Assembly (NCBI RefSeq): GCF_027625995.1 | Contig: NZ_CP115396.1 | Coordinates: 124,001 to 188,000, forward strand | Reading direction: 5' to 3' | DNA: 64,000 nt | Source: Hymenobacter yonginensis | GTDB lineage: Bacteria > Bacteroidota > Bacteroidia > Cytophagales > Hymenobacteraceae | Shown here: positions 1 to 64,000 of the stretch, piece after piece | Layout: each line of letters starts with the position of its first letter | Numbering within the stretch: position 1 is the stretch's first letter | Position numbers and translations under genes: made by a program | Notes under the pieces: generated by a model | What the model saw: only the letters and a program-made list of their open reading frames with translations | What the model was told of the DNA's origin: nothing | Databases searched by the model: none

Positions 1-2405
1 GTGGCGGGCGTCTTCACGTACTTGTTCAGCCAGGAGTTCATCTCCCAGAGCATGTGCATGATGGACTCGCGGGCGGCGTAGCCGTGGCTTTCGGCGGGCA
101 GCACTACGTAGCGCACGGTGGCGCCGTGGCCTTTCAGGGCGTTGTAGAACCGCTCACTCTGGATGGGGAAAGTGCCGGAGTTGTTGTCGGCCTCGCCATG
201 AATCAGCAGAATGGGCGTCTTGATCTTGTTGGCGTAGTTGAACGGCGACATGGCATTGTACACCTCCGGGGCCTGCCAGTAGGTGCGCTCTTCGCCCTGG
301 AAGCCGAACGGCGTGAGCGTGCGGTTGTAGGCGCCGCTGCGCGCAATGCCAGCCCGGAACAGGTTGGAGTGGGCCAGCAGGTTGGCCGTCATGAAGGCGC
401 CGTAGCTGTGGCCCATCACGGCCACGCGCTTGGGGTCGACCACGCCCAGGCGCTGGCCTTCGTCGATGGCGGCTTTGGCCGAGGCCACCAGCTGCTCGGT
501 GTAGGTGTCGTTGGGCTCCTTAGTGCCTTCACCCACAATCGGTATGCTGGTGCCCTGCAGCACGGCGTAGCCCTGCGTCACCCAGAACACCGGCGAGCCC
601 CACGAGAGGCGCGTGAAGGTGTAGGGCGAGCCTTTCACCTGGCTGGCGTCTTTCTTATCCTTAAACTCCACGGGGTAGGCTTCCAGCAGCGTGGGCAGCG
701 GGCCATCTTCCTTTTTGTAGGTGGGCGGCAGGTAGAGGTTGGCGGTCAGGTCGACGCCATCGGCGCGCTTGTACTTGAGCACCTGCTTTTTCAGGCCGCC
801 GAGGCTGGCGTAGGGGTTGGCAAACTTGGTAAGCGGCGTGAGGCGGTTGCTGCGGGCGTCGCGCAGGAAGTAGTTGGGCGCGTCCGTCACCGACTCGCGG
901 CGCGTAACGAGCTGGCGCTTGCTCTCGTCGAGGATGGCAATGGGCTGCTCGTAGAATGGGGCTTCGGAGCGCCACCAGCGCAGAATCTTCTTGGTACGCA
1001 CGTTCATCTCGTCCACAAACGGCCGGTCGCCTTCCGGCGAGGCGCCGTTGCTGAACAAATAGATGGTGCTGCTGGTGGGGTCGGTGGCCAGCACCTGGCG
1101 GCCCAGGGCGTTGCGCTTCAGGTACGGCGTGCCGGGGTCGGTGTAGGTGTCCTGCGACGAGCGGTCGAACAGGACCGTGAGCGAGGTTTTGGTGGCCAGG
1201 TCCAGCGTCCAGGTGGTTTCGTGGCGGTCGGCCCAGCGGTAGCCCTGCACCAGCGCCAGCTTGTCGGTGCCCCAGTAGATGCCGGCGTAGCGCATGGGCA
1301 GCGCGGCCAGCTCCAGCGGCGCGCCCTCAAACGGGGCGGCCAGCGCAAACACTTTGTCGCGGATGGGGGCGGCCGTTTTAGGGTCGCCGCCGTCCTGGGC
1401 TTCCACCCAGAACACGGTGGCCGGGGCGTCTTCGCGCCAGCCGTGGGCCCGCGGGCCGGTAGGGGCCGCGTCGAAGCTGGTAGGCACGTTATCGGCCAGC
1501 GGCAGATCTTCCAGCGCCTTCACTACGGGCCCGTCGATGCTCAGAATGTCCACCCGCACCGGGAAGCTGCTCACGGGCAGGGTGTAGGAAAACGGCCGGT
1601 GGCGCGTCTTCACCAGCACGTAGCGGCCATTCGGCGAGGGCGAAGCCTGCTGAATGATGCCCGGCTCACCGAGCGGCTGCATGCGCCCATCGGTAGTCAC
1701 GCGCACGGCCTGCGACAAGGCGAAGTACTGGAACTGCCGCTCGTCGGCGGGGTTTTTCAGCAGATCCTGGTAGGTGCGGGCGGCAGCGGTGCGGCCGCTG
1801 TTTTCCTGGATGGTGGGGCCGGTGGGCGCCACCGTGGCCGACGGCACCTCGCCGCGGCCGCCCACAATGGCGCGCGCAATCACAGCCTTGCTGTCAGACA
1901 CCCACTCGTAGCTGGACCCAAATACGCCGTTCAAAAAGATGTTCGGCACCAGCCGGGCCGAGGCCGAGGCCACGTCGGCCAGCCACAGTTCTATGTGGTT
2001 GTTGGTGGTGTGGGTGAAGGCAATTTTGGTGTTGTCCGGCGACCAGGTGACTTCGCTGATGCGGGCATTGGCCGGCAAGCCCTGAATCAGCAGCTCCTTG
2101 CCGTCGGGCAGGCGCTTGAGGCGCAGCATGGTGGCGTACGTCACGCGGCTGGGCCCGTTGGTGCGCGGGTTGATGCGCAAGCCCGCCAGGCGCAGCTCCG
2201 GCTGCGAGAGGTCGGCGATGGTGGGCATATCCTGCACGTCGAGCTGCAGCATCCACTGGCCATCGGGCGAGATGCTCACGCGCGGCGTGGGCGGCGTTTC
2301 GGCCAGGGTGGCAATGGCTTTGGGCGGCAGCTGGTAGGGCAGATCCTGCGCCCGTGCGGCCAGGCTGGCCAGCGCCAGCGCAACAAAGAGAAGAGTTTGT
2401 TTCAT
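1..2405 (-). CDS. S9 family serine peptidase (glutamyl endopeptidase-like), 3' end outside window
   Basis: Exported serine peptidase of the prolyl oligopeptidase clan, expected to cleave peptides in the periplasm or outside the cell. The start at 2405 gives a signal peptide (residues 1-20, ending ARAQ). Residues about 30-500 look like a beta-propeller, followed by an alpha/beta-hydrolase domain. The catalytic triad is visible: Ser667 in GHSYGAF, Asp740 in GEADNNSG and His774 in AESHGYAA. The propeller text and GHSYGAF resemble the glutamyl endopeptidase branch of S9 rather than DPP4. 801 codons are inside the window and the stop is beyond base 1, so only the last residues are missing. The gene stands alone, with the next gene upstream at 2689 on the same strand. 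Family is secure; substrate is inferred. Confidence 0.93.
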   Translation of the reverse strand, partial: MKQTLLFVALALASLAARAQDLPYQLPPKAIATLAETPPTPRVSISPDGQWMLQLDVQDMPTIADLSQPELRLAGLRINPRTNGPSRVTYATMLRLKRLPDGKELLIQGLPANARISEVTWSPDNTKIAFTHTTNNHIELWLADVASASARLVPNIFLNGVFGSSYEWVSDSKAVIARAIVGGRGEVPSATVAPTGPTIQENSGRTAAARTYQDLLKNPADERQFQYFALSQAVRVTTDGRMQPLGEPGIIQQASPSPNGRYVLVKTRHRPFSYTLPVSSFPVRVDILSIDGPVVKALEDLPLADNVPTSFDAAPTGPRAHGWREDAPATVFWVEAQDGGDPKTAAPIRDKVFALAAPFEGAPLELAALPMRYAGIYWGTDKLALVQGYRWADRHETTWTLDLATKTSLTVLFDRSSQDTYTDPGTPYLKRNALGRQVLATDPTSSTIYLFSNGASPEGDRPFVDEMNVRTKKILRWWRSEAPFYEQPIAILDESKRQLVTRRESVTDAPNYFLRDARSNRLTPLTKFANPYASLGGLKKQVLKYKRADGVDLTANLYLPPTYKKEDGPLPTLLEAYPVEFKDKKDASQVKGSPYTFTRLSWGSPVFWVTQGYAVLQGTSIPIVGEGTKEPNDTYTEQLVASAKAAIDEGQRLGVVDPKRVAVMGHSYGAFMTANLLAHSNLFRAGIARSGAYNRTLTPFGFQGEERTYWQAPEVYNAMSPFNYANKIKTPILLIHGEADNNSGTFPIQSERFYNALKGHGATVRYVVLPAESHGYAARESIMHMLWEMNSWLNKYVKTPA

Positions 2406-2688
2406 ATGAGTAAGCAGACGCAGACCAACGGATTCGTCGGCAAAAGTCGGTATTTAATCCCGGCTGAATAGCATAGGCGTATCATAATCTGTTGGTTGTG
2501 AGGGCACGGGCTGCTGTTAATAGCGAGTTCCGGCCGGCACGCCGCTCCAAAAACGCCATCAGAGCTTCATCCGCCCCCTCTGCAAGCCTGCTGACGACCA
2601 AGCCGGTAGCCCCAAACGCCACCGGCCCGACAACTGCAACGCTGCCGGGCCGGTGAGTATGGAAACGGCCTACGCCGCCAATAAGCGC

Positions 2689-3399
2689 CTAGTGATTGAT
2701 AGGCGCTTCGATGACAATAAACTTGCTTTCCGCTTCGCAAACGATGTGCACGTCGGCGGTTTCCCACAAGCCCAGGCTTTCGCGCGGCGCCACGGCCTGG
2801 CCGTTCACGGTCAACTGGCCTTCGAGCAGAAAGATGAATACGCCCTTGTTAAGCGGGTTCAGCGCGTAGTCCACAGTCTGGCCGGCGTCGAAGAAGCCCA
2901 GCGAGAGTTTCGCGTTCTGGTTGATCCAGCAGTGGGCCGTGCCTTCCTCGTTGCTGACGATGGTGGTGAGGCGGTTGCGGCGCTTCTCGGCCGGGAAGTG
3001 GCGGCGCTGGTAGCGGGGCGTCACGTTCTGCAGCTTGGGCTCAATCCAGATCTGCAGGAAGTTCACCTCGTCGTCGCCGATGTTGTGTTCCTCGTGGCGC
3101 AGGCCGGTGCCGGCGCTCATGATCTGCACCCAGTCGGTGGAAACCTCCTCGGAGTAGCCCAGCGAATCCTTGTGATTCATGCGCCCGGCCAGCATCACCG
3201 AAATGATTTCCATGTTGGCGTGGGCATGCAGCCCGAAGCCGCCGCCCGGCTGCACAAAGTCGTCGTTGAAGACGCGCAGCAACCCGAAGCCGCTGCGGGC
3301 CGGGTTGGCGTAAGGCCCGAAGCTGAGTGAGAAGTTGCTCTGCAGCCAGCCGATATCTTTCAGGCCGCGGTCGGCGGCGGAAATGAGAATGTGTGGCAT
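2689..3399 (-). CDS. Pirin family protein (first of two)
   Basis: Bicupin of the pirin family, 236 aa. Pirins bind a metal and some members are quercetin dioxygenases; the role here is unknown. The metal ligands expected in the N-terminal cupin are present: His58 and His60 in GLHAHANME, and His102 and Glu104 in GLRHEEHN. The MPHILIS start at 3399 is preferred over an in-frame Met 11 codons upstream because it begins 4 bases after the nitroreductase stop and matches the usual pirin N-terminus. It is probably cotranscribed with the nitroreductase (3404-3982), and a second pirin lies just upstream. Both pirins carry ligands at the same residue numbers, although the proteins are otherwise clearly diverged. 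Confidence 0.92.
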   Translation of the reverse strand: MPHILISAADRGLKDIGWLQSNFSLSFGPYANPARSGFGLLRVFNDDFVQPGGGFGLHAHANMEIISVMLAGRMNHKDSLGYSEEVSTDWVQIMSAGTGLRHEEHNIGDDEVNFLQIWIEPKLQNVTPRYQRRHFPAEKRRNRLTTIVSNEEGTAHCWINQNAKLSLGFFDAGQTVDYALNPLNKGVFIFLLEGQLTVNGQAVAPRESLGLWETADVHIVCEAESKFIVIEAPINH

Positions 3400-3403
3400 A
3401 ATA

Positions 3404-3982
3404 CTAGGCTGGTAGTTGACTATGGAAGGCAATTTCGCTTACGGGCTTGCGCTGGCGGGGCGCTTTCTCGCGGCTCAGGAACGGCTCCTCCAGCTGGTCG
3501 GCCTCACCGACGTAGCCTAGCGCCAGCATGGCCACTGGCTGCAACGACTCCGGAATCCGGAAGGCTTCGCGGGCCTTATTCGCATCGAAGCCTGCCATGA
3601 AGTGGCCGTGCAGATCCAGGGCCGTGGCTTCCAGGATCAGGTTGGCATTGGCCATGCCCAGGTCGTGGAGGGCGGCGCCGTTGGGGTTGCCGTTGTCGTA
3701 GTGCGTTTTCACCAGGGACAGGATAAGCACTGGGGCGTTTTTGGCCCAGGGTTGGTTGCCGGGCAGCAGGCAGTCTACCAGCTTCTGAAACGTTTCCTGG
3801 TCGGATTTGTGGGCGTAGATATAGCGCCAGGGCTGCTCGTTCATGGCGCTGGCAGCCCAGGCGGCGGCCTCAAACACCTGGTTCAGGGCGTCGGGCGCTA
3901 CGGGCTGGCTGGTGAAGGAGCGCGGGCTCCAGCGCTTCCGAATCAGCTCGTGGACAGGGTAGGTGGTGGGGGCGTAACGCAT
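3404..3982 (-). CDS. Nitroreductase family protein
   Basis: FMN-dependent oxidoreductase of the nitroreductase fold, 192 aa, predicted cytoplasmic. The N-terminal RKRWSPRSF is the classic FMN-phosphate-contacting arginine and serine motif of the family. AAAWAASAMNEQPWRYIYA matches the second flavin-binding segment, and the C-terminal ALGYVGEA also fits. The natural substrate cannot be told from sequence. It sits between two pirin genes on the same strand, 4 bases upstream of the first pirin, suggesting a redox-stress or aromatic-compound operon (inference). An intergenic region with competing hairpins (3986-4104) separates it from the upstream pirin. Confidence 0.92.
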   Translation of the reverse strand: MRYAPTTYPVHELIRKRWSPRSFTSQPVAPDALNQVFEAAAWAASAMNEQPWRYIYAHKSDQETFQKLVDCLLPGNQPWAKNAPVLILSLVKTHYDNGNPNGAALHDLGMANANLILEATALDLHGHFMAGFDANKAREAFRIPESLQPVAMLALGYVGEADQLEEPFLSREKAPRQRKPVSEIAFHSQLPA

Positions 3983-3985
3983 AGT

Positions 3986-4104
3986 ATCGCAGATGGTGCA
4001 GATGAAAAGGATGTTGCAAATGATGAGTAGCAGATGAAAAGGATATTGCGGATGGTGCAGGGAGCATCGATCCGCGACATCCTTTTCATCTGCATCATCT
4101 GCGA
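3986..4104. repeat. Intergenic repeat with two competing stem-loops
   Basis: A motif reading CAGATGAAAAGGAT occurs twice directly (about 4000 and 4031) and once inverted (ending 4092). The inverted copy can pair with the nearer left arm (4031-4053 with 4070-4092, 23 bp, one or two mismatches) or, over about 30 bases, with the outer left arm (3986-4015 with 4075-4104). The two foldings exclude each other. It lies between the nitroreductase start and the upstream pirin stop, so it may be a terminator, a processing site or only a decayed repeat. Confidence 0.7.
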
Positions 4105-4105
4105 C

Positions 4106-4819
4106 TTACAGGCTCATGGGTACGTCCATCAGCAGCAGGCGGGTGTTGCTGTCAGCCTGCACCGTGAAGGACGTGGTGTCCCAGATGCCGAAACCGTCGC
4201 GGGCGTGCAGGGCCTGGCCGTTGATGGTGGCGTCGCCTTCCAGCACGAATACGTAGACGCCGTTGCCGGAACGCTTCACCTGATAGTCGGCGCTGAAACC
4301 GGCGTCGAAATCGGCCAGATGGAACCAGGCATCCTGATGAATCCAGACGCCGGCATCATCGGGGTTGGGCGAGAGGACCTGTTGAAACTGGTTGTGGCGG
4401 TCGGCGGCCCGAAAGCTCAACTGGTCGTAGCGGGGTTGCACGCCGCGCTTGTTCGGAAACACCCAGATCTGCAGAAACTTCACTTCCTCGGTGCGGCTGT
4501 GGTTTTTCTCGCTGTGCGCGATGCCCGTGCCGGCGCTCATCACTTGCACGTCGCCGCTCTGGATGATGCCGTGGTTGCCGGCGTTATCCTTGTGCTCCAG
4601 CGTGCCGGCCAGCGGAATGCTGATGATTTCCATGTTGTCGTGCGGGTGGGCGCCAAAGCCCATGCCGGCGGCCACGGTGTCATCGTTGAGCACGCGCAGC
4701 ACGCCAAAGTGCATCCGCTCCGGGTTCTGGTAGCCGGCAAAGCTGAACGTGTGGTAGGAGTTGAGCCAGCCGTGGCTGGCGTGGCCGCGGGAGCCGGCAG
4801 TGTGCAGGAGCGTTTGCAT
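4106..4819 (-). CDS. Pirin family protein (second of two, YhhW-like)
   Basis: Bicupin of the pirin family, 237 aa. It has the metal ligands His58 and His60 (GAHPHDNME), His102 and Glu104 (GIAHSEKN) in the N-terminal cupin. YHTFSFAGYQNPERMHFG is typical of the YhhW/YhaK branch, where the Escherichia coli member has quercetinase activity. It lies upstream of the nitroreductase and the first pirin on the same strand, separated by a 123-base repeat region, so cotranscription is possible but unproven. Family assignment is firm; activity is inferred. Confidence 0.93.
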   Translation of the reverse strand: MQTLLHTAGSRGHASHGWLNSYHTFSFAGYQNPERMHFGVLRVLNDDTVAAGMGFGAHPHDNMEIISIPLAGTLEHKDNAGNHGIIQSGDVQVMSAGTGIAHSEKNHSRTEEVKFLQIWVFPNKRGVQPRYDQLSFRAADRHNQFQQVLSPNPDDAGVWIHQDAWFHLADFDAGFSADYQVKRSGNGVYVFVLEGDATINGQALHARDGFGIWDTTSFTVQADSNTRLLLMDVPMSL

Positions 4820-5248
4820 AATCGGGAAGTTGAAACGGGTCTGAAGGAAGCCGCAGAGTGCGGTTGGTGATGCAATATATGTACATACATCAATTGCTTC
4901 CTAAAAGTTTACTTCATTTCCGATATTCTGTTTGGAAGGGGAGAGGCGGTTGTCGCACAAACGGCGCGCTCGGGGCGCCTCACCCCCCGGCCCCCTCTCC
5001 GAAAAGGAGAGGGGGTGCCAGGCGAAGTCGGCTAGCGCATAAACACGACGGTGGCCGTGAGCCTTGGAATAGCCGCATAGCGGCGGCAGGTTCACCAATA
5101 GAACCTGCTGCCGCTACGTGGCTTTTGCTATCTGCCGTACTTTCTGCTACATCCCTGCCGCCGCTACGCGGCTGCTTGAAAAGGTGGTTCGGCTGCTGCA
5201 ATGGAAATCACTCCGTAGCCCAGGACTTAAACTCCGGGCTACTGCCGC
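4820..5248. other. Intergenic region (429 bp) with palindromic elements
   Basis: No convincing gene. It contains a G/C-rich hairpin with arms CCCCCTCTCC (4991-5000) and its complement (5006-5015). A larger imperfect inverted repeat has arms 5071-5093 and 5101-5123 built around CATAGCGGCGGCAGGTTC. A third copy of the latter core, CCTGCCGCCGCTACGCGGCT, sits at about 5154-5173. The CCCCCTCTCC element recurs at 57453-57603. These look like dispersed Bacteroidetes palindromes. Confidence 0.6.
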
Positions 5249-6574
5249 CTACTGCTTCTGCAGCTTGCGTGAGGCCAGCACGCGGCCCTGGCCGTCCAGC
5301 CATTGCACCAGGTACAGCCCCGGAGCCACGCCGGCCACCGATACTTCCGTTTCGGCGGTGGCAGCGGGGGCGGGCCATTGCCGGGCCACCTGGCCGCGGC
5401 TATCGAGCAGGCGCACGGTGCGGCTGCTGGCCGGGGGACCCAGCGTGAGGGTGGTGGCGGCGGGGTTGGGGTAGAGCGGGAGGGTGGCGGCTACGGCGGA
5501 ACTGGCCGCCAGCGGCCGGCATTGCATGGTGGCTGTCAGGTAGCGCCACAGCTCGGTATCAAACGACGACACCGCCAGCCGCGAGTCGCCGGCCGACTTG
5601 CCCTGGCGCACCACCACCAGCCCCAGGCTGGGCACCACGTAGATTTTCTGGTCGTTTTTGCCGAGCGCCGCAATCAGGTCGGCGGGGGCCGTGGGGATGA
5701 GCGGGCCGTTGAAAACGAGCTGCAGGCCCGGCAGCATGTAGGAGGGCTGCCCGTTCAGCCACCAGAGGTAGCCGTAGCTGCGGTTCAAGCTCTGCGAAGG
5801 CGTGGTCATGCGGCGGAAATAGGCGGTGTCGCGCAGAATGGCGGTGCCGTTCCAGGTGCCGCGGGCCAGCGTGAGCAGCCCGAAGCGGGCCATATCGCGG
5901 GCCCGGCTGTAGTACACGTCGTTCACCCATAGCCCGCTCATGCCGATGCGGCTAGCCAGCTTCTGGTTGGTGTACTGATTGATGGTGAGGCCGCTGGCCT
6001 GGGCCACCACGTCCTGCAGCAACCGGTAGGGGCCGGTGTGGTAGGCCCAGCGCGTGCCGGCGTCGGCGCGGTAGAGCAGGCAGCCGGGGCTGGTGCTTTC
6101 GTTGTCGCAGGGCGGGGGCGGGGCGTCGTTGAGGCCGGTGCTCATCGTGAGCTGATGACGCACCGTGATGAGTGCCTGCTTGGCGGCCGGCGCCGACGTC
6201 CAGCTGCGGCCGAGGTAGCGGGAGGTGCTGTCCTGGAGCTGCAGCAGGCCCTCCTGCTGGGCCACGCCCACCAGCGTCGCCGTCAGCGACTTGCCCGCCG
6301 ACGCCCAGTACCAGACGGAATCCTGGGTGAATGTGCCGTAGTAGCGCTCCACCACCAGCCGCCCGTCTTTCAGAACCACAAACGACTTGGTACCCTTGCG
6401 GCCCAGAAACGCCACCAGCGAATCGAGCTGGGGCTGGCACCAGCCCAGGCTCTGGGGCGTGATGGTGGCCCAGTTTCCGCTGGCGGGCGGAAAGTACAGG
6501 GGAGTTTGCTGCGCCCGGCCCGGCAGCACCGGCAGCAGCAACAGAATCAGCAGGAAGCGTAGAACGTGTTTCAT
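5249..6574 (-). CDS. Secreted serine hydrolase (beta-lactamase family) with T9SS sorting domain
   Basis: Class C beta-lactamase-like serine hydrolase, 441 aa, predicted to leave the cell by the type IX secretion system. A signal peptide covers residues 1-21. The nucleophile motif is Ser92-Ala-Gly-Lys95 in YWASAGKSLTA. The last ~75 residues, starting near LPLYPNPAATTLTLG and ending in GLYLVQWLDGQGRVLASRKL, match the type A T9SS C-terminal domain (conserved YPNP near the start and a GLY-V strand near the end). Hydrolases of this type may be esterases, amidases or peptidases; the substrate is unknown. A monocistronic arrangement is likely. Confidence 0.9.
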   Translation of the reverse strand: MKHVLRFLLILLLLPVLPGRAQQTPLYFPPASGNWATITPQSLGWCQPQLDSLVAFLGRKGTKSFVVLKDGRLVVERYYGTFTQDSVWYWASAGKSLTATLVGVAQQEGLLQLQDSTSRYLGRSWTSAPAAKQALITVRHQLTMSTGLNDAPPPPCDNESTSPGCLLYRADAGTRWAYHTGPYRLLQDVVAQASGLTINQYTNQKLASRIGMSGLWVNDVYYSRARDMARFGLLTLARGTWNGTAILRDTAYFRRMTTPSQSLNRSYGYLWWLNGQPSYMLPGLQLVFNGPLIPTAPADLIAALGKNDQKIYVVPSLGLVVVRQGKSAGDSRLAVSSFDTELWRYLTATMQCRPLAASSAVAATLPLYPNPAATTLTLGPPASSRTVRLLDSRGQVARQWPAPAATAETEVSVAGVAPGLYLVQWLDGQGRVLASRKLQKQ

Positions 6575-6639
6575 AGGGCAACTACAAGTATAGCGGTTGC
6601 CAGATGGACGGCGAAACGGCGGCCGGGTTTAATGCGGCG

Positions 6640-7140
6640 CTACCGGCTCAGCACCAGCCCTTGGGTGTCGGGCGGGTCGGCAGTTACTGGCACAGAGTTG
6701 AGCTGGAAGCGGCGGCGCGTAAGCTGGGAGCAGGCACAGCAGCCTTTGCCTTCCTCAAAAGCCAGTTCGATATTCGTGACATCGTACTGGCGCTGCGCCG
6801 CCGGAACCAGCACTCGGTAGCTGTATTGATTGAAGCGCAGGCTGTTGCCGGGCCGAGGTGCAAACAGCCCATTTAAGGGCAGGTCAAAATCACGCGAATA
6901 AAAATTAAAAGAAGAATCGCGCTGGCGGCGTACAGTGTCGAGAGGCTGCTGATAGTTGTTGAGCGTATAGCGCACTACATACGCCGAGCGTACCTCCGCC
7001 CACCGGAATCCGCCATTTAGGCTGTCTGCGTCGAAACGCAAACCAAGGCCTTCCGCAATACATGAGTCGCAGTTTTTAGTGCCGCAGCAGCCGGCCAGTG
7101 CAGCGGTCAGCAGACCGGCAGTTATGAAGCGTAATAGCAT
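6640..7140 (-). CDS. Lipoprotein, paralog of the protein at 7333-7875
   Basis: Predicted lipoprotein of 166 aa and unknown function. The start at 7140 gives a signal peptide ending in the lipobox LAGC, with Cys18 as acylation site; an in-frame Met 12 codons upstream would spoil the signal. After the lipobox come closely spaced cysteines (GCCGTKNCDSC), and a second Cys cluster (GKGCCACS) lies near residue 137. The next gene upstream encodes a clear paralog with the same plan: GCGCGT-CDTC, then RLDADTL-NGFR-AEV-SAYVVRY, then EEGTGCCPC, then ITAD and VLSR. The cysteine pattern suggests disulfides or metal binding (inference). A long inverted repeat separates the two genes. Confidence 0.8.
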   Translation of the reverse strand: MLLRFITAGLLTAALAGCCGTKNCDSCIAEGLGLRFDADSLNGGFRWAEVRSAYVVRYTLNNYQQPLDTVRRQRDSSFNFYSRDFDLPLNGLFAPRPGNSLRFNQYSYRVLVPAAQRQYDVTNIELAFEEGKGCCACSQLTRRRFQLNSVPVTADPPDTQGLVLSR

Positions 7141-7205
7141 AGGTAAGAGGAAGTAAAGGCGATTTAAACTTTTCAATAAGCCGCGCTACCAGAAACCACC
7201 TGCCG

Positions 7206-7313
7206 GTCCGACGGCGGCAGCCGTCCGACCGGTTGCCGCGTGCTGACGTTGTTTCTGCGGTGTCGTGGAGGTGGCGCTACCGGCAACCGGTCGGACGGCT
7301 GCCGCCGTCGGAC
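7206..7313. repeat. Perfect inverted repeat, 33-bp arms
   Basis: Arms 7206-7238 and 7281-7313 are exact reverse complements (core GGCGGCAGCCGTCCGACCGG) around a 42-base loop. It lies between two same-strand paralogous lipoprotein genes, with no T-run, so it is more likely a mobile palindromic element than a plain terminator. Confidence 0.85.
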
Positions 7314-7332
7314 TGGTGTTACCGGAGCGGCG

Positions 7333-7875
7333 CTACCGGCTCAGCACTGTGCCCGTGTAGGAAGTGCCGTCGGCGGTGATGGGGCGGCTGTTGAGGAAGT
7401 AGCGGCGGCGGGTATTATAGGAGCAGGGGCAGCAGCCAGTGCCTTCCTCGGTGCTGATTTCCAGGTTGCTGATGTCGAACTCGCGGTTGGCCAGCGGCAC
7501 CACGATGCGGTAGCTGGAGCCCAAGAACTGCGCCGCCGTGCTGATTTTGCCCGCAAACAGCAGGTTCAGTACCACGTCGCGGTTGGAGTAGCCGAAGCCT
7601 TGGTAGATGTTCTGGAACTTCTGCCGGATGGTGTCGCGGGGCTGGGTGAAATCGGGGTTAGCGTAGCGCACCACGTAGGCCGAGGCCACCTCGGCCTGCC
7701 GGAAGCCGTTGCGCAGCGTGTCGGCATCGAGGCGAAACAGCACCAGCTCGTCGGCAAATGGGTCGCAGGTGTCGCAGTCGACGGTGCCGCAGCCGCAGCC
7801 GGCCAGGGTGGCGCTCAGCAGGCCGGCGGCCAGCAGGCGCAAGGAAAGCGGGCGGGAGGGTAGAAATGATAGCAT
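7333..7875 (-). CDS. Lipoprotein, paralog of the protein at 6640-7140
   Basis: Predicted lipoprotein of 180 aa and unknown function. The start at 7875 is chosen because it gives a proper signal peptide with lipobox LAGC (Cys27); upstream in-frame codons are compositionally noncoding. Mature features are GCGCGTVDCDTC at the N-terminus, a conserved block RLDADTLRNGFRQAEVASAY, and EEGTGCCPCS near residue 150. All three match the tandem neighbour, so the pair arose by duplication. The repeated CC/CxxC clusters could form disulfides at the cell surface or periplasm (inference). Confidence 0.8.
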   Translation of the reverse strand: MLSFLPSRPLSLRLLAAGLLSATLAGCGCGTVDCDTCDPFADELVLFRLDADTLRNGFRQAEVASAYVVRYANPDFTQPRDTIRQKFQNIYQGFGYSNRDVVLNLLFAGKISTAAQFLGSSYRIVVPLANREFDISNLEISTEEGTGCCPCSYNTRRRYFLNSRPITADGTSYTGTVLSR

Positions 7876-7948
7876 AGGATAGCAAGAAGGGAATGAACAC
7901 CGCGCAGTTGCATACAGCACCGTAATTTGCCGGCCCTGCAATATACCT

Positions 7949-8824
7949 ATGCTGCCTTCAGAACCGATAGTGTCTCGCCTGGCGCCCACGCCCAGCGGCT
8001 TCCTGCACCTCGGCAACGCCGTCAACTTCACCCTCACCTGGCTGCTCACGCGCCAGGCCGGCGGCACGCTGCACCTGCGCATCGACGACCTGGACCGCGC
8101 CCGGTTCCGCCCCGTCTACCTCGACAACATCTTCCAGACAATCGAGTGGCTGGGTGTCGACTACGACGCAGGCCCCACCGGCCCCGCCGACTTCGAGCAG
8201 CACTACTCGCAGCGCCACCAGCTGCCCGCCTACGAGGCGGTGCTGCAGCAGCTGGCGCAGGTGCCCGGCCTGCTGCAGGCCAGTACCCGCTCCCGCACCG
8301 GGGCCACGCCCGCCGCTACCGTGCCGCTGCACACGCCCGAAGCCGCCTGGCGCGCCCAGGTACCGCCCGAAACGGAAATCAGCTTCCCGGATGCCGCCCA
8401 GGGCTCCACCACGGTGCCGCTGGGCTCCCTGATGCCCGATTTTGTGGTGCGCAAAAAAGACGGCGTCGCCGCCTATCAGGTGGCGTCGGTGGTGGATGAT
8501 CTGCGGCTGGGCACCAACCTGCTAGTGCGCGGCCTCGACCTGCAGGCAAGCACCGCCGCCCAGCTCTGGCTGGCCCTGCAGCTGCCCGAAACCGCGCCGT
8601 TCAACGCCACCCGCATCCGGTTCCATCACCATGGCTTGCTGCTCGCGCCCGATGGGGAGAAGCTCTCGAAATCCACGCAGGCGGGTGGCTACGGCGGGAT
8701 TGTGAACGAGGCCGCCGGTCCGCAGGTGGTGTACGAAGCCGTGGCTAGGATGCTGGGCTTGCCGCCCGGCCCGGTTGGCTCGTTGCCGGAACTGGCTGAC
8801 AGGTGGCGGGAGGTGGTTGGTTGA
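7949..8824 (+). CDS. Glutamyl-Q tRNA(Asp) synthetase-like protein lacking cysteines
   Basis: Class I glutamyl-tRNA synthetase catalytic domain without an anticodon-binding domain, 291 aa, the size and layout of GluQ (YadB), which attaches glutamate to queuosine in tRNA(Asp). The HIGH-type motif is His20-Leu-Gly-Asn in PTPSGFLHLGNA, and the KMSKS-type motif is KLSKS at 238-242. Unlike E. coli GluQ, which holds zinc with cysteines in a CxC motif, the matching segment here reads LLQASTRSR, and I see no cysteine in the whole protein. The zinc site is therefore missing. Function is inferred from family; a small amino-acid activating enzyme of another role remains possible. Confidence 0.8.
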   Translation: MLPSEPIVSRLAPTPSGFLHLGNAVNFTLTWLLTRQAGGTLHLRIDDLDRARFRPVYLDNIFQTIEWLGVDYDAGPTGPADFEQHYSQRHQLPAYEAVLQQLAQVPGLLQASTRSRTGATPAATVPLHTPEAAWRAQVPPETEISFPDAAQGSTTVPLGSLMPDFVVRKKDGVAAYQVASVVDDLRLGTNLLVRGLDLQASTAAQLWLALQLPETAPFNATRIRFHHHGLLLAPDGEKLSKSTQAGGYGGIVNEAAGPQVVYEAVARMLGLPPGPVGSLPELADRWREVVG

Positions 8825-8842
8825 ACGATGAACTATCCGGCT

Positions 8843-8989
8843 GTCATGCAGAGGCGCAGCCGAAGCATCTCGCGTGCTGAGGTTTTGGAGGTAGATGTCA
8901 TGCTGAGCTTGTCGAAGCATCTCGCGTGCTGACACAGGATTACCATTGTAACATCAGCACGCGAGATGCTTCGACAAGCTCAGCATGAC
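8843..8989. repeat. Family A palindromic repeat with three arms
   Basis: Perfect 36-bp inverted repeat (8897-8932 with 8954-8989, beginning GTCATGCTGAGC and ending GCGTGCTGA), preceded by a third, diverged direct copy (8843-8880). It lies between the convergent GluQ-like and endonuclease V genes. Related elements are at 12600, 14617, 16919, 25221, 33420 and 44921. Confidence 0.88.
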
Positions 8990-9008
8990 GTTCTATTGCT
9001 ACCAGCCT

Positions 9009-9695
9009 CTACCGCAACTCCTTCTTGAACTCCTCGGCCCAATGATCCGCCAGGCGGGTGGGTTCAGGGAGCTTGTAGCCGCGCAGGCAGGCCAGCGTGA
9101 GGCGGGTGGCGGTGGCCTGGTCGCAGCGGTGGCCGGGGCTCACGAACAGCGGCAGCACCTTGTCTTTGCTGCGGACAACTTCGCCCAGCAGCTCGCCGCT
9201 CCGGTCGGTGAGCGGGCTGAGGCTGCCGCGGGTGGGGGCCGGCTCCTGGAACGAGCCGGTCAGCTTCTGCTTGGCCACCCCGAACGTGGGCACATCCAGC
9301 ATGACGCCGATGTGGGCCGCAATGCCCATGCGGCGCGGGTGCGCAATGCCGTGCCCATCCACCATGATGATGTCGGGCTTCTGGCGCAGCTTTTCGTAGG
9401 CCAGCAGCACGTTGGGCGCCTCCCGAAACGACAGCAGCCCCGGAATGTAGGGCAGCGTGACGGCGCTGGTGTGATACACCTTTTCCACCAGCTCCAGCGA
9501 CGGAAATTGTAGCACCACAAACACCGACAGGATGGTGTCGGTCGTGGGAAACGATGAGTCGCAGCCGGCAATGAAGGCGGGCTCGCACTGCAGCGGTTCC
9601 TGGCGCACTTCGGCGCGCATCGTGTCCTGCAGCTGCGTCAGCTCCCTGACGATAAGCGGATCGGCGGGTGGGCCGGGCGGGCGGTAGTAGGCCAT
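9009..9695 (-). CDS. nfi: Endonuclease V (deoxyinosine-specific)
   Basis: Endonuclease V, 228 aa, a cytoplasmic repair nuclease that nicks DNA one base 3' of deoxyinosine. The metal-binding residues are visible: Asp46 (AGCDSSF), Glu92 (PGLLSFRE), Asp113 (VDGHGIAHPRRMG) and His189 (SPGHRCD). The strand-separating PYIP wedge is at residues 82-85. Length and order agree with the family. The gene converges on the GluQ-like gene across a palindromic repeat and shows no obvious operon partner. Confidence 0.97.
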   Translation of the reverse strand: MAYYRPPGPPADPLIVRELTQLQDTMRAEVRQEPLQCEPAFIAGCDSSFPTTDTILSVFVVLQFPSLELVEKVYHTSAVTLPYIPGLLSFREAPNVLLAYEKLRQKPDIIMVDGHGIAHPRRMGIAAHIGVMLDVPTFGVAKQKLTGSFQEPAPTRGSLSPLTDRSGELLGEVVRSKDKVLPLFVSPGHRCDQATATRLTLACLRGYKLPEPTRLADHWAEEFKKELR

Positions 9696-9872
9696 ATGGT
9701 GGGGTGGCGGATGGGCGGGATGGTGGGGTAGTAGCGGAAACCGTTTACGCAGAACAGTGCCTGGCTGTAACGGTTGTCAATCGTCGTACGGGACTATGTA
9801 CGCAACCGGGCAAGGTTCTGCGCGAGCTTTGGATGACAGCTTCTCGCCTAACTTCCTCAATCCGCCATTCCA

Positions 9873-11039
9873 CTACTCCATCAACCCGCCAGCTACGCCC
9901 TCCAGCCGCTCACGCCACTGGGGGAAAAAGAGCAGCTGGATCTGGATGAGGGCCCAGGCCAGAATCATGGGCAGCACTTTCAGCTTGTAGGGGTCGAAGA
10001 CACTTTCGCGCACCGAGGAAGGAAGCAGGTCGGTGGCCGAGAGCGTGGTAAGCAACGCCACCAGCACGAACAGCGGCAGCGCCAGCGGCGTGCTGCGGCG
10101 GTAGTACATCCACCAGAGCACGAAGCCCGCCACCGGAATGATGAACGTCGGCGACTCGGCCATCTGGTTGAACACCACCACGAAAATCAGGATGGCCGAC
10201 ACGTAGAGGCGGCGGTAGTCGGGGTGGCGCCAGAAACGCCAGTGCACCAGCGGCAGCAGCAGCAGCAGCAGCCCGGCCGCCTGCACCGGGCCTTTGGGCA
10301 CGTTCAGGTTGAACCACGCATCGAGCAGCCCCATCAACGAGAGCTGCACCGCCGTAGCCGAGGCCCGCACGATGTCGAACCAGCCCTGGTAAATCATCAG
10401 AAAGTCGGCCCACGAGGTAACTAGCAGCGGCGAAAACGCCAGCGCCAGCCCAAACAGCGCCGACCACAGCACGCCCCGCACCAGCTGCGTGGGGTAGAAC
10501 AGAAACAGCAGCCCGATACCGATGCCGTAGATTTTGATGAACAGTGCCAGCATCAGGCACAGTGCCGCCCAAGCCGTTTTCTGGTTTTCGAGGTTGATAT
10601 ACACCCACAGCATGAGGCCGACCAGCAGGCAGTTGGCCTGGCTGTTATGGAAGGCTGTCATGGCATCAATCAGCACCAACAGCAGAAACAGCATGCTACG
10701 GTTGGTATCCGGAAACAGGCGCCGGCCGGCCGTGTAGAGCACCACGCCGTTGAGCAGGTTCCAGCCCAGCAGCCCCAGCCAGTCGGGCAGCACCGCAAAT
10801 ACGCCCATAAACAGCGCAAACGTAGGGCTGTACTTGTAGGTGTCGTAGTAGTACTGCGGATATTCGAGGTAGAGGTCTTTGCCCTCCAGCAGGTTGAAAA
10901 ACGGCTTCGCGAAGATGTAATAGTTGTTGATGGTACCCTTGAGGTAGTGCTGGGCCGTGACGATGACAATGAGCACCGTGTAGACCACAGCCACAAAACG
11001 AGGATTCAGCAACACGCGGGAGTAGCGGGCAGGCAGCAT
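9873..11039 (-). CDS. GT87 family (DUF2029) membrane glycosyltransferase-like protein
   Basis: Polytopic membrane protein of 388 aa with about ten hydrophobic segments, matching the GT87/DUF2029 group related to mycobacterial mannosyltransferases that use polyprenyl-phosphate sugars. The conserved segment YKYSPTFALFMGVFAVLP (after the first membrane segment) and FHNSQANCLLVGLMLW are typical of the family. The start at 11039 is 22 codons inside a longer frame and is favoured because the promoter box CAAAAGTA (11062-11069) sits only 23 bases upstream. Sugar donor and acceptor are unknown. It is not in an operon with its neighbours. Confidence 0.85.
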   Translation of the reverse strand: MLPARYSRVLLNPRFVAVVYTVLIVIVTAQHYLKGTINNYYIFAKPFFNLLEGKDLYLEYPQYYYDTYKYSPTFALFMGVFAVLPDWLGLLGWNLLNGVVLYTAGRRLFPDTNRSMLFLLLVLIDAMTAFHNSQANCLLVGLMLWVYINLENQKTAWAALCLMLALFIKIYGIGIGLLFLFYPTQLVRGVLWSALFGLALAFSPLLVTSWADFLMIYQGWFDIVRASATAVQLSLMGLLDAWFNLNVPKGPVQAAGLLLLLLPLVHWRFWRHPDYRRLYVSAILIFVVVFNQMAESPTFIIPVAGFVLWWMYYRRSTPLALPLFVLVALLTTLSATDLLPSSVRESVFDPYKLKVLPMILAWALIQIQLLFFPQWRERLEGVAGGLME

Positions 11040-11061
11040 AGGCAGAAAGGAATAGGAGCGG

Positions 11062-11069
11062 CAAAAGTA
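11062..11069 (-). promoter_or_regulatory. Bacteroidetes -7 promoter box for the GT87 gene
   Basis: TACTTTTG on the minus strand matches TAnnTTTG exactly and lies 23 bases before the ATG at 11039. Confidence 0.65.
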
Positions 11070-11131
11070 CACCGATTCGTGCCACGCTCCTGCTGGTAGC
11101 GGCACCTGGTTAACCTGAGGACCAGCTGAAC

Positions 11132-11221
11132 GGCCGTAGCGCGAACTTTGTAGTTCGCGGCCCCGCGCCGTTGCGACGGATGTCCTTGCTGGCCGCGAAC
11201 TGTAAAGCTCGCGCTACGGCC
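11132..11221. repeat. Inverted repeat (family C)
   Basis: Imperfect inverted repeat with 31-bp arms (11132-11162 and 11191-11221) reading GGCCGTAGCGCGAACTTTG and its complement. It lies between divergent genes (GT87 and DUF1990). Confidence 0.75.
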
Positions 11222-11295
11222 CGCTATCCGGTTCCATTCCAACCCCCGCCCGGGCTCCCGCGTTAGGAAAGCAGACAGTTTTACCTGTTTCCGCT

Positions 11296-11865
11296 ATGTC
11301 CAAACCTGAACAACCTGCCCACACCGGCAGCGGCGCCTTTTTCGAGCGCCGCTACTGGGTGGACGTGCAGCACGCCCGCCAGCCGGCCGCCGAACTGCTC
11401 GACCACATTGAGAGCCACCTGCCCGACTTTTCGCCCGATCTGCTGGCCGAGTTCGAGAAATCCAAAGGCGCCGCCCATCGCCTGAGCGTCGGCGACGAGT
11501 TCGGCGTGAAAATCCTGGGCCCCTGGAACGGCGACGTGCGCGTCACCGACATCGGAGACGATTACTTCGAGCTGGCCACCCTGGAAAGCCACCCCGAGGC
11601 CGGCCGCATCTGCTTTTCGCTGAAGCCGCACGCCACGCTGCCCGACACACTGCGCTTTGAAATCCACTCCAAAGCCCGCTCCCGCGACGGGCTGGTGGCC
11701 TTCACCTACGACACGCTGGGCTTTGGCAAGAAAGTGCAGCAGCAAACCTGGGAAACCTTCTGCCAGCGCGTGGCCGACTACTGCGGCGGCCTGCAACTGG
11801 GCCCGGTGCAGGTAGAAACCATCCGGCAGGACGAATCTGGCACTGAAATCACGCACGATGCCTAA
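11296..11865 (+). CDS. DUF1990-like protein, first of an overlapping pair
   Basis: Protein of 189 aa resembling DUF1990 proteins, whose function is not established. The segment FELATLESHPEAGRICFSL, followed by a strand pair and ending in VQQQTWETFCQRVADY, fits the DUF1990 pattern of a beta-rich lipid-binding-like core and C-terminal helix. No signal peptide or membrane segment. The stop overlaps the start of the next DUF1990 gene by 8 bases (11858-11865), which indicates translational coupling. The family link is weaker for this gene than for its partner. Confidence 0.72.
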   Translation: MSKPEQPAHTGSGAFFERRYWVDVQHARQPAAELLDHIESHLPDFSPDLLAEFEKSKGAAHRLSVGDEFGVKILGPWNGDVRVTDIGDDYFELATLESHPEAGRICFSLKPHATLPDTLRFEIHSKARSRDGLVAFTYDTLGFGKKVQQQTWETFCQRVADYCGGLQLGPVQVETIRQDESGTEITHDA

Positions 11866-12583
11866 ACCGGCCCCTCTCTACGAGCTGCAAAAGGCGCGGC
11901 TGGAATCGTATGCCCATGCCGGCTACAACTTCGACTACGCCCGCTTGAGCGAGTACACCCGCGCCAACGGCTGGAACGTGGACGACTACGAAACCGAGCT
12001 GCCCGCCGAGGCGCCTGGCCCGGCCGAAGCGCACGGTTCCTGGGCTGCTGCCCGCGAAGTGCTGCGTAACTACACGTTTCCGCCGCCCGGCCTCATCACC
12101 GGCATCTTCGTGCCCGACCAGCCATTGGAGCAGCGCGTGATGGTGCTGCGGGGGCAATTCCTGTTCTTCACGTTCTGGTTCGGCGTACGCATCGGCGGCG
12201 TTACGGACGAGACGCGCACCCTGCCCGACGGTTCCCGGGAGCAGGTATGGGGCTACAACTACCGCACGCTGGAAGGCCACTTCGAGCGGGGGCAGATTGA
12301 ATTCACCGTCCACAAGCACCTGACCACCGGCCGGGTGCGCTTCCATATCCACGCCGTTTCGCAGACGGGCCGCATCCGCAACCCCTTCTACTGGCTCGGG
12401 TTCAAGCTGTTTGGCCGGATGCTGCAGGTGCGCTTCTCGCAGCAGTCGGTGCGGCGGCTGAAGGAGCAAGTGGAGGAGATGCTGCGCAAGGGCTGGACCT
12501 CGCCCGACGCCTCGGAAGCGCCGCCCATTCGCTCTACCACCGACCACACCAGCGCCCAGGAGCAGTTGGATGAAGCCACGTAG
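11858..12583 (+). CDS. DUF1990 family protein, second of an overlapping pair
   Basis: Protein of 241 aa of the DUF1990 family. YRTLEGHFERGQIEFTVHK followed by FHIHAVSQTGRIRNPFYWLG and LFGRMLQVRFSQQSVRRL is a clear match to the C-terminal half of the family. The N-terminus (YELQKARLESYAHAGYNFDY) is like the N-terminal helix region seen in bacterial members. It overlaps the preceding DUF1990-like gene, so the two products may act together as a heteromer (inference). The C-terminal 25 residues are low-complexity. No catalytic residue can be assigned. Confidence 0.82.
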   Translation: MPKPAPLYELQKARLESYAHAGYNFDYARLSEYTRANGWNVDDYETELPAEAPGPAEAHGSWAAAREVLRNYTFPPPGLITGIFVPDQPLEQRVMVLRGQFLFFTFWFGVRIGGVTDETRTLPDGSREQVWGYNYRTLEGHFERGQIEFTVHKHLTTGRVRFHIHAVSQTGRIRNPFYWLGFKLFGRMLQVRFSQQSVRRLKEQVEEMLRKGWTSPDASEAPPIRSTTDHTSAQEQLDEAT

Positions 12584-12599
12584 GCAGGTCAACTGGCAC

Positions 12600-12692
12600 G
12601 TCATGCAGAGGCGCAGCCGAAGCATCTCGCCAGTGTAGTAATCAATGAGGCTACCACACGGGCGAGATGCTTCAGCTGCGCCTCTGCATGAC
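12600..12692. repeat. Family A palindromic repeat
   Basis: Arms 12600-12630 and 12662-12692 (31 bp, one mismatch) begin GTCATGCAGAGGCGCAGC and contain GAAGCATCTCGC. It sits between convergent genes. Confidence 0.85.
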
Positions 12693-12715
12693 GTTCTGGT
12701 AAAACGTGCTGATTT

Positions 12716-13372
12716 CTACGCTTCCTCTACCGGCTCACCGCCGTTAATCATGTCCGACGTAATGCCGGGCTCGTCGGTGACTTCGGCGCGGAACACGCCT
12801 ACGATGTGGGCCACCACGAAGGCCAGCACCACATACATCGAGAATTCGTGGATTTCCTTCATCGTGTGCTCGATGCTGCGGAAGTTGTCTTCGAAGACCA
12901 GAATCATGCCCGTCACCACCATCACGGCCAGCACCACATAGAAGGCGCGGTAGCTGTAGCGCACCCACACGGCTTTGGTGGAGCCCGGCTCGCCGGCGGC
13001 TACGCGGCTTTTGAGGCGGGCCAGCTTGGCGGCGGTGCGCTGCCCGCCCCGCTGCCGGAAGCTCACCAGCACGCGGTAGGCCAGCAACACCGAAATGGTA
13101 ATGCCAATCCAGATATGCCAGTCCCAGATGCGGTGCGCCACAATGCGCGTGAGGCCGCGCAGCTTGTCGGGCGCAATGGCCACGCCCTGGTCGGCCAGCA
13201 CCTTGCTGAACTCCGGCGCCAGCGTCTTCACCTTCACGATGACGAACAGAAACAGAATGGTCATCAGTTGGGCCAGCACGAGGCCGGAATTGGCCCAGTG
13301 CCAGATGCGCAAACCCAGCGAATTACGTTTGGGGCCCGTGGCGTTGGGCGAAGAGTTAGGGGAAGAAGTCAT
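12716..13372 (-). CDS. Cytochrome b/b6-type membrane protein
   Basis: Integral membrane cytochrome b-like protein, 218 aa, of the Ni/Fe-hydrogenase b-type / bacterial cytochrome b561 superfamily. Four hydrophobic segments are visible (about residues 30-52, 88-105, 145-165 and 180-200). Candidate haem-ligand histidines lie in RIWHWANSG (His25), in the pair of AHRIWDWHIW before the second segment, and in IHEFSMY and VVAHIVGVF. It probably passes electrons to or from quinone, but no redox partner is adjacent. The start at 13372 is chosen over a longer frame because the upstream part is basic and compositionally poor. Confidence 0.83.
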   Translation of the reverse strand: MTSSPNSSPNATGPKRNSLGLRIWHWANSGLVLAQLMTILFLFVIVKVKTLAPEFSKVLADQGVAIAPDKLRGLTRIVAHRIWDWHIWIGITISVLLAYRVLVSFRQRGGQRTAAKLARLKSRVAAGEPGSTKAVWVRYSYRAFYVVLAVMVVTGMILVFEDNFRSIEHTMKEIHEFSMYVVLAFVVAHIVGVFRAEVTDEPGITSDMINGGEPVEEA

Positions 13373-13574
13373 CGTGTGGAATAAGAGAGGAACGGGAAGA
13401 GTAATGTGGCCCGTAATGTACACGCTTATGCCCGCACGCCCATACGCCTGGCGGCTTTTCTGCGGGGTTCCGTACCGCCTCCGCCCGGCTGGTAGCCTCC
13501 TCCGCAAAACTTTTCCGGCGCCATAGAGTTATAGCCTCTCGCACTTTTCTGCTTACTCACTTACCTGCCAAACC

Positions 13575-14615
13575 ATGACTGCAGCCAAAGGCTACGCCGC
13601 TCACACGGTAAACGCTCCCCTTGCTCCCTTCGATTTTGAGCGCCGCGACGTCGGCCCGCACGACGTGCGCATTGAAATTATGTTCTGTGGCGTGTGCCAC
13701 TCCGACGTGCATCAGGTGCGCGACGAGTGGGGCGGCTCGATCTTCCCAATGGTGCCCGGCCACGAAATTGTGGGCCGCGTAACCGAAGTAGGTGCCCACG
13801 TAAAAGGCTTCAAAGCCGGCGACCTGGCCGGCGTGGGCTGCATGGTGGACTCCTGCCAGCACTGCGCCGAGTGCAACGACGGCCTGGAGCAGTACTGCGA
13901 CAATGGCTTCACCGGTACCTACAACGCCATCGGTAAAGACGGCCAGCCTACTTACGGTGGCTATTCCAACAGCATTGTGGTAACGGAGAAATTCGTGCTG
14001 CATGTATCCGAAAAGCTGGATCTGGCCCGCGTGGCGCCGCTGCTGTGCGCTGGTATCACCACTTGGTCGCCGCTGCGCCAGTGGAACGCCAAGAAAGGCG
14101 ACCGGGTAGCCGTAATGGGCCTCGGCGGTCTGGGCCACATGGCTGTGAAATTCGCCGCCGCTATGGGCTGCGAAGTAACTGTGCTCAGCACCTCGCCTTC
14201 CAAGGAAGAAGATGCCAAAGCTCTGGGTGCTCACAAATTCGTGGTTACCAAGGATCCTGAGGCCATGAAAGGCATCAGCAACTACTTCGACCTGATCATC
14301 AACACCGTGTCGGCCCCGATGGACCTGACGCCCTACGTGGCCAGCCTGCGCCTCGATGGTACGATGGTGCTGCTGGGCGTACCGCCAGAAGCGCCGCAGC
14401 TGCACGCCTTCAACCTCATTGCCAAGCGCCGTCGCATTGCCGGCTCGCTAATTGGTGGTATCCAGGAAACCCAGGAAATGCTGGATTTCTGCGCCGAGCA
14501 CAACGTAATGAGCGACGTGGAAGTAATCCGCATGGACTACATCAACGAAGCCTACGAGCGGATGATGAAGTCCGACGTGAAGTACCGCTTCGTTATCGAC
14601 CTGGCCACGATTTAA
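13575..14615 (+). CDS. Zinc-dependent NAD(P) alcohol dehydrogenase (YahK/CAD type)
   Basis: Medium-chain dehydrogenase, 346 aa, reducing aldehydes to alcohols with NADPH. Catalytic zinc ligands are Cys41 (CGVCHSD), His63 (VPGHE) and a Cys in LLCAGIT. Structural zinc ligands are Cys94, Cys97, Cys100 and Cys108. The Rossmann motif GLGGLGH is followed by LSTSPSKEEDA, where Ser-Thr-Ser suits NADPH as in YahK and cinnamyl-alcohol dehydrogenases. It stands alone and is followed by a nested repeat-terminator. Broad aldehyde detoxification is the likely role (inference). Confidence 0.95.
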   Translation: MTAAKGYAAHTVNAPLAPFDFERRDVGPHDVRIEIMFCGVCHSDVHQVRDEWGGSIFPMVPGHEIVGRVTEVGAHVKGFKAGDLAGVGCMVDSCQHCAECNDGLEQYCDNGFTGTYNAIGKDGQPTYGGYSNSIVVTEKFVLHVSEKLDLARVAPLLCAGITTWSPLRQWNAKKGDRVAVMGLGGLGHMAVKFAAAMGCEVTVLSTSPSKEEDAKALGAHKFVVTKDPEAMKGISNYFDLIINTVSAPMDLTPYVASLRLDGTMVLLGVPPEAPQLHAFNLIAKRRRIAGSLIGGIQETQEMLDFCAEHNVMSDVEVIRMDYINEAYERMMKSDVKYRFVIDLATI

Positions 14616-14616
14616 C

Positions 14617-14783
14617 TGTCATTGCGAGCAGCGCGAAGCAATCCTTCCTCTCTTTGCCAGACACGTTAGATTAAGCAAAAAGCCCTCCGGCGTTAGAGTA
14701 CTACTCTACTGCCGGAGGGCTTTTCGCTTAGGGCTGCTTTGCTCTCAGATAGGAAGGATTGCTTCGCTATGCTCGCAATGACA
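14617..14783. repeat. Family A inverted repeat enclosing a terminator
   Basis: Outer arms 14617-14649 and 14751-14783 (33 bp, few mismatches) read TGTCATTGCGAGC and its complement. Between them lies an intrinsic terminator (14677-14725), producing a stem within a stem. The right arm reaches to 7 bases from the stop codon of the convergent gene. Confidence 0.85.
14677..14725. terminator. Bidirectional intrinsic terminator
   Basis: AGCCCTCCGGC (14681-14691) pairs with GCCGGAGGGCT (14711-14721), flanked by an A-run on the left and TTTT on the right. It serves the alcohol dehydrogenase and the convergent serine hydrolase. Confidence 0.88.
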
Positions 14784-14789
14784 AGGGGT

Positions 14790-16328
14790 TTACTTGCGTG
14801 CAAACACGTACGGGTCTTCCTCTACGTAGTCGTTCACGCGCAGCTCCACAGTCTGCACCTTGCCATCGGCTACCACGAACTTGGCCGGCATCACCCCAAA
14901 CACCAGGTCGGAGTAGGTGGCGCGGAATTCCTGGCCGTCCATGTAGTCGAGGGTAGCGGTGAGGCCGGGGTGGTTGGGGATGGTGATGAGCAGCTGCTTG
15001 CCTTTCTGGCTGATCTGGATGCGGCCGAACAGCGGGTTTTCGTACTCGCCTGTATAGGCGCTGAGTTGCAGCGGGGCTTTGGCTTTCTTGCTTACGCGGG
15101 CAGCCAGAGCGGCCGTGGGGTCGGGAGCGGTGCTTTGGCCGGCCTTGCGGCGGGCTAGGGCCTGGGCGCTGCGGTCTACGTAGGGCATGCCCAGGTAGCT
15201 GTCTAGCAGCTGGTAGCGCAGGGCCTCGAAGAAGCTCTGGTTGTCGTTGTTGGTGAGTACGGCAATGCCCAGGCCGGCTTCCGGTACGAAGCACACGTTG
15301 CTGACTTCGCCCGAGGCCCCGCCGGTGTGCCAGAACACCTGCCGGCCGTTGTAGTCGGCGGCCTCCACGCCCAGCCCGTAGGTGACGAAGTGCATGGGGT
15401 ACAAGCCCGATTTGCGGCTGCTGATGATGGTGTTGGCGTCGCGGGTTTTGCGCAGCGCGGCCCAGGGCAGCACCTGCCGGCCCTCGTAGCGGCCACTATC
15501 CAGCTGGAAGCGGAGCCACTTGCCCAGGTCCGTGACGTTGGATACCATGCTGGCGCAGGGGGCCATATTGTCCCAGTTATCAAACGGTACCCGCGCCAGC
15601 GGCCCGAAGGTGTTGGAATAGGCGTAAGCAATGTTGGGCCGCTGCCCAAACCCGGCCGACGACACGAAGGTGCTGGTCATGCCCAGCGGTTGCAGCAGAT
15701 TCTGCTGCACGTAGGTTTCCCAGCTGGTGCCGCCGGTGGTGGCCGGTATTACCTCGCCCGCCGCTACAAAGGCCGAGTTGGAGTAACCGTAGTCTTTGCG
15801 AAACTGGCGGGTGGGCTGCATCAGGCGCATGCGGCGCACAATTTCGGCCCGCTCCAGGTTGGACTTGAAGAAGGTGAAGTCGCCCTGAAACGTCTTGAAG
15901 CCCAGGTGGTGGCTCATCAGGTCGCGCACCGTTACCAGGCGCGAGGCGGTGGAATCGTAGAGACGGAAGTCGGGCAGGTACTTGGTCACGCGCTCATCCA
16001 ACCCGATTTTGCCCTCCCCATCGAGCTTGGCCAGGGCCGTGCCGGTGAACAGCTTGGTGTTGGAGGCAATCATAAACAGCGTATTGGCGTCCACGGGTTC
16101 GGGCTTGCCTACCTGCCGCACGCCGTAGCCCTTTTGCACCACCACCTGCCCATCCTTCACTACCACCACCGCCAGCCCCGGCACGTCCCACTTCTGCATG
16201 CCGCGCCGGATGTAGCTGTCGAGGCTGTCGGTGATGAAGCGGTTGGGGGCGGGCGTCTGAGCCTGGGCGGCGGTGGCGAAAGCCAGGCTGGCGGCCAGCA
16301 GGCAGGGGCGGAGGAGGGTATGTGTCAT
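14790..16328 (-). CDS. Exported serine hydrolase (class C beta-lactamase family) with DUF3471 tail
   Basis: Serine hydrolase of 512 aa with a signal peptide at residues 1-24 (ATAAQAQ). The nucleophile motif is Ser89-Asn-Thr-Lys92 (FMIASNTKLF), the second motif is Tyr-Ser-Asn in YGYSNSAF, and the third is HTGGASG. The C-terminal ~110 residues, with YTGEYENPLFGRIQISQKG, fit DUF3471, a beta-rich domain often found after these hydrolases. The start at 16328 is chosen because it creates the signal peptide. It is unrelated at close range to the T9SS hydrolase at 5249. Substrate unknown; esterase or D-aminopeptidase activity is possible. Confidence 0.92.
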   Translation of the reverse strand: MTHTLLRPCLLAASLAFATAAQAQTPAPNRFITDSLDSYIRRGMQKWDVPGLAVVVVKDGQVVVQKGYGVRQVGKPEPVDANTLFMIASNTKLFTGTALAKLDGEGKIGLDERVTKYLPDFRLYDSTASRLVTVRDLMSHHLGFKTFQGDFTFFKSNLERAEIVRRMRLMQPTRQFRKDYGYSNSAFVAAGEVIPATTGGTSWETYVQQNLLQPLGMTSTFVSSAGFGQRPNIAYAYSNTFGPLARVPFDNWDNMAPCASMVSNVTDLGKWLRFQLDSGRYEGRQVLPWAALRKTRDANTIISSRKSGLYPMHFVTYGLGVEAADYNGRQVFWHTGGASGEVSNVCFVPEAGLGIAVLTNNDNQSFFEALRYQLLDSYLGMPYVDRSAQALARRKAGQSTAPDPTAALAARVSKKAKAPLQLSAYTGEYENPLFGRIQISQKGKQLLITIPNHPGLTATLDYMDGQEFRATYSDLVFGVMPAKFVVADGKVQTVELRVNDYVEEDPYVFARK

Positions 16329-16376
16329 TGAAGGAATAGAAAAGCAGGATTGGGCCTGCAATATGCCAGAATGCCG

Positions 16377-16865
16377 TTACTCCTTCTCCACCGGGTACTG
16401 AAACTCGCCTTCCAGCACGAAGCGGCGGCCGCCGCGGCCGGCCTCGCACACCTGGCAGCGGTAGGTGCCGCGCAGCCAGTGCCGCGTGGCATCCACACCC
16501 GTAACCACCACGAAACCCGTGTTCTGCCCGCACGATTTCGAGTAGGCGGCCACCTTGCCGAAGCGGTAGGAGGCGTCGCGGTTGCGGCCGCTCAGGATTT
16601 CCTGGAAGCTGTAGGTGCCCGCCTGAATGGGAAACCGGTCGATGATGATGGTCAGGCCCTCGCCGTCGGGGTCGTCGGCGCGCACCACGTTCAGGCGCAG
16701 GGCGCGGTCCTCGCTCAGGAAAAACCGGGAGCTGCTGGTATCGGCCTTCACGGCCTCGCCGTTGATGCGCAGCGTGAGCTGCCGAGCCGATTCGGGCAGG
16801 GCGGCGGGCCGTTTCGGGGCCAGGCTGAGCAGGGGCAGCAGCAGGAGTGGGAGCAGGCGGTTCAT
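16377..16865 (-). CDS. Exported hypothetical protein
   Basis: Protein of 162 aa that I do not recognise. The start at 16865 gives a hydrophobic signal peptide (MNRLLPLLLLPLLSLAP); a longer frame upstream is a read-through of the adjacent palindromic repeat. The mature part looks all-beta, with QLTLRINGEAVKADTSSSRF, TIIIDRFPIQAGTYSF and a late Cys pair in GTYRCQVCEAG. A surface or periplasmic immunoglobulin-like fold is possible but unproven. It lies 48 bases upstream of the serine hydrolase on the same strand, so the two may be cotranscribed. Confidence 0.72.
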   Translation of the reverse strand: MNRLLPLLLLPLLSLAPKRPAALPESARQLTLRINGEAVKADTSSSRFFLSEDRALRLNVVRADDPDGEGLTIIIDRFPIQAGTYSFQEILSGRNRDASYRFGKVAAYSKSCGQNTGFVVVTGVDATRHWLRGTYRCQVCEAGRGGRRFVLEGEFQYPVEKE

Positions 16866-16918
16866 GGGCGGAGCAGGGCAAGAATCAGCCCAGAAGATAC
16901 GCAATACCACTACCAGAA

Positions 16919-17014
16919 CGTCATTCCGAGCGGAGCGAGGAATCTCGCGTGCTGACGTCGGGAGTACCACCACAACATCAGCACGCGAGATTCCTCGCTC
17001 CGCTCGGAATGACG
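16919..17014. repeat. Family A palindromic repeat
   Basis: Perfect 37-bp arms (16919-16955 and 16978-17014) beginning CGTCATTCCGAGCGGAGCG and ending GCGTGCTGA. It lies between two genes of the same strand. Confidence 0.9.
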
Positions 17015-17053
17015 ATCTGATGAAAATGACGTGCCTTATTCGCGCCAGTCAGC

Positions 17054-18253
17054 TTACACCAGCGTGCGGCCGGGGTACTGCTCCAGCGCGGCGGCCAGGC
17101 AGTCCATGGCTTGGCCGATGACTTCCTGGTTGACTACGTAAGCCAGGCGCACCTGCTGGCGGCCCAGGCCGGGCGTGGCGTAGAAGCCCGAGGCCGGCGA
17201 AATCATCAGCGTCTGGCCGTGGTGGCTGAAGCTTTCGAGCAGCCACTGCGCAAACCGGTCGGCATCGTCTACGGGCAGGTGAGCAATGACGTAGAACGCG
17301 CCGCTGGGCGTGGGCACCTGCACGCCGGGCATCTCACGCAGGCGGCGCAGCATCAGGTCGCGGCGGGCCAGGTACTCGGCTTTGGTGTGGTCGAAGTAGG
17401 TGTCGGGCAGGTCGGCGGCGGCTTCGGCCAGCAGCTGGCCCAGGCCCGGCGGGCTCACCCGCAGCTGGGCCAGCTTGAAGAATACGTCGCGCAGGGCCCG
17501 GTTCTTGGTGACGATGGCCCCGATGCGCGCCCCGCAGGCGCTGTACCGCTTCGAGATGGTGTCGAGCAGCACGATGTGGTCGTCGGCGCCGTGCAGGTGC
17601 AGGGCGCTGGTGTACTCGGCGTCGTAGCAGAACTCGCGGTAAGCTTCGTCGGAGAGCAGATAGAGGTTGTGGCGCAAACACAGGTCCTTGAGCTGCTCCA
17701 TTTCCTGGCGGCTATACACGTAGCCGGTGGGGTTGTTGGGGCTGCAGATCAGGATAGCCTTGGTGCGGGGCGTGATTTTGCGTTCGAACTCCGCGATGGG
17801 CGGCAGGGCGAAGTTGTCTTCCAGGCGGGCCGTCACGGCTACCACGTGGGTGCCAGTAGCCACCGCAAACGCCGAGTAGGGCCCGTAGAACGGCTCCGGG
17901 ATAATCAGCTCGTCGCCGGGGTCGAGGCAGCCCAGCAGGGCAAACGAAATGGCCTCACTGCCGCCGGTCGTCACCAGCACGTCGTCGGCCACCACCGGTA
18001 ACCCCAGGCGCTGGTAGTAGTCGGCCAGCTTGTGGCGGTAGCTGAGGTAGCCGGCCGTGGGGCTGTATTCCAGCACCCCGATGCTGGCCTGCTGCACGGC
18101 CGCCAGCATGGCCGGCGGGGTTTCGATATCGGGCTGGCCGATGTTGAGCGGGTGCACCACCAGGCCACGCTGGCGGGCGGCATCGGCGTAGGGCGTGAGT
18201 TTGCGGTACGGAGAAGCGGGCAGAGCTACGCCGCGCTGAGAAAGCTGAAGCAT
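17054..18253 (-). CDS. PLP-dependent class I aminotransferase
   Basis: Fold type I aminotransferase of 399 aa, cytoplasmic, in the aspartate/aromatic aminotransferase superfamily. The PLP lysine is Lys235 (DTISKRYSACGARIG). Other cofactor contacts are Asn174 (SPNNPTG), Asp202 (LSDEAYREF) and the GGSEA phosphate loop near 97-101. The N-terminal HPLNIGQPDIETPP is typical. Substrate specificity is not clear from sequence; aspartate or a branched/aromatic substrate is possible. It stands apart, flanked by a palindrome and a divergent DinB gene. Confidence 0.93.
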   Translation of the reverse strand: MLQLSQRGVALPASPYRKLTPYADAARQRGLVVHPLNIGQPDIETPPAMLAAVQQASIGVLEYSPTAGYLSYRHKLADYYQRLGLPVVADDVLVTTGGSEAISFALLGCLDPGDELIIPEPFYGPYSAFAVATGTHVVAVTARLEDNFALPPIAEFERKITPRTKAILICSPNNPTGYVYSRQEMEQLKDLCLRHNLYLLSDEAYREFCYDAEYTSALHLHGADDHIVLLDTISKRYSACGARIGAIVTKNRALRDVFFKLAQLRVSPPGLGQLLAEAAADLPDTYFDHTKAEYLARRDLMLRRLREMPGVQVPTPSGAFYVIAHLPVDDADRFAQWLLESFSHHGQTLMISPASGFYATPGLGRQQVRLAYVVNQEVIGQAMDCLAAALEQYPGRTLV

Positions 18254-18364
18254 GGTCTTAAATATAGGCTAGCCCACGCAAAACCCGGCCAGTATCGGCG
18301 GAAAAACCCGCGTCCGGCCCCGCTGCACCCCAACCCGCGGCCCGCTTCGGCAGTTACAGCCCAT

Positions 18365-18892
18365 ATGAACTCTCCCGCGTCTCTCCCGGAACACTGGCTG
18401 CGTGGCCCGCTGCCGGGCTTCTCCCCGCTGCTGCAGCCCCTGGCCTACGCCCTGCTGCAGGCCCGCGACGAAGTAGCCACCGCCCTCCACCACTTCCCCG
18501 ACCACCTGCTGGGCGCGCGGCCGGCCGGCGTGGCCTCGGTGGGGTTTCATCTACGCCACCTAGCCGGCGTGCTCAGCCGCATGCAGACCTACGCCGCCCG
18601 TCAGCCCCTCAGCGAAGAGCAGTTCCGCTACCTAGCCGCCGAAACTACGGATGATGCCGCCGCCAGCACCCCCGCGCTGCTGCGGCAGTTTGGAGAGGCC
18701 GTGGAGCAGATGCTGACTACGCTGCGCAGCACGCCGGAAGCCACGCTGCCGGAATTCCGGCCGGTGGGGCGGCAGGCCCTGCCCAGCACCGTGATGGGTT
18801 TGCTCACGCACGCCGCCGAGCACACCACGCGCCACACCGGCCAACTGCTGGTAACGGCCCGAGTGGTGCAGGCCGCCGAAGGGCATTCGTAA
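18365..18892 (+). CDS. DinB family protein
   Basis: Four-helix-bundle protein of 175 aa of the DinB/YfiT superfamily, members of which bind a divalent metal through three histidines and act as thiol transferases or remain uncharacterised. Candidate ligands are in VGFHLRHLAGVLSR (helix 2) and THAAEHTTRHTGQLL (helix 4), the usual positions. The start is the ATG at 18365; longer in-frame codons upstream overlap the promoter region of the divergent aminotransferase. It is followed by a strong terminator. Confidence 0.87.
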   Translation: MNSPASLPEHWLRGPLPGFSPLLQPLAYALLQARDEVATALHHFPDHLLGARPAGVASVGFHLRHLAGVLSRMQTYAARQPLSEEQFRYLAAETTDDAAASTPALLRQFGEAVEQMLTTLRSTPEATLPEFRPVGRQALPSTVMGLLTHAAEHTTRHTGQLLVTARVVQAAEGHS

Positions 18893-18893
18893 C

Positions 18894-18925
18894 AAAAAAA
18901 GGGCTCCGCAATGGAGCCCTTTTTC
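18894..18925. terminator. Bidirectional intrinsic terminator
   Basis: GGGCTCC-GCAAT-GGAGCCC (18901-18919) with seven A before and five T after. It serves the DinB gene and the convergent metalloprotease. Confidence 0.92.
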
Positions 18926-18960
18926 GTGCGTGCTGCAGTTGATTCTGCTGGCAATAAACG

Positions 18961-19821
18961 CTAGTACATGGCGTCGATGCCGGTTTTGTCGCCGGCTGAG
19001 AGGCCGGTGCGCTGGATGTTGAAGGTCGAGCCGTCTTTCTTGGTGATGGTGGGCTGGCCGTTCGAGGAAAACGAGAACGAGCCGTACATCATGATGGAGC
19101 CGAAGTCGAGCACGCCGTAGTCGGTGCCGCCGTAACCCAGGCCCGAGTACTTGGTGAAGTTGCCTTCGTAGCCGGCCTGAATGTTCTGGGTGAGGATGTT
19201 CACATAGGTGTCCCGGTCGTTGCGGGTCTGCTCATGGAACAGGCCCAGTGCGTGCCCGATTTCGTGGATGGTGTTGCCCGTGGAGCAGCCCGAAGCCAGG
19301 TTGATGTACTGGCGGCTCCCGATCATGCCGATGTTGGAGGAGCAGCCCGAGCCCACCCGGAACGTCACGTAGTTGGTCTGGGTGGTGCGGGGCACGAAGC
19401 GGATAGGCGAGTTGGCCTGCCAGTGGGCAATGGCATCCGTCACCCGGGCCTGGTTGGGCAGGGCGGTATCAATGGTGTAGTACACCACGCCCGACGGCCA
19501 GCGGCCGGTGGTGCGGCCGGCGCTGCCGGGGCGGCCGGGGTCCTGGCTCTGGCTGGCTTCTACCTGCTCCTGCGTGAGCAGAATGTCGCCCTCGTATACT
19601 TTCTCGCCGTTGATTTCCTGGTAGCTGATGGGCTGGCCGCCCCATTCGCCTGCTTTGGCCGCGCCGGTCTGGCCGGGGTAGGCCTCTTCGGCTTTGGCAT
19701 CCTGCGCCTGCTCCAGCTGGGCGGGCTGAGCGGCATTGTCTTGGTCCTTGTTGCAACCGATTAGCGAAATAGTGCTAAGTGCTACTGCGGCGGTTAGTCC
19801 GGAAAAAGAGTGTTTGCGCAT
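18961..19821 (-). CDS. Astacin-like (M12A) zinc metalloprotease lipoprotein
   Basis: Metalloprotease of 286 aa anchored as a lipoprotein. The start at 19821 gives a signal ending LIGC (Cys23). The zinc signature HEIGHALGLFHEQTRNDR spans 186-203: ligands His186, His190 and His196, with Glu187 as catalytic base. The Met-turn follows in SIMMYG. The cysteines GSGCSS and ASGCST match the astacin disulfide positions. Residues 24-105 form a low-complexity linker and possible propeptide. The protein probably acts outside the outer membrane (inference). The gene is monocistronic. Confidence 0.95.
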   Translation of the reverse strand: MRKHSFSGLTAAVALSTISLIGCNKDQDNAAQPAQLEQAQDAKAEEAYPGQTGAAKAGEWGGQPISYQEINGEKVYEGDILLTQEQVEASQSQDPGRPGSAGRTTGRWPSGVVYYTIDTALPNQARVTDAIAHWQANSPIRFVPRTTQTNYVTFRVGSGCSSNIGMIGSRQYINLASGCSTGNTIHEIGHALGLFHEQTRNDRDTYVNILTQNIQAGYEGNFTKYSGLGYGGTDYGVLDFGSIMMYGSFSFSSNGQPTITKKDGSTFNIQRTGLSAGDKTGIDAMY

Positions 19822-19968
19822 TGTAAAGGAGGTTTGGTTGTGGATGGCCGGATAACGTGCATCGGAAAAGAAATATTCCCCTGACGCCGCGAAAAAATAT
19901 CGTTCTGGGAATAATACCGCACCCCCTAACCAGCATAACCCACCTAACGGCCCGGCCGCACGCAAAAC

Positions 19969-20025
19969 GGCGCCCCCGCCGCCGAACCTGCCAGATGAAC
20001 GGCAAGTTTCAGCGGCGGGGGCGCC
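19969..20025 (-). terminator. G/C-rich hairpin, probable terminator
   Basis: GGCGCCCCCGCCGC (19969-19982) pairs with GCGGCGGGGGCGCC (20012-20025). On the minus strand it is followed by CCGTTTTG, a weak T-run. It is placed 26 bases after the stop of the gene at 20051-20422. Confidence 0.6.
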
Positions 20026-20050
20026 GGACGGGCTAGCCCGAAGAGGGAAA

Positions 20051-20422
20051 CTACATCTTGGTCTTCGTCTTGTTGGTCTTCATTTTGCGCTTGTCGGAGG
20101 GGCGCATGGTGGCAGGGTCGGGGGCGCCGTAGTTGCCTTCGCGGGTACCGGTGCCAATTTGAGTTTCGATGGTGGCACCCTGGGGCTGGGTGGTGGTGGG
20201 GGCAGTGCGCTCCGGTACGCCGGAAGTGGCGGGGGCTCCGTAGTTGCCCTCACGGGTGCCGGTGCCGAGCTGGGTCTCGATGGTGGCACCCTGGCGCACG
20301 CCCGACGGCGACGTGGTGGTGGCGGGGGTGTTGGTGGTAGTGGGGGCCGGCGTGGTTTGGGCCTGCGAGGCGGTAGCTACACCGGCTACCAGCAGGGCTG
20401 CAAGAAACAGGGAAGATTTCAT
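20051..20422 (-). CDS. Small exported Thr-rich protein with an internal repeat
   Basis: Exported protein of 123 aa that I cannot assign to a family. The start at 20422 gives a signal peptide (MKSSLFLAALLVAGVATASQAQ). The mature part is Thr/Pro-rich and contains the segment GATIETQLGTGTREGNYGAP twice (second copy with Ile for Leu). The tail is strongly basic (KRKMKTNKTKTKM). Its layout recalls the Thr-rich exported protein at 34992, but no alignable similarity was seen beyond composition. Confidence 0.72.
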   Translation of the reverse strand: MKSSLFLAALLVAGVATASQAQTTPAPTTTNTPATTTSPSGVRQGATIETQLGTGTREGNYGAPATSGVPERTAPTTTQPQGATIETQIGTGTREGNYGAPDPATMRPSDKRKMKTNKTKTKM

Positions 20423-20580
20423 AATCTGGAAAGTCAAGGGATGGAATATGAGGGCTGTACGCGCCGGCCAAGCCGCCGGTTATCGTTGAGCTGGCCGGCG
20501 GCGCGGTGGGCAGGGAGCAGTAACTCCTGCCCTGGCAGCGTCTGGGGGCACTGACGCCGGTATTCCGTATCCTTGGGGCT

Positions 20581-21000
20581 ATGGCTAAACAAGATTATGG
20601 CAATTGGGGGCTGCCCGCGCCGGCAGGGGCTACCGTGACGCAGTGCCAGCAGCAATTACTGCAACAGTTGAAAGGCGGCGGCGCGCTGTCATCCTCCGAT
20701 AAGGAGGGCCACCGCACGCTGTGCTACTACCGGCAGGCGTTCCTGTTCGTGAGCGTGGGCGACGAGGGCACCCAGGTGCTGCACCTGCCCACCGACGAGC
20801 ACCTGCTGACCTACGTGTGGCGCGACAGCCGCGGCAAGCTGGTGCTGCAGAATGGCCATTACCACTGGAACTACGATCTGACAGAGGCAAAAACCTTGGA
20901 GCGCTGGCAGGCGCTGGTGGCCCGTGTAAAGCCGTTCAGTGAAAGTCAGCAACGGTTTGTGGCCTTGGTGCTGCGCGACTTTGGGGCCCTGGGTCAGTAG
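20581..21000 (+). CDS. Hypothetical protein
   Basis: Cytoplasmic-looking protein of 139 aa, not recognised. It has no signal peptide or membrane segment. The middle is beta-rich (YYRQAFLFVSVGDEGTQVLH, then YVWRDSRGKLVLQNGHYHW), and the end is helical (LERWQALVARVKPFSES). Codon use and G+C match the host, supporting a real gene. A promoter-like TATCCTTG (one mismatch to TAnnTTTG) lies just upstream of the ATG. Confidence 0.65.
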   Translation: MAKQDYGNWGLPAPAGATVTQCQQQLLQQLKGGGALSSSDKEGHRTLCYYRQAFLFVSVGDEGTQVLHLPTDEHLLTYVWRDSRGKLVLQNGHYHWNYDLTEAKTLERWQALVARVKPFSESQQRFVALVLRDFGALGQ

Positions 21001-21353
21001 CTAGCAGTGATTGGGTTGCTCTTGACAGGACAGCAACAAGGCACGTTTGCACTTGCATGAGTTCAGCGCAGCGTACGTGTACCGGCTCATGAAGCGAGTT
21101 TTCAACTCGCCCGCCAGAACCGCCAGATGCCGCGGGGCCGGATTGCCGCGTCGCGGCGGTGGAGGCACCGCCTCCATATCAGGGGCTGGCTATGAGTTAT
21201 GATGTGCTAAACGCGCGTCAGGCGGGGCGCTCCGGCAGGGCTTGGCTACCTGCTGGGTGCTGATCCATGACCAGGAAGAGACAGCGCGCCGGGAACAGTT
21301 GGCACAGATTTTGGCACCGGATGGGAACTATTTTACCTTTTTCGTTTACCCCA
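21001..21353. other. Intergenic region (353 bp) with one copy of an 83-bp direct repeat
   Basis: No gene is supported. Bases 21143-21225 form one copy of a direct repeat whose partner is 22269-22351. The copy contains a small palindrome GGAGGCACCGCCTCC. A near-promoter TACCTTTT lies about 12 bases before the ATG at 21354. Confidence 0.6.
21143..21225 (+). repeat. Direct repeat, copy 1
   Basis: 83 bases beginning TTGCCGCGTCGCGGCGGTGG align with 22269-22351 at roughly three-quarters identity, including the shared ATGAGTTA and GCTAAAC blocks. The pair flanks the DUF4397 lipoprotein gene. Confidence 0.7.
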
Positions 21354-22109
21354 ATGAAACACGCCCTACTCCTCGCGCTATCTGCTACGGCCATACTGTT
21401 TTCGGCCTGTGCCAAAGACGACGACCTACCCGCACCTGCCGCTGCTCCAACTGCCCCCTCGCCCGTGGTGCCCCCCGTGGTGAATCCCGGCTACGTGCGG
21501 GTGGTCAACAACCTGGCCGTGCGCCCCGGCAGCAACGTGCAGCAGGGCGCCGTGCAGCTCCAAGTGGACTTTCAGTCGCTGGGGCCCGCTGCCGCCATTG
21601 CTACGGCATCACCCTACCAGGCGCTGTCGTCTGGCGAGCGGGCGGTGCAGGTGGCGCTGCCGGTCAGCTCCGGCTCCGGCTGGGTGTCGTTCAGCCGGCT
21701 GCCGATTGCCAAAGACCAGCGCTATTCCCTGTTCACGTATAGCAACGGCAGCCAGACGTCGGCGCGGGTAGTGCAGGAGGCGGCGCTGCCGGCTCCCGTG
21801 GCCGGCAAGGCCCAATTGCGGGTGCTCAACCTGGCCGCCGAATCCACGCCGGTGCGCATTGAGGAGTCGGCCGCGCCTGCTGCTCTCTACCCGGAAGTGG
21901 CCTGGGGCTCCATCACCGGCTATCAGGCCGTGGACGCCCGCGCCTACACGCTCTACGCTTCGCGCACCAACGGCAACTACGACCCGCTGTTCAACCAGGC
22001 CGTGACGCTGGTGCCCGGCAAAGCCTACACCCTGGTGCTGCGCGGCAGTAACTATCCTGATGTCGTAGCCCCCGAGAAACTGGCCTTCGACCTGATAGAG
22101 GACGAATAG
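21354..22109 (+). CDS. DUF4397 domain lipoprotein
   Basis: Lipoprotein of 251 aa. The signal ends in FSAC, with acylated Cys19, followed by a Pro/Ala-rich linker. YVRVVNNLAVRPGSNVQQGA and AQLRVLNLAAESTPVRI are the two repeat-like strands that characterise DUF4397 (Ig-like, surface-exposed; function unknown), and YTLYASRTNGNYDPLFNQ with YTLVLRGS complete it. The start at 21354 is chosen from the lipoprotein signal. Diverged direct repeats lie on both sides, and a very strong terminator follows. Confidence 0.88.
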   Translation: MKHALLLALSATAILFSACAKDDDLPAPAAAPTAPSPVVPPVVNPGYVRVVNNLAVRPGSNVQQGAVQLQVDFQSLGPAAAIATASPYQALSSGERAVQVALPVSSGSGWVSFSRLPIAKDQRYSLFTYSNGSQTSARVVQEAALPAPVAGKAQLRVLNLAAESTPVRIEESAAPAALYPEVAWGSITGYQAVDARAYTLYASRTNGNYDPLFNQAVTLVPGKAYTLVLRGSNYPDVVAPEKLAFDLIEDE

Positions 22110-22119
22110 TATCCACTTC

Positions 22120-22168
22120 CCCAAAACTGAAACAGGGCACCCACCGGGTGCCCTGTTTCAGTTTTGGG
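22120..22168. terminator. Terminator with perfect 23-bp stem
   Basis: Arms 22120-22142 and 22146-22168 (CCCAAAACTGAAACAGGGCA...) are perfectly complementary around a 3-base loop. A-rich and T-rich outer stem ends make it bidirectional. Confidence 0.9.
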
Positions 22169-22268
22169 CGCTGGCACGAGTTTATCATAGCGTAACTCGT
22201 GACGACCCATATCATGAGGCTGTACCTTATCTGCCAGCACGATACTAAACGGGTGGCGTGTGATCTGT

Positions 22269-22351
22269 TTACCGCGTTGCGGCAGTGGAGGCACAGCCTC
22301 TACCTAATGGGCTGTCCATGAGTTACCCTTCGCTAAACTCGCGCCAGATGG
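22269..22351 (+). repeat. Direct repeat, copy 2, at the edge of the AT-rich island
   Basis: Partner of 21143-21225. Its last base lies within a few bases of the point where composition shifts to AT-rich, so it may mark the left edge of an insertion. Confidence 0.7.
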
Positions 22352-22400
22352 AGGCAAGTGGAGCCAGCTGAACCGAAAAGCTACAAGATAAAGTTTCCAC

Positions 22401-22408
22401 TAACTTTG
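22401..22408 (+). promoter_or_regulatory. Bacteroidetes -7 promoter box for the AT-rich two-gene island
   Basis: TAACTTTG matches TAnnTTTG exactly, 38 bases before the ATG at 22447. Confidence 0.65.
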
Positions 22409-22446
22409 AGAATAAATGTCAAAATAGTAACGATCGATCAGCAAAT

Positions 22447-23295
22447 ATGGCAAACTATTATGCCTTCAGGCTTATGCTATCTAAGCCAGCTCAAATGGAT
22501 GCATTTGAACAAGAGTTATCTAAGCGGCAGCTATTGGAGCTCGCAATTTCTAGGATAAACGAAAGTCGCCTATTTGCATTCAATGCTAAAGGTAAAAGAT
22601 ATTTGATTTATTATCAAATTGAAATAAATGCTGGTACATATGCTCTGCAAATAGCGCGTGAGGATATAGTTTTAGAGCCTAAAGCAGGAGAAACGGGAAT
22701 TACGAACCAACAGGATGTTATTTATCCATATAGTTATTTTATTGTAGATATTCCACGTCAAATATTATTGGTTCAAGAAAAATTTAGTTCTTTTAGGGAT
22801 GTTGATTCTATAGTCAGTAGAGTGAAGGATTTTTTTGAAAAGACACTAGAGGATCAAAGAGTAACTGTAGCTATTGATGCTATTAGTTATGCGGAATATA
22901 TCTGGACTGAAATTGAAAATGCTCAAGAATTATACTCTTTAGTACTGGACATAGATCCACCAAACTTCTTCGGGTCAAGGTTTAGAAGTAATATAGATAT
23001 TCGTGAAGCATACGAGGAAACTAACTTTACAAAATTTAAGTTAATACTCTCAAATAAGTTTGGTCAATTAAGATTGAGAAGAGAGGAATTTGAAGAAATT
23101 ATCAGAACTGTATCTTCCGGTGCTGGCAACTTTATCGTTAAATTACGTGATAGTTTAGGTAGAATAGTTAGTGTGGGAAATCACACTAGACCTAAAAGTG
23201 TAGAAATGCCGGAAGACCCTATTAACATCCCTCCAGATGTTCTTGAAGAAGAAATAGATCAAGCAGACAAATTGAACAATAACAGGCCGCTGTAG
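22447..23295 (+). CDS. AT-rich island protein 1: soluble, RexA-like in layout, unknown function
   Basis: Soluble protein of 282 aa that I cannot assign by sequence. It has no signal or membrane segment. An alternating strand/helix N-terminal half (YYQIEINAGTYALQI, YSYFIVDIPRQILLVQ, then helix VDSIVSRVKDFFEKTL) leads to a C-terminal half with FKLILSNKFGQLRLR and FIVKLRDSLGRIVSV, ending in an acidic tail (DVLEEEIDQ). By length, fold outline and pairing with a coupled 4-TM gene it resembles phage lambda RexA (279 aa), and less closely the Kiwa KwaB or DUF4747 proteins. This is an analogy, not demonstrated homology. G+C is about one third by eye against ~60% in neighbours, indicating transfer. 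The stop TAG shares its G with the GTG start of the next gene. Confidence 0.85.
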   Translation: MANYYAFRLMLSKPAQMDAFEQELSKRQLLELAISRINESRLFAFNAKGKRYLIYYQIEINAGTYALQIAREDIVLEPKAGETGITNQQDVIYPYSYFIVDIPRQILLVQEKFSSFRDVDSIVSRVKDFFEKTLEDQRVTVAIDAISYAEYIWTEIENAQELYSLVLDIDPPNFFGSRFRSNIDIREAYEETNFTKFKLILSNKFGQLRLRREEFEEIIRTVSSGAGNFIVKLRDSLGRIVSVGNHTRPKSVEMPEDPINIPPDVLEEEIDQADKLNNNRPL

Positions 23296-23819
23296 TGAAA
23301 AAAATGATTCAAAGCTTGGGGTTTATACTCTTCGGAGCCCTTTTTGCTTTGGGTGCCTTCGTGCTGGTGAATATACCTCAGATAAAATTCGCTGAAAGTG
23401 AGTTTCTCCTAGGGTATTTGGGTATATTTTTAGGCTTTGCTTTTTCTGTCGTGACATTTGTGATGACCCTCGTTGATAAGGGAAGGCAGAGGATTATAGA
23501 TGCTAAGAATTACACTGAAGATGAAAAAAAAGAAAGTAAGAGTAGAATGAGTATGCTTATTAGTGAGTTAGAGGATATAATGATATTCTTATTTACTTCC
23601 TTTGTCATAGTTGTATTTATAATGATTTGGGAAGTTGTTGATATTTCTTTTATAAAAATTCCAGAAAATATGTGGTATTCCAAGGTTAGATTGCTCAAGG
23701 CTGTCAAATTTTCTATTTTTGGCTGGAGCGTATATGGTATATATGATCTTTTGATAGCCGCATTTAAAGTGAATGAGAGAGTTGAAAAAATAATTGAGCG
23801 TACAGAAATCACCAAGTAG
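23295..23819 (+). CDS. AT-rich island protein 2: four-TM membrane protein, RexB-like in layout
   Basis: Membrane protein of 174 aa with four hydrophobic segments: about 7-24, 38-60, 93-115 and 137-157. A charged loop (61-92, rich in Lys, Glu and Ser) and a charged C-terminal tail (NERVEKIIERTEITK) are probably cytoplasmic. The GTG start at 23295 overlaps the upstream TAG by one base (TAGTG), a sign of translational coupling and fixed stoichiometry. A small 4-TM partner of a soluble protein is the layout of RexB or KwaA antiphage proteins, where membrane permeability or anchoring is the effector (inference). Composition is AT-rich like gene 1. The stop codon lies inside a 30-bp perfect palindrome arm. 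Confidence 0.88.
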   Translation: MKKMIQSLGFILFGALFALGAFVLVNIPQIKFAESEFLLGYLGIFLGFAFSVVTFVMTLVDKGRQRIIDAKNYTEDEKKESKSRMSMLISELEDIMIFLFTSFVIVVFIMIWEVVDISFIKIPENMWYSKVRLLKAVKFSIFGWSVYGIYDLLIAAFKVNERVEKIIERTEITK

Positions 23820-23891
23820 TCAATTAATCATTGAAAAACCCCGCGTTGGCCGTAAGGCTGGCGCGGGGTTTTTCAATGATTAATTGACTAC
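23816..23891. terminator. Perfect 30-bp inverted repeat, shared terminator
   Basis: Arms 23816-23845 and 23862-23891 are exact complements. The inner part AAAAACCCCGCG / CGCGGGGTTTTT is a bidirectional intrinsic terminator. The outer part (GTAGTCAATTAATCATTG) extends it and includes the stop codon of the upstream gene. It ends 10 bases from the icd stop. Confidence 0.93.
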
Positions 23892-23901
23892 TGCCAAGCT
23901 A

Positions 23902-25167
<1,266 letters not shown>

Positions 25168-25220
25168 TGTTGAAGGTACTTTGGGACTTAGGGTTTTAGT
25201 TGAGAAGGGCCGCTTTTCTG

Positions 25221-25315
25221 AACGTCATGCAGAGCGGAGCGAAGCATCTCGCCAGGACGGTATTACCACTCCGGCGTCAGCACGCGAGATGCTTCGCTGC
25301 GCTCTGCATGACGTT
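25221..25315. repeat. Family A palindromic repeat
   Basis: Arms 25221-25252 and 25284-25315 (32 bp, one mismatch) begin AACGTCATGCAGAGCGGAGC. It lies between icd and the M16 peptidase gene, both minus strand. Confidence 0.85.
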
Positions 25316-25324
25316 CAGCCGGCG

Positions 25325-28300
25325 TCAATACCCGAAAATTTCTTTCAGGGTAAGTTGCTGGACCTGGCCGTACTTGGCCAGCTCCTTGAAATTGAGGCGG
25401 TCTTTGGAGCCAATCACCAGAATGGTTTGGTTCTGGCCTTTCACGCGGGCCTGCTGAAACTTCTGCAGGTCCTGGAAGCTCATGTTAGGCGTCTGCTCAT
25501 ACACGTCGCGGCGCAGGTCGTAGTCGAGGCCGAGGCGGCGGGCGCGCTCGTAGCTGAGCAGGATGTCGGCCTTGGTGATGCGCTCTGTGGCGATGCTGTT
25601 GCGGATGGCGTTCTTAGCGATTTGCAGGTTGGCTTCGGCCACGGGCATGTCGTTGAGCAGCGTGTTCATGCCGGCCATGGCCTCGGGCAGCTTGTCGCTC
25701 TGGGTGCCGATGTAGCTGAGGTTGTAGCTGCTGCGGCCGGCCTTATCAGCATTGGCGTAGCGCGACGAGGCGGAGTAAGCCAGCGCCTTGCTCTCGCGCA
25801 GCTCCTGAAACACGATGCTGCCCATGCTGCCGCCGAAGTACTCGTTGTAGAGGCTGGTGGTCGGCACTAGGGCCTTGTCGTAGATGGTGCCTTTGGTCAG
25901 GAACAGGATTTCGGCCTGCACCATATTGTAGTCCACCCAGTACACCTTGCGCTGGTTCATGGCCTGCTCCGCGAAGTCCTTGGCCGCCGGGGTAGGGGTG
26001 AGCTTGGCCGGGCCGCGGTGCAAGGCGTTCAACGTCCAGATCAGTCCTCCTCCAATAACGCCATTCCCATTTGGGCGTGGATCTTGCCCTTTGTAAACAG
26101 CCAACGGTTCATTGGTTGCCGCCCGCGGCCCGTAGTACAGCACGCGGTGCTGGTAGGTCGGGATGGTTTTGATGGTGGCGGTGAGCTGCTCGGGTTTCAG
26201 GGCCTTCAGCTCTTTCTCGCTCAGCTGCGTGGTGAAGGGGTTTTTGGGGCCGTACTTGGCGAAATTTACCATGGCCTGGCTCAGAATCACCTGCTTGTTG
26301 AGCTTGGCATCCTGGCGCGACTTCAGCACGCCGGCCACCATGTTTTTGAGGGCCGCGGCATCGGGCTTGGGCGCGGCCAGCAGGCTTTCGAACAGCTGCA
26401 AAGCCGGCTCGAAGTTGCTGTCGAGGCCGGAAAGGCTGACGGTAGTGCGGTCCTGCCCGCTCTGCACCGCGAAGGAGCAGCCCAGCTTGTAGAACTCCTG
26501 CTGCAGCTGCGCGGCCGTGTATTTGTCGGTGCCCAGGTACTGCAAGTAGTCGGTGGCGAGGCCCAGCTTGGGGTCGTTGTTGGTGCCCAGGTCGAGCACG
26601 TAGAACAGGTTGAAGAGGTTGTTTTCGGTGTTGCGGGTGTAGTACACCGGCACGCCCGAGGCCAGCTTCACTTCCTGAATGTCCTTCTTGTAATCCACGA
26701 ACACCGGCTGCAGCTCGGGGCTGCTCAGGCCGGTTACCTGCTTGTAGAAGTCGGAGGCCACTTCGCGGTTCACGGGCACCGGCGTAATGGCCGGCTTCAC
26801 CACTTTCACGGCGTTGGCGTCTTTGCCGGTGCGCTTGTAGATGGCCGCGTAGCCGGGACCGTAGTACTGGTTGGCCACGCGCATCACCTCTTCCTTGGTG
26901 ATGGTGCCGAAGTCGTTGATCTGCTTCAGGTAGTCCTTCCAGTCCGTGCGGGCCACGAAGGCGGCCACGAAGGCGCCGGCGCGGGACTCGTTGTTTTCGT
27001 AGCTTTTGGTGCGCTGCAGCTGCTCGTTGTTGATGATGGCTGGAATCAGCCAGTCGGGGAAGTCGCCCTTTTTCACCTTGTCGAGCTGGGCGAGCAGCAG
27101 GTCGCGCACCTCCTCCAGCTTCTGGCCCTGGCGGGGCGTGGCGTAGAGGATATGCGAGGAGTAATCGTTGTTGATGTCGGTGAACGAGGCCGCCTGCAGC
27201 ACCTTCTGCTGCTGATTCAGGTTCAGGTCAATCAAACCAGCCTGGCCGTTGCTCAGCAGCTTGTCCACCATGCGCAGCACCAGCGCCTCGCGCGTAGTCG
27301 TGCCGGGGAAGCGGAAGCCGAGCATTACGTTTTCAGCGTCGGGGCCCACAATCTCCGTCACGAGAGGCGCCGTGATGGGCGCTTCTTGGGCGGGCGTGAA
27401 GGCCGGCACCGGCTTGCTTTGCAGCCGGCCGAAGTACTGGTCGATGACGCGGATGGTCTGGTCGTAATCCAGGTCGCCGCTCAGGCAGAGCGCCACGTTG
27501 TTGGGCACGTAGTACTTGTCGAAATACCGCTTAATCTCCGTGATGGACGGGTTCTGCAGGTGCTCGATGGTGCCGATGGTGGTCTGGGTGCCGTACTCGT
27601 GCTTCTGGTAGAGGCTCCGGTTCAGAGCCTCATACTCTTTGCTGAAGTCGTTGTCGAGGCCGCGGTTTTTCTCCTCGTACACGGCCTCCAGCTCGGTGTG
27701 GAACAGGCGCGGCACCATCTCGCCCAGTCGCTCGCTCTGGATGGCGGCCCACTTCTCCAGCTGGTTGCTCGGAATGTCTTCCTGATACACCGTCTGCTCC
27801 ACCGAGGTGTAGGCGTTAGAGCCCTTGGCCCCGATGGCGCCCATTACCTTGTCGTACTCATTAGCCACGGCGTACTTGGCCGCCACGCTGGAAATCGAGT
27901 CGATCTGGTGGTAAGTGCGCTTGCGGGCGGCGGGGTCGTTGCGCTGGGCGCGGTATTGCTCGTAGAGGGCCTCAATCTTGGCCAGTTCCACTTTCTCGGC
28001 AGCCCAGTTCTGGGTGCCCAGCCGGGAGGTGCCTTTGAACACCATGTGCTCTAGGTAGTGCGCCAGGCCGGTAGCGGTGGCCGGGTCGTTCTTGGAGCCG
28101 GCGCGCACGGCCAGGTAAGTCTGGATGCGCGGGGCGTCGTCGTAGTCGGAGAGGTAAACGGTCAGGCCGTTATCCAGCGTGTAGATGCGGGCTTTCAGCG
28201 GGTCGCCTTCTACGGTCTGGTACTTGTACTCTTTCTGCTTGGGAGCTTCCGGGCTGGCGGCGGGGGTAGCGGTGGCTGCCGTGGTAGCGGGCTTGCTGGT

Positions 28301-28363
28301 CTGGCATTGGGTAAGACCGAGCGTGGCCAGGGCCGGAAGTAGAAACAGAAGCGGTTTTTTCAC
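25325..28363 (-). CDS. M16 family (pitrilysin-like) zinc peptidase lipoprotein
   Basis: Two-lobed M16 metallopeptidase, 1012 aa, anchored as a lipoprotein (LTQC, Cys20). The inverted zinc motif is His102-Tyr-Leu-Glu105-His106 (GLAHYLEHMVFKG), and the distal glutamate is in ELEAVYEEKNRG. The second M16 half (from about residue 550) lacks the motif, as usual, and carries the structural lobe. The length fits a single-chain clamshell enzyme that degrades peptides of limited size. The promoter box at 28409 supports the ATG at 28363. It is probably periplasmic or surface exposed. Confidence 0.95.
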   Translation of the reverse strand: MKKPLLFLLPALATLGLTQCQTSKPATTAATATPAASPEAPKQKEYKYQTVEGDPLKARIYTLDNGLTVYLSDYDDAPRIQTYLAVRAGSKNDPATATGLAHYLEHMVFKGTSRLGTQNWAAEKVELAKIEALYEQYRAQRNDPAARKRTYHQIDSISSVAAKYAVANEYDKVMGAIGAKGSNAYTSVEQTVYQEDIPSNQLEKWAAIQSERLGEMVPRLFHTELEAVYEEKNRGLDNDFSKEYEALNRSLYQKHEYGTQTTIGTIEHLQNPSITEIKRYFDKYYVPNNVALCLSGDLDYDQTIRVIDQYFGRLQSKPVPAFTPAQEAPITAPLVTEIVGPDAENVMLGFRFPGTTTREALVLRMVDKLLSNGQAGLIDLNLNQQQKVLQAASFTDINNDYSSHILYATPRQGQKLEEVRDLLLAQLDKVKKGDFPDWLIPAIINNEQLQRTKSYENNESRAGAFVAAFVARTDWKDYLKQINDFGTITKEEVMRVANQYYGPGYAAIYKRTGKDANAVKVVKPAITPVPVNREVASDFYKQVTGLSSPELQPVFVDYKKDIQEVKLASGVPVYYTRNTENNLFNLFYVLDLGTNNDPKLGLATDYLQYLGTDKYTAAQLQQEFYKLGCSFAVQSGQDRTTVSLSGLDSNFEPALQLFESLLAAPKPDAAALKNMVAGVLKSRQDAKLNKQVILSQAMVNFAKYGPKNPFTTQLSEKELKALKPEQLTATIKTIPTYQHRVLYYGPRAATNEPLAVYKGQDPRPNGNGVIGGGLIWTLNALHRGPAKLTPTPAAKDFAEQAMNQRKVYWVDYNMVQAEILFLTKGTIYDKALVPTTSLYNEYFGGSMGSIVFQELRESKALAYSASSRYANADKAGRSSYNLSYIGTQSDKLPEAMAGMNTLLNDMPVAEANLQIAKNAIRNSIATERITKADILLSYERARRLGLDYDLRRDVYEQTPNMSFQDLQKFQQARVKGQNQTILVIGSKDRLNFKELAKYGQVQQLTLKEIFGY

Positions 28364-28408
28364 AGGAAGGCCAGCGCGGAAAGCAGAGCGGGAAGGAAAT
28401 TAAGGAAC

Positions 28409-28416
28409 CAAAGATA
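28409..28416 (-). promoter_or_regulatory. Bacteroidetes -7 promoter box for the M16 peptidase gene
   Basis: TATCTTTG on the minus strand, an exact TAnnTTTG match 46 bases before the ATG at 28363. Confidence 0.68.
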
Positions 28417-28551
28417 GGCGGCCCCCCCGGGAATAAAAAGCTCCGCCGCAGCCCTTCCGGCGCGAAGTGCGAAAAAATGCTTATGAGAATCACGGATTTC
28501 TCCGGATTAAACGGATTGGTCGGATTTTGTGGACGGTGCAGCCGGGGGGGG

Positions 28552-28700
28552 GCTACGAATTCCCCAAAGGGGTTCGTAGTACCACTATCGTTGCTGATGC
28601 CTGCACGATGGGTAGTCAGTGAGGGGCGTTCAACGATGGTTGGTTACCGATGGTCGTTCAACGATAGTGGTGCTGCGAACCCCTTTGGGGAATTCGTAGC
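28552..28700. repeat. Family B inverted repeat, 42-bp arms
   Basis: Arms 28552-28593 and 28659-28700 differ at two positions. They contain GAATTCCCCAAAGGGGTTC, itself a palindrome, followed by ACCACTATCGTTG. The ACCACTATCGT core recurs in the palindrome at 55805-55865. Confidence 0.87.
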
Positions 28701-28738
28701 ACCACAACCGCCTAGCACAACCCGCTAAAATCCGTGAG

Positions 28739-30916
28739 CTAGTCTACGTCGAGGCCCAGCTTCTGCTTCATCTCGCTCAGCATTGGGTACTTCTCCATCA
28801 GGTAATCCATCTTGTCGGAGGAGGTGTAGAGCTTGCGGCCGGTTTCCACTCGCTCCACGATTTCCACCGTCACGTTCAGGCGCGGGTAGCCGGTGCGGCG
28901 GCGCAGCTCACCCAGAAACTCCGAGCGTAGCTCGTTGAACAGGTCTTCCTGCACCGGGTTATCCACGCGCAGCAGAATCATGTGCTGCTCGTTGGCCTGT
29001 ACGGGGCGGTTGAGCAGGCTGTAGTGCATCATGCTGATGGGCTTGCGCTCCTCGGTCAGCTCCTTCCACACACGCTGTAGCACCTCGTCATTGATGGCGG
29101 GCAGGCCGGTGGTGGGGCCGCTGGGCTCGGCTTCGGTAGCGGCTTTGCCGGCGGCGGCTTTCTGCTCCATCTGGGCCTTCATGGCGCTTAGGCTACCCAG
29201 GCCGGGCAGCTTGGTGCCGAGGCCCAGCGGCTTGCCGGCCGGCGGCATACCGGGGCGGGGCGGGGGCATGGGCGCGGCCGTTACGGCCATCTGGCCCGGC
29301 TCGTGGCCGGCAATGCTGGGCGCCCCGATTTCCACGTGTGGCACGGTATCGCGCAACTGCCGGGTGGTGGGCACCTGGGTGGCCGTCTCGTCCTCGATGC
29401 TGGGCGTGTCGTGCAACTCCTCCACGCCGCTTTCCACCGGCACAATGGGCTCAGGGTCGGCGGGGGCGTGGGCTAGTTGTTCGTTGTTCGTTGTTCGTTG
29501 TTCGGTGGCTGGAGCGGCGCTGTACACAGCCGGAGCTTCGGCCGTACCGTCGGCCACTAGGCGGCCGTTAGCGGCGGGGGCGGCTGGTGCCAACGGCGGG
29601 GCCGATGTTGGCGCTGCTACCGGGGCGGGGGCTACGGCTGGGCTAGGGCTTTTTTTTTTCGCTTCGCCGTTGGCGGCTGGTGCGGCCGCGCCGCCCTGCA
29701 GGTCGCGTGCAAACTGCACGGCGCTGTTGAGGTAGGCCAGCTTCATCAGCGTGAGCTCCACGTGCAGGCGCTGGTTTTTGGCCTGCTTGAACTCCCGGTC
29801 GCAGAGGCTCACCAGGTTCAGGGCCGAGAGCAGGAAGGGCAGGGGAGCCGCCTGCGCCTGCTGCACGTAACGCGCCCGGATGTTGTCGGACACTTCCAGC
29901 AGCTGCACCGTCACGGGGTCCTTGCACACCAGCAGGCCGCGCAGATGCTCGGCCGCGCCCACCACAAAGTTGTGCAGGTCGAAACCCTGCTGCATCACCT
30001 CATCCAGCAACAGTAGCGTGGCGCTCAGGTTTTCGGTCAGCAGGGCGTCAATCAGCCGGAAATAGTACTCGTAGTCCAGAATGTGCAGGTTCTGCACCAC
30101 GTCCTGGTAGCGCAGGTTCTGGCCCGAGAAGGTCACCATCTGGTCGAACATGCTCAGGGCGTCGCGCAGGCCGCCGTCGGCCTTCTGGGCCAGCAGGTGC
30201 AAAGCGTCGTCTTCGGCCTGAATCTGCTCCTGGGTGGCTACGTAGCGCAGGTGGTTGCGCATGTCGTCCACCTTGATGCGGTTGAAGTCGAAAATCTGAC
30301 ACCGCGACAGGATGGTGGGGATAATCTTGTGCCGCTCGGTGGTGGCCAAAATGAAGATGGCGTAGCTCGGCGGCTCCTCCAGCGTTTTCAGAAACGCGTT
30401 GAAGGCCGCATTCGAGAGCATGTGCACTTCGTCGATGATGTACACCTTGAAGCGGCCCTGCTGCGGGGCGTAGCGCACCTGCTCCACCAGACTGCGGATG
30501 TCCTCGACGGAGTTGTTGGAGGCTGCATCCAGCTCGTGCACGTTGAACGAGGCGTTTTCCTGGAAGGCCCGGCACGAGGAGCACTTGCCGCAGGCTTCCA
30601 GCTCGAAGGGCGTATTGTCGGGGTCCGGGGCCTGCAGCAGCGCGTCGGGCACGATGTCGGGCTGAGTTTTAATCAGCTCCGAAACCGGCCGGCTTTTGCG
30701 CACGTGCTCCTCCACAAACTCGCAGTTGATGGTTTTGGCCAGAATCCGGGCGCAGGTGGTTTTGCCCACGCCCCGGGGGCCGCAGAACAGAAACGCCTGG
30801 GCCAGATGCTGCGAGGCAATGGCGTTCTGCAAAGTGGTGGTTACGTGCTGCTGCCCCACCACGCTGCGAAACGTGGCCGGGCGGTACTTCCGGGCCGAAA
30901 CAACAAAATTTTCCAT
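28739..30916 (-). CDS. dnaX: DNA polymerase III subunit gamma/tau
   Basis: Clamp-loader ATPase of the replisome, 725 aa as full-length tau. Walker A is GPRGVGKT (46-53), zinc ligands Cys109, Cys112 and Cys115 lie in ACGKCSSC, Walker B is IIDEVHM (160-166) and sensor 1 follows in ATTERHKIIPTILSRCQ. After the clamp-loader domains comes a Pro/Ala-rich linker (about 420-620), then a tau-specific C-terminal domain. At codons 420-422 the coding strand has ten A in a row (29650-29659). A -1 slip there reads Lys-Pro-stop and would give a 424-aa gamma form, like E. coli. A 7-bp unit repeated four times lies at 29477-29504. The ATG at 30916 follows a promoter box at 30929. Confidence 0.97.
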   Translation of the reverse strand: MENFVVSARKYRPATFRSVVGQQHVTTTLQNAIASQHLAQAFLFCGPRGVGKTTCARILAKTINCEFVEEHVRKSRPVSELIKTQPDIVPDALLQAPDPDNTPFELEACGKCSSCRAFQENASFNVHELDAASNNSVEDIRSLVEQVRYAPQQGRFKVYIIDEVHMLSNAAFNAFLKTLEEPPSYAIFILATTERHKIIPTILSRCQIFDFNRIKVDDMRNHLRYVATQEQIQAEDDALHLLAQKADGGLRDALSMFDQMVTFSGQNLRYQDVVQNLHILDYEYYFRLIDALLTENLSATLLLLDEVMQQGFDLHNFVVGAAEHLRGLLVCKDPVTVQLLEVSDNIRARYVQQAQAAPLPFLLSALNLVSLCDREFKQAKNQRLHVELTLMKLAYLNSAVQFARDLQGGAAAPAANGEAKKKSPSPAVAPAPVAAPTSAPPLAPAAPAANGRLVADGTAEAPAVYSAAPATEQRTTNNEQLAHAPADPEPIVPVESGVEELHDTPSIEDETATQVPTTRQLRDTVPHVEIGAPSIAGHEPGQMAVTAAPMPPPRPGMPPAGKPLGLGTKLPGLGSLSAMKAQMEQKAAAGKAATEAEPSGPTTGLPAINDEVLQRVWKELTEERKPISMMHYSLLNRPVQANEQHMILLRVDNPVQEDLFNELRSEFLGELRRRTGYPRLNVTVEIVERVETGRKLYTSSDKMDYLMEKYPMLSEMKQKLGLDVD
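29477..29504. repeat. Heptanucleotide tandem repeat (4 x TTGTTCG) inside dnaX
   Basis: Four exact copies of TTGTTCG (CGAACAA on the coding strand) lie in the tau linker at codons ~471-480. Gain or loss of a unit shifts the frame. Confidence 0.9.
29643..29662 (-). promoter_or_regulatory. Slippery A10 tract with adjacent -1 frame stop in dnaX
   Basis: The coding strand reads GCG, then ten A, then GCCCTAG. The zero frame is Ala-Lys-Lys-Lys-Ser-Pro-Ser. After a -1 shift it is Lys-Pro-TAG, with the stop at 29645-29643. Addition of one A by RNA polymerase has the same effect. Confidence 0.7.
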
Positions 30917-31223
30917 ACGAGCTACCGGCAAAGATACGCAACCGCCCGCCCGATTCCGCCCGACTGCCGCCACCGACTACCGGATTTGCTGCCGGATTGC
31001 AGCCGCCCGGCTAGTCACACGATGATGTGATTATGAGTATATTTAATAGAATTTATTTTCTATTTGTGCGCCGATCCGCAGCAGGTTATGAAATGCCTGC
31101 CAGGTACACTGCCTTTCCTTTGTGAAAGCAGTAACCAGCTGATTTGGTAGGATTTGGGGCAATGCAGCCGGCCCCGTGGTGAAGGTGCTGCTGACTGTTT
31201 TGTTTCCCCTACTCGTTTTTCCT
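30917..31223. other. Divergent intergenic region (307 bp) between dnaX and prolyl oligopeptidase
   Basis: The dnaX promoter box is at 30929-30936. The right half has an AT-rich stretch near 31030-31075 and a near-box TTCCTTTG at about 31113, which could serve the oligopeptidase. No gene is supported. Confidence 0.55.
30929..30936 (-). promoter_or_regulatory. Bacteroidetes -7 promoter box for dnaX
   Basis: TATCTTTG on the minus strand, an exact TAnnTTTG match only 12 bases from the ATG at 30916, implying a very short leader. Confidence 0.68.
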
Positions 31224-33407
31224 ATGAAACACCCCGTTCTGTTGCCGCTGCTGGGCGGCCTGCTGATGAGTACCGCCGCCCTGGCCCAGTCTTCCGTGCC
31301 CGCCGCGCCCACGGGGCCGGCTTCCGACACCTATTTCGGGGTGAAGGTGGACGACCCGTACCGCAACCTGGAAAACCTGCAAGACCCCGCCGTGGCTTCC
31401 TGGATGAAAGCCCAGAGCGAGTACGCGCGCCGCACCCTCGACGCCATTCCGGGCCGGCAGGGGCTGATTGATAAAATGGTGGAAATCGACAAGCGCAAGG
31501 CAGCCCGCGTAACCGACCTGCGCGTGGCCGACAACGACCGGTACTTCTACTACAAATCCCGCCCTCAGGACCAGCAGCCCAAGCTCTACTGCCGCGACGG
31601 GTATAAGGGCCAGGAAGTGCTGCTCTTCGACCCCGAAGCCTACGAAAAAGGCAAGGTGTACAACATCAACGGCTTTGCGCCCAGCCCCGACGGCTCCAAG
31701 GTGTCGTTCGGCATCAGTGAAAAGGGTTCGGAGTTGGGTAACACGCTGATTATGGATGTGAAGACTCGCAAGCTGTTCCCCGAGCAGATTCCGCTGAACC
31801 GGGGCGGCGGCGAGTGGCTGCCCGACAACCAGACCCTGGCCTACCTGCCCTACAACAACGGCGACCTGAAGGACATGGCCGCCCGCCAGAACACCCAGTG
31901 CCGCCTGCACCGCCTGGGCACGCCCGTAGCCCAGGATCAGGTTGTCTTCTCCAGCCAGCTCTACCCAAAGCTCGGCATCAAGCCCTCCGACTACCCCTAC
32001 GCGGGCATTGACCGGGACACGAAGCAGGCCTATGGCTTCCTGTACTCCGTGGACCGCTACCTGAACGTGTTCTACGCCCCGGCGGCAACCCTCACCAAGC
32101 CCAATATCCCGTGGCAGCCCTTGTTCCGGCCTGCCGATGAAGTCACCAACTTCGTCACCGACGAGCAGCACATCTACTTCGTGACGTCGCGCAACACGCC
32201 CCGGCAGAAGCTCATGCGCATGCCCGCCGCCCGCCCCAACGTGGCCGCGGCCGAGGTGCTGGTGCCCGAAAGCGCCGACGAATCCATCATGGACGAGCAG
32301 CTGAAAACCACCAAGGACGGCGTGTATTTCGTGCGCAGCCGCAACGGGGTGGAGGCCCGGCTGTACTTCGTGCCCCGGGGCGGCAAAGCCGCGCAGGAGC
32401 TGAAGCTGCCCCGCGCCGCCGGCCGCATCGAGCTGACCAACAAAAACGCGCAGTCGTCGGACGTGTGGGTGACGCTGGGCGGCTGGACCACCGACCGGCA
32501 GCGCTACCGCTACAGCCCGGCCAGCCGGCAGTTCACGCCCGAGCCGCTGTCGTCGGAGGCGCAGTACCCGGAGTTTGCCGGGCTGGTGGTGGAGGAAGTG
32601 CTAGTGCCCTCGCACGACGGGGTGCAGGTGCCCCTGTCGTTGATTTACCCGAAAGGCCTGAAGCGCGACGCCTCGGCCCCGGTGCTGATGGTGGGCTACG
32701 GGGCGTATTCTGTTTCCATGGAGCCCACGTTTATGCCGCCGTTTTTGCTGTGGGCGCAGCAGGGTGGCATTCTGGCCTGCCCGCACGTGCGGGGCGGGGG
32801 CGAGCTGGGCGAGGCCTGGCATAAAGCCGGCCAGAAAGCCACCAAGCCCAACACCTGGAAAGACCTCATTGCCTGCGCCGAGTACCTGACCAAGAACAGC
32901 TACACCGCGCCCGGTAAAATTGCCATCAACGGCGGCAGCGCCGGCGGCATCCTCATCGGCCGGGCCATGACGGAGCGGCCCGACCTGTTTGCCGTCGCCA
33001 TTCCGGAAGTGGGCTGCCTGAACCCTGTGCGCATGGAAAACTCGCCCAACGGCCCCGTCAACATCCCCGAGTTCGGCACCATGACCAAGGAAGATGAGGC
33101 CAAGGCCCTATTGGAAATGGACGCCTACCACCACCTCAAGCCCGGCACCCAGTACCCGGCCACTCTCGTCACGGCCGGCTTCAACGATCCGCGCGTCATT
33201 GCCTGGCAGCCGGCCAAGTTTGCGGCGCGCCTACAGGCCAGCAACGCCGGTAGCCGGCCCGTGCTGTTCTTCACCGACTACGAAGCCGGCCACGGCATGG
33301 GCGACTCCCGCCTCAAGCAGTTCGAAAGCATTGCCGACCTGATGGCCTTCGGCCTGTGGCAAACCGGCGCCCCCGCCTTCCAGCCCGATAAGGTGGCGGT
33401 GAAATAG
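31224..33407 (+). CDS. Prolyl oligopeptidase (S9A), exported
   Basis: Serine peptidase cleaving short peptides after proline, 727 aa. The start at 31224 gives a signal peptide (residues 1-22, ending TAALAQ), so the enzyme is periplasmic or exported. DTYFGVKVDDPYRNLENLQD is the typical N-terminal S9A block. The propeller spans about 90-440 and the hydrolase domain follows. Triad: Ser572 (NGGSAGG), Asp655 (GFNDPRV) and His690 (EAGHGMG). Before the serine, PHVRGGGELGEAWHKAGQ is a conserved S9A signature. It is followed by a family A palindrome. Confidence 0.95.
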   Translation: MKHPVLLPLLGGLLMSTAALAQSSVPAAPTGPASDTYFGVKVDDPYRNLENLQDPAVASWMKAQSEYARRTLDAIPGRQGLIDKMVEIDKRKAARVTDLRVADNDRYFYYKSRPQDQQPKLYCRDGYKGQEVLLFDPEAYEKGKVYNINGFAPSPDGSKVSFGISEKGSELGNTLIMDVKTRKLFPEQIPLNRGGGEWLPDNQTLAYLPYNNGDLKDMAARQNTQCRLHRLGTPVAQDQVVFSSQLYPKLGIKPSDYPYAGIDRDTKQAYGFLYSVDRYLNVFYAPAATLTKPNIPWQPLFRPADEVTNFVTDEQHIYFVTSRNTPRQKLMRMPAARPNVAAAEVLVPESADESIMDEQLKTTKDGVYFVRSRNGVEARLYFVPRGGKAAQELKLPRAAGRIELTNKNAQSSDVWVTLGGWTTDRQRYRYSPASRQFTPEPLSSEAQYPEFAGLVVEEVLVPSHDGVQVPLSLIYPKGLKRDASAPVLMVGYGAYSVSMEPTFMPPFLLWAQQGGILACPHVRGGGELGEAWHKAGQKATKPNTWKDLIACAEYLTKNSYTAPGKIAINGGSAGGILIGRAMTERPDLFAVAIPEVGCLNPVRMENSPNGPVNIPEFGTMTKEDEAKALLEMDAYHHLKPGTQYPATLVTAGFNDPRVIAWQPAKFAARLQASNAGSRPVLFFTDYEAGHGMGDSRLKQFESIADLMAFGLWQTGAPAFQPDKVAVK

Positions 33408-33419
33408 CCGCCTGTCATT

Positions 33420-33539
33420 CCGACCGCAGGGAGGAATCTGAAACGCGGATTACCGGATTGCGAGGATTTCGGTCATTCAACATCTGTGTAATCTGAGCAA
33501 TCTGCACAATCCGCGTTTCAGATTCCTCCCTGCGGTCGG
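33420..33539. repeat. Family A-like palindromic repeat
   Basis: Perfect 32-bp arms (33420-33451 and 33508-33539) beginning CCGACCGCAGGGAGGAATC. It lies directly after the oligopeptidase stop and upstream of the tmRNA. Confidence 0.88.
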
Positions 33540-33593
33540 CATAACAAAACGGAACATTTTCGGCCGTTGGCAACGTTTTCTTCCCGATGTGCG

Positions 33594-33601
33594 TACATTC
33601 G
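33594..33601 (+). promoter_or_regulatory. Possible promoter for tmRNA
   Basis: TACATTCG differs from TAnnTTTG at one base and lies 41 bases before the mature 5' end, consistent with a processed precursor. Confidence 0.4.
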
Positions 33602-33641
33602 CACCCCGCTACCTCGGTGGCGGGCATGTTCTTTCTCAATT

Positions 33642-34008
33642 GGGGCCGACCGGAATTGACAGCTTGTGCATGTCGCGAGTAAGCGTGTCGGGAGTTGGAT
33701 GAATCTCCCGTAAAAAAAGCCGTCCAAACAATAACTGGCGAGTATAGCTACGCCATGGCTGCCTAGTTTAGAACTACGCACTGCCATCGTCCCGCACCCG
33801 TATTCCTTCTCACGGGTGAGTTCGGGGCGTCGTAAGAGTTAGGATAGCGTAGGTGGCGCTGTGACGCCTGCGCGAAACTCAAACAGATAAGGGGAAATCA
33901 AGGGCCTGATGTGCGCCTGGTTTCCTTCGAAAATCCAAGCATAGATACACACGTAGAAAGCTCGACGCCTTCCTTGTCTGGACCAGGGTTCGAATCCCTG
34001 CGGCTCCA
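33642..34008 (+). ncRNA. ssrA: Transfer-messenger RNA (tmRNA)
   Basis: One-piece tmRNA of about 367 nt that rescues stalled ribosomes with SmpB. The acceptor stem pairs GGGGCCG (33642-33648) with CGGCTCC (34001-34007), followed by discriminator A. The T-arm reads CAGGGTTCGAATCCCTG. The next bases are CT, so CCA is not encoded and must be added. The tag frame (33719-33766) encodes AVQTITGEYSYAMAA and ends in TAG; the ...YAMAA end is typical of Bacteroidetes relatives. A strong terminator follows. The smpB gene is not in the window. Confidence 0.95.
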
Positions 34009-34012
34009 CTGA

Positions 34013-34046
34013 AACCCGCCTTGCAGCTTGCAAGGCGGGTTTTTTG
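34013..34046 (+). terminator. Intrinsic terminator of tmRNA
   Basis: AACCCGCCTTGCA pairs with TGCAAGGCGGGTT (34013-34041), followed by a T-run. Confidence 0.92.
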
Positions 34047-34184
34047 TTTTCGGACCCATGCCTTGGGCAGCAGCTACTGCCAGCAGCACTTCGGCGCACC
34101 CCCGACACCGGCCGCGGCGAAAAGTTGCGTGTGGGGCGAGGTAATAGCCGGAAATATTGCAGTCTTTGTTATCTTGCTGAGGCT

Positions 34185-34709
34185 ATGAAACATGGGCTGA
34201 CCTATTTGCTTCTGCTGTTATGCACGTTTGCCGCTGAGGCGGGCCGGCCCCCCGTAGCCACCGAACAGCGTGCTTCGCAGTTCCGCATTGCCAAGCTGCC
34301 TGCTGCGCTGCACGCTACCTGGCTGGGTATGCCCCGCCAGCAGTTCCGCAATCTGGTGCCCGAGCAGCGCCTTGGTGCGCCGTCTTCTATCAGCTACTTC
34401 AGCCGCTCCGACGAATCCCTGACGTTGGGGGGCTACCGCATCACCGGCGTCAGCTACGGCTTCTACAAAGACCAGCTGTGCTGCATTGAGGTGCGTGTGC
34501 TGGGCGAGGCCAACTGCCGGGGTATCCAAAATCTGCTGGCCAAAGCCTACGGGCCGGCCGCCACGGCCACGGGGCAGTACTGGCAAAACCCCCAGCTGCG
34601 CCTGCAGTACTCCGAAATGCCCAAAGGCTACGCCACGCTGCTGCTGGCCAGCCCCTCGTTGCTGGCACAGTTTCAGGCCGAGCAGCAGCCCCGCAACCAG
34701 GCCGTATAA
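34185..34709 (+). CDS. Exported hypothetical protein
   Basis: Protein of 174 aa with a signal peptide (MKHGLTYLLLLLCTFAAEAG); not recognised. The ATG at 34185 is preferred to longer in-frame codons, which run into the tmRNA terminator. The mature part contains TWLGMPRQQFRNLVPEQRLG, reminiscent of small periplasmic proteins that start with a helix after a conserved Gly-Met-x-x-x-x-F motif. A beta region follows (YGFYKDQLCCIEVRVLG). The double cysteine could bind metal or form a disulfide (inference). Confidence 0.7.
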   Translation: MKHGLTYLLLLLCTFAAEAGRPPVATEQRASQFRIAKLPAALHATWLGMPRQQFRNLVPEQRLGAPSSISYFSRSDESLTLGGYRITGVSYGFYKDQLCCIEVRVLGEANCRGIQNLLAKAYGPAATATGQYWQNPQLRLQYSEMPKGYATLLLASPSLLAQFQAEQQPRNQAV

Positions 34710-34991
34710 GGCCGCTGCCCTGCAAGCATCACCCCATCAGATTCTGGCCCTGCGGTCAGAGTTTTTTGTTTTCGGCAGGGACAGCGGCCGGGCGCATCAG
34801 CTTCATTCAGGGGTGATAAATACTTGCTTATAGTACAGTTGTTTTATATATATAATGCTGAATATCAGAATTGTGCACGAGAAATAAGTAGGGCAAATCA
34901 AGTCGGGCGGGCCGGATGTCCGTATGAGAAGGTAGAGGGCGCAGCCTGCTGGCAGCGCCCATTACCTCCATCCGACTTGTCTTTCCTGATT

Positions 34992-35366
34992 ATGAAAAAG
35001 TCCCTGTTTTTCGCTGCTTTCCTACTGACCACCGCCGTAGCGGCCAACGCCCAGGTTTCGCCCTCCGTGCCCCAGCGCGGCGGCACCATGAACCAGACCA
35101 CCGTACCGGCCTCCACGCCTTCCAACCCCGGCACCCTAGACCAGCGCACTCCCACAACGACCAACCCCACGCAGATGGGCACCGGTACCATCGTAACGGA
35201 CCAGCCAGCCACTATGCAGAACGGTACCATGCAAAATGGCACCATGCAGGACCGTACCATGAACACGCGTACCACCACTGTGCCCAACCCGGCCGCCACG
35301 CGCCGGCAGCGTACCAGCACGCGCCGCACCACTACCAACACTACCACCGTACCACCGCAGCGCTAA
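34992..35366 (+). CDS. Small exported Thr/Asn-rich protein
   Basis: Exported protein of 124 aa, not assigned. The signal peptide is MKKSLFFAAFLLTTAVAANAQ. The mature chain is low-complexity, with repeats of the type TMQNGTMQNGTMQDRTMNTRT and a basic Arg/Thr tail (RRQRTSTRRTTTN). It is similar in plan to the protein at 20051-20422: signal, Thr/Pro-rich region and basic tail. Such proteins are common in Hymenobacter-like genomes but lack a known role. Terminator follows. Confidence 0.68.
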   Translation: MKKSLFFAAFLLTTAVAANAQVSPSVPQRGGTMNQTTVPASTPSNPGTLDQRTPTTTNPTQMGTGTIVTDQPATMQNGTMQNGTMQDRTMNTRTTTVPNPAATRRQRTSTRRTTTNTTTVPPQR

Positions 35367-35391
35367 TAGTAGCTCTGCCTGCTCATAAAAA

Positions 35392-35426
35392 AGGCCGCTC
35401 CTGTTCGGGAGCGGCCTTTCTTTTTT
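35392..35426. terminator. Bidirectional intrinsic terminator
   Basis: AGGCCGCTCC-TGTTC-GGGAGCGGCCT (35392-35417) with A-run before and T-rich run after. Confidence 0.9.
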
Positions 35427-35446
35427 GCCTAGTAATGATGCCGGAA

Positions 35447-35779
35447 TTAGCCTTCCAGCTTGCCGCCGGCTTGCAGCAGCAGGTCGCCAAGGTCGCGCAG
35501 GCCGGCCTGCAGGTCGGCGGGGGCGCTGGCTACGGCTTGGTTGGTCTGGGTGCCCAGCATGCTGAGCGAGCGGCCAATGGCGGCGGCATCGAGCGAGCCG
35601 CTGCTCAGCAGCGACTGCAGATTGCCGATTTCGCGGCCGATGTCCTGCAGGGCGGGCTCGCCGCTTTGCAGCAACTGCTGCTGCCAAGTTTCGGTGTTGT
35701 CGATGGCGGCGCTGACGGGGATGCCCGTGAGGCCGTTTTTTAGGGAGTGGACGGTAGCGTTGAGCAGGTCGTTGGCCAT
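35447..35779 (-). CDS. Hypothetical helical protein
   Basis: Protein of 110 aa, not recognised, predicted almost entirely alpha-helical and soluble. The start at 35779 (MANDLLNATVHSLKNGLTG) is chosen because the longer open frame upstream runs antiparallel over the end of the uvsE gene and looks noncoding. Leucine and glutamine spacing (LLQSGEPALQDIGREIGNLQ, LRDLGDLLLQAGG) suggests a helical bundle. It is close behind uvsE on the same strand (49 bases), so cotranscription is likely, but no repair role can be claimed. Confidence 0.65.
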   Translation of the reverse strand: MANDLLNATVHSLKNGLTGIPVSAAIDNTETWQQQLLQSGEPALQDIGREIGNLQSLLSSGSLDAAAIGRSLSMLGTQTNQAVASAPADLQAGLRDLGDLLLQAGGKLEG

Positions 35780-35828
35780 GGGAAGGGAAACAGTAACGAG
35801 GGAAGAAGGAGTAGCCGCGGCTGCCGGC

Positions 35829-36833
35829 TTAGGCCTGAGTGGCCGGGCCGGCGGCTGCTGACTTGCGGGGTTTACGGGATTTGGGCGCCGCCGGCTGACC
35901 GGCCGCTGGAAAGTTGGGAGCCACGTAGCCTGCCGGGGCCGCCGGCACCATCGACAGGTCGCGCAGGATGGTGCAGGCGCGGTGGGCACTGGCTTCCTTG
36001 TCCTTTATTTCCAGCATGATGTCGACATCAAGGCCCTGCAGCTGCTGCACAAACTCGCGGAACAGGTCTTCCTCGATGGCACCAACGTGCTTGCCTTTCC
36101 GCTCGCCTCTCGACTGGGAGCTGTAGTCCATCATCATCACCCCGTCGCGGGTGGGGTGCCAGGTGGCGGCGGCCAGGCGCAGGGCCTCGGCCATGGGCTC
36201 GCCGTGGTTGAGGCACTCGTGGTGGAAGTTGTCGAACAGGATGGGCAGGCCGGTGGCGGCGTGCAGCTGCAGGCAGTCCTGCAAACTGAAAAGCCGGTCG
36301 TCGTTTTCAACCACCACGCGCACCTGCACGGCCGGCGGCAGCGTGTGCCACACCGCAATGAAGCGGGCAATGGCGGCTTCCCGGTCGCCGTAGAGGCCGC
36401 CCAGATGGATCTGGAGCTTGGCCGTGCTGTCGAGCTCCATCAGATCCAGCATCGCGCCTTGGTAAACCAGCTCGGCAATGCTGCGCTGCACGATGTCGGG
36501 GTTGGGCGAGTTGAGCACTACAAACTGGTCGGGATGCAGCGAAATCCGCATGCCGTGGGCCTTGATGTAGTTGCCGATAGCGCGAAACTCGGCCGCGAAG
36601 TGCGTTTGCCAGGGAAACGTGTTGACGGCGTGCGAGGCAAACGGCACGATGTCGGAGCCGATGCGGAAGAACAGCAGGCCGTGGGCCACGTTGTACTCCA
36701 GAATGCGGCGCAGACACGCCAGATTGGACGCTACGGTTTCTACCAGCCGCTCCTCTGAATAAGAGGCCAGCCGGAACGTGGACGCCGAAGTGCATTCCAA
36801 CGAGTTATTCATGCAGGGATACCCGATTTTCAT
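35829..36833 (-). CDS. uvsE: UV damage endonuclease (UvsE/UvdE family)
   Basis: TIM-barrel endonuclease, 334 aa, that nicks 5' of UV photoproducts and starts alternative excision repair. KIGYPCMN at the start, FFRIGSDIVPFASH, MRISLHPDQFVVLNSP, KLQIHLGGLYGDRE, VVVENDDRLFSL, ILFDNFHHECLNHG and DIMLEIKDKE are the successive barrel motifs carrying metal-binding His, Glu and Asp. The C-terminal ~35 residues (Pro/Ala/Lys-rich, KSRKPRKSAAAG) are an extra basic tail. The ATG at 36833 matches the family start. Together with endonuclease V it gives the window two alternative excision nucleases. Confidence 0.95.
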   Translation of the reverse strand: MKIGYPCMNNSLECTSASTFRLASYSEERLVETVASNLACLRRILEYNVAHGLLFFRIGSDIVPFASHAVNTFPWQTHFAAEFRAIGNYIKAHGMRISLHPDQFVVLNSPNPDIVQRSIAELVYQGAMLDLMELDSTAKLQIHLGGLYGDREAAIARFIAVWHTLPPAVQVRVVVENDDRLFSLQDCLQLHAATGLPILFDNFHHECLNHGEPMAEALRLAAATWHPTRDGVMMMDYSSQSRGERKGKHVGAIEEDLFREFVQQLQGLDVDIMLEIKDKEASAHRACTILRDLSMVPAAPAGYVAPNFPAAGQPAAPKSRKPRKSAAAGPATQA

Positions 36834-36945
36834 CTTCGGGCTTACGGCAGGGCCGGTGGGCGGGTTGGTAACAGAACCAAGAAGCACCAAGACCGTCGTG
36901 CTTCGCTTTGCTCTGTGGGACAAGCCCTGCCATACCACCGCAGTG

Positions 36946-37665
36946 CTACTTCACCTCGTAGCCGCGGTTGTCCTTGAAGTTTTTGTTGTACTTGAGGCGG
37001 GCTTTGCGGGCCTGCTCGGCGGCTTCCTGGGCCCGGATTTCCTCCATCTTGCGGCGCTCCTGGCCGGCCCGCGAGAACTGCTCGTAGATCAGGCTGACGG
37101 GGCTGGCCAGGGTGGGGGCCACGGCCTTGGGCGCAAGGGTATCTACCGGGAACAGGGGGCGGGGGGCCGGCGGGCGCTTCACGGCGCTGGTGGGGGCGGT
37201 GCTTGGGCGCTTGATGTTGCGCAGGGCCCGGTTGATGGCGGCGCGGTCAGGGCGGCCTTCCGTCACGCGCACTTCGCCCAGCAGCACACTGTCGCGCACC
37301 ATCATCACCTGCATCACCAGCTGCGAGAGGCCGGTGCCGCCCAGCGGTATGCGGCGCGTCCGGAAGCCCAGGGCCCGGAATACCAGCGTGTCGCGGTTGC
37401 CGGCATCCAAGCGGAAGTCGCCTTCCTGGTCGGCTACGGTGCCGCGGCCGGTGCCCTGCACAATAACGGCCGCGCCGGGAATAGTGCGGCCGGTGCCGGC
37501 TTCCAGCACCGAGCCCGAAATCCGGACCTGCGCCGTGGCAGCGCCGCAGAACAGCAGCACCAGCAGCAGGGCCCCGGTGCTGCCGGCCAGCAGGCGGCCC
37601 CAGGCGGTGCGCCGCAAAAACAACCGCAGCCAGCTGCGCAAATACTCAATCAAAACGCTCATCAA
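36946..37665 (-). CDS. Carboxypeptidase-like regulatory domain protein
   Basis: Exported protein of 239 aa. The N-terminus contains a hydrophobic segment at about residues 28-45 ending ATAQ, then a carboxypeptidase-D regulatory-like beta-sandwich: VRISGSVLEAGTGRTIPGAA, VADQEGDFRLDAG and VFRALGFRTRRIPL. This domain is common on surface proteins and at the N-terminus of TonB-dependent receptors in Bacteroidetes. The rest is Pro-rich followed by a charged helix (QERRKMEEIRAQEAAEQARK). It has no barrel, so it is not a receptor itself. The Met-Met start allows 37665 or 37662. Confidence 0.82.
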   Translation of the reverse strand: MMSVLIEYLRSWLRLFLRRTAWGRLLAGSTGALLLVLLFCGAATAQVRISGSVLEAGTGRTIPGAAVIVQGTGRGTVADQEGDFRLDAGNRDTLVFRALGFRTRRIPLGGTGLSQLVMQVMMVRDSVLLGEVRVTEGRPDRAAINRALRNIKRPSTAPTSAVKRPPAPRPLFPVDTLAPKAVAPTLASPVSLIYEQFSRAGQERRKMEEIRAQEAAEQARKARLKYNKNFKDNRGYEVK

Positions 37666-37710
37666 CCAGAAATAAGGCCAGCAACCGGCAAGGTAGCCAA
37701 CAACAGAGCC

Positions 37711-37745
37711 AAAAAAAGCCCGAACCGTTGCAGGTTCGGGCTTTG
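37711..37745 (-). terminator. Intrinsic terminator
   Basis: AGCCCGAACC-GTTGCA-GGTTCGGGCT (37717-37742) with a seven-A run on the left, i.e. a T-run on the minus strand, about 100 bases after the stop of the gene at 37849. Confidence 0.85.
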
Positions 37746-37848
37746 ATAATGGTCAGCAAACCGTAATCGGCCAACTGAAGGTCTGCCCCGACGAACAGAA
37801 CAAACCTTTATCAGCGTGGGCAGCCTGCCAAAACAGGCCGTAGGCCGA

Positions 37849-38502
37849 TTATTCTGCTTTGGTTTTACCGTCTTCGGTTTTGGTCTTCATGGTGCCGTCG
37901 TCGCCGTCGACCTTCATTTTGTTGCCTTCAGCATCTTTGATCTTCACGTCGCCGTCGGCCGATACCTTCACCTTGCTGCCGTCGGCACCTTTGGTTTTGC
38001 CTTCTTCCATGCTCATCGAGCTGTTTGAAGCCGAAGCATCGGTGGTGCTTACTTCCGGCGTGCTGCTCATGTCATCCATGTACAGGTCGTCGCGGTAGTC
38101 CATGCGGCTGGTTTCGTAGGCCGAGTACTGGGTGGGGTCGGTGAATACCGACTTCATTTCAGTGTCGGCGTCCATGTAGGCGGTGCGCATAGCGGCAGCC
38201 ATACCGGTGGTGTCGGTGGCGTACTGAGCCTGCAGCTCGCCGAGGCGCTTGCCGCGGTTGATGTACACAGTGCGCACCTTCTCGCGGGTGGCATCATCGA
38301 ACTTCATCTTGGCGGCCATGGCAGCAGCAATCCGGTCGGCGCGCTGCTGGATGGCGTCGTCGGAATAGGCCGTGGTGGTGGTCGTGGTCGTCGTGGTGGT
38401 CATGCCATCCGTGGTGGTGGCCGTTTCGGTGGTCTTGTTGTCGGAGCACGAAGCCATCGTGAAGGCAGCCGCAGCCGAAAGCAGGAGCAGGGTCTTTTTC
38501 AT
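37849..38502 (-). CDS. Thr-rich lipoprotein of unknown function
   Basis: Lipoprotein of 217 aa. The signal MKKTLLLLSAAAAFTMASC gives Cys19. It is followed by a Thr tract of ten residues, then a helical segment (AIQQRADRIAAAMAAKMKFD...REKVRTVYINRGKRLGELQ) like that of small stress-related periplasmic proteins. An acidic/basic C-terminal part holds short repeats of the type GKTKGADGSKVKVSADGDVK. The start at 38502 is set by the lipoprotein signal. Function is unknown. Confidence 0.75.
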   Translation of the reverse strand: MKKTLLLLSAAAAFTMASCSDNKTTETATTTDGMTTTTTTTTTTAYSDDAIQQRADRIAAAMAAKMKFDDATREKVRTVYINRGKRLGELQAQYATDTTGMAAAMRTAYMDADTEMKSVFTDPTQYSAYETSRMDYRDDLYMDDMSSTPEVSTTDASASNSSMSMEEGKTKGADGSKVKVSADGDVKIKDAEGNKMKVDGDDGTMKTKTEDGKTKAE

Positions 38503-38735
38503 TGTAGAGAGGGGTTGTGGAAAAGGGAGAGAGTAGGGTAGGAAAAATCCAATGGCGCGTATACGGTGCCATTGGAAATTCAGTTGCCGCCACCCATACT
38601 CACGCCGCCTTGCCCAGGATTTTATGCCTGATAAGGCTTCCTTTCGCTCCTGATTCAACTCTCTGATGAAGGCACCACCGCCCATCACAGCCGCGCCGTA
38701 TCACGCGGCCGGGGTGACATATCCGGCGCCAACTG

Positions 38736-39188
38736 CTAATCAGTGGTGGACAGGTTGTTTGGGGGAGAGGCTGGTACCGGCGTGCGCGACGTGACATCCG
38801 TCTGAGGAACGGGCGACGCCGGCAGCTTGCCCACCGGCGAAAGCGCCTGCAGCTCCTGCTCGGTAGCTTCCTGCACGCGGCGGGTGGCGGGCAGCGTGGA
38901 AGCCGCCGGGCGGGGCCGGGCGGCAGGCACGTACGTTGCTGAGCGCGGTGTTTGGATGCGCGCAGCTACGTTCGTGTCAGTCTTGACCCTGGCTGGCAGT
39001 GGCTGTTCGAGCTGGGGCTGCCGGCCCCGGTAGGTGAGGGGGCCTTTGGCAGGAGGCGCGTACAGCGTGGTATCGATGGGCGCCGAGCTGCCGATGGACG
39101 AGGTGGAGCCGGGCACCGTGTTGCCGTAACAGCCGGCCAGCCCGATGGCTGCACTCAGCCACAACGGGCGCCAATGAACAGGCTTCAT
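38736..39188 (-). CDS. Small lipoprotein, hypothetical
   Basis: Lipoprotein of 150 aa, not recognised. The start at 39188 gives MKPVHWRPLWLSAAIGLAGC with acylated Cys20; a longer frame adds 15 residues and would bury the signal. The mature chain is Pro/Ser/Thr-rich and probably disordered (RTPVPASPPNNLSTTD at the end). Its role is unknown. Confidence 0.65.
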   Translation of the reverse strand: MKPVHWRPLWLSAAIGLAGCYGNTVPGSTSSIGSSAPIDTTLYAPPAKGPLTYRGRQPQLEQPLPARVKTDTNVAARIQTPRSATYVPAARPRPAASTLPATRRVQEATEQELQALSPVGKLPASPVPQTDVTSRTPVPASPPNNLSTTD

Positions 39189-39298
39189 ACAAGGAATACA
39201 AAGAAGGTTACGGCAGACGCGCCCTTCCGACATCCTGTTGTCGGTTGCCGGCCGTCTGCCGGGTAAAAAAACGCTTGGTGGCCGGGTTTGTTTGGCTT

Positions 39299-40555
39299 TT
39301 AGGCCCGGCGCAGCTCAAACACGGTGATTTCGGGCAGGAAGCCCACCCGGCCGGGGTAGCCGAGGTAGCCCAGGCCGGTGTTCACGTACAGGTACTGCTG
39401 GCCCTGCTTGTAGAGCCCGGCCCACTGCCGGTACACGTACTGCACGGGGCTCCACTTGAAGAAAGGCAGATTGACGCCGAACTGCATGCCGTGGGTGTGG
39501 CCCGACAGCGTCAGGTCCACGTCCGGAAACTCGGGCCGCACCTGCGCGTCCCAGTGCGAAGGGTCGTGCGAGAGCAGGATCTTGAACGGGGCCGATGGGT
39601 CGGCGGCGGCATGGGCCTTGGCCAGGTCGCCGTATTTGGGGAAGCGCATGGCCGCGCCCCAGTTCTGAATGCCCAGAATGGCAATTTTCTCGCCGTTGCG
39701 CTCGATGTGGTGGGCTTCATCGAGCAGCAGCTTCCAGCCGATTTTGGCGTGGTTGCCCTTGAGCCGGTCGAGGTTGGCGGCTTTGGCCGCGGCGCCGCCC
39801 TGCTCGGTCCAGTCCACATAGTCGGCGTAGTCGTGGTTGCCGAGGATGGAGAGCTTCTGCAGCTTGCTCTGGATCTGGGCCAGCGTGTCGATGTGGTCTT
39901 CCACCTCGGTAGCAATGTTGTTGACCAGGTCGCCAGTCATCACCACCAGGTCGGCGTTTTGCTGGTTGATGAGGGCCACGGCGCGCTGCAGCGGCTCGGT
40001 GGAGGCGAAGCTGCCGGTGTGCAGGTCGGAAATCTGCAGCAGCTTGAACCCGTCGAACGAGGTCGGCAGGTTGGGGAAGCGCAGCGTTACGCGCTTCACG
40101 CGGTAGTCGGTGGCACCTTTCAGCATACCCCAGGCCAGCGCCACAAACGGCACGGCGGCCGTCACGAGGGCAATTTTGCTCAGAAACTCACTGCGCGAAA
40201 TGCCCGTGCCGGCCGCGCCGGCCGGCTGGCCCGAAAAGCGCTGGGCCAGGCTGCGGATGCCGCGCACCAGGTCTTCGGGGAACAGGAACAGCAGTACCAC
40301 CACTTTGGCCAGCAGCAAGCCCAGCAGCATGCTGGTGAGGTAAGCCTTGTAGGGCGCGTGGCCCTGGGCCCGGGTGGCCATGGCCCAGATGGCAATGCCC
40401 CAGAGCAGCACCGTCAGGAGCCAGTAGAGGAAGTCGGCGGTTTTGCGCGTGACGGGAGAGGCGCTGTGCAGCGCCGTGCGGACGGCCTGGAAGCCATACC
40501 ACTCGGCGGCCAGAAACAGCAGCAGAAACAGAATACCAGAAAGGGAACGAAGCAT
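39299..40555 (-). CDS. Membrane-anchored metallophosphoesterase
   Basis: Calcineurin-like phosphoesterase, 418 aa, with four N-terminal membrane segments (about 3-22, 44-62, 72-95 and 128-148) and a C-terminal dimetal domain. Metal-binding motifs appear in order: QISDLHTG, MTGDLVNN, LGNHDY, SHDPSHW and SGHTHGMQFG. It resembles the YaeI/YkuE branch, which acts on lipid or nucleotide phosphates in the envelope. The substrate is not predictable. No partner gene is adjacent; it is divergent from radC. Confidence 0.92.
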   Translation of the reverse strand: MLRSLSGILFLLLFLAAEWYGFQAVRTALHSASPVTRKTADFLYWLLTVLLWGIAIWAMATRAQGHAPYKAYLTSMLLGLLLAKVVVLLFLFPEDLVRGIRSLAQRFSGQPAGAAGTGISRSEFLSKIALVTAAVPFVALAWGMLKGATDYRVKRVTLRFPNLPTSFDGFKLLQISDLHTGSFASTEPLQRAVALINQQNADLVVMTGDLVNNIATEVEDHIDTLAQIQSKLQKLSILGNHDYADYVDWTEQGGAAAKAANLDRLKGNHAKIGWKLLLDEAHHIERNGEKIAILGIQNWGAAMRFPKYGDLAKAHAAADPSAPFKILLSHDPSHWDAQVRPEFPDVDLTLSGHTHGMQFGVNLPFFKWSPVQYVYRQWAGLYKQGQQYLYVNTGLGYLGYPGRVGFLPEITVFELRRA

Positions 40556-40669
40556 ATCGGGGGTAGAAACTCGGCTGGCCGGAATTGGTTCAGTCGGCCA
40601 GCCTGCCAGGGCAGACGAAAGAACAGGGTTTTTACTTTACTTGCCGGCTCCCTGCAACCTCAGTGCCGT

Positions 40670-41425
40670 ATGCAAGCCGTTGACAATCTGTCTGAAAATA
40701 AGCCGGCGCCGGAAGCCGCCGCTATGCCGTACGAAACCCCGGCCTCTTTCGGTATCAAGAGCTGGGCTGAGGAAGACCGGCCCCGCGAAAAGCTGATGCA
40801 GAAGGGCCGCGCGGCCCTTTCCGACGCCGAGCTGCTGGCCATTCTGCTGGGCTCGGGCACCGCCAAGCTCTCGGCCGTAGACGTGGCCAAGCTGGTGCTC
40901 AGCGCCGCTCAGAACGACCTCAACGCCCTGGCCCGCTTCTCGCTGAAGGAGCTGATGCGCCAAAAAGGCATTGGCGAGGCCAAGGCCATTACCATTATAG
41001 CGGCGCTGGAGCTAGGCCGCCGCCGCAAGGAGGCCGACGCCCCGGCCCGCACCACCATCACCTGCTCCCGCGACATCTACCGTGTGGTGCAGCCCCACCT
41101 GCAGGATCTGCCGCACGAAGAGTTCTGGGTGGTGCTCCTGAACCGGGCCAACGTGGTGATGCGCACCGTCAGCATCAGCCGCGGCGGGGTAGCCGGCACC
41201 GTCGCCGACCCGAAGCTGATTTTCAAGGAGGCGCTGGAGCAGCTGGCCAGTAGCGTGATTCTGGTGCACAACCACCCCAGCGGCAACCGCAACCCCAGCG
41301 CCGCCGACATTGCCCTCACCCGTAAGCTCAAGGAAGCCGGTCAGTTCCTCGACCTGCCCATCCTCGACCATCTGATTTACACCGACGCCGGCTACTTCAG
41401 CTTCGCCGACGAAGGCATGCTGTAA
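40670..41425 (+). CDS. radC: RadC family JAB-domain protein
   Basis: RadC family protein, 252 aa from this start or 234 aa from the alternative ATG at 40724; the shorter form is closer to the family norm. An N-terminal helix-hairpin-helix region (AALSDAELLAILLGSGT and LKELMRQKGIGEAKAITI) leads to the JAB/MPN metal domain. Its ligands are in VHNHPSGNRNPSAADIALT, with the upstream Glu in the DLPHEEFWVVLLN segment. Once linked to DNA repair, its real role is unresolved. It is monocistronic, ending near a perfect palindrome. Confidence 0.93.
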   Translation: MQAVDNLSENKPAPEAAAMPYETPASFGIKSWAEEDRPREKLMQKGRAALSDAELLAILLGSGTAKLSAVDVAKLVLSAAQNDLNALARFSLKELMRQKGIGEAKAITIIAALELGRRRKEADAPARTTITCSRDIYRVVQPHLQDLPHEEFWVVLLNRANVVMRTVSISRGGVAGTVADPKLIFKEALEQLASSVILVHNHPSGNRNPSAADIALTRKLKEAGQFLDLPILDHLIYTDAGYFSFADEGML

Positions 41426-41440
41426 AACCAGCTAGCCCGA

Positions 41441-41540
41441 TGTAGAGACGCAATATTTTGCGTCTCGTCGTTGCTGACGTTGTTTAACCGGCGCGGTTCC
41501 GGCCGTTCAATGACGAGACGCAAAATATTGCGTCTCTACA
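41441..41540. repeat. Inverted repeat, perfect 29-bp arms (family D)
   Basis: Arms 41441-41469 and 41512-41540 are exact complements (TGTAGAGACGCAATATTTTG...), with an internal smaller palindrome GACGCAATATTTTGCGTC. It lies between radC and the DUF1684 gene. Confidence 0.9.
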
Positions 41541-41581
41541 CCTCCCTACTTGCGCATAATACCGAAACACCCCGCAGCCAG

Positions 41582-41589
41582 TACCTTTG
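41582..41589 (+). promoter_or_regulatory. Bacteroidetes -7 promoter box, near-leaderless DUF1684 gene
   Basis: TACCTTTG, exact TAnnTTTG match. Only five bases separate it from the ATG at 41595, so transcription should begin at or next to the start codon. Confidence 0.7.
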
Positions 41590-41594
41590 CCGCC

Positions 41595-42212
41595 ATGCGT
41601 ATCAACCCCAAACTGCTCGTCGGCCTCGGCCTGCTGCTCGTAATCAGCTATTTCCTGCAGGACCTTGTCTTCAACGACGGCCAGTACGCCGCCCGCCTGC
41701 GCAAAGCCCGCAAGGAAAAGGACGACAGTTTCCGCCGCGTGAAAGGCTCACCGCTCAGCGAGGAACAGCGCAACACCTTCGACAGCCTGAACTACTACGC
41801 CGCCGACCCGGCCTACCGCTTCGAGGCGCAGCTGGAGCAGTTTCCGCAGCGCGACACCGTGGAGCTGCCCCTCACCACCGGCAAGGCCGACAAGTACCTG
41901 CGCTGGGGCCGGGCCAGCTTCATTTTGAGCAAGCAGGAATACAAGCTGACTTTGTTTCTGAAGGCCGACGGCAAGGATTCCACCCTGTTCATTCCGTTCA
42001 CCGACCGCACCAACGGCCGCGGCAGCTACGGCGGCGGCCGTTACCTCGACGCCACCCGGCCCGCCGCCGGCGACACCGAAATCGTGCTCGACTTCAATGC
42101 CGCCTACAACCCGTTCTGCGCCTACAACGACGGTTTCGCCTGCCCCGTGCCACCCCAGGATAACCGCCTGGCCATAGACATTCCGGCCGGCGAGAAGGCC
42201 TACAAAGAATAA
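41595..42212 (+). CDS. DUF1684 domain protein, membrane-anchored or exported
   Basis: Protein of 205 aa with an N-terminal hydrophobic segment (residues 8-22) serving as anchor or signal. The DUF1684 signature is clear: IPFTDRTNGRGSYGGGRYLD, then LDFNAAYNPFCAYNDGFACP and ending IPAGEKAYKE. The function of the family is not established; it is widespread in Bacteroidetes and actinobacteria. The promoter box five bases before the ATG supports the start. Confidence 0.92.
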   Translation: MRINPKLLVGLGLLLVISYFLQDLVFNDGQYAARLRKARKEKDDSFRRVKGSPLSEEQRNTFDSLNYYAADPAYRFEAQLEQFPQRDTVELPLTTGKADKYLRWGRASFILSKQEYKLTLFLKADGKDSTLFIPFTDRTNGRGSYGGGRYLDATRPAAGDTEIVLDFNAAYNPFCAYNDGFACPVPPQDNRLAIDIPAGEKAYKE

Positions 42213-42214
42213 GG

Positions 42215-42300
42215 TAGCACGGACTTCAGTCCGTAGCTCGCCCTGCATTGCAGGCCTTGTTGCACGATGTGGAGAAGCTGCGGGCTGAAGTCCGCGCGAC
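42215..42300. repeat. Imperfect inverted repeat
   Basis: GCACGGACTTCAGTCCG near 42217-42233 is complementary to CGGGCTGAAGTCCGCGC near 42281-42297. It follows the DUF1684 stop. A related core, GCTTCAGCCTGTGC, appears at 62514-62733. Confidence 0.65.
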
Positions 42301-42326
42301 ACTTTTCGGCCACTACGTCAATTCCG

Positions 42327-42334
42327 TACCTTTG
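42327..42334 (+). promoter_or_regulatory. Bacteroidetes -7 promoter box for pheT
   Basis: TACCTTTG, exact TAnnTTTG match, 145 bases before the pheT ATG. The long leader contains an inverted repeat (TGAAGCCCTGGGCT about 42375 with AGCCCCGGGCTTCA about 42419). Confidence 0.6.
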
Positions 42335-42479
42335 CTGAACTGACGCATCCGCAACGGTGCCAATGCCCACGGGTATGAAGCCCTGGGCTAGTCAGCGTCC
42401 GGTGCTGAAACGCTCCGTAGCCCCGGGCTTCAGCCCTGGGCCGCGTGCGCCGCGGGCAATCAATCCTCAACGACTTACC

Positions 42480-44915
42480 ATGAAAATATCCTACGACTGG
42501 CTCCGCACCCTGATTCCGACCGATAAACCCGCCGAGGAAATCGGCCAGCTCCTGACGGGCTCCGGGCTGGAAGTGGAAGGCATTGAGGAGCTGGAAAGCA
42601 TTCCGGGCGGCCTGCGCGGCGTGGTGCTGGGCACGGTGCTCACCTGCGAAAAGCACCCCGACGCCGACAAGCTCAGCCTCACCACCGTGGACGTAGGCGA
42701 CGGCCAGCCGCGCCAGATTGTGTGCGGCGCCGCCAACGTGCGCGCCGGCCTCAAAGTGGTGGTAGCCCTCGATGGCGCCACACTTTATCCGGCGCAGGGC
42801 GAGCCGTTCAAGATCAAGAAAAGCAAAATCCGCGGCGCGGCGTCTGAAGGTATGATCTGCGCCGAAGACGAAATCGGGCTGGGTACCTCGCACGCTGGCA
42901 TCATGGAGCTGGACACCGACCTGCCCAACGGCACGCCCGCCGCCGACTATTTCGGCCTGGGCTCCGACTCGGTGTTCGAAATCGGGCTGACTCCGAACCG
43001 CGCCGACGCGGCCTCGCACTACGGCGTGGCCCGCGAGCTGCGCGCTTTGCTGCGCCAGCCCTGCCAGCTGCCCGACCTCAGCCAGTTCAAAGCCCCCGCC
43101 GAGGCCACGCAGAACATCCAGGTGACGATTGAAGATATCGAAGCCAGCCCGCGCTACGCCGGTCTGCTGCTGGAAGGCGTGCAGGTAGGCCCCTCGCCGG
43201 AGTGGCTGCAGCGCCGATTGCGCAGCATCGGCCTCTCGCCCATCAACAACGTGGTGGACGTGACCAACTTCGTGCTCCACGAGCTGGGCCAGCCCCTGCA
43301 CGCCTTCGACGCCGACCAGATTACCGGCAACCACATCCGGGTGAAGCGCGCCGAAGCCGGCGAGAAGTTCACCACCCTCGACGGCACCGAGCGCACGCTG
43401 CGCGCCGAAGACCTGGTAATTGCCGACGCCAATGGCACGCCGATGGCGCTGGCCGGCGTATTTGGCGGCAAAACTTCGGGCGTGAGCGACGCTACCACCC
43501 GCGTGTTCCTGGAAAGCGCCTACTTCCAGCCGGCGGCCGTGCGCAAAACCGGCCAGGTGCACCAGCTCAAAACCGACGCTTCCTTCCGCTTCGAGCGCGG
43601 CACCGACCCCAACATGGTGCTGATTGCCCTGAAACGGGCGGCGCTGCTGCTGCAGGAAGTGGCCGGCGCTACCATCGTGGCGCCCATCGTGGATGAGTAC
43701 CCCACTGCCATCGGGCACACGCTGGTGCGGCTGCGGCTGCCGCGCGTGGAGAAGCTGGTGGGCCAGTTCATCGCGCCGGAGCGCATCCGCCAGATCCTCA
43801 CCGACCTCGACATCCTCATCAGCGAGGAGCTAACCAATGAAGCCGGCCACACGGAGTGGATTCTGAGCGTGCCGCCGCACAAGGTGGACGTGACCCGCGA
43901 GGCTGATATCATCGAGGAAATCCTACGCATCTACGGCTACAACCACGTGGCTTTGCGGCCGCACAACTCGGCCACCTACCTGGCCAGCTTCCCCAACCCC
44001 GACCCCGAAATCATCCGCCAGAACACGGCGCGGCTGCTCAGCGGCCAGGGCTTCTCGGAAATCATCACCAACTCTATCACTAACTCGCTTTACTTCGAGA
44101 AGGAAGGCGAAACCGATGAGACGCTGGTGCGCCTGCTCAACTTCAACAGCGCCGACCTGAACGTGCTGCGCCCCAGCCTGCTGCCCAGCGGCCTGGAAGT
44201 GGTGCGCCACAACGTCAACCGTCGCCAGCGCGACCTGAAGCTCTACGAGTTCGGCAAAACCTACCACCTCAAGCCCGACGGCAGCTACGACGAGCGCAAC
44301 AAGCTGGTGCTCTACCTGACCGGCAACACTGCGGCCGAAACCTGGCAGCAGAAATCCGAGAAAAGCAGCTTCCACCAGCTGGCCGGGGCCGTGCAGCAGG
44401 TGCTGGCGGCGCTGGGCTTCCCGGCGCCCACCTCGCAGCCGGTGCAGCACCCGCAACTGGCCGGCGGCCTCACGCTGCTGGCCCAGAACCAGCCCGTGGC
44501 CCAGCTCGGCGCCGTGTCGGGCGTGTGGCTGAAGAAGCTCGACGTGAGCCAGCCTGTGTGGTACGCCGAGCTGGACTGGGACTGGCTGATGCGCAAGTAC
44601 AAGAACAGCCTCGTGGCCCGCGAGCTGCCCAAGTTCCCGGAGGTGCGCCGCGACCTGAGCGTGGTGGTGGATAAAACCGTCACCTTCGACCAGCTCCAGC
44701 AGATTGCCCGCCGCACCGAGAAGAAACTGCTGCAGCAGGTAAACGTGTTCGACGTGTACGAAGGCCCCAACCTGGGTGAAGGCAAGAAGAGCTACTCGGT
44801 CAGCTTCCTGCTCCAGGACAGCACCCAGACCCTCACCGACCAGGCCATCGACTCGGTGATGAACCGCCTCATCCAGCAGTTCGAGCAGCAGGCCGGGGCC
44901 CTGATTCGGAAGTAA
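42480..44915 (+). CDS. pheT: Phenylalanine--tRNA ligase beta subunit
   Basis: Beta subunit of the alpha2-beta2 phenylalanyl-tRNA synthetase, 811 aa, cytoplasmic. In order: N-terminal fold, tRNA-binding (EMAP-like) domain about 40-155 with CEKHPDADKLSLTTVDVG, B3/B4 domain (about 205-400, editing) with GLSPINNVVDVTNFV, B5 domain (about 405-475), and the C-terminal anticodon-binding FDX-ACB domain (FPEVRRDLSVVVDKTVTFDQ to the end). The ATG at 42480 gives the expected MKISYDWL start. No pheS in the window. It is the first gene of a cluster with a coiled-coil protein, zapA and rny, separated from them by a family A palindrome. Confidence 0.98.
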   Translation: MKISYDWLRTLIPTDKPAEEIGQLLTGSGLEVEGIEELESIPGGLRGVVLGTVLTCEKHPDADKLSLTTVDVGDGQPRQIVCGAANVRAGLKVVVALDGATLYPAQGEPFKIKKSKIRGAASEGMICAEDEIGLGTSHAGIMELDTDLPNGTPAADYFGLGSDSVFEIGLTPNRADAASHYGVARELRALLRQPCQLPDLSQFKAPAEATQNIQVTIEDIEASPRYAGLLLEGVQVGPSPEWLQRRLRSIGLSPINNVVDVTNFVLHELGQPLHAFDADQITGNHIRVKRAEAGEKFTTLDGTERTLRAEDLVIADANGTPMALAGVFGGKTSGVSDATTRVFLESAYFQPAAVRKTGQVHQLKTDASFRFERGTDPNMVLIALKRAALLLQEVAGATIVAPIVDEYPTAIGHTLVRLRLPRVEKLVGQFIAPERIRQILTDLDILISEELTNEAGHTEWILSVPPHKVDVTREADIIEEILRIYGYNHVALRPHNSATYLASFPNPDPEIIRQNTARLLSGQGFSEIITNSITNSLYFEKEGETDETLVRLLNFNSADLNVLRPSLLPSGLEVVRHNVNRRQRDLKLYEFGKTYHLKPDGSYDERNKLVLYLTGNTAAETWQQKSEKSSFHQLAGAVQQVLAALGFPAPTSQPVQHPQLAGGLTLLAQNQPVAQLGAVSGVWLKKLDVSQPVWYAELDWDWLMRKYKNSLVARELPKFPEVRRDLSVVVDKTVTFDQLQQIARRTEKKLLQQVNVFDVYEGPNLGEGKKSYSVSFLLQDSTQTLTDQAIDSVMNRLIQQFEQQAGALIRK

Positions 44916-44920
44916 ACGCC

Positions 44921-44998
44921 TGTCATTCCGACGAAGGAGGAATCTGGGTGGAATCGGTAAAGCGGTTCTACTCAGATTCCTCCTTCGTCGGAATGACA
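44921..44998. repeat. Family A palindromic repeat
   Basis: Perfect 26-bp arms (44921-44946 and 44973-44998), TGTCATTCCGACGAAGGAGG and so on. It follows the pheT stop directly. Confidence 0.9.
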
Positions 44999-45060
44999 AA
45001 TGGTTTGGTGCGGAAGATTTACTCAAGCTGCCTAACTTCAACCCAAACAAAACCAAAAAA

Positions 45061-45357
45061 ATGGCTTCCTCCCAGCAGCTTGCTCAACTAGACCGCCTGG
45101 AGCGGCAGGTGAACACCTTAGTGACTGCCTATCAGCAGTTGCGCGAGGAGCTGGCCGATGCCCAGACGACTGTGGAGCAGCTCCGGGCCGACGTGCGCGA
45201 CCGGGAGCGGCAGCTCAAGGATTTCCACAATCAGGAGAATATCACTAAACTTGTCAATACCATAGCCGGCGAACCGGCCAATGTCAACGAGCTGAAACTG
45301 CGCCTCAACGAATACATCCGCGAAATAGATAAGTGCCTTGCCTATTTGAGGGAGTAA
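45061..45357 (+). CDS. Small coiled-coil protein upstream of zapA
   Basis: Soluble protein of 98 aa. Residues 5-55 form a heptad coiled coil (QLAQLDRLERQVNTLVTAYQ...). A Asn/Glu/Leu-rich C-terminal part (LKLRLNEYIREIDKCLAYLR) follows. It lies 36 bases before zapA on the same strand, an arrangement seen in other Bacteroidetes. A role beside ZapA at the division ring, comparable with ZapB, is an inference from position and coiled-coil nature. No enzymatic motif. Confidence 0.8.
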   Translation: MASSQQLAQLDRLERQVNTLVTAYQQLREELADAQTTVEQLRADVRDRERQLKDFHNQENITKLVNTIAGEPANVNELKLRLNEYIREIDKCLAYLRE

Positions 45358-45393
45358 CCTAACCATCACCGAACCCCACCCACGACTGCTCCC

Positions 45394-45684
45394 ATGAGCG
45401 AACTATCCATCAAAATCCGCATTGCCGAACGGGACTACCCGATGCGCGTCGAGCCTCAGGACGAGGAGCGGCTCCGCATGGCCGGCCGCCTGCTAGGCGA
45501 GCGGATCAAGGAATTTCGCGAGCAATACGGCATTCAGGACAAGCAGGATCTGCTGGCCATGATTGCCTTGTCCACGATGGCTGACCGCCTGAAAGTCAGT
45601 AAGGAGAAAGATGGTACCGACACGGTTCTGACCGAGCGCCTCGCGCGCCTCGATGAGCTGCTGTCGGGAGTGGTGCTCGTCTGA
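45394..45684 (+). CDS. zapA: Cell division protein ZapA
   Basis: ZapA family protein of 96 aa that bundles FtsZ filaments. The N-terminal strand-rich IKIRIAERDYPMRVEPQDEE, then a long C-terminal helix (MAGRLLGERIKEFREQYGIQ and LLAMIALSTMADRLKVSKE), are the family layout. It follows the coiled-coil gene, and rny begins 133 bases later. The three probably form one cell-growth cluster. Confidence 0.92.
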   Translation: MSELSIKIRIAERDYPMRVEPQDEERLRMAGRLLGERIKEFREQYGIQDKQDLLAMIALSTMADRLKVSKEKDGTDTVLTERLARLDELLSGVVLV

Positions 45685-45817
45685 AGATCCAGACGCCCGC
45701 ACCTGCGTAGTAGTGCAGCTTGAAACCCCGGTGGCGCAAACGGCGCAACGGGGTTGTTTGGCATGTGGCCGTTTTGCGGGGTGTGGGTCTTCCTTCCCTC
45801 TCTTAATACCTTAGCCC

Positions 45818-47515
45818 ATGTCCACCACTCTTTATATTGTTCTTGCCGCCGTGCTGGCCCTTGTGGTCGGCATCGTGGTGGGGCGCCTGCTGGCTGGCAA
45901 AACCAACCAGGACCACGAAGCCGAAGCCAAAACCCGCGCCCAGCAGCTGCTGGCTGAAGCGGAGCAGCAGGCCACCCGCACCCGCGACGAGCGGATCCAG
46001 CAGTCGAAAGACAAGTTCCGCACCCTCAAGCAGGAGTGGGAGCAGGAGAGCCGCCGCCAGAAGCAGGCCCTCGACCAGGAGCTGACCGAGCGCCGCGCCA
46101 CCGTAGTGGAGCAGGAGCAGGCCATCAAGAAGCTCACCGACACCACCCAGCGCCAGCTGGAGCAGATCCAGCGCAAGGAAACCGAGCTGGACGCCACCCG
46201 CGAGCGAATCGAGACGCAGGCCCAGGCCCAGCGCGAGAAGCTGGAAGCGCAAGAAGAAAAGCGCAAGACTGTGCTGGAAAACCAGCTGGCCAAGCTGGAG
46301 CAGCGCGAGCAGGAAGTGGAAACCGAGCTGGAGCAGCGCACCCAGGAGCTCAACGAAAAGCAGCAGCACATTCTGCAGCAGCTGGAAGCCATTTCGGGTC
46401 TGACGGCCGCCGAAGCCCGCGAGCAGCTGGTGGAGTCGCTCAAGAACGAAGCCCAGATTCAGGCCAGCTCCTACATCAAGGACGTGGTGGCCCAGGCCAA
46501 GCTGTCGGCCACTAAAGACGCCAAGAAAGTGGTGCTGGAAACCATCCAGCGCACCGCCGCCGAGCACGCCATTGAGAACTGCGTGTCGGTATTCAACATC
46601 GAAAGCGACGACGTAAAAGGCAAAATTATCGGCCGCGAGGGCCGTAACATCCGGGCCCTGGAAGCCGCTACCGGCGTCGAAATCATCGTGGACGACACGC
46701 CCGAGGCCATCATCATCTCGGGCTTCGACCCGGTGCGCCGTGAGGTAGCCCGCCTGAGCTTGCACCTGCTGGTGAAGGACGGCCGCATTCACCCGGCCCG
46801 CATCGAGGAGATTGTGGCCAAAACCCGCAAGAACATCGACGAGGAAATCGTGGAAATCGGCGAGAAAACCATCATCGACCTGGGCATCCACGGCCTGCAC
46901 CCCGAGCTGATCAAGATGGTGGGCCGGATGCGCTTCCGCTCTTCGTATGGCCAGAACCTGCTCCAGCACTCGCGCGAAGTAGCCAACCTCTGCGCCACCA
47001 TGGCCGCCGAAATGGGCCTCGACGTGAAGAAAGCCAAGCGCGCCGGTCTGCTCCACGACATCGGCAAAGTAAGCACCGAGGAGCCCGAGCTACCCCACGC
47101 CATCCTGGGCATGGAAATGGCCAAGAAGTACAAAGAGCACCCCGACGTGGTAAACGCCATCGGCGCCCACCACGACGAAATTGAGATGACGGCCATGATT
47201 TCGCCGCTCGTGCAGGCCTGCGACGCCATTTCGGGCTCGCGCCCCGGTGCCCGCCGCGAGATGATGGAGAGCTACATCAAGCGCCTCAAGCAGTTGGAAG
47301 AAACCGCCAACGGCTTTAAAGGCGTGAATCAGTGCTTCGCCATCCAGGCCGGCCGCGAGCTGCGCGTGATGGTGGACGCCGAGAACGTAACCGACGAGCG
47401 CGCCTCGGAGCTGAGCTACGAAATTTCCCAGAAGATCGAGAAGGAAATGCAGTACCCCGGCCAGATCAAAATCACGGTTATCCGCGAAATGCGCGCCGTG
47501 GCCTACGCCAAGTAA
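45818..47515 (+). CDS. rny: Ribonuclease Y
   Basis: Membrane-anchored endoribonuclease starting mRNA decay, 565 aa. It has an N-terminal membrane segment (residues 5-24), a long Gln/Glu-rich coiled coil (about 30-235), a KH domain with [20 protein letters not shown], and an HD domain whose metal-binding His-Asp is in [15 protein letters not shown]. Conserved C-terminal [16 protein letters not shown] ends the chain. The length is slightly above the usual ~520 because of the coiled coil. It follows zapA, and a strong terminator closes the cluster. Confidence 0.98.
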
Positions 47516-47555
47516 GCAAGTAGCACAGGCTTCCGCCTGTGTTGATCAGGAAAAG

Positions 47556-47594
47556 AAAAAGCCCGCCGCAACAGCTGTTGCGGCGGGCTTTTTT
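47556..47594. terminator. Intrinsic terminator after rny
   Basis: GCCCGCCGCAACAG/CTGTTGCGGCGGGC (47561-47588) is a perfect palindrome flanked by AAAAA and TTTTTT. A smaller hairpin GCACAGGC-TTCC-GCCTGTG lies just before it. Confidence 0.92.
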
Positions 47595-47647
47595 ATGCAC
47601 GGCTAATCCGTGTATCTTACCCGCTGAATCTGTCTATGTGTTACTAT

Positions 47648-48406
47648 ATGAAGCCGTTATTGCTGCTTGCCGGAATCTGGTGCCTGAGCGGCTGCGCCGT
47701 GTACATGCCGATGCAGAACGCGGCGCCGGATATCCGGGCGCAGCATGAGGCGGAGGTGCGGGCCAGCACGTTTCTGAGTCGGGGCGAGGTGTCGGGGGCG
47801 TATTCGCCGCTGAAGCACGTGCTGGTGCGCGGCGCGTTCGGCAGCCGTTCCGACAACGACGACAGTACCTTCTGGCGAGGTCGGCAGTACGAGCTGGCGG
47901 CCGGCACTTACTGGGCCCCGCGCAACTGGACGCTGGGCGTGCTGGGCGGCTTTGGCCAGATCCGCAACCAGACCCGCTACCGCAACGACGGGCAGATCAT
48001 CTTTCTAGGCGAGCCGGTGCAGCATGAGTTTAACGTGCGCGCCAACAAGCTGTTCGGCGAAGCCTATGCCCTATACGAGGTCAGCAACCGGTTTTCGCTG
48101 GGCGTCTCCTGCCGCAGCACCCGCCTCTATTTTACCCGGCTCACCGATGTTGGCCAGCCCATCGACCTGCGCCAGCTCACGCGTGCTGAGCCCATGCTGC
48201 TCATGCGCTTCGGCCTCGGCGACCCCTACCAGGGCGGGCGACCCGTGCAACTGCAGCTGTCGGTGGGCGGCACGGCCACCATGGGCTACGATGGGCGCCA
48301 GCCCGACCCCGACTACTCGCGCCGACAGCTGCGGCAGGCGCGCTCCTACGTGGCGCTGGGCATTGGGCTACTGCCGCACCGCGTGGCGGGGCTGTTTCGA
48401 AATTAA
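47648..48406 (+). CDS. Barrel-like lipoprotein, first of a tandem pair
   Basis: Lipoprotein of 252 aa. The signal MKPLLLLAGIWCLSGC gives Cys16, followed by AVYMPMQ. The rest consists of alternating hydrophobic strands as in small outer membrane barrels: GAYSPLKHVLVRGAFGS, YELAAGTYWAPRNWTLGVLG, and ending ALGIGLLPHRVAG. A paralog follows 20 bases downstream, and a third lies at 51886. The function is unknown; a lipid-anchored beta-barrel or beta-sandwich of the outer membrane is the most that can be said. Confidence 0.75.
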   Translation: MKPLLLLAGIWCLSGCAVYMPMQNAAPDIRAQHEAEVRASTFLSRGEVSGAYSPLKHVLVRGAFGSRSDNDDSTFWRGRQYELAAGTYWAPRNWTLGVLGGFGQIRNQTRYRNDGQIIFLGEPVQHEFNVRANKLFGEAYALYEVSNRFSLGVSCRSTRLYFTRLTDVGQPIDLRQLTRAEPMLLMRFGLGDPYQGGRPVQLQLSVGGTATMGYDGRQPDPDYSRRQLRQARSYVALGIGLLPHRVAGLFRN

Positions 48407-48426
48407 CATAGAATTCTACGATTGAT

Positions 48427-49221
48427 ATGCCCGATAGTATTGATTTCAAGTATTCTGGGTGGGTTTCGAGGGTTGGTGTCGTAGGGTTGACCGTGTTGCT
48501 GAATGCCTGTTCCGTCTATGCACCGATGCAGCCGCACATGCCTATGACCCGCGCCGCAGGCCAGGCCGAAGCCCAACTAAACTGGCTTCCCACAAGCCGT
48601 TTCGATGCCAGCGCAGCTTACTCCCCATTGCGCTATATGGTGCTGACGGCCGCCGGCAGCTTCCGCCCCCGCGGTGGCTATGATACCACTTACTTCAACA
48701 GTCGGCAGTATGAAGTAGGTGTGGGTAGCTACTGGCCGGCCACCAACCGGCTATTGGTGAGTGGACTGCTTGGGGGCGGGCATTCTGTCAGTGAGCGTAG
48801 TTTCAGAGAGCCTAACATATTTTTCGGTTCGACAGATGAGCTGGCTGTCTATCAGGCTCGCTACCGTAAGCTGTTTGGGCAGCTTGGGGTGGCATATGAA
48901 TGGGAGCGGGTGACGCTAGGCGCCACTTACCGGCTCACAAGCGTGGACTTCACAACTATCACCTACAATAGTCAAGCGCTGCCAATCGAGAATATGCTGC
49001 GTGGGGAGCCAATGCTTTTTCTGCGCGTAAATGGCCTCAGCGACCAGCAGCCAGCCTGGGCACAGCTACAAATGACTGTCGGGCTTTCAACTCCACTGGG
49101 CCAGGAACCTCTGAATGAGGGATTCAACGACCGACGGGTTCGTAACAGCGCCTTCACGGCCGGTATCGGAGTGGTTTTTTACCCGCACCGATTTGGTACT
49201 CATCGCCGCGAGGCTAAATAG
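48427..49221 (+). CDS. Barrel-like lipoprotein, second of a tandem pair
   Basis: Lipoprotein of 264 aa and paralog of the preceding gene. The lipobox is LNAC (Cys28), followed by SVYAPMQPHMP. Shared blocks are AAYSPLRYMVLTAAGSF, QYEVGVGSYWPATNRLLVSG, KLFGQLGVAYEW, RGEPMLFLRV and TAGIGVVFYPHR. The strands suggest an outer membrane barrel fold. It is 20 bases behind its partner, so an operon is likely. G+C is a little lower than that of the first copy. The last 8 bases overlap the convergent GNAT gene. Confidence 0.75.
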   Translation: MPDSIDFKYSGWVSRVGVVGLTVLLNACSVYAPMQPHMPMTRAAGQAEAQLNWLPTSRFDASAAYSPLRYMVLTAAGSFRPRGGYDTTYFNSRQYEVGVGSYWPATNRLLVSGLLGGGHSVSERSFREPNIFFGSTDELAVYQARYRKLFGQLGVAYEWERVTLGATYRLTSVDFTTITYNSQALPIENMLRGEPMLFLRVNGLSDQQPAWAQLQMTVGLSTPLGQEPLNEGFNDRRVRNSAFTAGIGVVFYPHRFGTHRREAK

Positions 49222-49741
49222 CCGTGGCCCGCGCTTCCAGCCACGCCGTGGGCACGCCCTCGTGCTCAAATTCGCCCAGGTGCTGAAACCCGACTTTCGC
49301 CAGTATGGCGCGGGAGGCCAGATTCTGCATGTCGGCAATGGCGTAGAGTACCGGCTGCCGCAGCTCCTGGAAGCCATACGCCACCGAGGCGCGGGCCGCT
49401 TCCGTGGCGTAGCCGTGGCCCCAGTACCGCCGGATAAACCGGTACCCGACCTCGTAGAAGTCAACGTGGCCGTTGAGTGGCTCGCGGATCAGTTTCAGGC
49501 CGGCCCAGCCCAGAAATTCGCCGGTTTCCTTGAGCTCCACGGCCCAGCGGCCAATGCCGTTTTCCTGATACTGCCGCTGCACAAAGGCTATGGTTTCCTG
49601 GCTTTGCGCCAGCGTCAGCACGGGCCGGTTGCCGACGTAGCGTTGCACTTCCGGGTCGGAGTCCAACGTGAACATGCCAAGCGCGTCGGTGGGCTGCAGC
49701 TCACGCAGCAGCAGGCGGGGCGTTTCGGCGAAGGTGGTCAT
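49214..49741 (-). CDS. GNAT family N-acetyltransferase (RimJ/RimL type)
   Basis: Acetyl-CoA-dependent N-acetyltransferase of 175 aa, cytoplasmic. TPRLLLRELQPTDALGMF is the typical RimJ/RimL N-terminus, and EVGYRFIRRYWGHGYATEAA is the acetyl-CoA binding motif A with the Arg/Gln-x-x-Gly-x-Gly/Ala pattern (here RRYWGHGYA). The C-terminal NLASRAILAKVGFQHLG completes the fold. The acceptor is unknown. The start at 49741 is chosen over a longer frame because it matches the family. The 3' end overlaps the convergent lipoprotein gene by 8 bases. Confidence 0.93.
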   Translation of the reverse strand: MTTFAETPRLLLRELQPTDALGMFTLDSDPEVQRYVGNRPVLTLAQSQETIAFVQRQYQENGIGRWAVELKETGEFLGWAGLKLIREPLNGHVDFYEVGYRFIRRYWGHGYATEAARASVAYGFQELRQPVLYAIADMQNLASRAILAKVGFQHLGEFEHEGVPTAWLEARATAI

Positions 49742-49794
49742 GGTAGTAGCAGGTTGGGAATTGGGCAGCCTGAATCTACCCAAAAGGCGAAAAG

Positions 49795-50262
49795 CTAATT
49801 CTTGCTGGCTTTTTCCAGGTTACGGTTCAGTCTTCTAAGCTCGATGAGCAGGGAGTCCTGTTTATTGCCGAGCAACTCTTGTAGCAGGCCGGCAGCTGGC
49901 AGCCGGCTGCTGTCGGCAGAAACAGGCACGGCCAGCAGGAGGGTGTCGTTTTGCCGTAGCGGCTGCGGGCTTCGGCCTGCTACTACCACGATGCTGCCAG
50001 TGCCCAACAAGCTGCGCTCCAGCTGAAAGCGGGAGTCTTTGGGTAGCACCACGTCTTTGGCAAGCTGCAGGCGCACCAGAATCAGGCTATCGGGCTCTAT
50101 GCTTAGCCCGTCTACCATTCCTACCTTCAGGCCATTCCTTAGCACCGGCGAGTCGGTCGATAATCCCTCTGATTCCGTTGATTTCAGGTAGCAAACGGTG
50201 CCGGAAGTGCAGCCGTTCAGGCCGGTCAGCAGCCCACCAAAAAAGAGGAATCTTCGGAGCAT
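49795..50262 (-). CDS. Lipoprotein with a single MCE (MlaD-like) domain
   Basis: Lipoprotein of 155 aa. The signal MLRRFLFFGGLLTGLNGC gives Cys18, replacing the usual MlaD membrane helix. One MCE domain follows (about 25-95): VLRNGLKVGMVDGLSIEP, LVRLQLAKDVVLPKDSRFQL and LGTGSIVVVAG are typical strands. A C-terminal helical tail (LLQELLGNKQDSLLIELRRL) could oligomerise. MCE proteins carry lipids across the periplasm, normally with an MlaE/F transporter, which is not in the window. The role is therefore inferred. The start at 50262 is set by the lipobox. Confidence 0.78.
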   Translation of the reverse strand: MLRRFLFFGGLLTGLNGCTSGTVCYLKSTESEGLSTDSPVLRNGLKVGMVDGLSIEPDSLILVRLQLAKDVVLPKDSRFQLERSLLGTGSIVVVAGRSPQPLRQNDTLLLAVPVSADSSRLPAAGLLQELLGNKQDSLLIELRRLNRNLEKASKN

Positions 50263-50292
50263 AAGGATGGCAGTTAGGCAGGGCGAAGAAAC

Positions 50293-50330
50293 GAAAATGC
50301 GGAAGAAGCCGAGGCTTCTTCCGCATTTTC
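50293..50330 (-). terminator. Intrinsic terminator after the flavin oxidoreductase
   Basis: GAAAATGCGGAAGAAGC (50293-50309) pairs perfectly with GCTTCTTCCGCATTTTC (50314-50330). On the minus strand it ends TTTTCGTTTC, 21 bases after the oxidoreductase stop. Confidence 0.82.
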
Positions 50331-50350
50331 TGCTGCTGGCAGCGCACCCG

Positions 50351-51745
50351 CTACTTCGGCTTGTCCAGCTTGGCAAACACGTTGTTCAGGCCCTCAGCCC
50401 AGCAGGGGTGGGCCAGCACCATGTTCTGCAGCTGCTGGTACTTGAGTTTGCCGGCCATCATTAGCTGAAACATGCTCATGATTTCGCCACCCTCGGCGCA
50501 CAGCACCGTGGCGCCCAGCAGCCGGTCGTCGGGCCCCACGAGCACCTTCCAGAAGCCGGCGGTGCGGCCGGTTTCGCGGGCGCGGCCTATCGTGCTGACG
50601 GGCATGGTGGCCACGCGGTAGGCTATGCCTTCTTCTTTGGCCTGCTCCTCATTAAGGCCGATGCGGCCCAGCTGGGGCTCGGTGAACACGCAGTATGGCA
50701 GGGGTCGCTGCTTGGCCGAGCGCCATTTGCGGTGCAGCAGGCCGTCGCGCACCACGCGGTAGTCGTCGTAGCTGATGTGGGTGAACTGGGGGCCGCCGTG
50801 CACGTCGCCGAGGGCGTAGACGCCGCGCACGTTGGTTTCCAGGCGCTCATTCACCCGGATATAGCCTTTCTCATCAAGCTCGACGCCGGCCGTTTCCAGG
50901 CCTAACGTATCGGTGTTGGGCGTGCGGCCGGTGGCTACCAGCAGGTGCGAGCCGCGCAGGCGCCGCTCGCCGGAGCGGGTGTCGGCGGTGAGGGTAAAGG
51001 TGCCGTCGTGGTGGCTGACTTTGCGCACTTTGGCGCCCAGCACTACGTCCACGCCTTCCTGGGTCAGCACCTCCGTCAGGGCCTGGCACACGTCGTCGTC
51101 TTCGCGCTCCAGCAGCTGCGCGGCCGCCTCCACGATGGTGACTTTGCTGCCCAGGCGGCGGTAGAGTTGGCTGAACTCCAGCCCGATGTAGCCGCCGCCC
51201 AGAATCACGAGGTGTTCGGGCAATTCTTTCAGGTCGAGCAGCTGGGTGGTGGAAAGGTAGGGCAGGCCTTCCAGCCCGTCGATGTCGGGAATGGCTGCCC
51301 GCGTGCCGGTGTTGATGAACACCTTTTTGGCCTTCAGCTCCTGGATTTTGCCGTTTTCCAGCTCCACCTGCACCGTGCGCGGGCTGCTGAAAGCGGCGTG
51401 GCCATGCAGCACCGTAATGCCGGCCGTTTCCTTGGTGAGGTTGCTGCGTACGCCTTTGCGCATCTCTCCGATGATGACGTCTTTGCGGGCAATGACGGCG
51501 GCCATATCCACGGCGGGCTCCTGGCGGCCCAGGCCGTAGTCGTCGGCGGTGCGCAGCTGGTGGGCGCGCTCAGCCGAGGCCAGCATGGCCTTCACCGGCG
51601 AGCAGCCATAGTTGATGCAGGAGCCGCCGAGCTTGTTTTCCTCAACCAGAACCACTTTCCGGCCGGCTTTGGCCAGAGCCGTGGCCAGTGGGTTGCCGGC
51701 CTGTCCGGAGCCAATAATGAGTGCATCGTAGGAAGTATTGGGCAT
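50351..51745 (-). CDS. Pyridine nucleotide-disulfide oxidoreductase (mercuric reductase / lipoamide dehydrogenase-like)
   Basis: FAD enzyme of 464 aa of the class I disulfide reductases. The FAD motif is IIGSGQAGNP (10-19), the redox-active pair is Cys43 and Cys48 (GGSCINYGCSPVK), the NAD motif is GGGYIGLEFSQLY near 183, the second FAD motif is GVYALGDVHGGPQFTH, and His446/Glu451 are the C-terminal catalytic dyad (AHPCWAEG). No 2-oxoacid dehydrogenase genes are adjacent, so a true E3 role is less likely than a stand-alone mercuric reductase-like or soluble pyridine nucleotide role. No extra MerA metal-binding domain is present. Confidence 0.92.
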   Translation of the reverse strand: MPNTSYDALIIGSGQAGNPLATALAKAGRKVVLVEENKLGGSCINYGCSPVKAMLASAERAHQLRTADDYGLGRQEPAVDMAAVIARKDVIIGEMRKGVRSNLTKETAGITVLHGHAAFSSPRTVQVELENGKIQELKAKKVFINTGTRAAIPDIDGLEGLPYLSTTQLLDLKELPEHLVILGGGYIGLEFSQLYRRLGSKVTIVEAAAQLLEREDDDVCQALTEVLTQEGVDVVLGAKVRKVSHHDGTFTLTADTRSGERRLRGSHLLVATGRTPNTDTLGLETAGVELDEKGYIRVNERLETNVRGVYALGDVHGGPQFTHISYDDYRVVRDGLLHRKWRSAKQRPLPYCVFTEPQLGRIGLNEEQAKEEGIAYRVATMPVSTIGRARETGRTAGFWKVLVGPDDRLLGATVLCAEGGEIMSMFQLMMAGKLKYQQLQNMVLAHPCWAEGLNNVFAKLDKPK

Positions 51746-51885
51746 AAAGCACGAAGTTTGAAGGAGGGGCGACCCCGGAGAAGAAAAGAGTGGTGTACGC
51801 TCTACGCAACTGACCTGCCTGCGGCTACACAACGAAACTCTGCTCCGGGCGTTTTGTCACCGGTTTTTTCACTGGCTTCGGATTT

Positions 51886-52650
51886 ATGCCTGCTTTGTTT
51901 CGCGCGTTCCTGATTCTGCTGCTGCCTCTGCTGGCCGGCTGCTCGTCGCTTTACTTTCCGCCGCCGCCGCAGGTGCCGCTGCTCACCCAGAAGGGCGAGT
52001 GGAGCGCCGGCCTGCACACCAACTTCAGCCAGAACACGGCCGTGCAGGGCGCCTACGCCGTGTCGGATCACCTAGGCGTGATGGCCTCCGCGTCCTTCCT
52101 GCACGCTGATAAGAAGCAGAGCTTCTTCGGCAATAAAAACAACCGCCAGACCGAAGACCACGACTTCGTGGAAGCCGGCCTGGGCTACTTCACCCGCCTG
52201 CGCCAGGACCGCCGGGTGCTGGAAATCTACGGCGGCGTGGGCATCGGGGCCACCAAGTACACCGAGTACAGCCGCGAAACCAACCTGCCCACCGAGCGCC
52301 GCGAGGGCACGCTCCACAAGTACTTCCTGCAGGCCAACTACACGTCCAAGGAAAAGAAAAGCTTCCACGTGCTCGGCCGCGACTGGCCCTTCAACTACGG
52401 CACGGCCATGCGCGCCAGCTACGTGCAAATCACCGATTTCCGCCTCAACGGCGTGGCCCGCGCCCCCGAGTACAACATCTTCTTCGAGCCCATCACCTAC
52501 ACCCGCATCGAGGTGCTGGGCCCGCTGCAGCTGCAGCTCATCAGCGGCAGCAATTTCGGCCTCATCCCCCGCAAATACGTGAAGGCCGCCAACTCCGTGT
52601 TCCAGCTGGGCATTGTGGTGAACGTGGGTGGGCAGAAAGGGGGGAAGTAG
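51886..52650 (+). CDS. Barrel-like lipoprotein, third family member
   Basis: Lipoprotein of 254 aa. The signal MPALFRAFLILLLPLLAGC gives Cys19, then SSLYFPPPPQVPLL. As in the pair at 47648 and 48427, a strand-rich mature chain follows: GEWSAGLHTNFSQN, GAYAVSDHLGVMASASF, FVEAGLGYFTRL, GGVGIGATKYTEYS and VFQLGIVVNVGG. It probably forms an outer membrane barrel. Its last 104 bases are repeated at 53385-53488, the remnant of another copy beyond the inserted gene. Function unknown. Confidence 0.75.
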   Translation: MPALFRAFLILLLPLLAGCSSLYFPPPPQVPLLTQKGEWSAGLHTNFSQNTAVQGAYAVSDHLGVMASASFLHADKKQSFFGNKNNRQTEDHDFVEAGLGYFTRLRQDRRVLEIYGGVGIGATKYTEYSRETNLPTERREGTLHKYFLQANYTSKEKKSFHVLGRDWPFNYGTAMRASYVQITDFRLNGVARAPEYNIFFEPITYTRIEVLGPLQLQLISGSNFGLIPRKYVKAANSVFQLGIVVNVGGQKGGK

Positions 52651-52657
52651 GCCCGAT

Positions 52658-53311
52658 ATGAAAGTAGCGCTGATACCCGCTTTGGAGATTTCGCCGCCCT
52701 CTATAGACTGGCAACTGGTGGGGCCACGCCCAATAGGTCACTTCTGGCAAAACCCGTTTGAGTGGGACAACTACCAAGCACGTGTCTTACAAGAAGCTGG
52801 ACTTGCTGACCACAAGCGGATAATTCAAGGCAGCCATTTTTTAAGCCTCGACAGCTGGAGCTTGTCAGACTTAAAAAGCATCATCAGGTGGCATTTAGGG
52901 CCGGAAGGAAACGATACACCAGCCGCTGATTCCTGCGCCTTGTTTGGTGGTGGCGTGCTTTTCGTTGACGATAATCCCGTGTTGGTACCGCAATGCTGCA
53001 GCACATTAGCCGACTTGCACAGCTGGAGTACGCTATTGGAGCCGCAGTTTCAGTCAGGCTATTTCTGCCTTGAAGGTCATCCTTGTCCGAAGGCTACGCG
53101 CCAGGGGCACATATTGCGTATTACTTGTCACGACGAACACGAAGACTTTAATCAGCCTGCAAAGGCTGCGTTTTCGCTGGAAATAGCGGCACTGGCCACT
53201 GCCGTTTCTGCTGCCGAAGCAGCACTAGCCAGTTTCTGTGAGAAGGTAGATTTGCTGTCTGCTGAGTTTGGCGTGAAAAGGCTCTCAGATCATCTTGTTC
53301 GGGGCAGGTAA
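52658..53311 (+). CDS. Hypothetical protein, possibly inserted between lipoprotein copies
   Basis: Soluble protein of 217 aa that I do not recognise. No signal or membrane segment; it contains several cysteines (PQCCST, FCLEGHPCPK, ITCHDEH) that could bind metal. The start at 52658 is 7 bases after the upstream stop. G+C is visibly lower than in the upstream lipoprotein gene, and a remnant of that gene's 3' end lies beyond its terminator. These facts suggest later insertion. The last helix (AAVSAAEAALASFCEKVD-like) is Ala-rich. Function cannot be inferred. Confidence 0.68.
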   Translation: MKVALIPALEISPPSIDWQLVGPRPIGHFWQNPFEWDNYQARVLQEAGLADHKRIIQGSHFLSLDSWSLSDLKSIIRWHLGPEGNDTPAADSCALFGGGVLFVDDNPVLVPQCCSTLADLHSWSTLLEPQFQSGYFCLEGHPCPKATRQGHILRITCHDEHEDFNQPAKAAFSLEIAALATAVSAAEAALASFCEKVDLLSAEFGVKRLSDHLVRGR

Positions 53312-53313
53312 AC

Positions 53314-53350
53314 CAAAAAAGAGCCCCGACTCGCGCCGGGGCTCTTTTAC
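53314..53350. terminator. Bidirectional intrinsic terminator
   Basis: AAAAGAGCCCCG (53317-53328) pairs with CGGGGCTCTTTT (53337-53348). Confidence 0.9.
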
Positions 53351-53384
53351 AAAAATCAGATAACGAACGATGTCGATCCAGCGA

Positions 53385-53488
53385 GCAGCAATTTCAGCCT
53401 CATCCCCCGCAAATACGTGAAGGCCGCCAACTCCGTGTTCCAGCTGGGCATCGTGGTGAACGTGGGCGGGCAGAGCGGGGGGAAATGA
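53385..53488 (+). pseudogene. Remnant of a lipoprotein paralog (3' end only)
   Basis: These 104 bases align with 52547-52650, the end of the lipoprotein gene at 51886, with fewer than ten mismatches. Read in frame they give SNFSLIPRKYVKAANSVFQL and on to a TGA at 53486-53488. Most differences are silent or conservative (Gly to Ser, Lys to Ser), so the fragment derives from a once functional diverged paralog, not from a recent copying error. The 5' part is absent: upstream is the terminator of the inserted hypothetical gene. Confidence 0.85.
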
Positions 53489-53515
53489 GTGGGCCGCAAA
53501 TACTCAAACGGACGA

Positions 53516-54646
53516 TTAGCGGTTTTCGAAGAATGCACTCAAAGGCCGCTTGAACAAGCCACTCGTCGTGCTCAGGTACACAGTGTCGCCGAGTTGAGCC
53601 AGGTCTGTGAAGTCGGCCCGGTTCAGGCCGTCGTTCTTCAGCTCCCTTACGCGCGGCGTGTTGCCCTGCCAGCGAAGCGTGTATAAGCTGTTGTTATCGA
53701 TACCGTGCGTGATACCCACGATACTGTCGCCGACTGCGTGAAAGGTGCTGAGCACGAAGTAATTGGGAATACCAGTGCGTAGCTGCCAGGTTTGTGCGTC
53801 ATCCGACGAGGTGAACACCCCGTTTTGCCCGGAATTGTTGATGGCGTACAGCACACCCTTGTGCTTGTAGAAGGAAGTAATGGCCGTGTTTGGCGACGTC
53901 AGAACCTGCTGGACCTGGCCGCTTTCACTGATTTTATACAAGCCATACGAAATGACGTTGACCAGAAAATAGTCGTCAACGGCCTCAATGGTATACGGCA
54001 GGGCCTGCGGAAGGGGTATGGTCAGAGTGCGTGAGCTGACGGTCACGGGGCCCGTTGGTACGCCCGACTCTAAGCTTAGGCGGCTCAGCACAAAGTGCAA
54101 GGCCTGGTCGCTGGGCGCTACCGAGTAGCCGACCAGCGAAATGTTGTTCGTGGTAATTGCGCCCAGCGCAAAATAGGGACTCGCCCGATTGTTGACGAAC
54201 CTCATCGCCGTCGGATCGAGGCGGCGCAGGCTGATGTCGGCAGGCAGGTTATCGGGTGGGATGTGGGTAGTCGGGAAGGCCCGCAGAGTAATGTTGTCCT
54301 CGCCAACTGGCTTCAGGTAGAACCGCCCATTCATTGGAATGCGATTGGTGAGGTCATACGGTAACGGCTGGAGTGGCTGCCTGACCGCCGAGTAATAGCC
54401 CGGCCGGTTGGGTTGCGTTGCGCCGGGTAGGGGCATGAGCCGCCCCAGATACCCTAACTGCTGCAGATACAGTGAGGCCTCATCCTGAGTTATCTGAACG
54501 ATGTTCTTCTGGCTGCCGGCAAGCTGCTTCACCTCCGCCCAGCTGTATGCTTTTTCCTGCACCACAACCTTCTCGACTTCTTTGGTGCAGGCAACGGTTG
54601 TCAGCAGGCTGATAGCTGACAAGACTTTCTCAATAGTGATGCGCAT
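53516..54646 (-). CDS. Lipoprotein with propeller-like repeats, hypothetical
   Basis: Lipoprotein of 376 aa, not assigned to a family. The signal ends TVAC (Cys20). A short charged coil (KEVEKVVVQEKAYSWAEVKQ) leads to a strand-rich C-terminal domain with repeated blade-like motifs: NGVFTSSDDAQTWQLRTGIP resembles an Asp-box (S-x-D-x-G-x-T-W) as in sialidase-type propellers, and further blades read LYKISESGQVQQVL and VYLSTTSGLFKRPL. No catalytic residues were found. G+C is lower than in the housekeeping genes. A TAATTTG near 54678 may be a promoter. Confidence 0.72.
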   Translation of the reverse strand: MRITIEKVLSAISLLTTVACTKEVEKVVVQEKAYSWAEVKQLAGSQKNIVQITQDEASLYLQQLGYLGRLMPLPGATQPNRPGYYSAVRQPLQPLPYDLTNRIPMNGRFYLKPVGEDNITLRAFPTTHIPPDNLPADISLRRLDPTAMRFVNNRASPYFALGAITTNNISLVGYSVAPSDQALHFVLSRLSLESGVPTGPVTVSSRTLTIPLPQALPYTIEAVDDYFLVNVISYGLYKISESGQVQQVLTSPNTAITSFYKHKGVLYAINNSGQNGVFTSSDDAQTWQLRTGIPNYFVLSTFHAVGDSIVGITHGIDNNSLYTLRWQGNTPRVRELKNDGLNRADFTDLAQLGDTVYLSTTSGLFKRPLSAFFENR

Positions 54647-54696
54647 AGTGAAGTTTAAGGGGTATACAATCTGCCAAATTAAAGAAACAAATCATC

Positions 54697-54733
54697 AAAA
54701 AAAGAGCCCTGGCTTGTGCCAAGGCTCTTTTTT
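54697..54733. terminator. Intrinsic terminator
   Basis: AAAAAAAGAGCC (54697-54708) pairs with GGCTCTTTTTT (54723-54733). It lies 25 bases after the sucD stop and also upstream of the propeller lipoprotein gene. Confidence 0.88.
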
Positions 54734-54757
54734 ATAAAATCAGCTGTCGGTAATCGA

Positions 54758-55639
54758 CTACTTGCCGCCCAGTACGCGCAGCATGGTGTCGCCGATTTCG
54801 GCAGGCGAATCCACCACGTGGATGCCGCACTCACGCATGATGGCCATTTTGGCAGCCGCTGTGTCGTCGGCACCGCCTACGATGGCACCGGCGTGGCCCA
54901 TGCGGCGACCGGGAGGCGCGGTCTGGCCGGCAATGAAGCCTACTACGGGCTTCTTGTTGCCGGTTTCCTTGATCCAGCGAGCAGCTTCGGCTTCCATGCC
55001 GCCGCCGATTTCGCCGATCATCACGATGCCTTCAGTTTCGGGGTCGTTCATGAGCAGCTCAACCGCTTCTTTGGTGGTGGTGCCGATGATGGGGTCGCCG
55101 CCAATGCCGATGGCCGTGGTCTGGCCCAGGCCGGCTTTGGTGAGCTGGTCAACCGCTTCGTAGGTCAGGGTACCCGACTTGGAAACGATGCCGATTTTGC
55201 CTTTCGTGAAGATGAAGCCGGGCATGATGCCCACTTTGCACTCGCCGGCGGTCATCACGCCGGGGCAGTTCGGCCCGATCATGCGCAGACCTTCGCGGCC
55301 TTTCAGGTATTCCTTCACAGCAATCATGTCCTTGGTCGGGATGCCTTCGGTGATGGTGACAATCACTTTAATGCCCGCGTCGGCCGCTTCCATAATAGCG
55401 TCGGCAGCGAAAGCCGGGGGCACGAAGATGATGCTGGTGTCGGCGCCGGCCTGCTCTACGGCTTCGGCCACGGTGTTGAACACGGGACGGTCGAGGTGCA
55501 TGGTGCCGCCTTTGCCGGGCGTTACGCCGCCTACCACGTTGGTGCCGTACTCAATCATCTGCTGCGCGTGGAACGAGCCTTCAGAGCCGGTAAAGCCCTG
55601 CACAATCACTTTAGAATCCTTGTTTACCAGAACACTCAT
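54758..55639 (-). CDS. sucD: Succinate--CoA ligase subunit alpha
   Basis: TCA-cycle enzyme converting succinyl-CoA to succinate with ADP or GDP phosphorylation, 293 aa. An N-terminal CoA-binding Rossmann domain ([18 protein letters not shown], then VTPGKGG) leads to the ligase domain. His249 in [12 protein letters not shown] is the phosphorylated active-site residue. [11 protein letters not shown] and [11 protein letters not shown] are conserved. sucC is not adjacent, which is common in Bacteroidetes. The promoter box at 55711 fits the ATG at 55639. Confidence 0.98.
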
Positions 55640-55710
55640 TAGTAGAGGGAGTTAGAGGAGCTATTCGGTTGAGGGTGGGGTATTGGGTGGCCCATAAGGC
55701 AACCGGTGTG

Positions 55711-55718
55711 CAAAAGTA
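55711..55718 (-). promoter_or_regulatory. Bacteroidetes -7 promoter box for sucD
   Basis: TACTTTTG on the minus strand, exact TAnnTTTG match, 72 bases before the ATG at 55639. Confidence 0.6.
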
Positions 55719-55778
55719 GCCTTTTTTAAGGCCGGGGCAAGGTGGTGGATGGGTGATTTGGCGGAGTGGTGGGGTGGG

Positions 55779-55885
55779 AGTGGTGCCACGAGTTGCCGAA
55801 GGCCTCGTGGTACCACTATCGTGGAACAGGACGCACCAGCAGCAGCAACGATAGTGGTACCACGACAAAAAAGTCGTGGTACCAC
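55779..55885. repeat. Family B nested palindromes
   Basis: Inner arms 55805-55822 and 55848-55865 (TCGTGGTACCACTATCGT) are exact complements. Outer arms GAGTGGTGCCACGAG (55779-55793) and CGTGGTACCACTC (from about 55875) bracket them. The ACCACTATCGT core is shared with 28552-28700. Confidence 0.85.
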
Positions 55886-55952
55886 TCCGGTCCTTGCCAA
55901 CCCACCAACCCACCACTCTACTACTCCACCATCTTGCCCCGCCCGAAATCCG

Positions 55953-55960
55953 TACCTTTG
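55953..55960 (+). promoter_or_regulatory. Bacteroidetes -7 promoter box
   Basis: TACCTTTG, exact TAnnTTTG match, 46 bases before the ATG at 56007. Confidence 0.65.
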
Positions 55961-56006
55961 CCCTCCGCTCTCCCCAAAATTCCCCTCTCACCTCTCACGC
56001 TCACCC

Positions 56007-56984
56007 ATGTACCTGAATAACATCGTTGAGGCCATCGGCAACACGCCGCTGGTGAAGCTCAACCGCGTCGCCGACGGCATCAAAGGCACTGTCCTGGCCA
56101 AGGTGGAATACTTCAACCCCGGCAACTCGGTGAAAGACCGCATGGCCGTGAAAATGGTGGAAGATGCCGAGAAAGCCGGCCTGCTGAAGCCCGGCGGCAC
56201 CATCATCGAAGGCACCAGCGGCAACACCGGCATGGGCCTGGCCCTGGCCGCCATTGCCAAAGGCTACAGCTGCATCTTCGTGATGAGCGACAAGCAAAGC
56301 AAGGAGAAGCAGGACATTCTGCGGGCCGTGGGCGCGCAGGTGGTGGTGTGCCCCGTAGATGTGGCCCCCGAAGATCCGCGCTCCTACTACTCGGTGGCCA
56401 AGCGCCTGAGCGAGGAAACGCCCAACTCGTTCTACCCCAATCAGTACGACAACATGTCGAACTCGGCGGCGCACTACGAGAGCACCGGCCCGGAACTGTG
56501 GAAACAGACCGAAGGCACCATCACGCACCTGGCCTGCGGCGTGGGCACGGGCGGCACCATCTGCGGCACGGCCAAGTACCTGAAGGAGCAGAACCCGGCC
56601 GTAGTGACCATCGGCCTGGATACCTACGGCTCGGTGTTCAAGAAATACAAGGAAACCGGCATCTTCGACGAAAACGAAATCTACCCGTACAAGACGGAAG
56701 GTATCGGCGAGGACATCCTGCCGAAAAACGTGGATTTCGACCTGATTGACCTCTTCATCAAGGTTACCGACCAGGATGCCGCCCTCATGACGCGCCGCCT
56801 GGCCAAGGAAGAAGGCCTGTTTGTGGGCTGGAGCTGCGGCTCGGCCGTGCACGGTGCCCTCGAGTACGCCCGCGAGCATCTGCAAGAAGGCGACACGATG
56901 GTGATTGTGCTGCCCGACCACGGCACGCGCTACCTCGGCAAAATCTACAACGACGACTGGATGCGTGCCCAGGGCTGGCTGTAA
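56007..56984 (+). CDS. PLP-dependent cysteine synthase / cystathionine beta-synthase-like enzyme
   Basis: Fold type II PLP enzyme, 325 aa, cytoplasmic. The PLP lysine is Lys43 (FNPGNSVKDRMA). The substrate loop is EGTSGNTGMGLA (68-79) and the phosphate loop is GVGTGGTICGT. It resembles the catalytic core of cystathionine beta-synthase without CBS domains, and O-acetylserine sulfhydrylases. MSNSAAHYESTGPELWKQT is shared by both groups. The product is cysteine or cystathionine; which cannot be decided here. The divergent sucD shares its upstream region. Confidence 0.93.
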   Translation: MYLNNIVEAIGNTPLVKLNRVADGIKGTVLAKVEYFNPGNSVKDRMAVKMVEDAEKAGLLKPGGTIIEGTSGNTGMGLALAAIAKGYSCIFVMSDKQSKEKQDILRAVGAQVVVCPVDVAPEDPRSYYSVAKRLSEETPNSFYPNQYDNMSNSAAHYESTGPELWKQTEGTITHLACGVGTGGTICGTAKYLKEQNPAVVTIGLDTYGSVFKKYKETGIFDENEIYPYKTEGIGEDILPKNVDFDLIDLFIKVTDQDAALMTRRLAKEEGLFVGWSCGSAVHGALEYAREHLQEGDTMVIVLPDHGTRYLGKIYNDDWMRAQGWL

Positions 56985-57040
56985 GGCTGCTTTGGGGCTG
57001 CATGGCCTGTTTTGTTAGTTCACTTTCCTGATTTCCGGCC

Positions 57041-57451
57041 ATGCCAAAAAAGCTGCGTAGTGTGGTGTTGATTGACGACAACGAAACCACCATTTTCCTG
57101 AACAACCGTCTGCTGACCCGGCTGGAGGTGGCCGACAACGTCCTGACGTTTTCCCGCGCCGAACAAGCGTTTGACGCCCTCTGGGGGACGGAGACGACCG
57201 GCGCTCCTGCCCACGGCGTGCCCGAGCTGGTGTTTGTGGATCTGAAGATGCCCGGCATGGACGGCTTCGAGTTTCTGCAACGCTTCAACGAGCTGCCCGA
57301 ACCCGTGCGCCAGCAAACTGTCCTTACCGTGCTGACCACCTCCATGCACGCCGCCGACACCGCCCGCGTGGCCCAGTACCCCAACATCGAGTACCTCTCG
57401 AAGCCCCTGACGGAAGAAAAGATGAGCAAGCTGCTGCAAAAGCGGTTTTAA
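57041..57451 (+). CDS. Stand-alone response regulator receiver
   Basis: Single-domain CheY-like receiver, 136 aa. Acid pocket Asp12 and Asp13 (LIDDNE), phosphorylation site Asp67 (VFVDLKMPGMDG), Thr100 (LTTSM) and Lys121 (LSKPLT). No output domain, so it must signal by protein contact. No sensor kinase is adjacent. It lies 57 bases after the cysteine synthase-like gene, so it may be cotranscribed. It ends close to a nested palindrome. Confidence 0.95.
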   Translation: MPKKLRSVVLIDDNETTIFLNNRLLTRLEVADNVLTFSRAEQAFDALWGTETTGAPAHGVPELVFVDLKMPGMDGFEFLQRFNELPEPVRQQTVLTVLTTSMHAADTARVAQYPNIEYLSKPLTEEKMSKLLQKRF

Positions 57452-57452
57452 C

Positions 57453-57603
57453 CTCACCCCCTAGCCCCTCTCCTTGAGGAGAGGGGGGGACTAGACTTAG
57501 TAAAAAACAGAAAAGCCCACCGAAATGTCCGGTGGGCTTTTTTTAGGCTAGATTTTTAGAGTTGGTTTGCCCTCTCTTTTGGAGAGGGGGCTAGGGGGCG
57601 AGG
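57453..57603. repeat. Inverted repeat enclosing a terminator (family G)
   Basis: Outer arms CCTCACCCCCTAGCCCCTCTCC (57453-57474) and the near complement at 57581-57603. The hairpin CCTCTCCTTGAGGAGAGG lies in the left half, and an intrinsic terminator (57511-57544) lies at the centre. Related to 4991-5015. The right arm abuts the stop of adenine deaminase. Confidence 0.82.
57511..57544. terminator. Bidirectional intrinsic terminator
   Basis: AAAAGCCCACCG (57511-57522) pairs with CGGTGGGCTTTT (57530-57541), then more T. It sits between the response regulator and the convergent adenine deaminase. Confidence 0.9.
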
Positions 57604-59271
57604 TCACACCACGGCTTCCACAAACCGGAAGGCCTCGCCGTCGAACAGGCCTTTGTCGGATAGCTTGAGGCTGGGAATCACCAGCAGCGCCATAAACGAC
57701 AGCGTCATGAACGGCGCCCCCAGCGGCGAGCCAAGCTCCCGCGACAGCGCGTCGATGGCGGCGTAGTCGGCGGCCACGCGGTAGCCGTCCTGGCCCGACA
57801 TGAGGCCGGCCACGGGCAGCGGCAGCAGCAATTCCTCGCCGTCGGCGCCCACAGCGGCCAGGCCGCCTTTGGCTTCCATCACCAGGTTCACGGCCCGGGC
57901 AATGCTCTCGTCGTCGCAGCCTACGGCCGTGATGTTGTGCGAGTCGTGGCCTACGCTGCTGGCCAGAGCGCCGCGCTTCAGGCCAAAGCCCTGGATGAAG
58001 GCCACGGCCGGCGGCGCGGCGTGGTAGCGGTTCACTACGGTCAGCTTCAGGATGCCTTGCGCCACGTCGGGCACTACTAAGCCGTTTTCCACCCGGGCCG
58101 GCACATCGTGGCGGGCCGTGATGAGCTGACCGTCAAAGCACTCGATAACGCGGATTTCGTTTTTCGTTTCTGGTTGTTCGGGGTTCGGGGCGGGGAGCTG
58201 GAACTCGGCGGCCGCAACGGGGCGGGCGTGGAAGTTGTTGACTTCGCGGCCGGGCACCGAGGCAATGCGGGTCTGGCCGTTTTCGGCCACCAGCTCGCCG
58301 TTGAGGTAGGTCTGGCGCACCTGGAAGTCCGTCAGGTCGTCCACCACGATGAAGTCGGCGGGGTCGCCTTCGCGCAGCAAGCCCACAGGCAGGCGGTAGT
58401 GCTCCACGGGGTTCAGGCAGGCTACGCGCAGCACCTTCAGTACGTCGTGGCCCAGGGCCACGGCTCGCTGCACCAGCTGGTTGATGTGGCCCAGCACCAG
58501 CGTGTCGGGGTGCTTGTCGTCGGAGCAGAACATCAGGTGCTCGTAATGCTCGGGCAGCAGCTCAATCAGGGCGTCGAAGTTGCGGGCCGCCGAGCCCTCC
58601 CGAATTAGAATCTTCATGCCCACGGCCAGCTTGTCGAGAGCTTCTGCGGCGGTGAAGCACTCGTGGTCGGTGCTGATGCCAGCCGAGGCGTACTGGGCGG
58701 CATCGGCCCCGCGCAGGCCGGGCGCGTGGCCGTCCACGGGGCGGTTGTAGCGTTGGGCCAGTTGGATTTTCTCCATCACGCCGGCGTCGCGGCCGAGCAC
58801 GCCGGGCCAGTTCATCATTTCGGCCAGGTAGCCGATTTCGGGGTTCTGAAACAGCTGCTCGATGTCCTGGGCCGTGATTTCGGCGCCGGCCGTTTCAAAC
58901 GGCGTAGCGGGCACGCATGAGGGCGCCCCGAAGCAGAATTTGAACGGCACCTGCCGGCCGCTTTCCAGCATAAACTCCACGCCCGCCACGCCCAGCACGT
59001 TGCCGATTTCGTGCGGGTCGGAGACGGTGGCCACGGTGCCGTGCACCACGGCCAGCCGGGCAAACTCCGCCGGAATCAGCAGGGAGCTTTCCACGTGCAC
59101 GTGGGCATCCACAAAGCCGGGCAGGGCGTAGGGCAGGGCAGGGTCGGGGGCCGGGGCGCCGGTGGGGCTGATGGACCGGATGCGGCCGTCGGCAATGTGC
59201 AGAGTGGCCGGGGCTATGGTATTGGCAAACAGGTCGATGACGTTGGCCGTGAGCTGAAAATCGGCGGGCAT
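57604..59271 (-). CDS. ade: Adenine deaminase
   Basis: Amidohydrolase of 555 aa converting adenine to hypoxanthine and ammonia in purine salvage. Metal ligands His57 and His59 are in PGFVDAHVHVESS. The segment SDPHEIGNVLGVAGVEFML, then CSDDKHPDTLVLGHI, and the C-terminal VGHDSHNITAVGCDDESI and GADGEELLLPLPVAGLMS are hallmarks of the bacterial ADE type. The start at 59271 (MPADFQLTANVIDLF) is chosen over a longer frame covering a promoter-like region. The stop touches a nested palindrome. Confidence 0.97.
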   Translation of the reverse strand: MPADFQLTANVIDLFANTIAPATLHIADGRIRSISPTGAPAPDPALPYALPGFVDAHVHVESSLLIPAEFARLAVVHGTVATVSDPHEIGNVLGVAGVEFMLESGRQVPFKFCFGAPSCVPATPFETAGAEITAQDIEQLFQNPEIGYLAEMMNWPGVLGRDAGVMEKIQLAQRYNRPVDGHAPGLRGADAAQYASAGISTDHECFTAAEALDKLAVGMKILIREGSAARNFDALIELLPEHYEHLMFCSDDKHPDTLVLGHINQLVQRAVALGHDVLKVLRVACLNPVEHYRLPVGLLREGDPADFIVVDDLTDFQVRQTYLNGELVAENGQTRIASVPGREVNNFHARPVAAAEFQLPAPNPEQPETKNEIRVIECFDGQLITARHDVPARVENGLVVPDVAQGILKLTVVNRYHAAPPAVAFIQGFGLKRGALASSVGHDSHNITAVGCDDESIARAVNLVMEAKGGLAAVGADGEELLLPLPVAGLMSGQDGYRVAADYAAIDALSRELGSPLGAPFMTLSFMALLVIPSLKLSDKGLFDGEAFRFVEAVV

Positions 59272-59332
59272 GGGGCAGAATCGAAACGTGGGGAAAGTTG
59301 CAGGTAAGCCAAGGCGAACGGGTAAAGAACCG

Positions 59333-59340
59333 TATATTTG
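59333..59340 (+). promoter_or_regulatory. Bacteroidetes -7 promoter box for the small lipoprotein gene
   Basis: TATATTTG, exact TAnnTTTG match, 17 bases before the GTG at 59357. Confidence 0.68.
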
Positions 59341-59356
59341 CCCAAAATCTGCGCCG

Positions 59357-59515
59357 GTGAGAAAGATTGTGACTTTGCTGATGGCCACCCTCGTGCTGGG
59401 TTCGGGCCTTGCTGCCACGGGCTGCGCGAGTCGCACCCCGCAGCAAAAGAAGACCTCCGCCTTCAAGCGCAAAGCCAAATTTGGCAAGGTGCCCTGCCCC
59501 TGTGACAGCCACTAA
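59357..59515 (+). CDS. Very small lipoprotein with GTG start
   Basis: Predicted lipoprotein of 52 aa, starting with GTG. The N-terminus (M)RKIVTLLMATLVLGSGLAA leads to the lipobox ATGC (Cys24). The mature 29 residues are basic, then end KVPCPCDSH. The CPC pair may bind metal or heme (inference). The promoter box at 59333 fits the GTG start and rules against earlier in-frame codons. No family known to me. It is followed at 2 bases by the next gene, so it may lead an operon toward cmk. Confidence 0.7.
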   Translation: MRKIVTLLMATLVLGSGLAATGCASRTPQQKKTSAFKRKAKFGKVPCPCDSH

Positions 59516-59517
59516 CC

Positions 59518-60204
59518 ATGGCTTGCCAACCACTCTCCCTCATGCACACGAATTATCGTTGGTCGGTAGCTATTCTTGTATTGCTACTTAGTGGGCTAAA
59601 TATGGCGGCAGTTCCCTGCCAGGGCCAGTTTATTCCGATAACTCCACTGCTTGGCGCTGCTAACATGGCGCGCCGGGGTACTAATCCTTACTTCGAAAGA
59701 GGAAATTACCAGCTCGCTGATGGCACCTGGCAGCGCGCCAGACTGCTACTCGAACAGGACCGCCTGATTGTGATGTCAGTCGATAAGAAAGACGATAGTC
59801 GCCAGGAGTTTCCTGCTGAGCAGGTTCGATTGTATACCGTCGATACGGATACGTTTCGTGTGGTTCAGGCCATTGTGCTACCAAAAGACGTTGGGACAGT
59901 TCCGGCGGGTTTCGTTCGGCAGCTTTATCGGGGCGGCGGGTTTTTTCTGGGAGACTATATGTATTTCCGCAGTAATACCATGGTAGCGCACCAGTACACT
60001 GTCCTGCAGCCTGCTGGTATGCAGCCGGTGGTATTGCCAACTAGGCTGCAGGAGTTTCGGAAAGTGATGCTTACCTACGTCGGCGACCATCCGCTATTAG
60101 CCAAACAGCTAGCCAAAGGCACATTGGGGCCAGCGGATACCAAGGCTATATTAGAGTCATATGTTCGCTGGCAGCAAAACAAGGTCGCCGCACCCAGCCA
60201 ATAG
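59518..60204 (+). CDS. Exported hypothetical protein
   Basis: Protein of 228 aa with an N-terminal hydrophobic signal (VAILVLLLSGLNMAAVPCQG); an alternative start Met9 (59542) would shorten the n-region. Not recognised. The mature part has a strand-rich core, YQLADGTWQRARLLLEQDRL and FPAEQVRLYTVDTDTFRVVQ, then YRGGGFFLGDYMYFRS. The pattern recalls small exported proteins seen downstream of Bacteroidetes stress genes. G+C is lower than in neighbouring housekeeping genes. Confidence 0.7.
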   Translation: MACQPLSLMHTNYRWSVAILVLLLSGLNMAAVPCQGQFIPITPLLGAANMARRGTNPYFERGNYQLADGTWQRARLLLEQDRLIVMSVDKKDDSRQEFPAEQVRLYTVDTDTFRVVQAIVLPKDVGTVPAGFVRQLYRGGGFFLGDYMYFRSNTMVAHQYTVLQPAGMQPVVLPTRLQEFRKVMLTYVGDHPLLAKQLAKGTLGPADTKAILESYVRWQQNKVAAPSQ

Positions 60205-60209
60205 TACTC

Positions 60210-60326
60210 ATGTGGACCGCACTACTAGCATCAATGCTGCTTAATAGCCTGTTGACCACGCCGGCCGCCCGGGCGCAGCGTAGGCCCCTCAACCCGTTTC
60301 TTGCTGATGCCCGAACCTACGCCTAA
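60210..60326 (+). CDS. Possible 38-aa exported micropeptide
   Basis: Short frame with an N-terminal hydrophobic stretch (MWTALLASMLLNSLLTTPAA) and ARAQ near the end of the signal, then a short tail. It begins 6 bases after the previous stop and overlaps the next start (60307) by 20 bases in another frame. It may be a leader peptide or a decayed exported gene. Composition alone does not prove coding. Confidence 0.35.
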   Translation: MWTALLASMLLNSLLTTPAARAQRRPLNPFLADARTYA

Positions 60327-60708
60327 CCCACTTGCTTCCCTCACCGCTGCCGCCGAGGCCGTGCGCCGCCAGCTGCAGGCGCCTGCCTACGACGCCGACG
60401 CCGTGCAGCGCCTGGCCGAGTTCATTGAGCAGCAGCGCCCCAGCCTCACGGCTGCCACCCGCGAGGGCGTGGTAACGGCGCTGGGCTGCTTTCTGGGGCA
60501 ATGCCTGGTGGAGACGTTTGGCGGCACCTGGGCCATGGGCCCCGATGGCACCACCGGCATCGGCATCCGGCAACACAGCTTTTTCAATCCCTTCTACCGC
60601 ATTTCGCAGCAACTAGACAAGGGCCTGCCCGAGTCGGTGGCAGCGTTTTTTGCGGGCATACCCGAACGGCTGGCCTCCGCGCCCCGTCGTAAAAACTGGA
60701 TTTCGTGA
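60307..60708 (+). CDS. Hypothetical protein upstream of cmk
   Basis: Protein of 133 aa of unknown function, soluble and mostly helical (LTAAAEAVRRQLQAPAYDAD, VVTALGCFLGQCLVETFGG). TWAMGPDGTTGIGIRQHSFF followed by NPFYRISQQL forms a compact end. The context (a gene 39 bases before cmk, upstream stop and start nearly touching) suggests an operon. The phrase YGLGSYVGEYI-like seen in some small helical immunity proteins is absent, so no family is proposed. Confidence 0.7.
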   Translation: MPEPTPNPLASLTAAAEAVRRQLQAPAYDADAVQRLAEFIEQQRPSLTAATREGVVTALGCFLGQCLVETFGGTWAMGPDGTTGIGIRQHSFFNPFYRISQQLDKGLPESVAAFFAGIPERLASAPRRKNWIS

Positions 60709-60746
60709 GTGCAGCCAGCCCCCAACCCGTGCCGAGAGAATCAGCC

Positions 60747-61475
60747 ATGAGAAAAATCGTCATTGCCATCGACGGCTACTCTTCGTGCGGCAAAAGCACG
60801 ACGGCCAAAGCCGTGGCCGCCGAGCTGGGCTACGCCTACATCGATACCGGCGCCATGTACCGGGCCGTTACGCTCTACCTGCTGGAGCAGGGCATTGCCT
60901 TCGACGACCTGCCGCGCGTGGAGCAGGCCCTGCACGAGCTGCACATCACCTTCAAGCGCAACCGCAAAACCGGCCGCAACGAGCTGTGCCTCGATGGCGC
61001 CATCCGGGAAGATGAAATCCGGCAGATGCGCATTTCCAACCTCGTGAGCGAGGTGTCGGGCATTCCGGCGGTGCGCCACGCCATGGTGGCCCAGCAGCAG
61101 CGCATGGCCCGCAAGCGCGGCGTGGTGATGGACGGCCGCGACATCGGCACCACCGTATTTCCGGATGCCGAGGTGAAGGTGTTTATGACCGCCGAGGTGC
61201 TGACCCGCGCCGAGCGCCGCCAGGAAGAGCTGGCCGCCAAGGGCGAGCAGGTGGCGGTGGAGGAAATCGTGGAAAATCTGCGCAAGCGCGACCACCTCGA
61301 CTCCACCCGTACTGAAAGCCCCCTGCGCCGCGCCCCCGACGCCGTGCTGCTTGATACCACCCACATGATGATCGACGAGCAGGTGGATTTCGTGCTGGAG
61401 CGGGTGTCGGCTACACTGTTTGCGCTGGCCGTCGGGGCCGGCCCCGAACGGAATGGCAATGAAGTGGTTGTATAA
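60747..61475 (+). CDS. cmk: Cytidylate kinase
   Basis: P-loop nucleotide kinase, 242 aa, phosphorylating CMP and dCMP. The start at 60747 gives MRKIVIAIDGYSSCGKSTTA, with the P-loop at residues 10-17. YIDTGAMYRAVTLYL is the CMP-binding segment. VMDGRDIGTTVFPDAEVKVF and the LID segment RRQEEL follow, then the RKRDHLDSTRTESPLRRAPD block with the conserved Asp-x-x-Arg. A GTG 14 codons upstream is an alternative start. The tail of ~15 residues beyond the usual end is disordered. Confidence 0.97.
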   Translation: MRKIVIAIDGYSSCGKSTTAKAVAAELGYAYIDTGAMYRAVTLYLLEQGIAFDDLPRVEQALHELHITFKRNRKTGRNELCLDGAIREDEIRQMRISNLVSEVSGIPAVRHAMVAQQQRMARKRGVVMDGRDIGTTVFPDAEVKVFMTAEVLTRAERRQEELAAKGEQVAVEEIVENLRKRDHLDSTRTESPLRRAPDAVLLDTTHMMIDEQVDFVLERVSATLFALAVGAGPERNGNEVVV

Positions 61476-61622
61476 GTCTAGTGCCTGGTTGTTAGTGCCT
61501 AGTGCTTAGGCACTAGAATTGTATCACTGCACTTTCATTCCGTTCGGGCTCCGACACTCCACCGAATTGTGGGGTGTTTCACAGCCTAAGCACTACGCAC
61601 CACGCACTAAGCACCAATCTCC
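61476..61622. repeat. Intergenic short palindromes
   Basis: Short inverted repeat GTGCCTAGTGCTTAGGCAC near 61495-61513, echoed by TAAGCACTACGCACCACGCA near 61588. No gene is seen between cmk and ispH. Confidence 0.55.
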
Positions 61623-62507
61623 ATGAACGTCACCATAGATAAAAATTCCGGCTATTGCTTTGGCGTCGAATTCGCCATTCAGATGGCGGAGGATGAGCTG
61701 GCCCACGACGAAACCCTGTATTGCCTGGGCGACATCGTGCACAACCGCATGGAGGTGGAACGCCTGCACGAGAAGGGCCTGCGCATCATCGACCGGGAGC
61801 AGCTGGAGCAGCTGCACGACTGCAAGGTGCTGATCCGGGCGCACGGCGAGCCGCCGGAAACCTACCAGCTGGCTCTGCGCAACAACATCGAGCTGATTGA
61901 TGCCTCGTGCCCGGTGGTGCTGAAGCTGCAGAACCGCGTGAAGCACGCCTTCGATGCCAGCCAGCGCCAGAATGGCCAGATTGTCATCTACGGCCAGCCC
62001 GGCCACGCCGAAGTTGCCGGCCTGACGGGCCAGACCGGCAACCGTGCCATCATCGTCATGACCGAAGCCGACCTCGACCAGGTGGACTTCTCGCGCCCCG
62101 TGACGCTCTTCAGCCAGACCACTAAAAGCACGGCCGGCTTCTACCATATGAAAGCCGTGATGGAAGAGCGTATTCGGGCGGCCGGCGGCTCGCTGGAGTC
62201 GTTCGATGCCAACGACAGCATCTGCCGGCAGGTAAGCAACCGCGAGCCGGCGCTGGCCAAGTTTGCGGTGCTGCACGACGTCATCATCTTTGTGAGCGGC
62301 CGCAAAAGCTCCAACGGTAAGGCCCTGTTTTCGGTAGTCAACAAAACCAACCCACGCAGCTACTTCGTGGAAAACGAGCAGGAGCTGCTCGATGAGTGGT
62401 TCCAGGATGCCGAATCCGTAGGAATCTGCGGCGCCACCAGCACGCCCATGTGGCTGATGGAGCGCGTGAAAGACCGGATTGAGGAAGTAGCCGCCAGCGT
62501 GGCGTAG
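61623..62507 (+). CDS. ispH: 4-Hydroxy-3-methylbut-2-enyl diphosphate reductase
   Basis: Iron-sulfur enzyme of 294 aa making isopentenyl and dimethylallyl diphosphate, the last step of the MEP pathway. Cluster cysteines are Cys12 (SGYCFGV), Cys96 (DASCPVV) and Cys201 (DSICRQVSNRE). VHNRMEVE and IRAHGEPPET hold substrate-binding His residues, and VGICGATSTPMWLME ends the domain. It is the short, single-domain form. cmk lies upstream on the same strand, a common Bacteroidetes order. Confidence 0.97.
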   Translation: MNVTIDKNSGYCFGVEFAIQMAEDELAHDETLYCLGDIVHNRMEVERLHEKGLRIIDREQLEQLHDCKVLIRAHGEPPETYQLALRNNIELIDASCPVVLKLQNRVKHAFDASQRQNGQIVIYGQPGHAEVAGLTGQTGNRAIIVMTEADLDQVDFSRPVTLFSQTTKSTAGFYHMKAVMEERIRAAGGSLESFDANDSICRQVSNREPALAKFAVLHDVIIFVSGRKSSNGKALFSVVNKTNPRSYFVENEQELLDEWFQDAESVGICGATSTPMWLMERVKDRIEEVAASVA

Positions 62508-62513
62508 GCCCAT

Positions 62514-62733
62514 GTAGCATAAGCTTCAGCCTGTGCTGTCTCGCGGCGGTGGCCGTTGCGCGCCGCTTCTCCTTCTTTGCAGGTGAAACACACCAACCTA
62601 CCAGAAAAGCCCTCCGGCGTCAGTTTCCAAACCTGCTGCCGGAGGGCTTGGCGTTTTCAGCATCAGGAGGAAGAATAAGCTGCGCTACCCGCAACTGCAA
62701 GCGTCTGACGGCACAGGCTGAAGCCTATGCTAC
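62514..62733. repeat. Inverted repeat enclosing a terminator and touching a promoter
   Basis: Arms 62514-62536 and 62711-62733 (23 bp, one mismatch) read GTAGCATAAGCTTCAGCC and so on. Inside is a hairpin terminator (62607-62649). The right arm ends in TAC, which forms the first three bases of the TACATTTG promoter of the next gene. Confidence 0.85.
62607..62649 (+). terminator. Intrinsic terminator after ispH
   Basis: AAGCCCTCCGGC (62607-62618) pairs with GCCGGAGGGCTT (62638-62649). It nearly repeats the stem used at 14681-14721. Confidence 0.75.
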
Positions 62734-62738
62734 ATTTG
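62731..62738 (+). promoter_or_regulatory. Bacteroidetes -7 promoter box, near-leaderless DUF502 gene
   Basis: TACATTTG, exact TAnnTTTG match, four bases before the ATG at 62743. Confidence 0.7.
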
Positions 62739-62742
62739 CGGC

Positions 62743-63297
62743 ATGCGCAGACTGATCAACTACTTCCTCAACGGCTTCCTCATTGTGGCGCCCATCGGCC
62801 TCACGATGTACATTCTCTACTCGCTGCTGCGTTGGCTCAACGACCTGTTTGCGGGGCTGAGCTTCGACGTGCCGGGGCTGGGACTGGTGGTGGCGGTGCT
62901 GCTGATTACGGCCGTGGGCTTCGTGGCGAAGTCGTTTATGGTGCGGCCGTTTCTGGTGATTGCCGAGCGGATTCTGCACCGCACGCCGCTGGTGAGCATC
63001 ATCTACTCCAGCCTCAAAGACCTGTTCGACGCCTTCGTCGGCGACAACCAGAAGTTCAACTGCCCGGTGCTGGTGCGCCTCAACGCCCAGGACAACGTGT
63101 TCAAGATGGGCTTCGTCACCCAGGACGACCTGGCCGCGCTGCACCGCCCCGATCTGGTGGCCGTGTACTTTCCACACTCCTACAACTTCTCCGGCGAGCT
63201 GGTGCTGGTGCCGCAGGCTAGCGTCACGCACCTAGACCTGCCCAGCTCCGATGCCATGAAGTTCATTGTGTCCGGCGGCGTGTCGCGGCTGGGGTAG
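62743..63297 (+). CDS. DUF502 family membrane protein
   Basis: Membrane protein of 184 aa with two N-terminal hydrophobic segments (about 6-28 and 45-65) and a soluble C-terminal part. NYFLNGFLIVAPIGLTMYIL, the loop GFVAKSFMVRPFLVIAERIL and VSIIYSSLKDLFDAFVGDNQ are DUF502 signatures, followed by a strand-rich region with FPHSYNFSGELVLVPQASV. The function is unknown; plant homologs (LCV/COV family) affect vascular patterning. The promoter box four bases before the ATG predicts a leaderless transcript. Confidence 0.9.
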   Translation: MRRLINYFLNGFLIVAPIGLTMYILYSLLRWLNDLFAGLSFDVPGLGLVVAVLLITAVGFVAKSFMVRPFLVIAERILHRTPLVSIIYSSLKDLFDAFVGDNQKFNCPVLVRLNAQDNVFKMGFVTQDDLAALHRPDLVAVYFPHSYNFSGELVLVPQASVTHLDLPSSDAMKFIVSGGVSRLG

Positions 63298-63363
63298 GCG
63301 AGGGGCTCCGGGAACGGGGCCTGGTCGGATGCCGTACAGCCTAGCGCCATCTAGCTGCTGCCT

Positions 63364-64000
63364 ATGCCCACCCGTCTGCACTTTCAGAAATTCGGCTCCG
63401 GCCCGCGGGTGGTGCTGGCGTTTCATGGCTACGGGCAAAGCAGCGGGCACTGGCGCACGCTGGCCCCAGTGCTGGGTCCAGATTTGACGGTGTATGCCTT
63501 CGACCTGTTCTACCACGGCCGCAGCCAGCTGCTGAAGGCCGATGCGCCCCTGAGCAAGCAGCGCCTCGGCGAGTTGCTGGAGGAGTTTCTGCAGGAAAAC
63601 AGCATCGACACCTTTCACCTGCTAGCGTTCAGCATGGGCGCTAAGTTTGCCCTGACCCTGGCCGAACGGCAGCCGCAACGGGTGGAAGGTATCTGGCTGG
63701 TAGCACCCGACGGCCTGCAGCGGCAGTTCTGGTACGCGCTGGCCACCTATCCGCCGTGGATGCGCGGGGTGCTGGGGCGGGCCGTGCTGCGGCCGGAGCG
63801 GCTGCTGCGCTTTCTGGGGGCGCTGGGGCAGCGCCGGGTGGTGCCGCCCAACCTGGTGCACTTCGCTAAGTGGCAGCTCGACAGCCGCGAAAAGCGGCTG
63901 CGGGTGTACCGGAGCTGGGTGGGGTTCCGGCGCCTCACGTTCAACCTGCGCCAGCTGGCGCAGGTGCTGAACCGGCGCCCGACGCCCGTTACGTTCTTCC
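63364..64000 (+). CDS. Alpha/beta hydrolase, 3' end outside window
   Basis: Alpha/beta hydrolase fold protein, 212 codons visible and truncated by the window end. VVLAFHGYGQSSGHW carries the oxyanion-hole His-Gly, FDLFYHGRSQ follows, and the nucleophile Ser lies in LLAFSMGAKFAL, an AFSMG variant of G-x-S-x-G. The acid and histidine are probably beyond the edge. Esterase or lipase-like activity is likely but substrate is unknown. Confidence 0.88.
   Translation, partial: MPTRLHFQKFGSGPRVVLAFHGYGQSSGHWRTLAPVLGPDLTVYAFDLFYHGRSQLLKADAPLSKQRLGELLEEFLQENSIDTFHLLAFSMGAKFALTLAERQPQRVEGIWLVAPDGLQRQFWYALATYPPWMRGVLGRAVLRPERLLRFLGALGQRRVVPPNLVHFAKWQLDSREKRLRVYRSWVGFRRLTFNLRQLAQVLNRRPTPVTFF

Follow-up and report, generated by a model that had tools for sequence, protein, structure and literature searches.

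The question raised by this locus is whether an AT-rich gene pair in Hymenobacter yonginensis encodes an antiphage system of the kind represented by RexA and RexB of phage lambda. The pair lies beside icd in a 64,000-nucleotide stretch of contig NZ_CP115396.1 (positions 124,001 to 188,000), all of which was analysed and is referred to here as the window. A preliminary description had read the pair as a horizontally acquired module with a RexA/RexB-like layout, had likened it also to Kiwa, and had suggested that it might represent a new or very distant family.

An AT-rich islet with two overlapping genes

Both genes are contained in an islet (22380..23819, forward strand) with a G+C content of 34.4%, compared with 62.2% in the rest of the window, where the lowest 1440-bp stretch reaches 53.8%. 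The first gene, P1 (22447..23295, forward strand, ATG start, 34.9% G+C), encodes a soluble protein of 282 aa with a predicted RexA/RdgC-like fold, the proposed sensor, and the second, P2 (23295..23819, forward strand, GTG start, 34.3% G+C), a protein of 174 aa with four hydrophobic segments, the proposed membrane effector. GC3 was 25.9% for P1 and 36.2% for P2, as against 87.4% for icd. The abrupt drop to about one third G+C that had been noted by eye was thus borne out, and the foreign composition of the islet supports its horizontal acquisition. The coordinates likewise confirmed the sizes of the two genes and their one-base overlap (TAGTG); an in-frame ATG lies 9 bases past the GTG of P2. 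Hydropathy analysis identified no hydrophobic segments in P1 and four in P2 (residues 7-25, 42-60, 97-115 and 139-157), in agreement with the soluble and membrane proteins originally described.

The -7 promoter element of Bacteroidota has the form TAnnTTTG. With regard to the claimed host-type promoter, the sequence TAACTTTG (22401..22408, forward strand), read by eye as a possible -7 element, matches this consensus, but no TTTG was seen by eye at the usual -33 spacing before it, so that the site amounts to half a promoter. The perfect terminator palindrome was also present, with 31-bp arms (23815-23845 and 23862-23892) that are 100% complementary. Because it is one of 17 inverted repeats detected across the window at one common setting, some of them longer, we regard it as an ordinary terminator and dropped it as a mark of insertion; at 23815..23892 it is common to P1-P2 and the convergent icd gene (23902-25167, reverse strand). 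A REP-like motif occurs twice, in inverted orientation, at the left edge of the islet (22173-22195, reverse strand; 22323-22345, forward strand) and may be a border element. A 17-mer from this motif is present in 10 of 61 genus genomes, and 3 of 30 icd loci have a 15-mer from it on the downstream side of icd. At one locus (L111), an IS200-like (Y1) transposase was found where the window has the motif copies. An Rfam search returned tmRNA only.

Family searches and predicted folds

Neither P1 nor P2 gave a usable match in Pfam, PADLOC, PHROGs or NCBIfam, and the lack of a model in these four libraries is in keeping with the suggestion of a new or very distant family. A sequence search of the PDB with P1 gave a single row (E 0.097). 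Several weak rows were taken as chance, i.e., DegS (0.01) and rotavirus NS35 (0.035) for P1, NS35 again (0.012) with the Hymenobacter siberiensis protein as query, ApeA (0.0012, 15.5 bits) for P2, and AbiO (3.6e-4, 17.4 bits) for one distant relative of P1 (G715). Positions 202-266 of the P1 profile matched cyanovirin-N, with E values of 3.8e-6 for an engineered tandem and 0.013 for the natural single domain.

At E values up to 10, the Pfam search listed neither RexA (PF15969) nor RexB (PF15968) for either protein; as a positive control, the same search recovered lambda RexA (1e-97) and RexB (8.5e-92). RexA (PF15969) was found in none of the two genomes searched. The preliminary description had proposed profile comparisons with RexA, RexB, KwaA and KwaB, and none of these revealed similarity by hhalign. 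P1 gave 0.3% against both RexA and CarolAnn gp44, a protein termed Rex-like in the sections consulted of two reports (PMC11077077, PMC6426606); as RexA and gp44 themselves gave only 0.2%, the negative result for P1 and RexA is without power. P2 showed no similarity to RexB, CarolAnn gp43 or KwaA. DUF4747 (PF15931), which had also been put forward, was not listed for P1 in Pfam at E values up to 10, and across 148 genomes it gave one sub-threshold match, with stops.

The likeness to Kiwa fared no better. In a Kiwa-like system, a KwaB-type protein that binds DNA would be accompanied by a KwaA-type protein with four segments, and P1-P2 does combine a soluble protein of some 300 aa with a small membrane protein. 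However, KwaB (PF16162) was not listed for P1 at E values up to 10 in Pfam or PADLOC, hhalign gave 0.6% for P1 and KwaB and 0.2% for P2 and KwaA, and the gene order is reversed. P1 precedes P2, whereas in the seven kwaB loci examined (7 of 148 genomes) kwaB is immediately preceded by another ORF; judged by length and position rather than by membrane segments, this ORF is 144-206 aa in five of them and longer in two. KwaB was also not among the matches listed in a VIA search, which has no bearing either way. An identification with Kiwa is hardly credible on this evidence.

Structure prediction, a further check that had been proposed, placed the P1 model closest to the RdgC/RexA fold group. The best Foldseek match of the model was RdgC (2owl, 2owy), and the RexA fold (8TWQ) was recovered in it as well. 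Five uncharacterised phage proteins in BFVD (A0A8S5S8L2, A0A8S5MSR5, A0A8S5PCY0, A0A8S5QGP5 and A0A6J5Q1Z2) matched the predicted fold at E 2e-6 or better. Fold searches with P2 returned generic helix bundles.

Relatives in Hymenobacter, prophages and viral contigs

A genome scan with P1 identified one relative, in H. siberiensis (67% over residues 1-270; L001 8872-10378), in which the P1 gene is open and the membrane gene is split by a transposase-bearing insertion into pieces 63% and 56% identical to P2. That the insertion lies in the membrane gene and leaves P1 open fits a costly effector, as a single case that proves little. Window P1 found no relative among annotated phages and, as a lone query, none in IMG/VR. 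By tblastn against a plasmid collection it gave one distant match, in Escherichia coli CP099174 (27%, E 0.01; pairwise E 3e-14), where the P1 relative is followed by a 154-aa protein, a closely similar IMG/VR copy of which has four segments. This 1.31-Mb record (CP099174.1, L002) is labelled a plasmid, but the presence of icd, rluE and mnmA indicates that it is probably a chromosomal fragment.

The E. coli pair was matched in 41 of 5426 E. coli genomes, 32 of them with 99% or more across 80% or more of the query, and nine with 60-80% across 34% of it. In CP099174 and in the two loci of the first kind that were inspected (of 32), the pair sits between an integrase and icd; in the two inspected loci of the second kind (of nine), it lies between hok and ead/Ea22, on the opposite strand. 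With the E. coli protein as query, one phage record was found (42.5%). It is a Vibrio element that carries PM2-like genes and is assigned to Vinavirales, and the gene after its P1 relative again encodes four segments.

In IMG/VR, the same 11 contigs came up in each of three profile scans, and one more was added by a scan with the group from restriction-modification (R-M) loci described below. On one of the 11, of 39.9 kb, P1 is identical to that of a genus genome (G111), and the gene order there, i.e., Peptidase_S24/HTH repressor, P1, P2 and phage integrase, resembles lambda cI-rexA-rexB followed by integrase. The membrane partners share only 13-18% identity with window P2; four segments were found in eight of the nine partners in this group, and three in the Hymenobacter prophage partner. 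Given that the pairwise score of window P2 and the E. coli partner was not significant (E 0.064), homology of the membrane partners rests on position, size and topology.

The adjoining repressor and integrase genes would also suit a phage regulator, in which P1 would act by biasing the lysis-lysogeny switch, with defence secondary at most; a bias on the lambda switch that RexA exerts without RexB is reported in the portion consulted of PMC11077077. We judge this quite unlikely in view of the distant relatives found in R-M or abortive-infection loci, and of the window copy, which is open though no recognised phage genes adjoin it.

Distant relatives in defence loci

P1 matches were found in 3/120 genomes of the genus, 3/204 of the family, 6/395 of the phylum and 2/395 of the class, the last two counts both including genome G001; the gene thus has a rare and patchy distribution. 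The phylum scan contributed five further Bacteroidota relatives and the class scan one; of these six, four have a small membrane-type ORF next and two an FRG-domain protein. Homology of these distant proteins to P1 is supported by hhalign, both for the group G218/G441/G270/G486 (97.5%, E 4.9e-12) and for G715 (96.7%, E 3.9e-10, 268 columns), and G484 matched P1 at E 1.1e-21. Profile comparison detected no similarity to P2 for the membrane partners of the former group or of G715. In a phylogenetic tree, which carries a long-branch warning, the Hymenobacter copies are compatible with one or two origins.

The survey of homologs for defence-island neighbours that had been suggested placed distant relatives in loci for R-M or abortive infection. 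By family match, the relatives adjoin a type III restriction enzyme (G441), a type IIG enzyme (G218) and a type I methyltransferase (G486), and that of G715 lies between putAbiC and a MksE/DUF3584 operon; the G270 relative has an FRG partner only, and that of G484 lies in an islet of 30% G+C. The FRG-domain proteins stand directly after distant P1 relatives, with no membrane protein there (L066 1699-2490 and L069 9640-10440), and match the PADLOC candidate PDC-S15; one FRG-partnered relative sits inside a type I restriction locus. These partners are the more surprising extension of the P1-P2 family and suggest that the sensor half is modular.

A small membrane protein with an overlapping partner gene, carried on prophages and islets, could also be expected of a toxin-antitoxin-like addiction pair that stabilises mobile DNA, with P2 as toxin and P1 as control protein. 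The soluble gene, however, is large, precedes the membrane gene and matched no antitoxin family, and the predicted P1 fold together with the R-M and FRG contexts points to sensing, which makes such a pair very improbable.

The neighbourhood of icd

The icd protein of the window is 99.8% identical to those of two genus genomes (G013 and G075), and close relatives with the same flanking genes carry other AT-rich cargo downstream of icd. Among the best 30 of 120 icd loci by icd score, 25 have a 600-bp block below 48% G+C within 1.5 kb downstream. Such a block was present in 4 of 103 control 1.5-kb segments from the window and eight Hymenobacter loci, these segments being taken from any stretch and not only from sites between convergent genes. 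The 3' end of icd in Hymenobacter is a cargo hotspot with differing genes (window 22110-23901, and the downstream side of icd in L081-L115). In one genome (G052), the cargo beside icd (L114 8879-10237) matches the PADLOC defence candidate PDC-S73 through two ORFs in separate reading frames (E 1.1e-96 and 5.7e-38); two other icd cargo proteins tested gave no family matches. The use of icd by e14-like E. coli prophages as well may be a coincidence. Most likely, the window copy arrived as phage or islet cargo and now resides in the icd 3'-end hotspot.

Proposed function

Taken together, the data make it reasonably probable that the islet is a two-component abortive-infection (exclusion) module working like lambda RexAB. 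The gene pair, its foreign composition, the P1 fold and the four segments of P2 come from sequence and prediction, as do the recurrence of P1 relatives with a small membrane protein next to them and the position of relatives in lysogeny modules and defence islands. We infer a defence in which P1, probably a dimeric RdgC-fold DNA-binding protein, would respond to phage DNA, to a replication intermediate or to a DNA-bound phage protein, and would then activate P2. The latter, a putative small four-helix inner-membrane protein, would permeabilise the membrane and halt growth, whereupon infection would fail. A Pseudomonas putida pair recognised by such features is reported to defend against phages, and overexpression of its soluble protein to stop growth only when the membrane protein is present (PMC12894663, in part).

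The roles might conversely be reversed, P1 being a toxic antiphage effector that P2 restrains at the membrane until infection. Such a mode is described for mycobacteriophage Butters gp30/gp31 in the part consulted of PMC12894663, and two P1 relatives have an FRG protein in place of the membrane partner. Nevertheless, P1 is predicted to share its fold with DNA-binding proteins and matched no toxic or catalytic family, and in H. siberiensis, a single case, it is P2 that is interrupted and P1 that is open, which suits P2 as the costly part; we consider the reversal unlikely.

Returning to a sensor P1 and an effector P2, we regard P1-P2 as probably a so far undescribed family of RexAB-type antiphage systems, since unrelated phages carry relatives in their lysogeny regions and other relatives sit in defence islands. 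We recognised no paper on this sequence family in the open-licence literature, which is not proof of absence. More tentatively, infection sensors with the RdgC fold may form a large superfamily that has gone unrecognised, with P1 as a member and lambda RexAB as one branch. Their effector could, on the same tentative footing, be exchangeable, with an FRG-domain protein as the alternative to the small membrane protein seen in phages and chromosomal islets. If true, this would constitute a general sensor-effector immune platform that phages and hosts use in different phyla and that is maintained in standing hotspots for cargo, the Hymenobacter icd 3' end among them. The activation of lambda RexAB is described as still unknown about 70 years after its discovery (PMC12894663, in part), and the P1-P2 family, which spans E. 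coli prophages, a tailless-phage-like Vibrio element and Bacteroidota, offers independent, easily cloned pairs for mapping trigger and membrane effector.

Comparison with known systems

RexAB-type systems are already known, five being described in the part consulted of PMC12894663. Their layout, with a gene for a soluble protein (about 280-370 aa) ahead of a small four-segment membrane gene, is that of P1-P2, and the RexA/RdgC fold of the soluble protein is predicted for P1. Lambda RexA/RexB itself has a soluble gene of about 280 aa before its small four-segment membrane gene, RexB resembles P2 in the spacing of hydrophobic segments, and the P1 model contains the fold of RexA (8TWQ). The lambda rex genes lie next to a repressor, as do the prophage relatives of P1; unlike lambda rexAB, the window copy is outside any recognised prophage, so that a location in a lysogeny module is seen for the prophage relatives and not for this copy. 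No sequence similarity between the lambda proteins and P1 or P2 was detectable. The original RexA/RexB-like reading of the layout is supported, and the resemblance to RexA extends to the predicted P1 fold and to relatives in lysogeny modules.

RexABpp (PP_5643/PP_5644) of Pseudomonas putida prophage 1 was compared with P1-P2 by description only; an HHpred link to RexA is reported for it, whereas the thin P1 profiles here show none. CarolAnn gp44/gp43 and Sbash gp30/gp31, described as lysogenically expressed defence in the sections consulted of PMC6426606, share the layout of a soluble and a four-segment membrane protein. CarolAnn gp44 has 370 aa, and gp44/gp43 lack profile similarity to P1 or P2; the Sbash pair is likened to P1-P2 by description, not sequence. 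RdgC is the best Foldseek match of P1, but it is described as a recombination-associated protein, with no membrane partner mentioned in the part consulted of PMC11077077. Kiwa (KwaA/KwaB) shares the combination of a small membrane and a soluble protein, and differs in its opposite gene order and lack of profile similarity. P1-P2 lies outside the Pfam RexA/RexB families but looks, and probably works, like RexAB, as a distinct family within a known kind.
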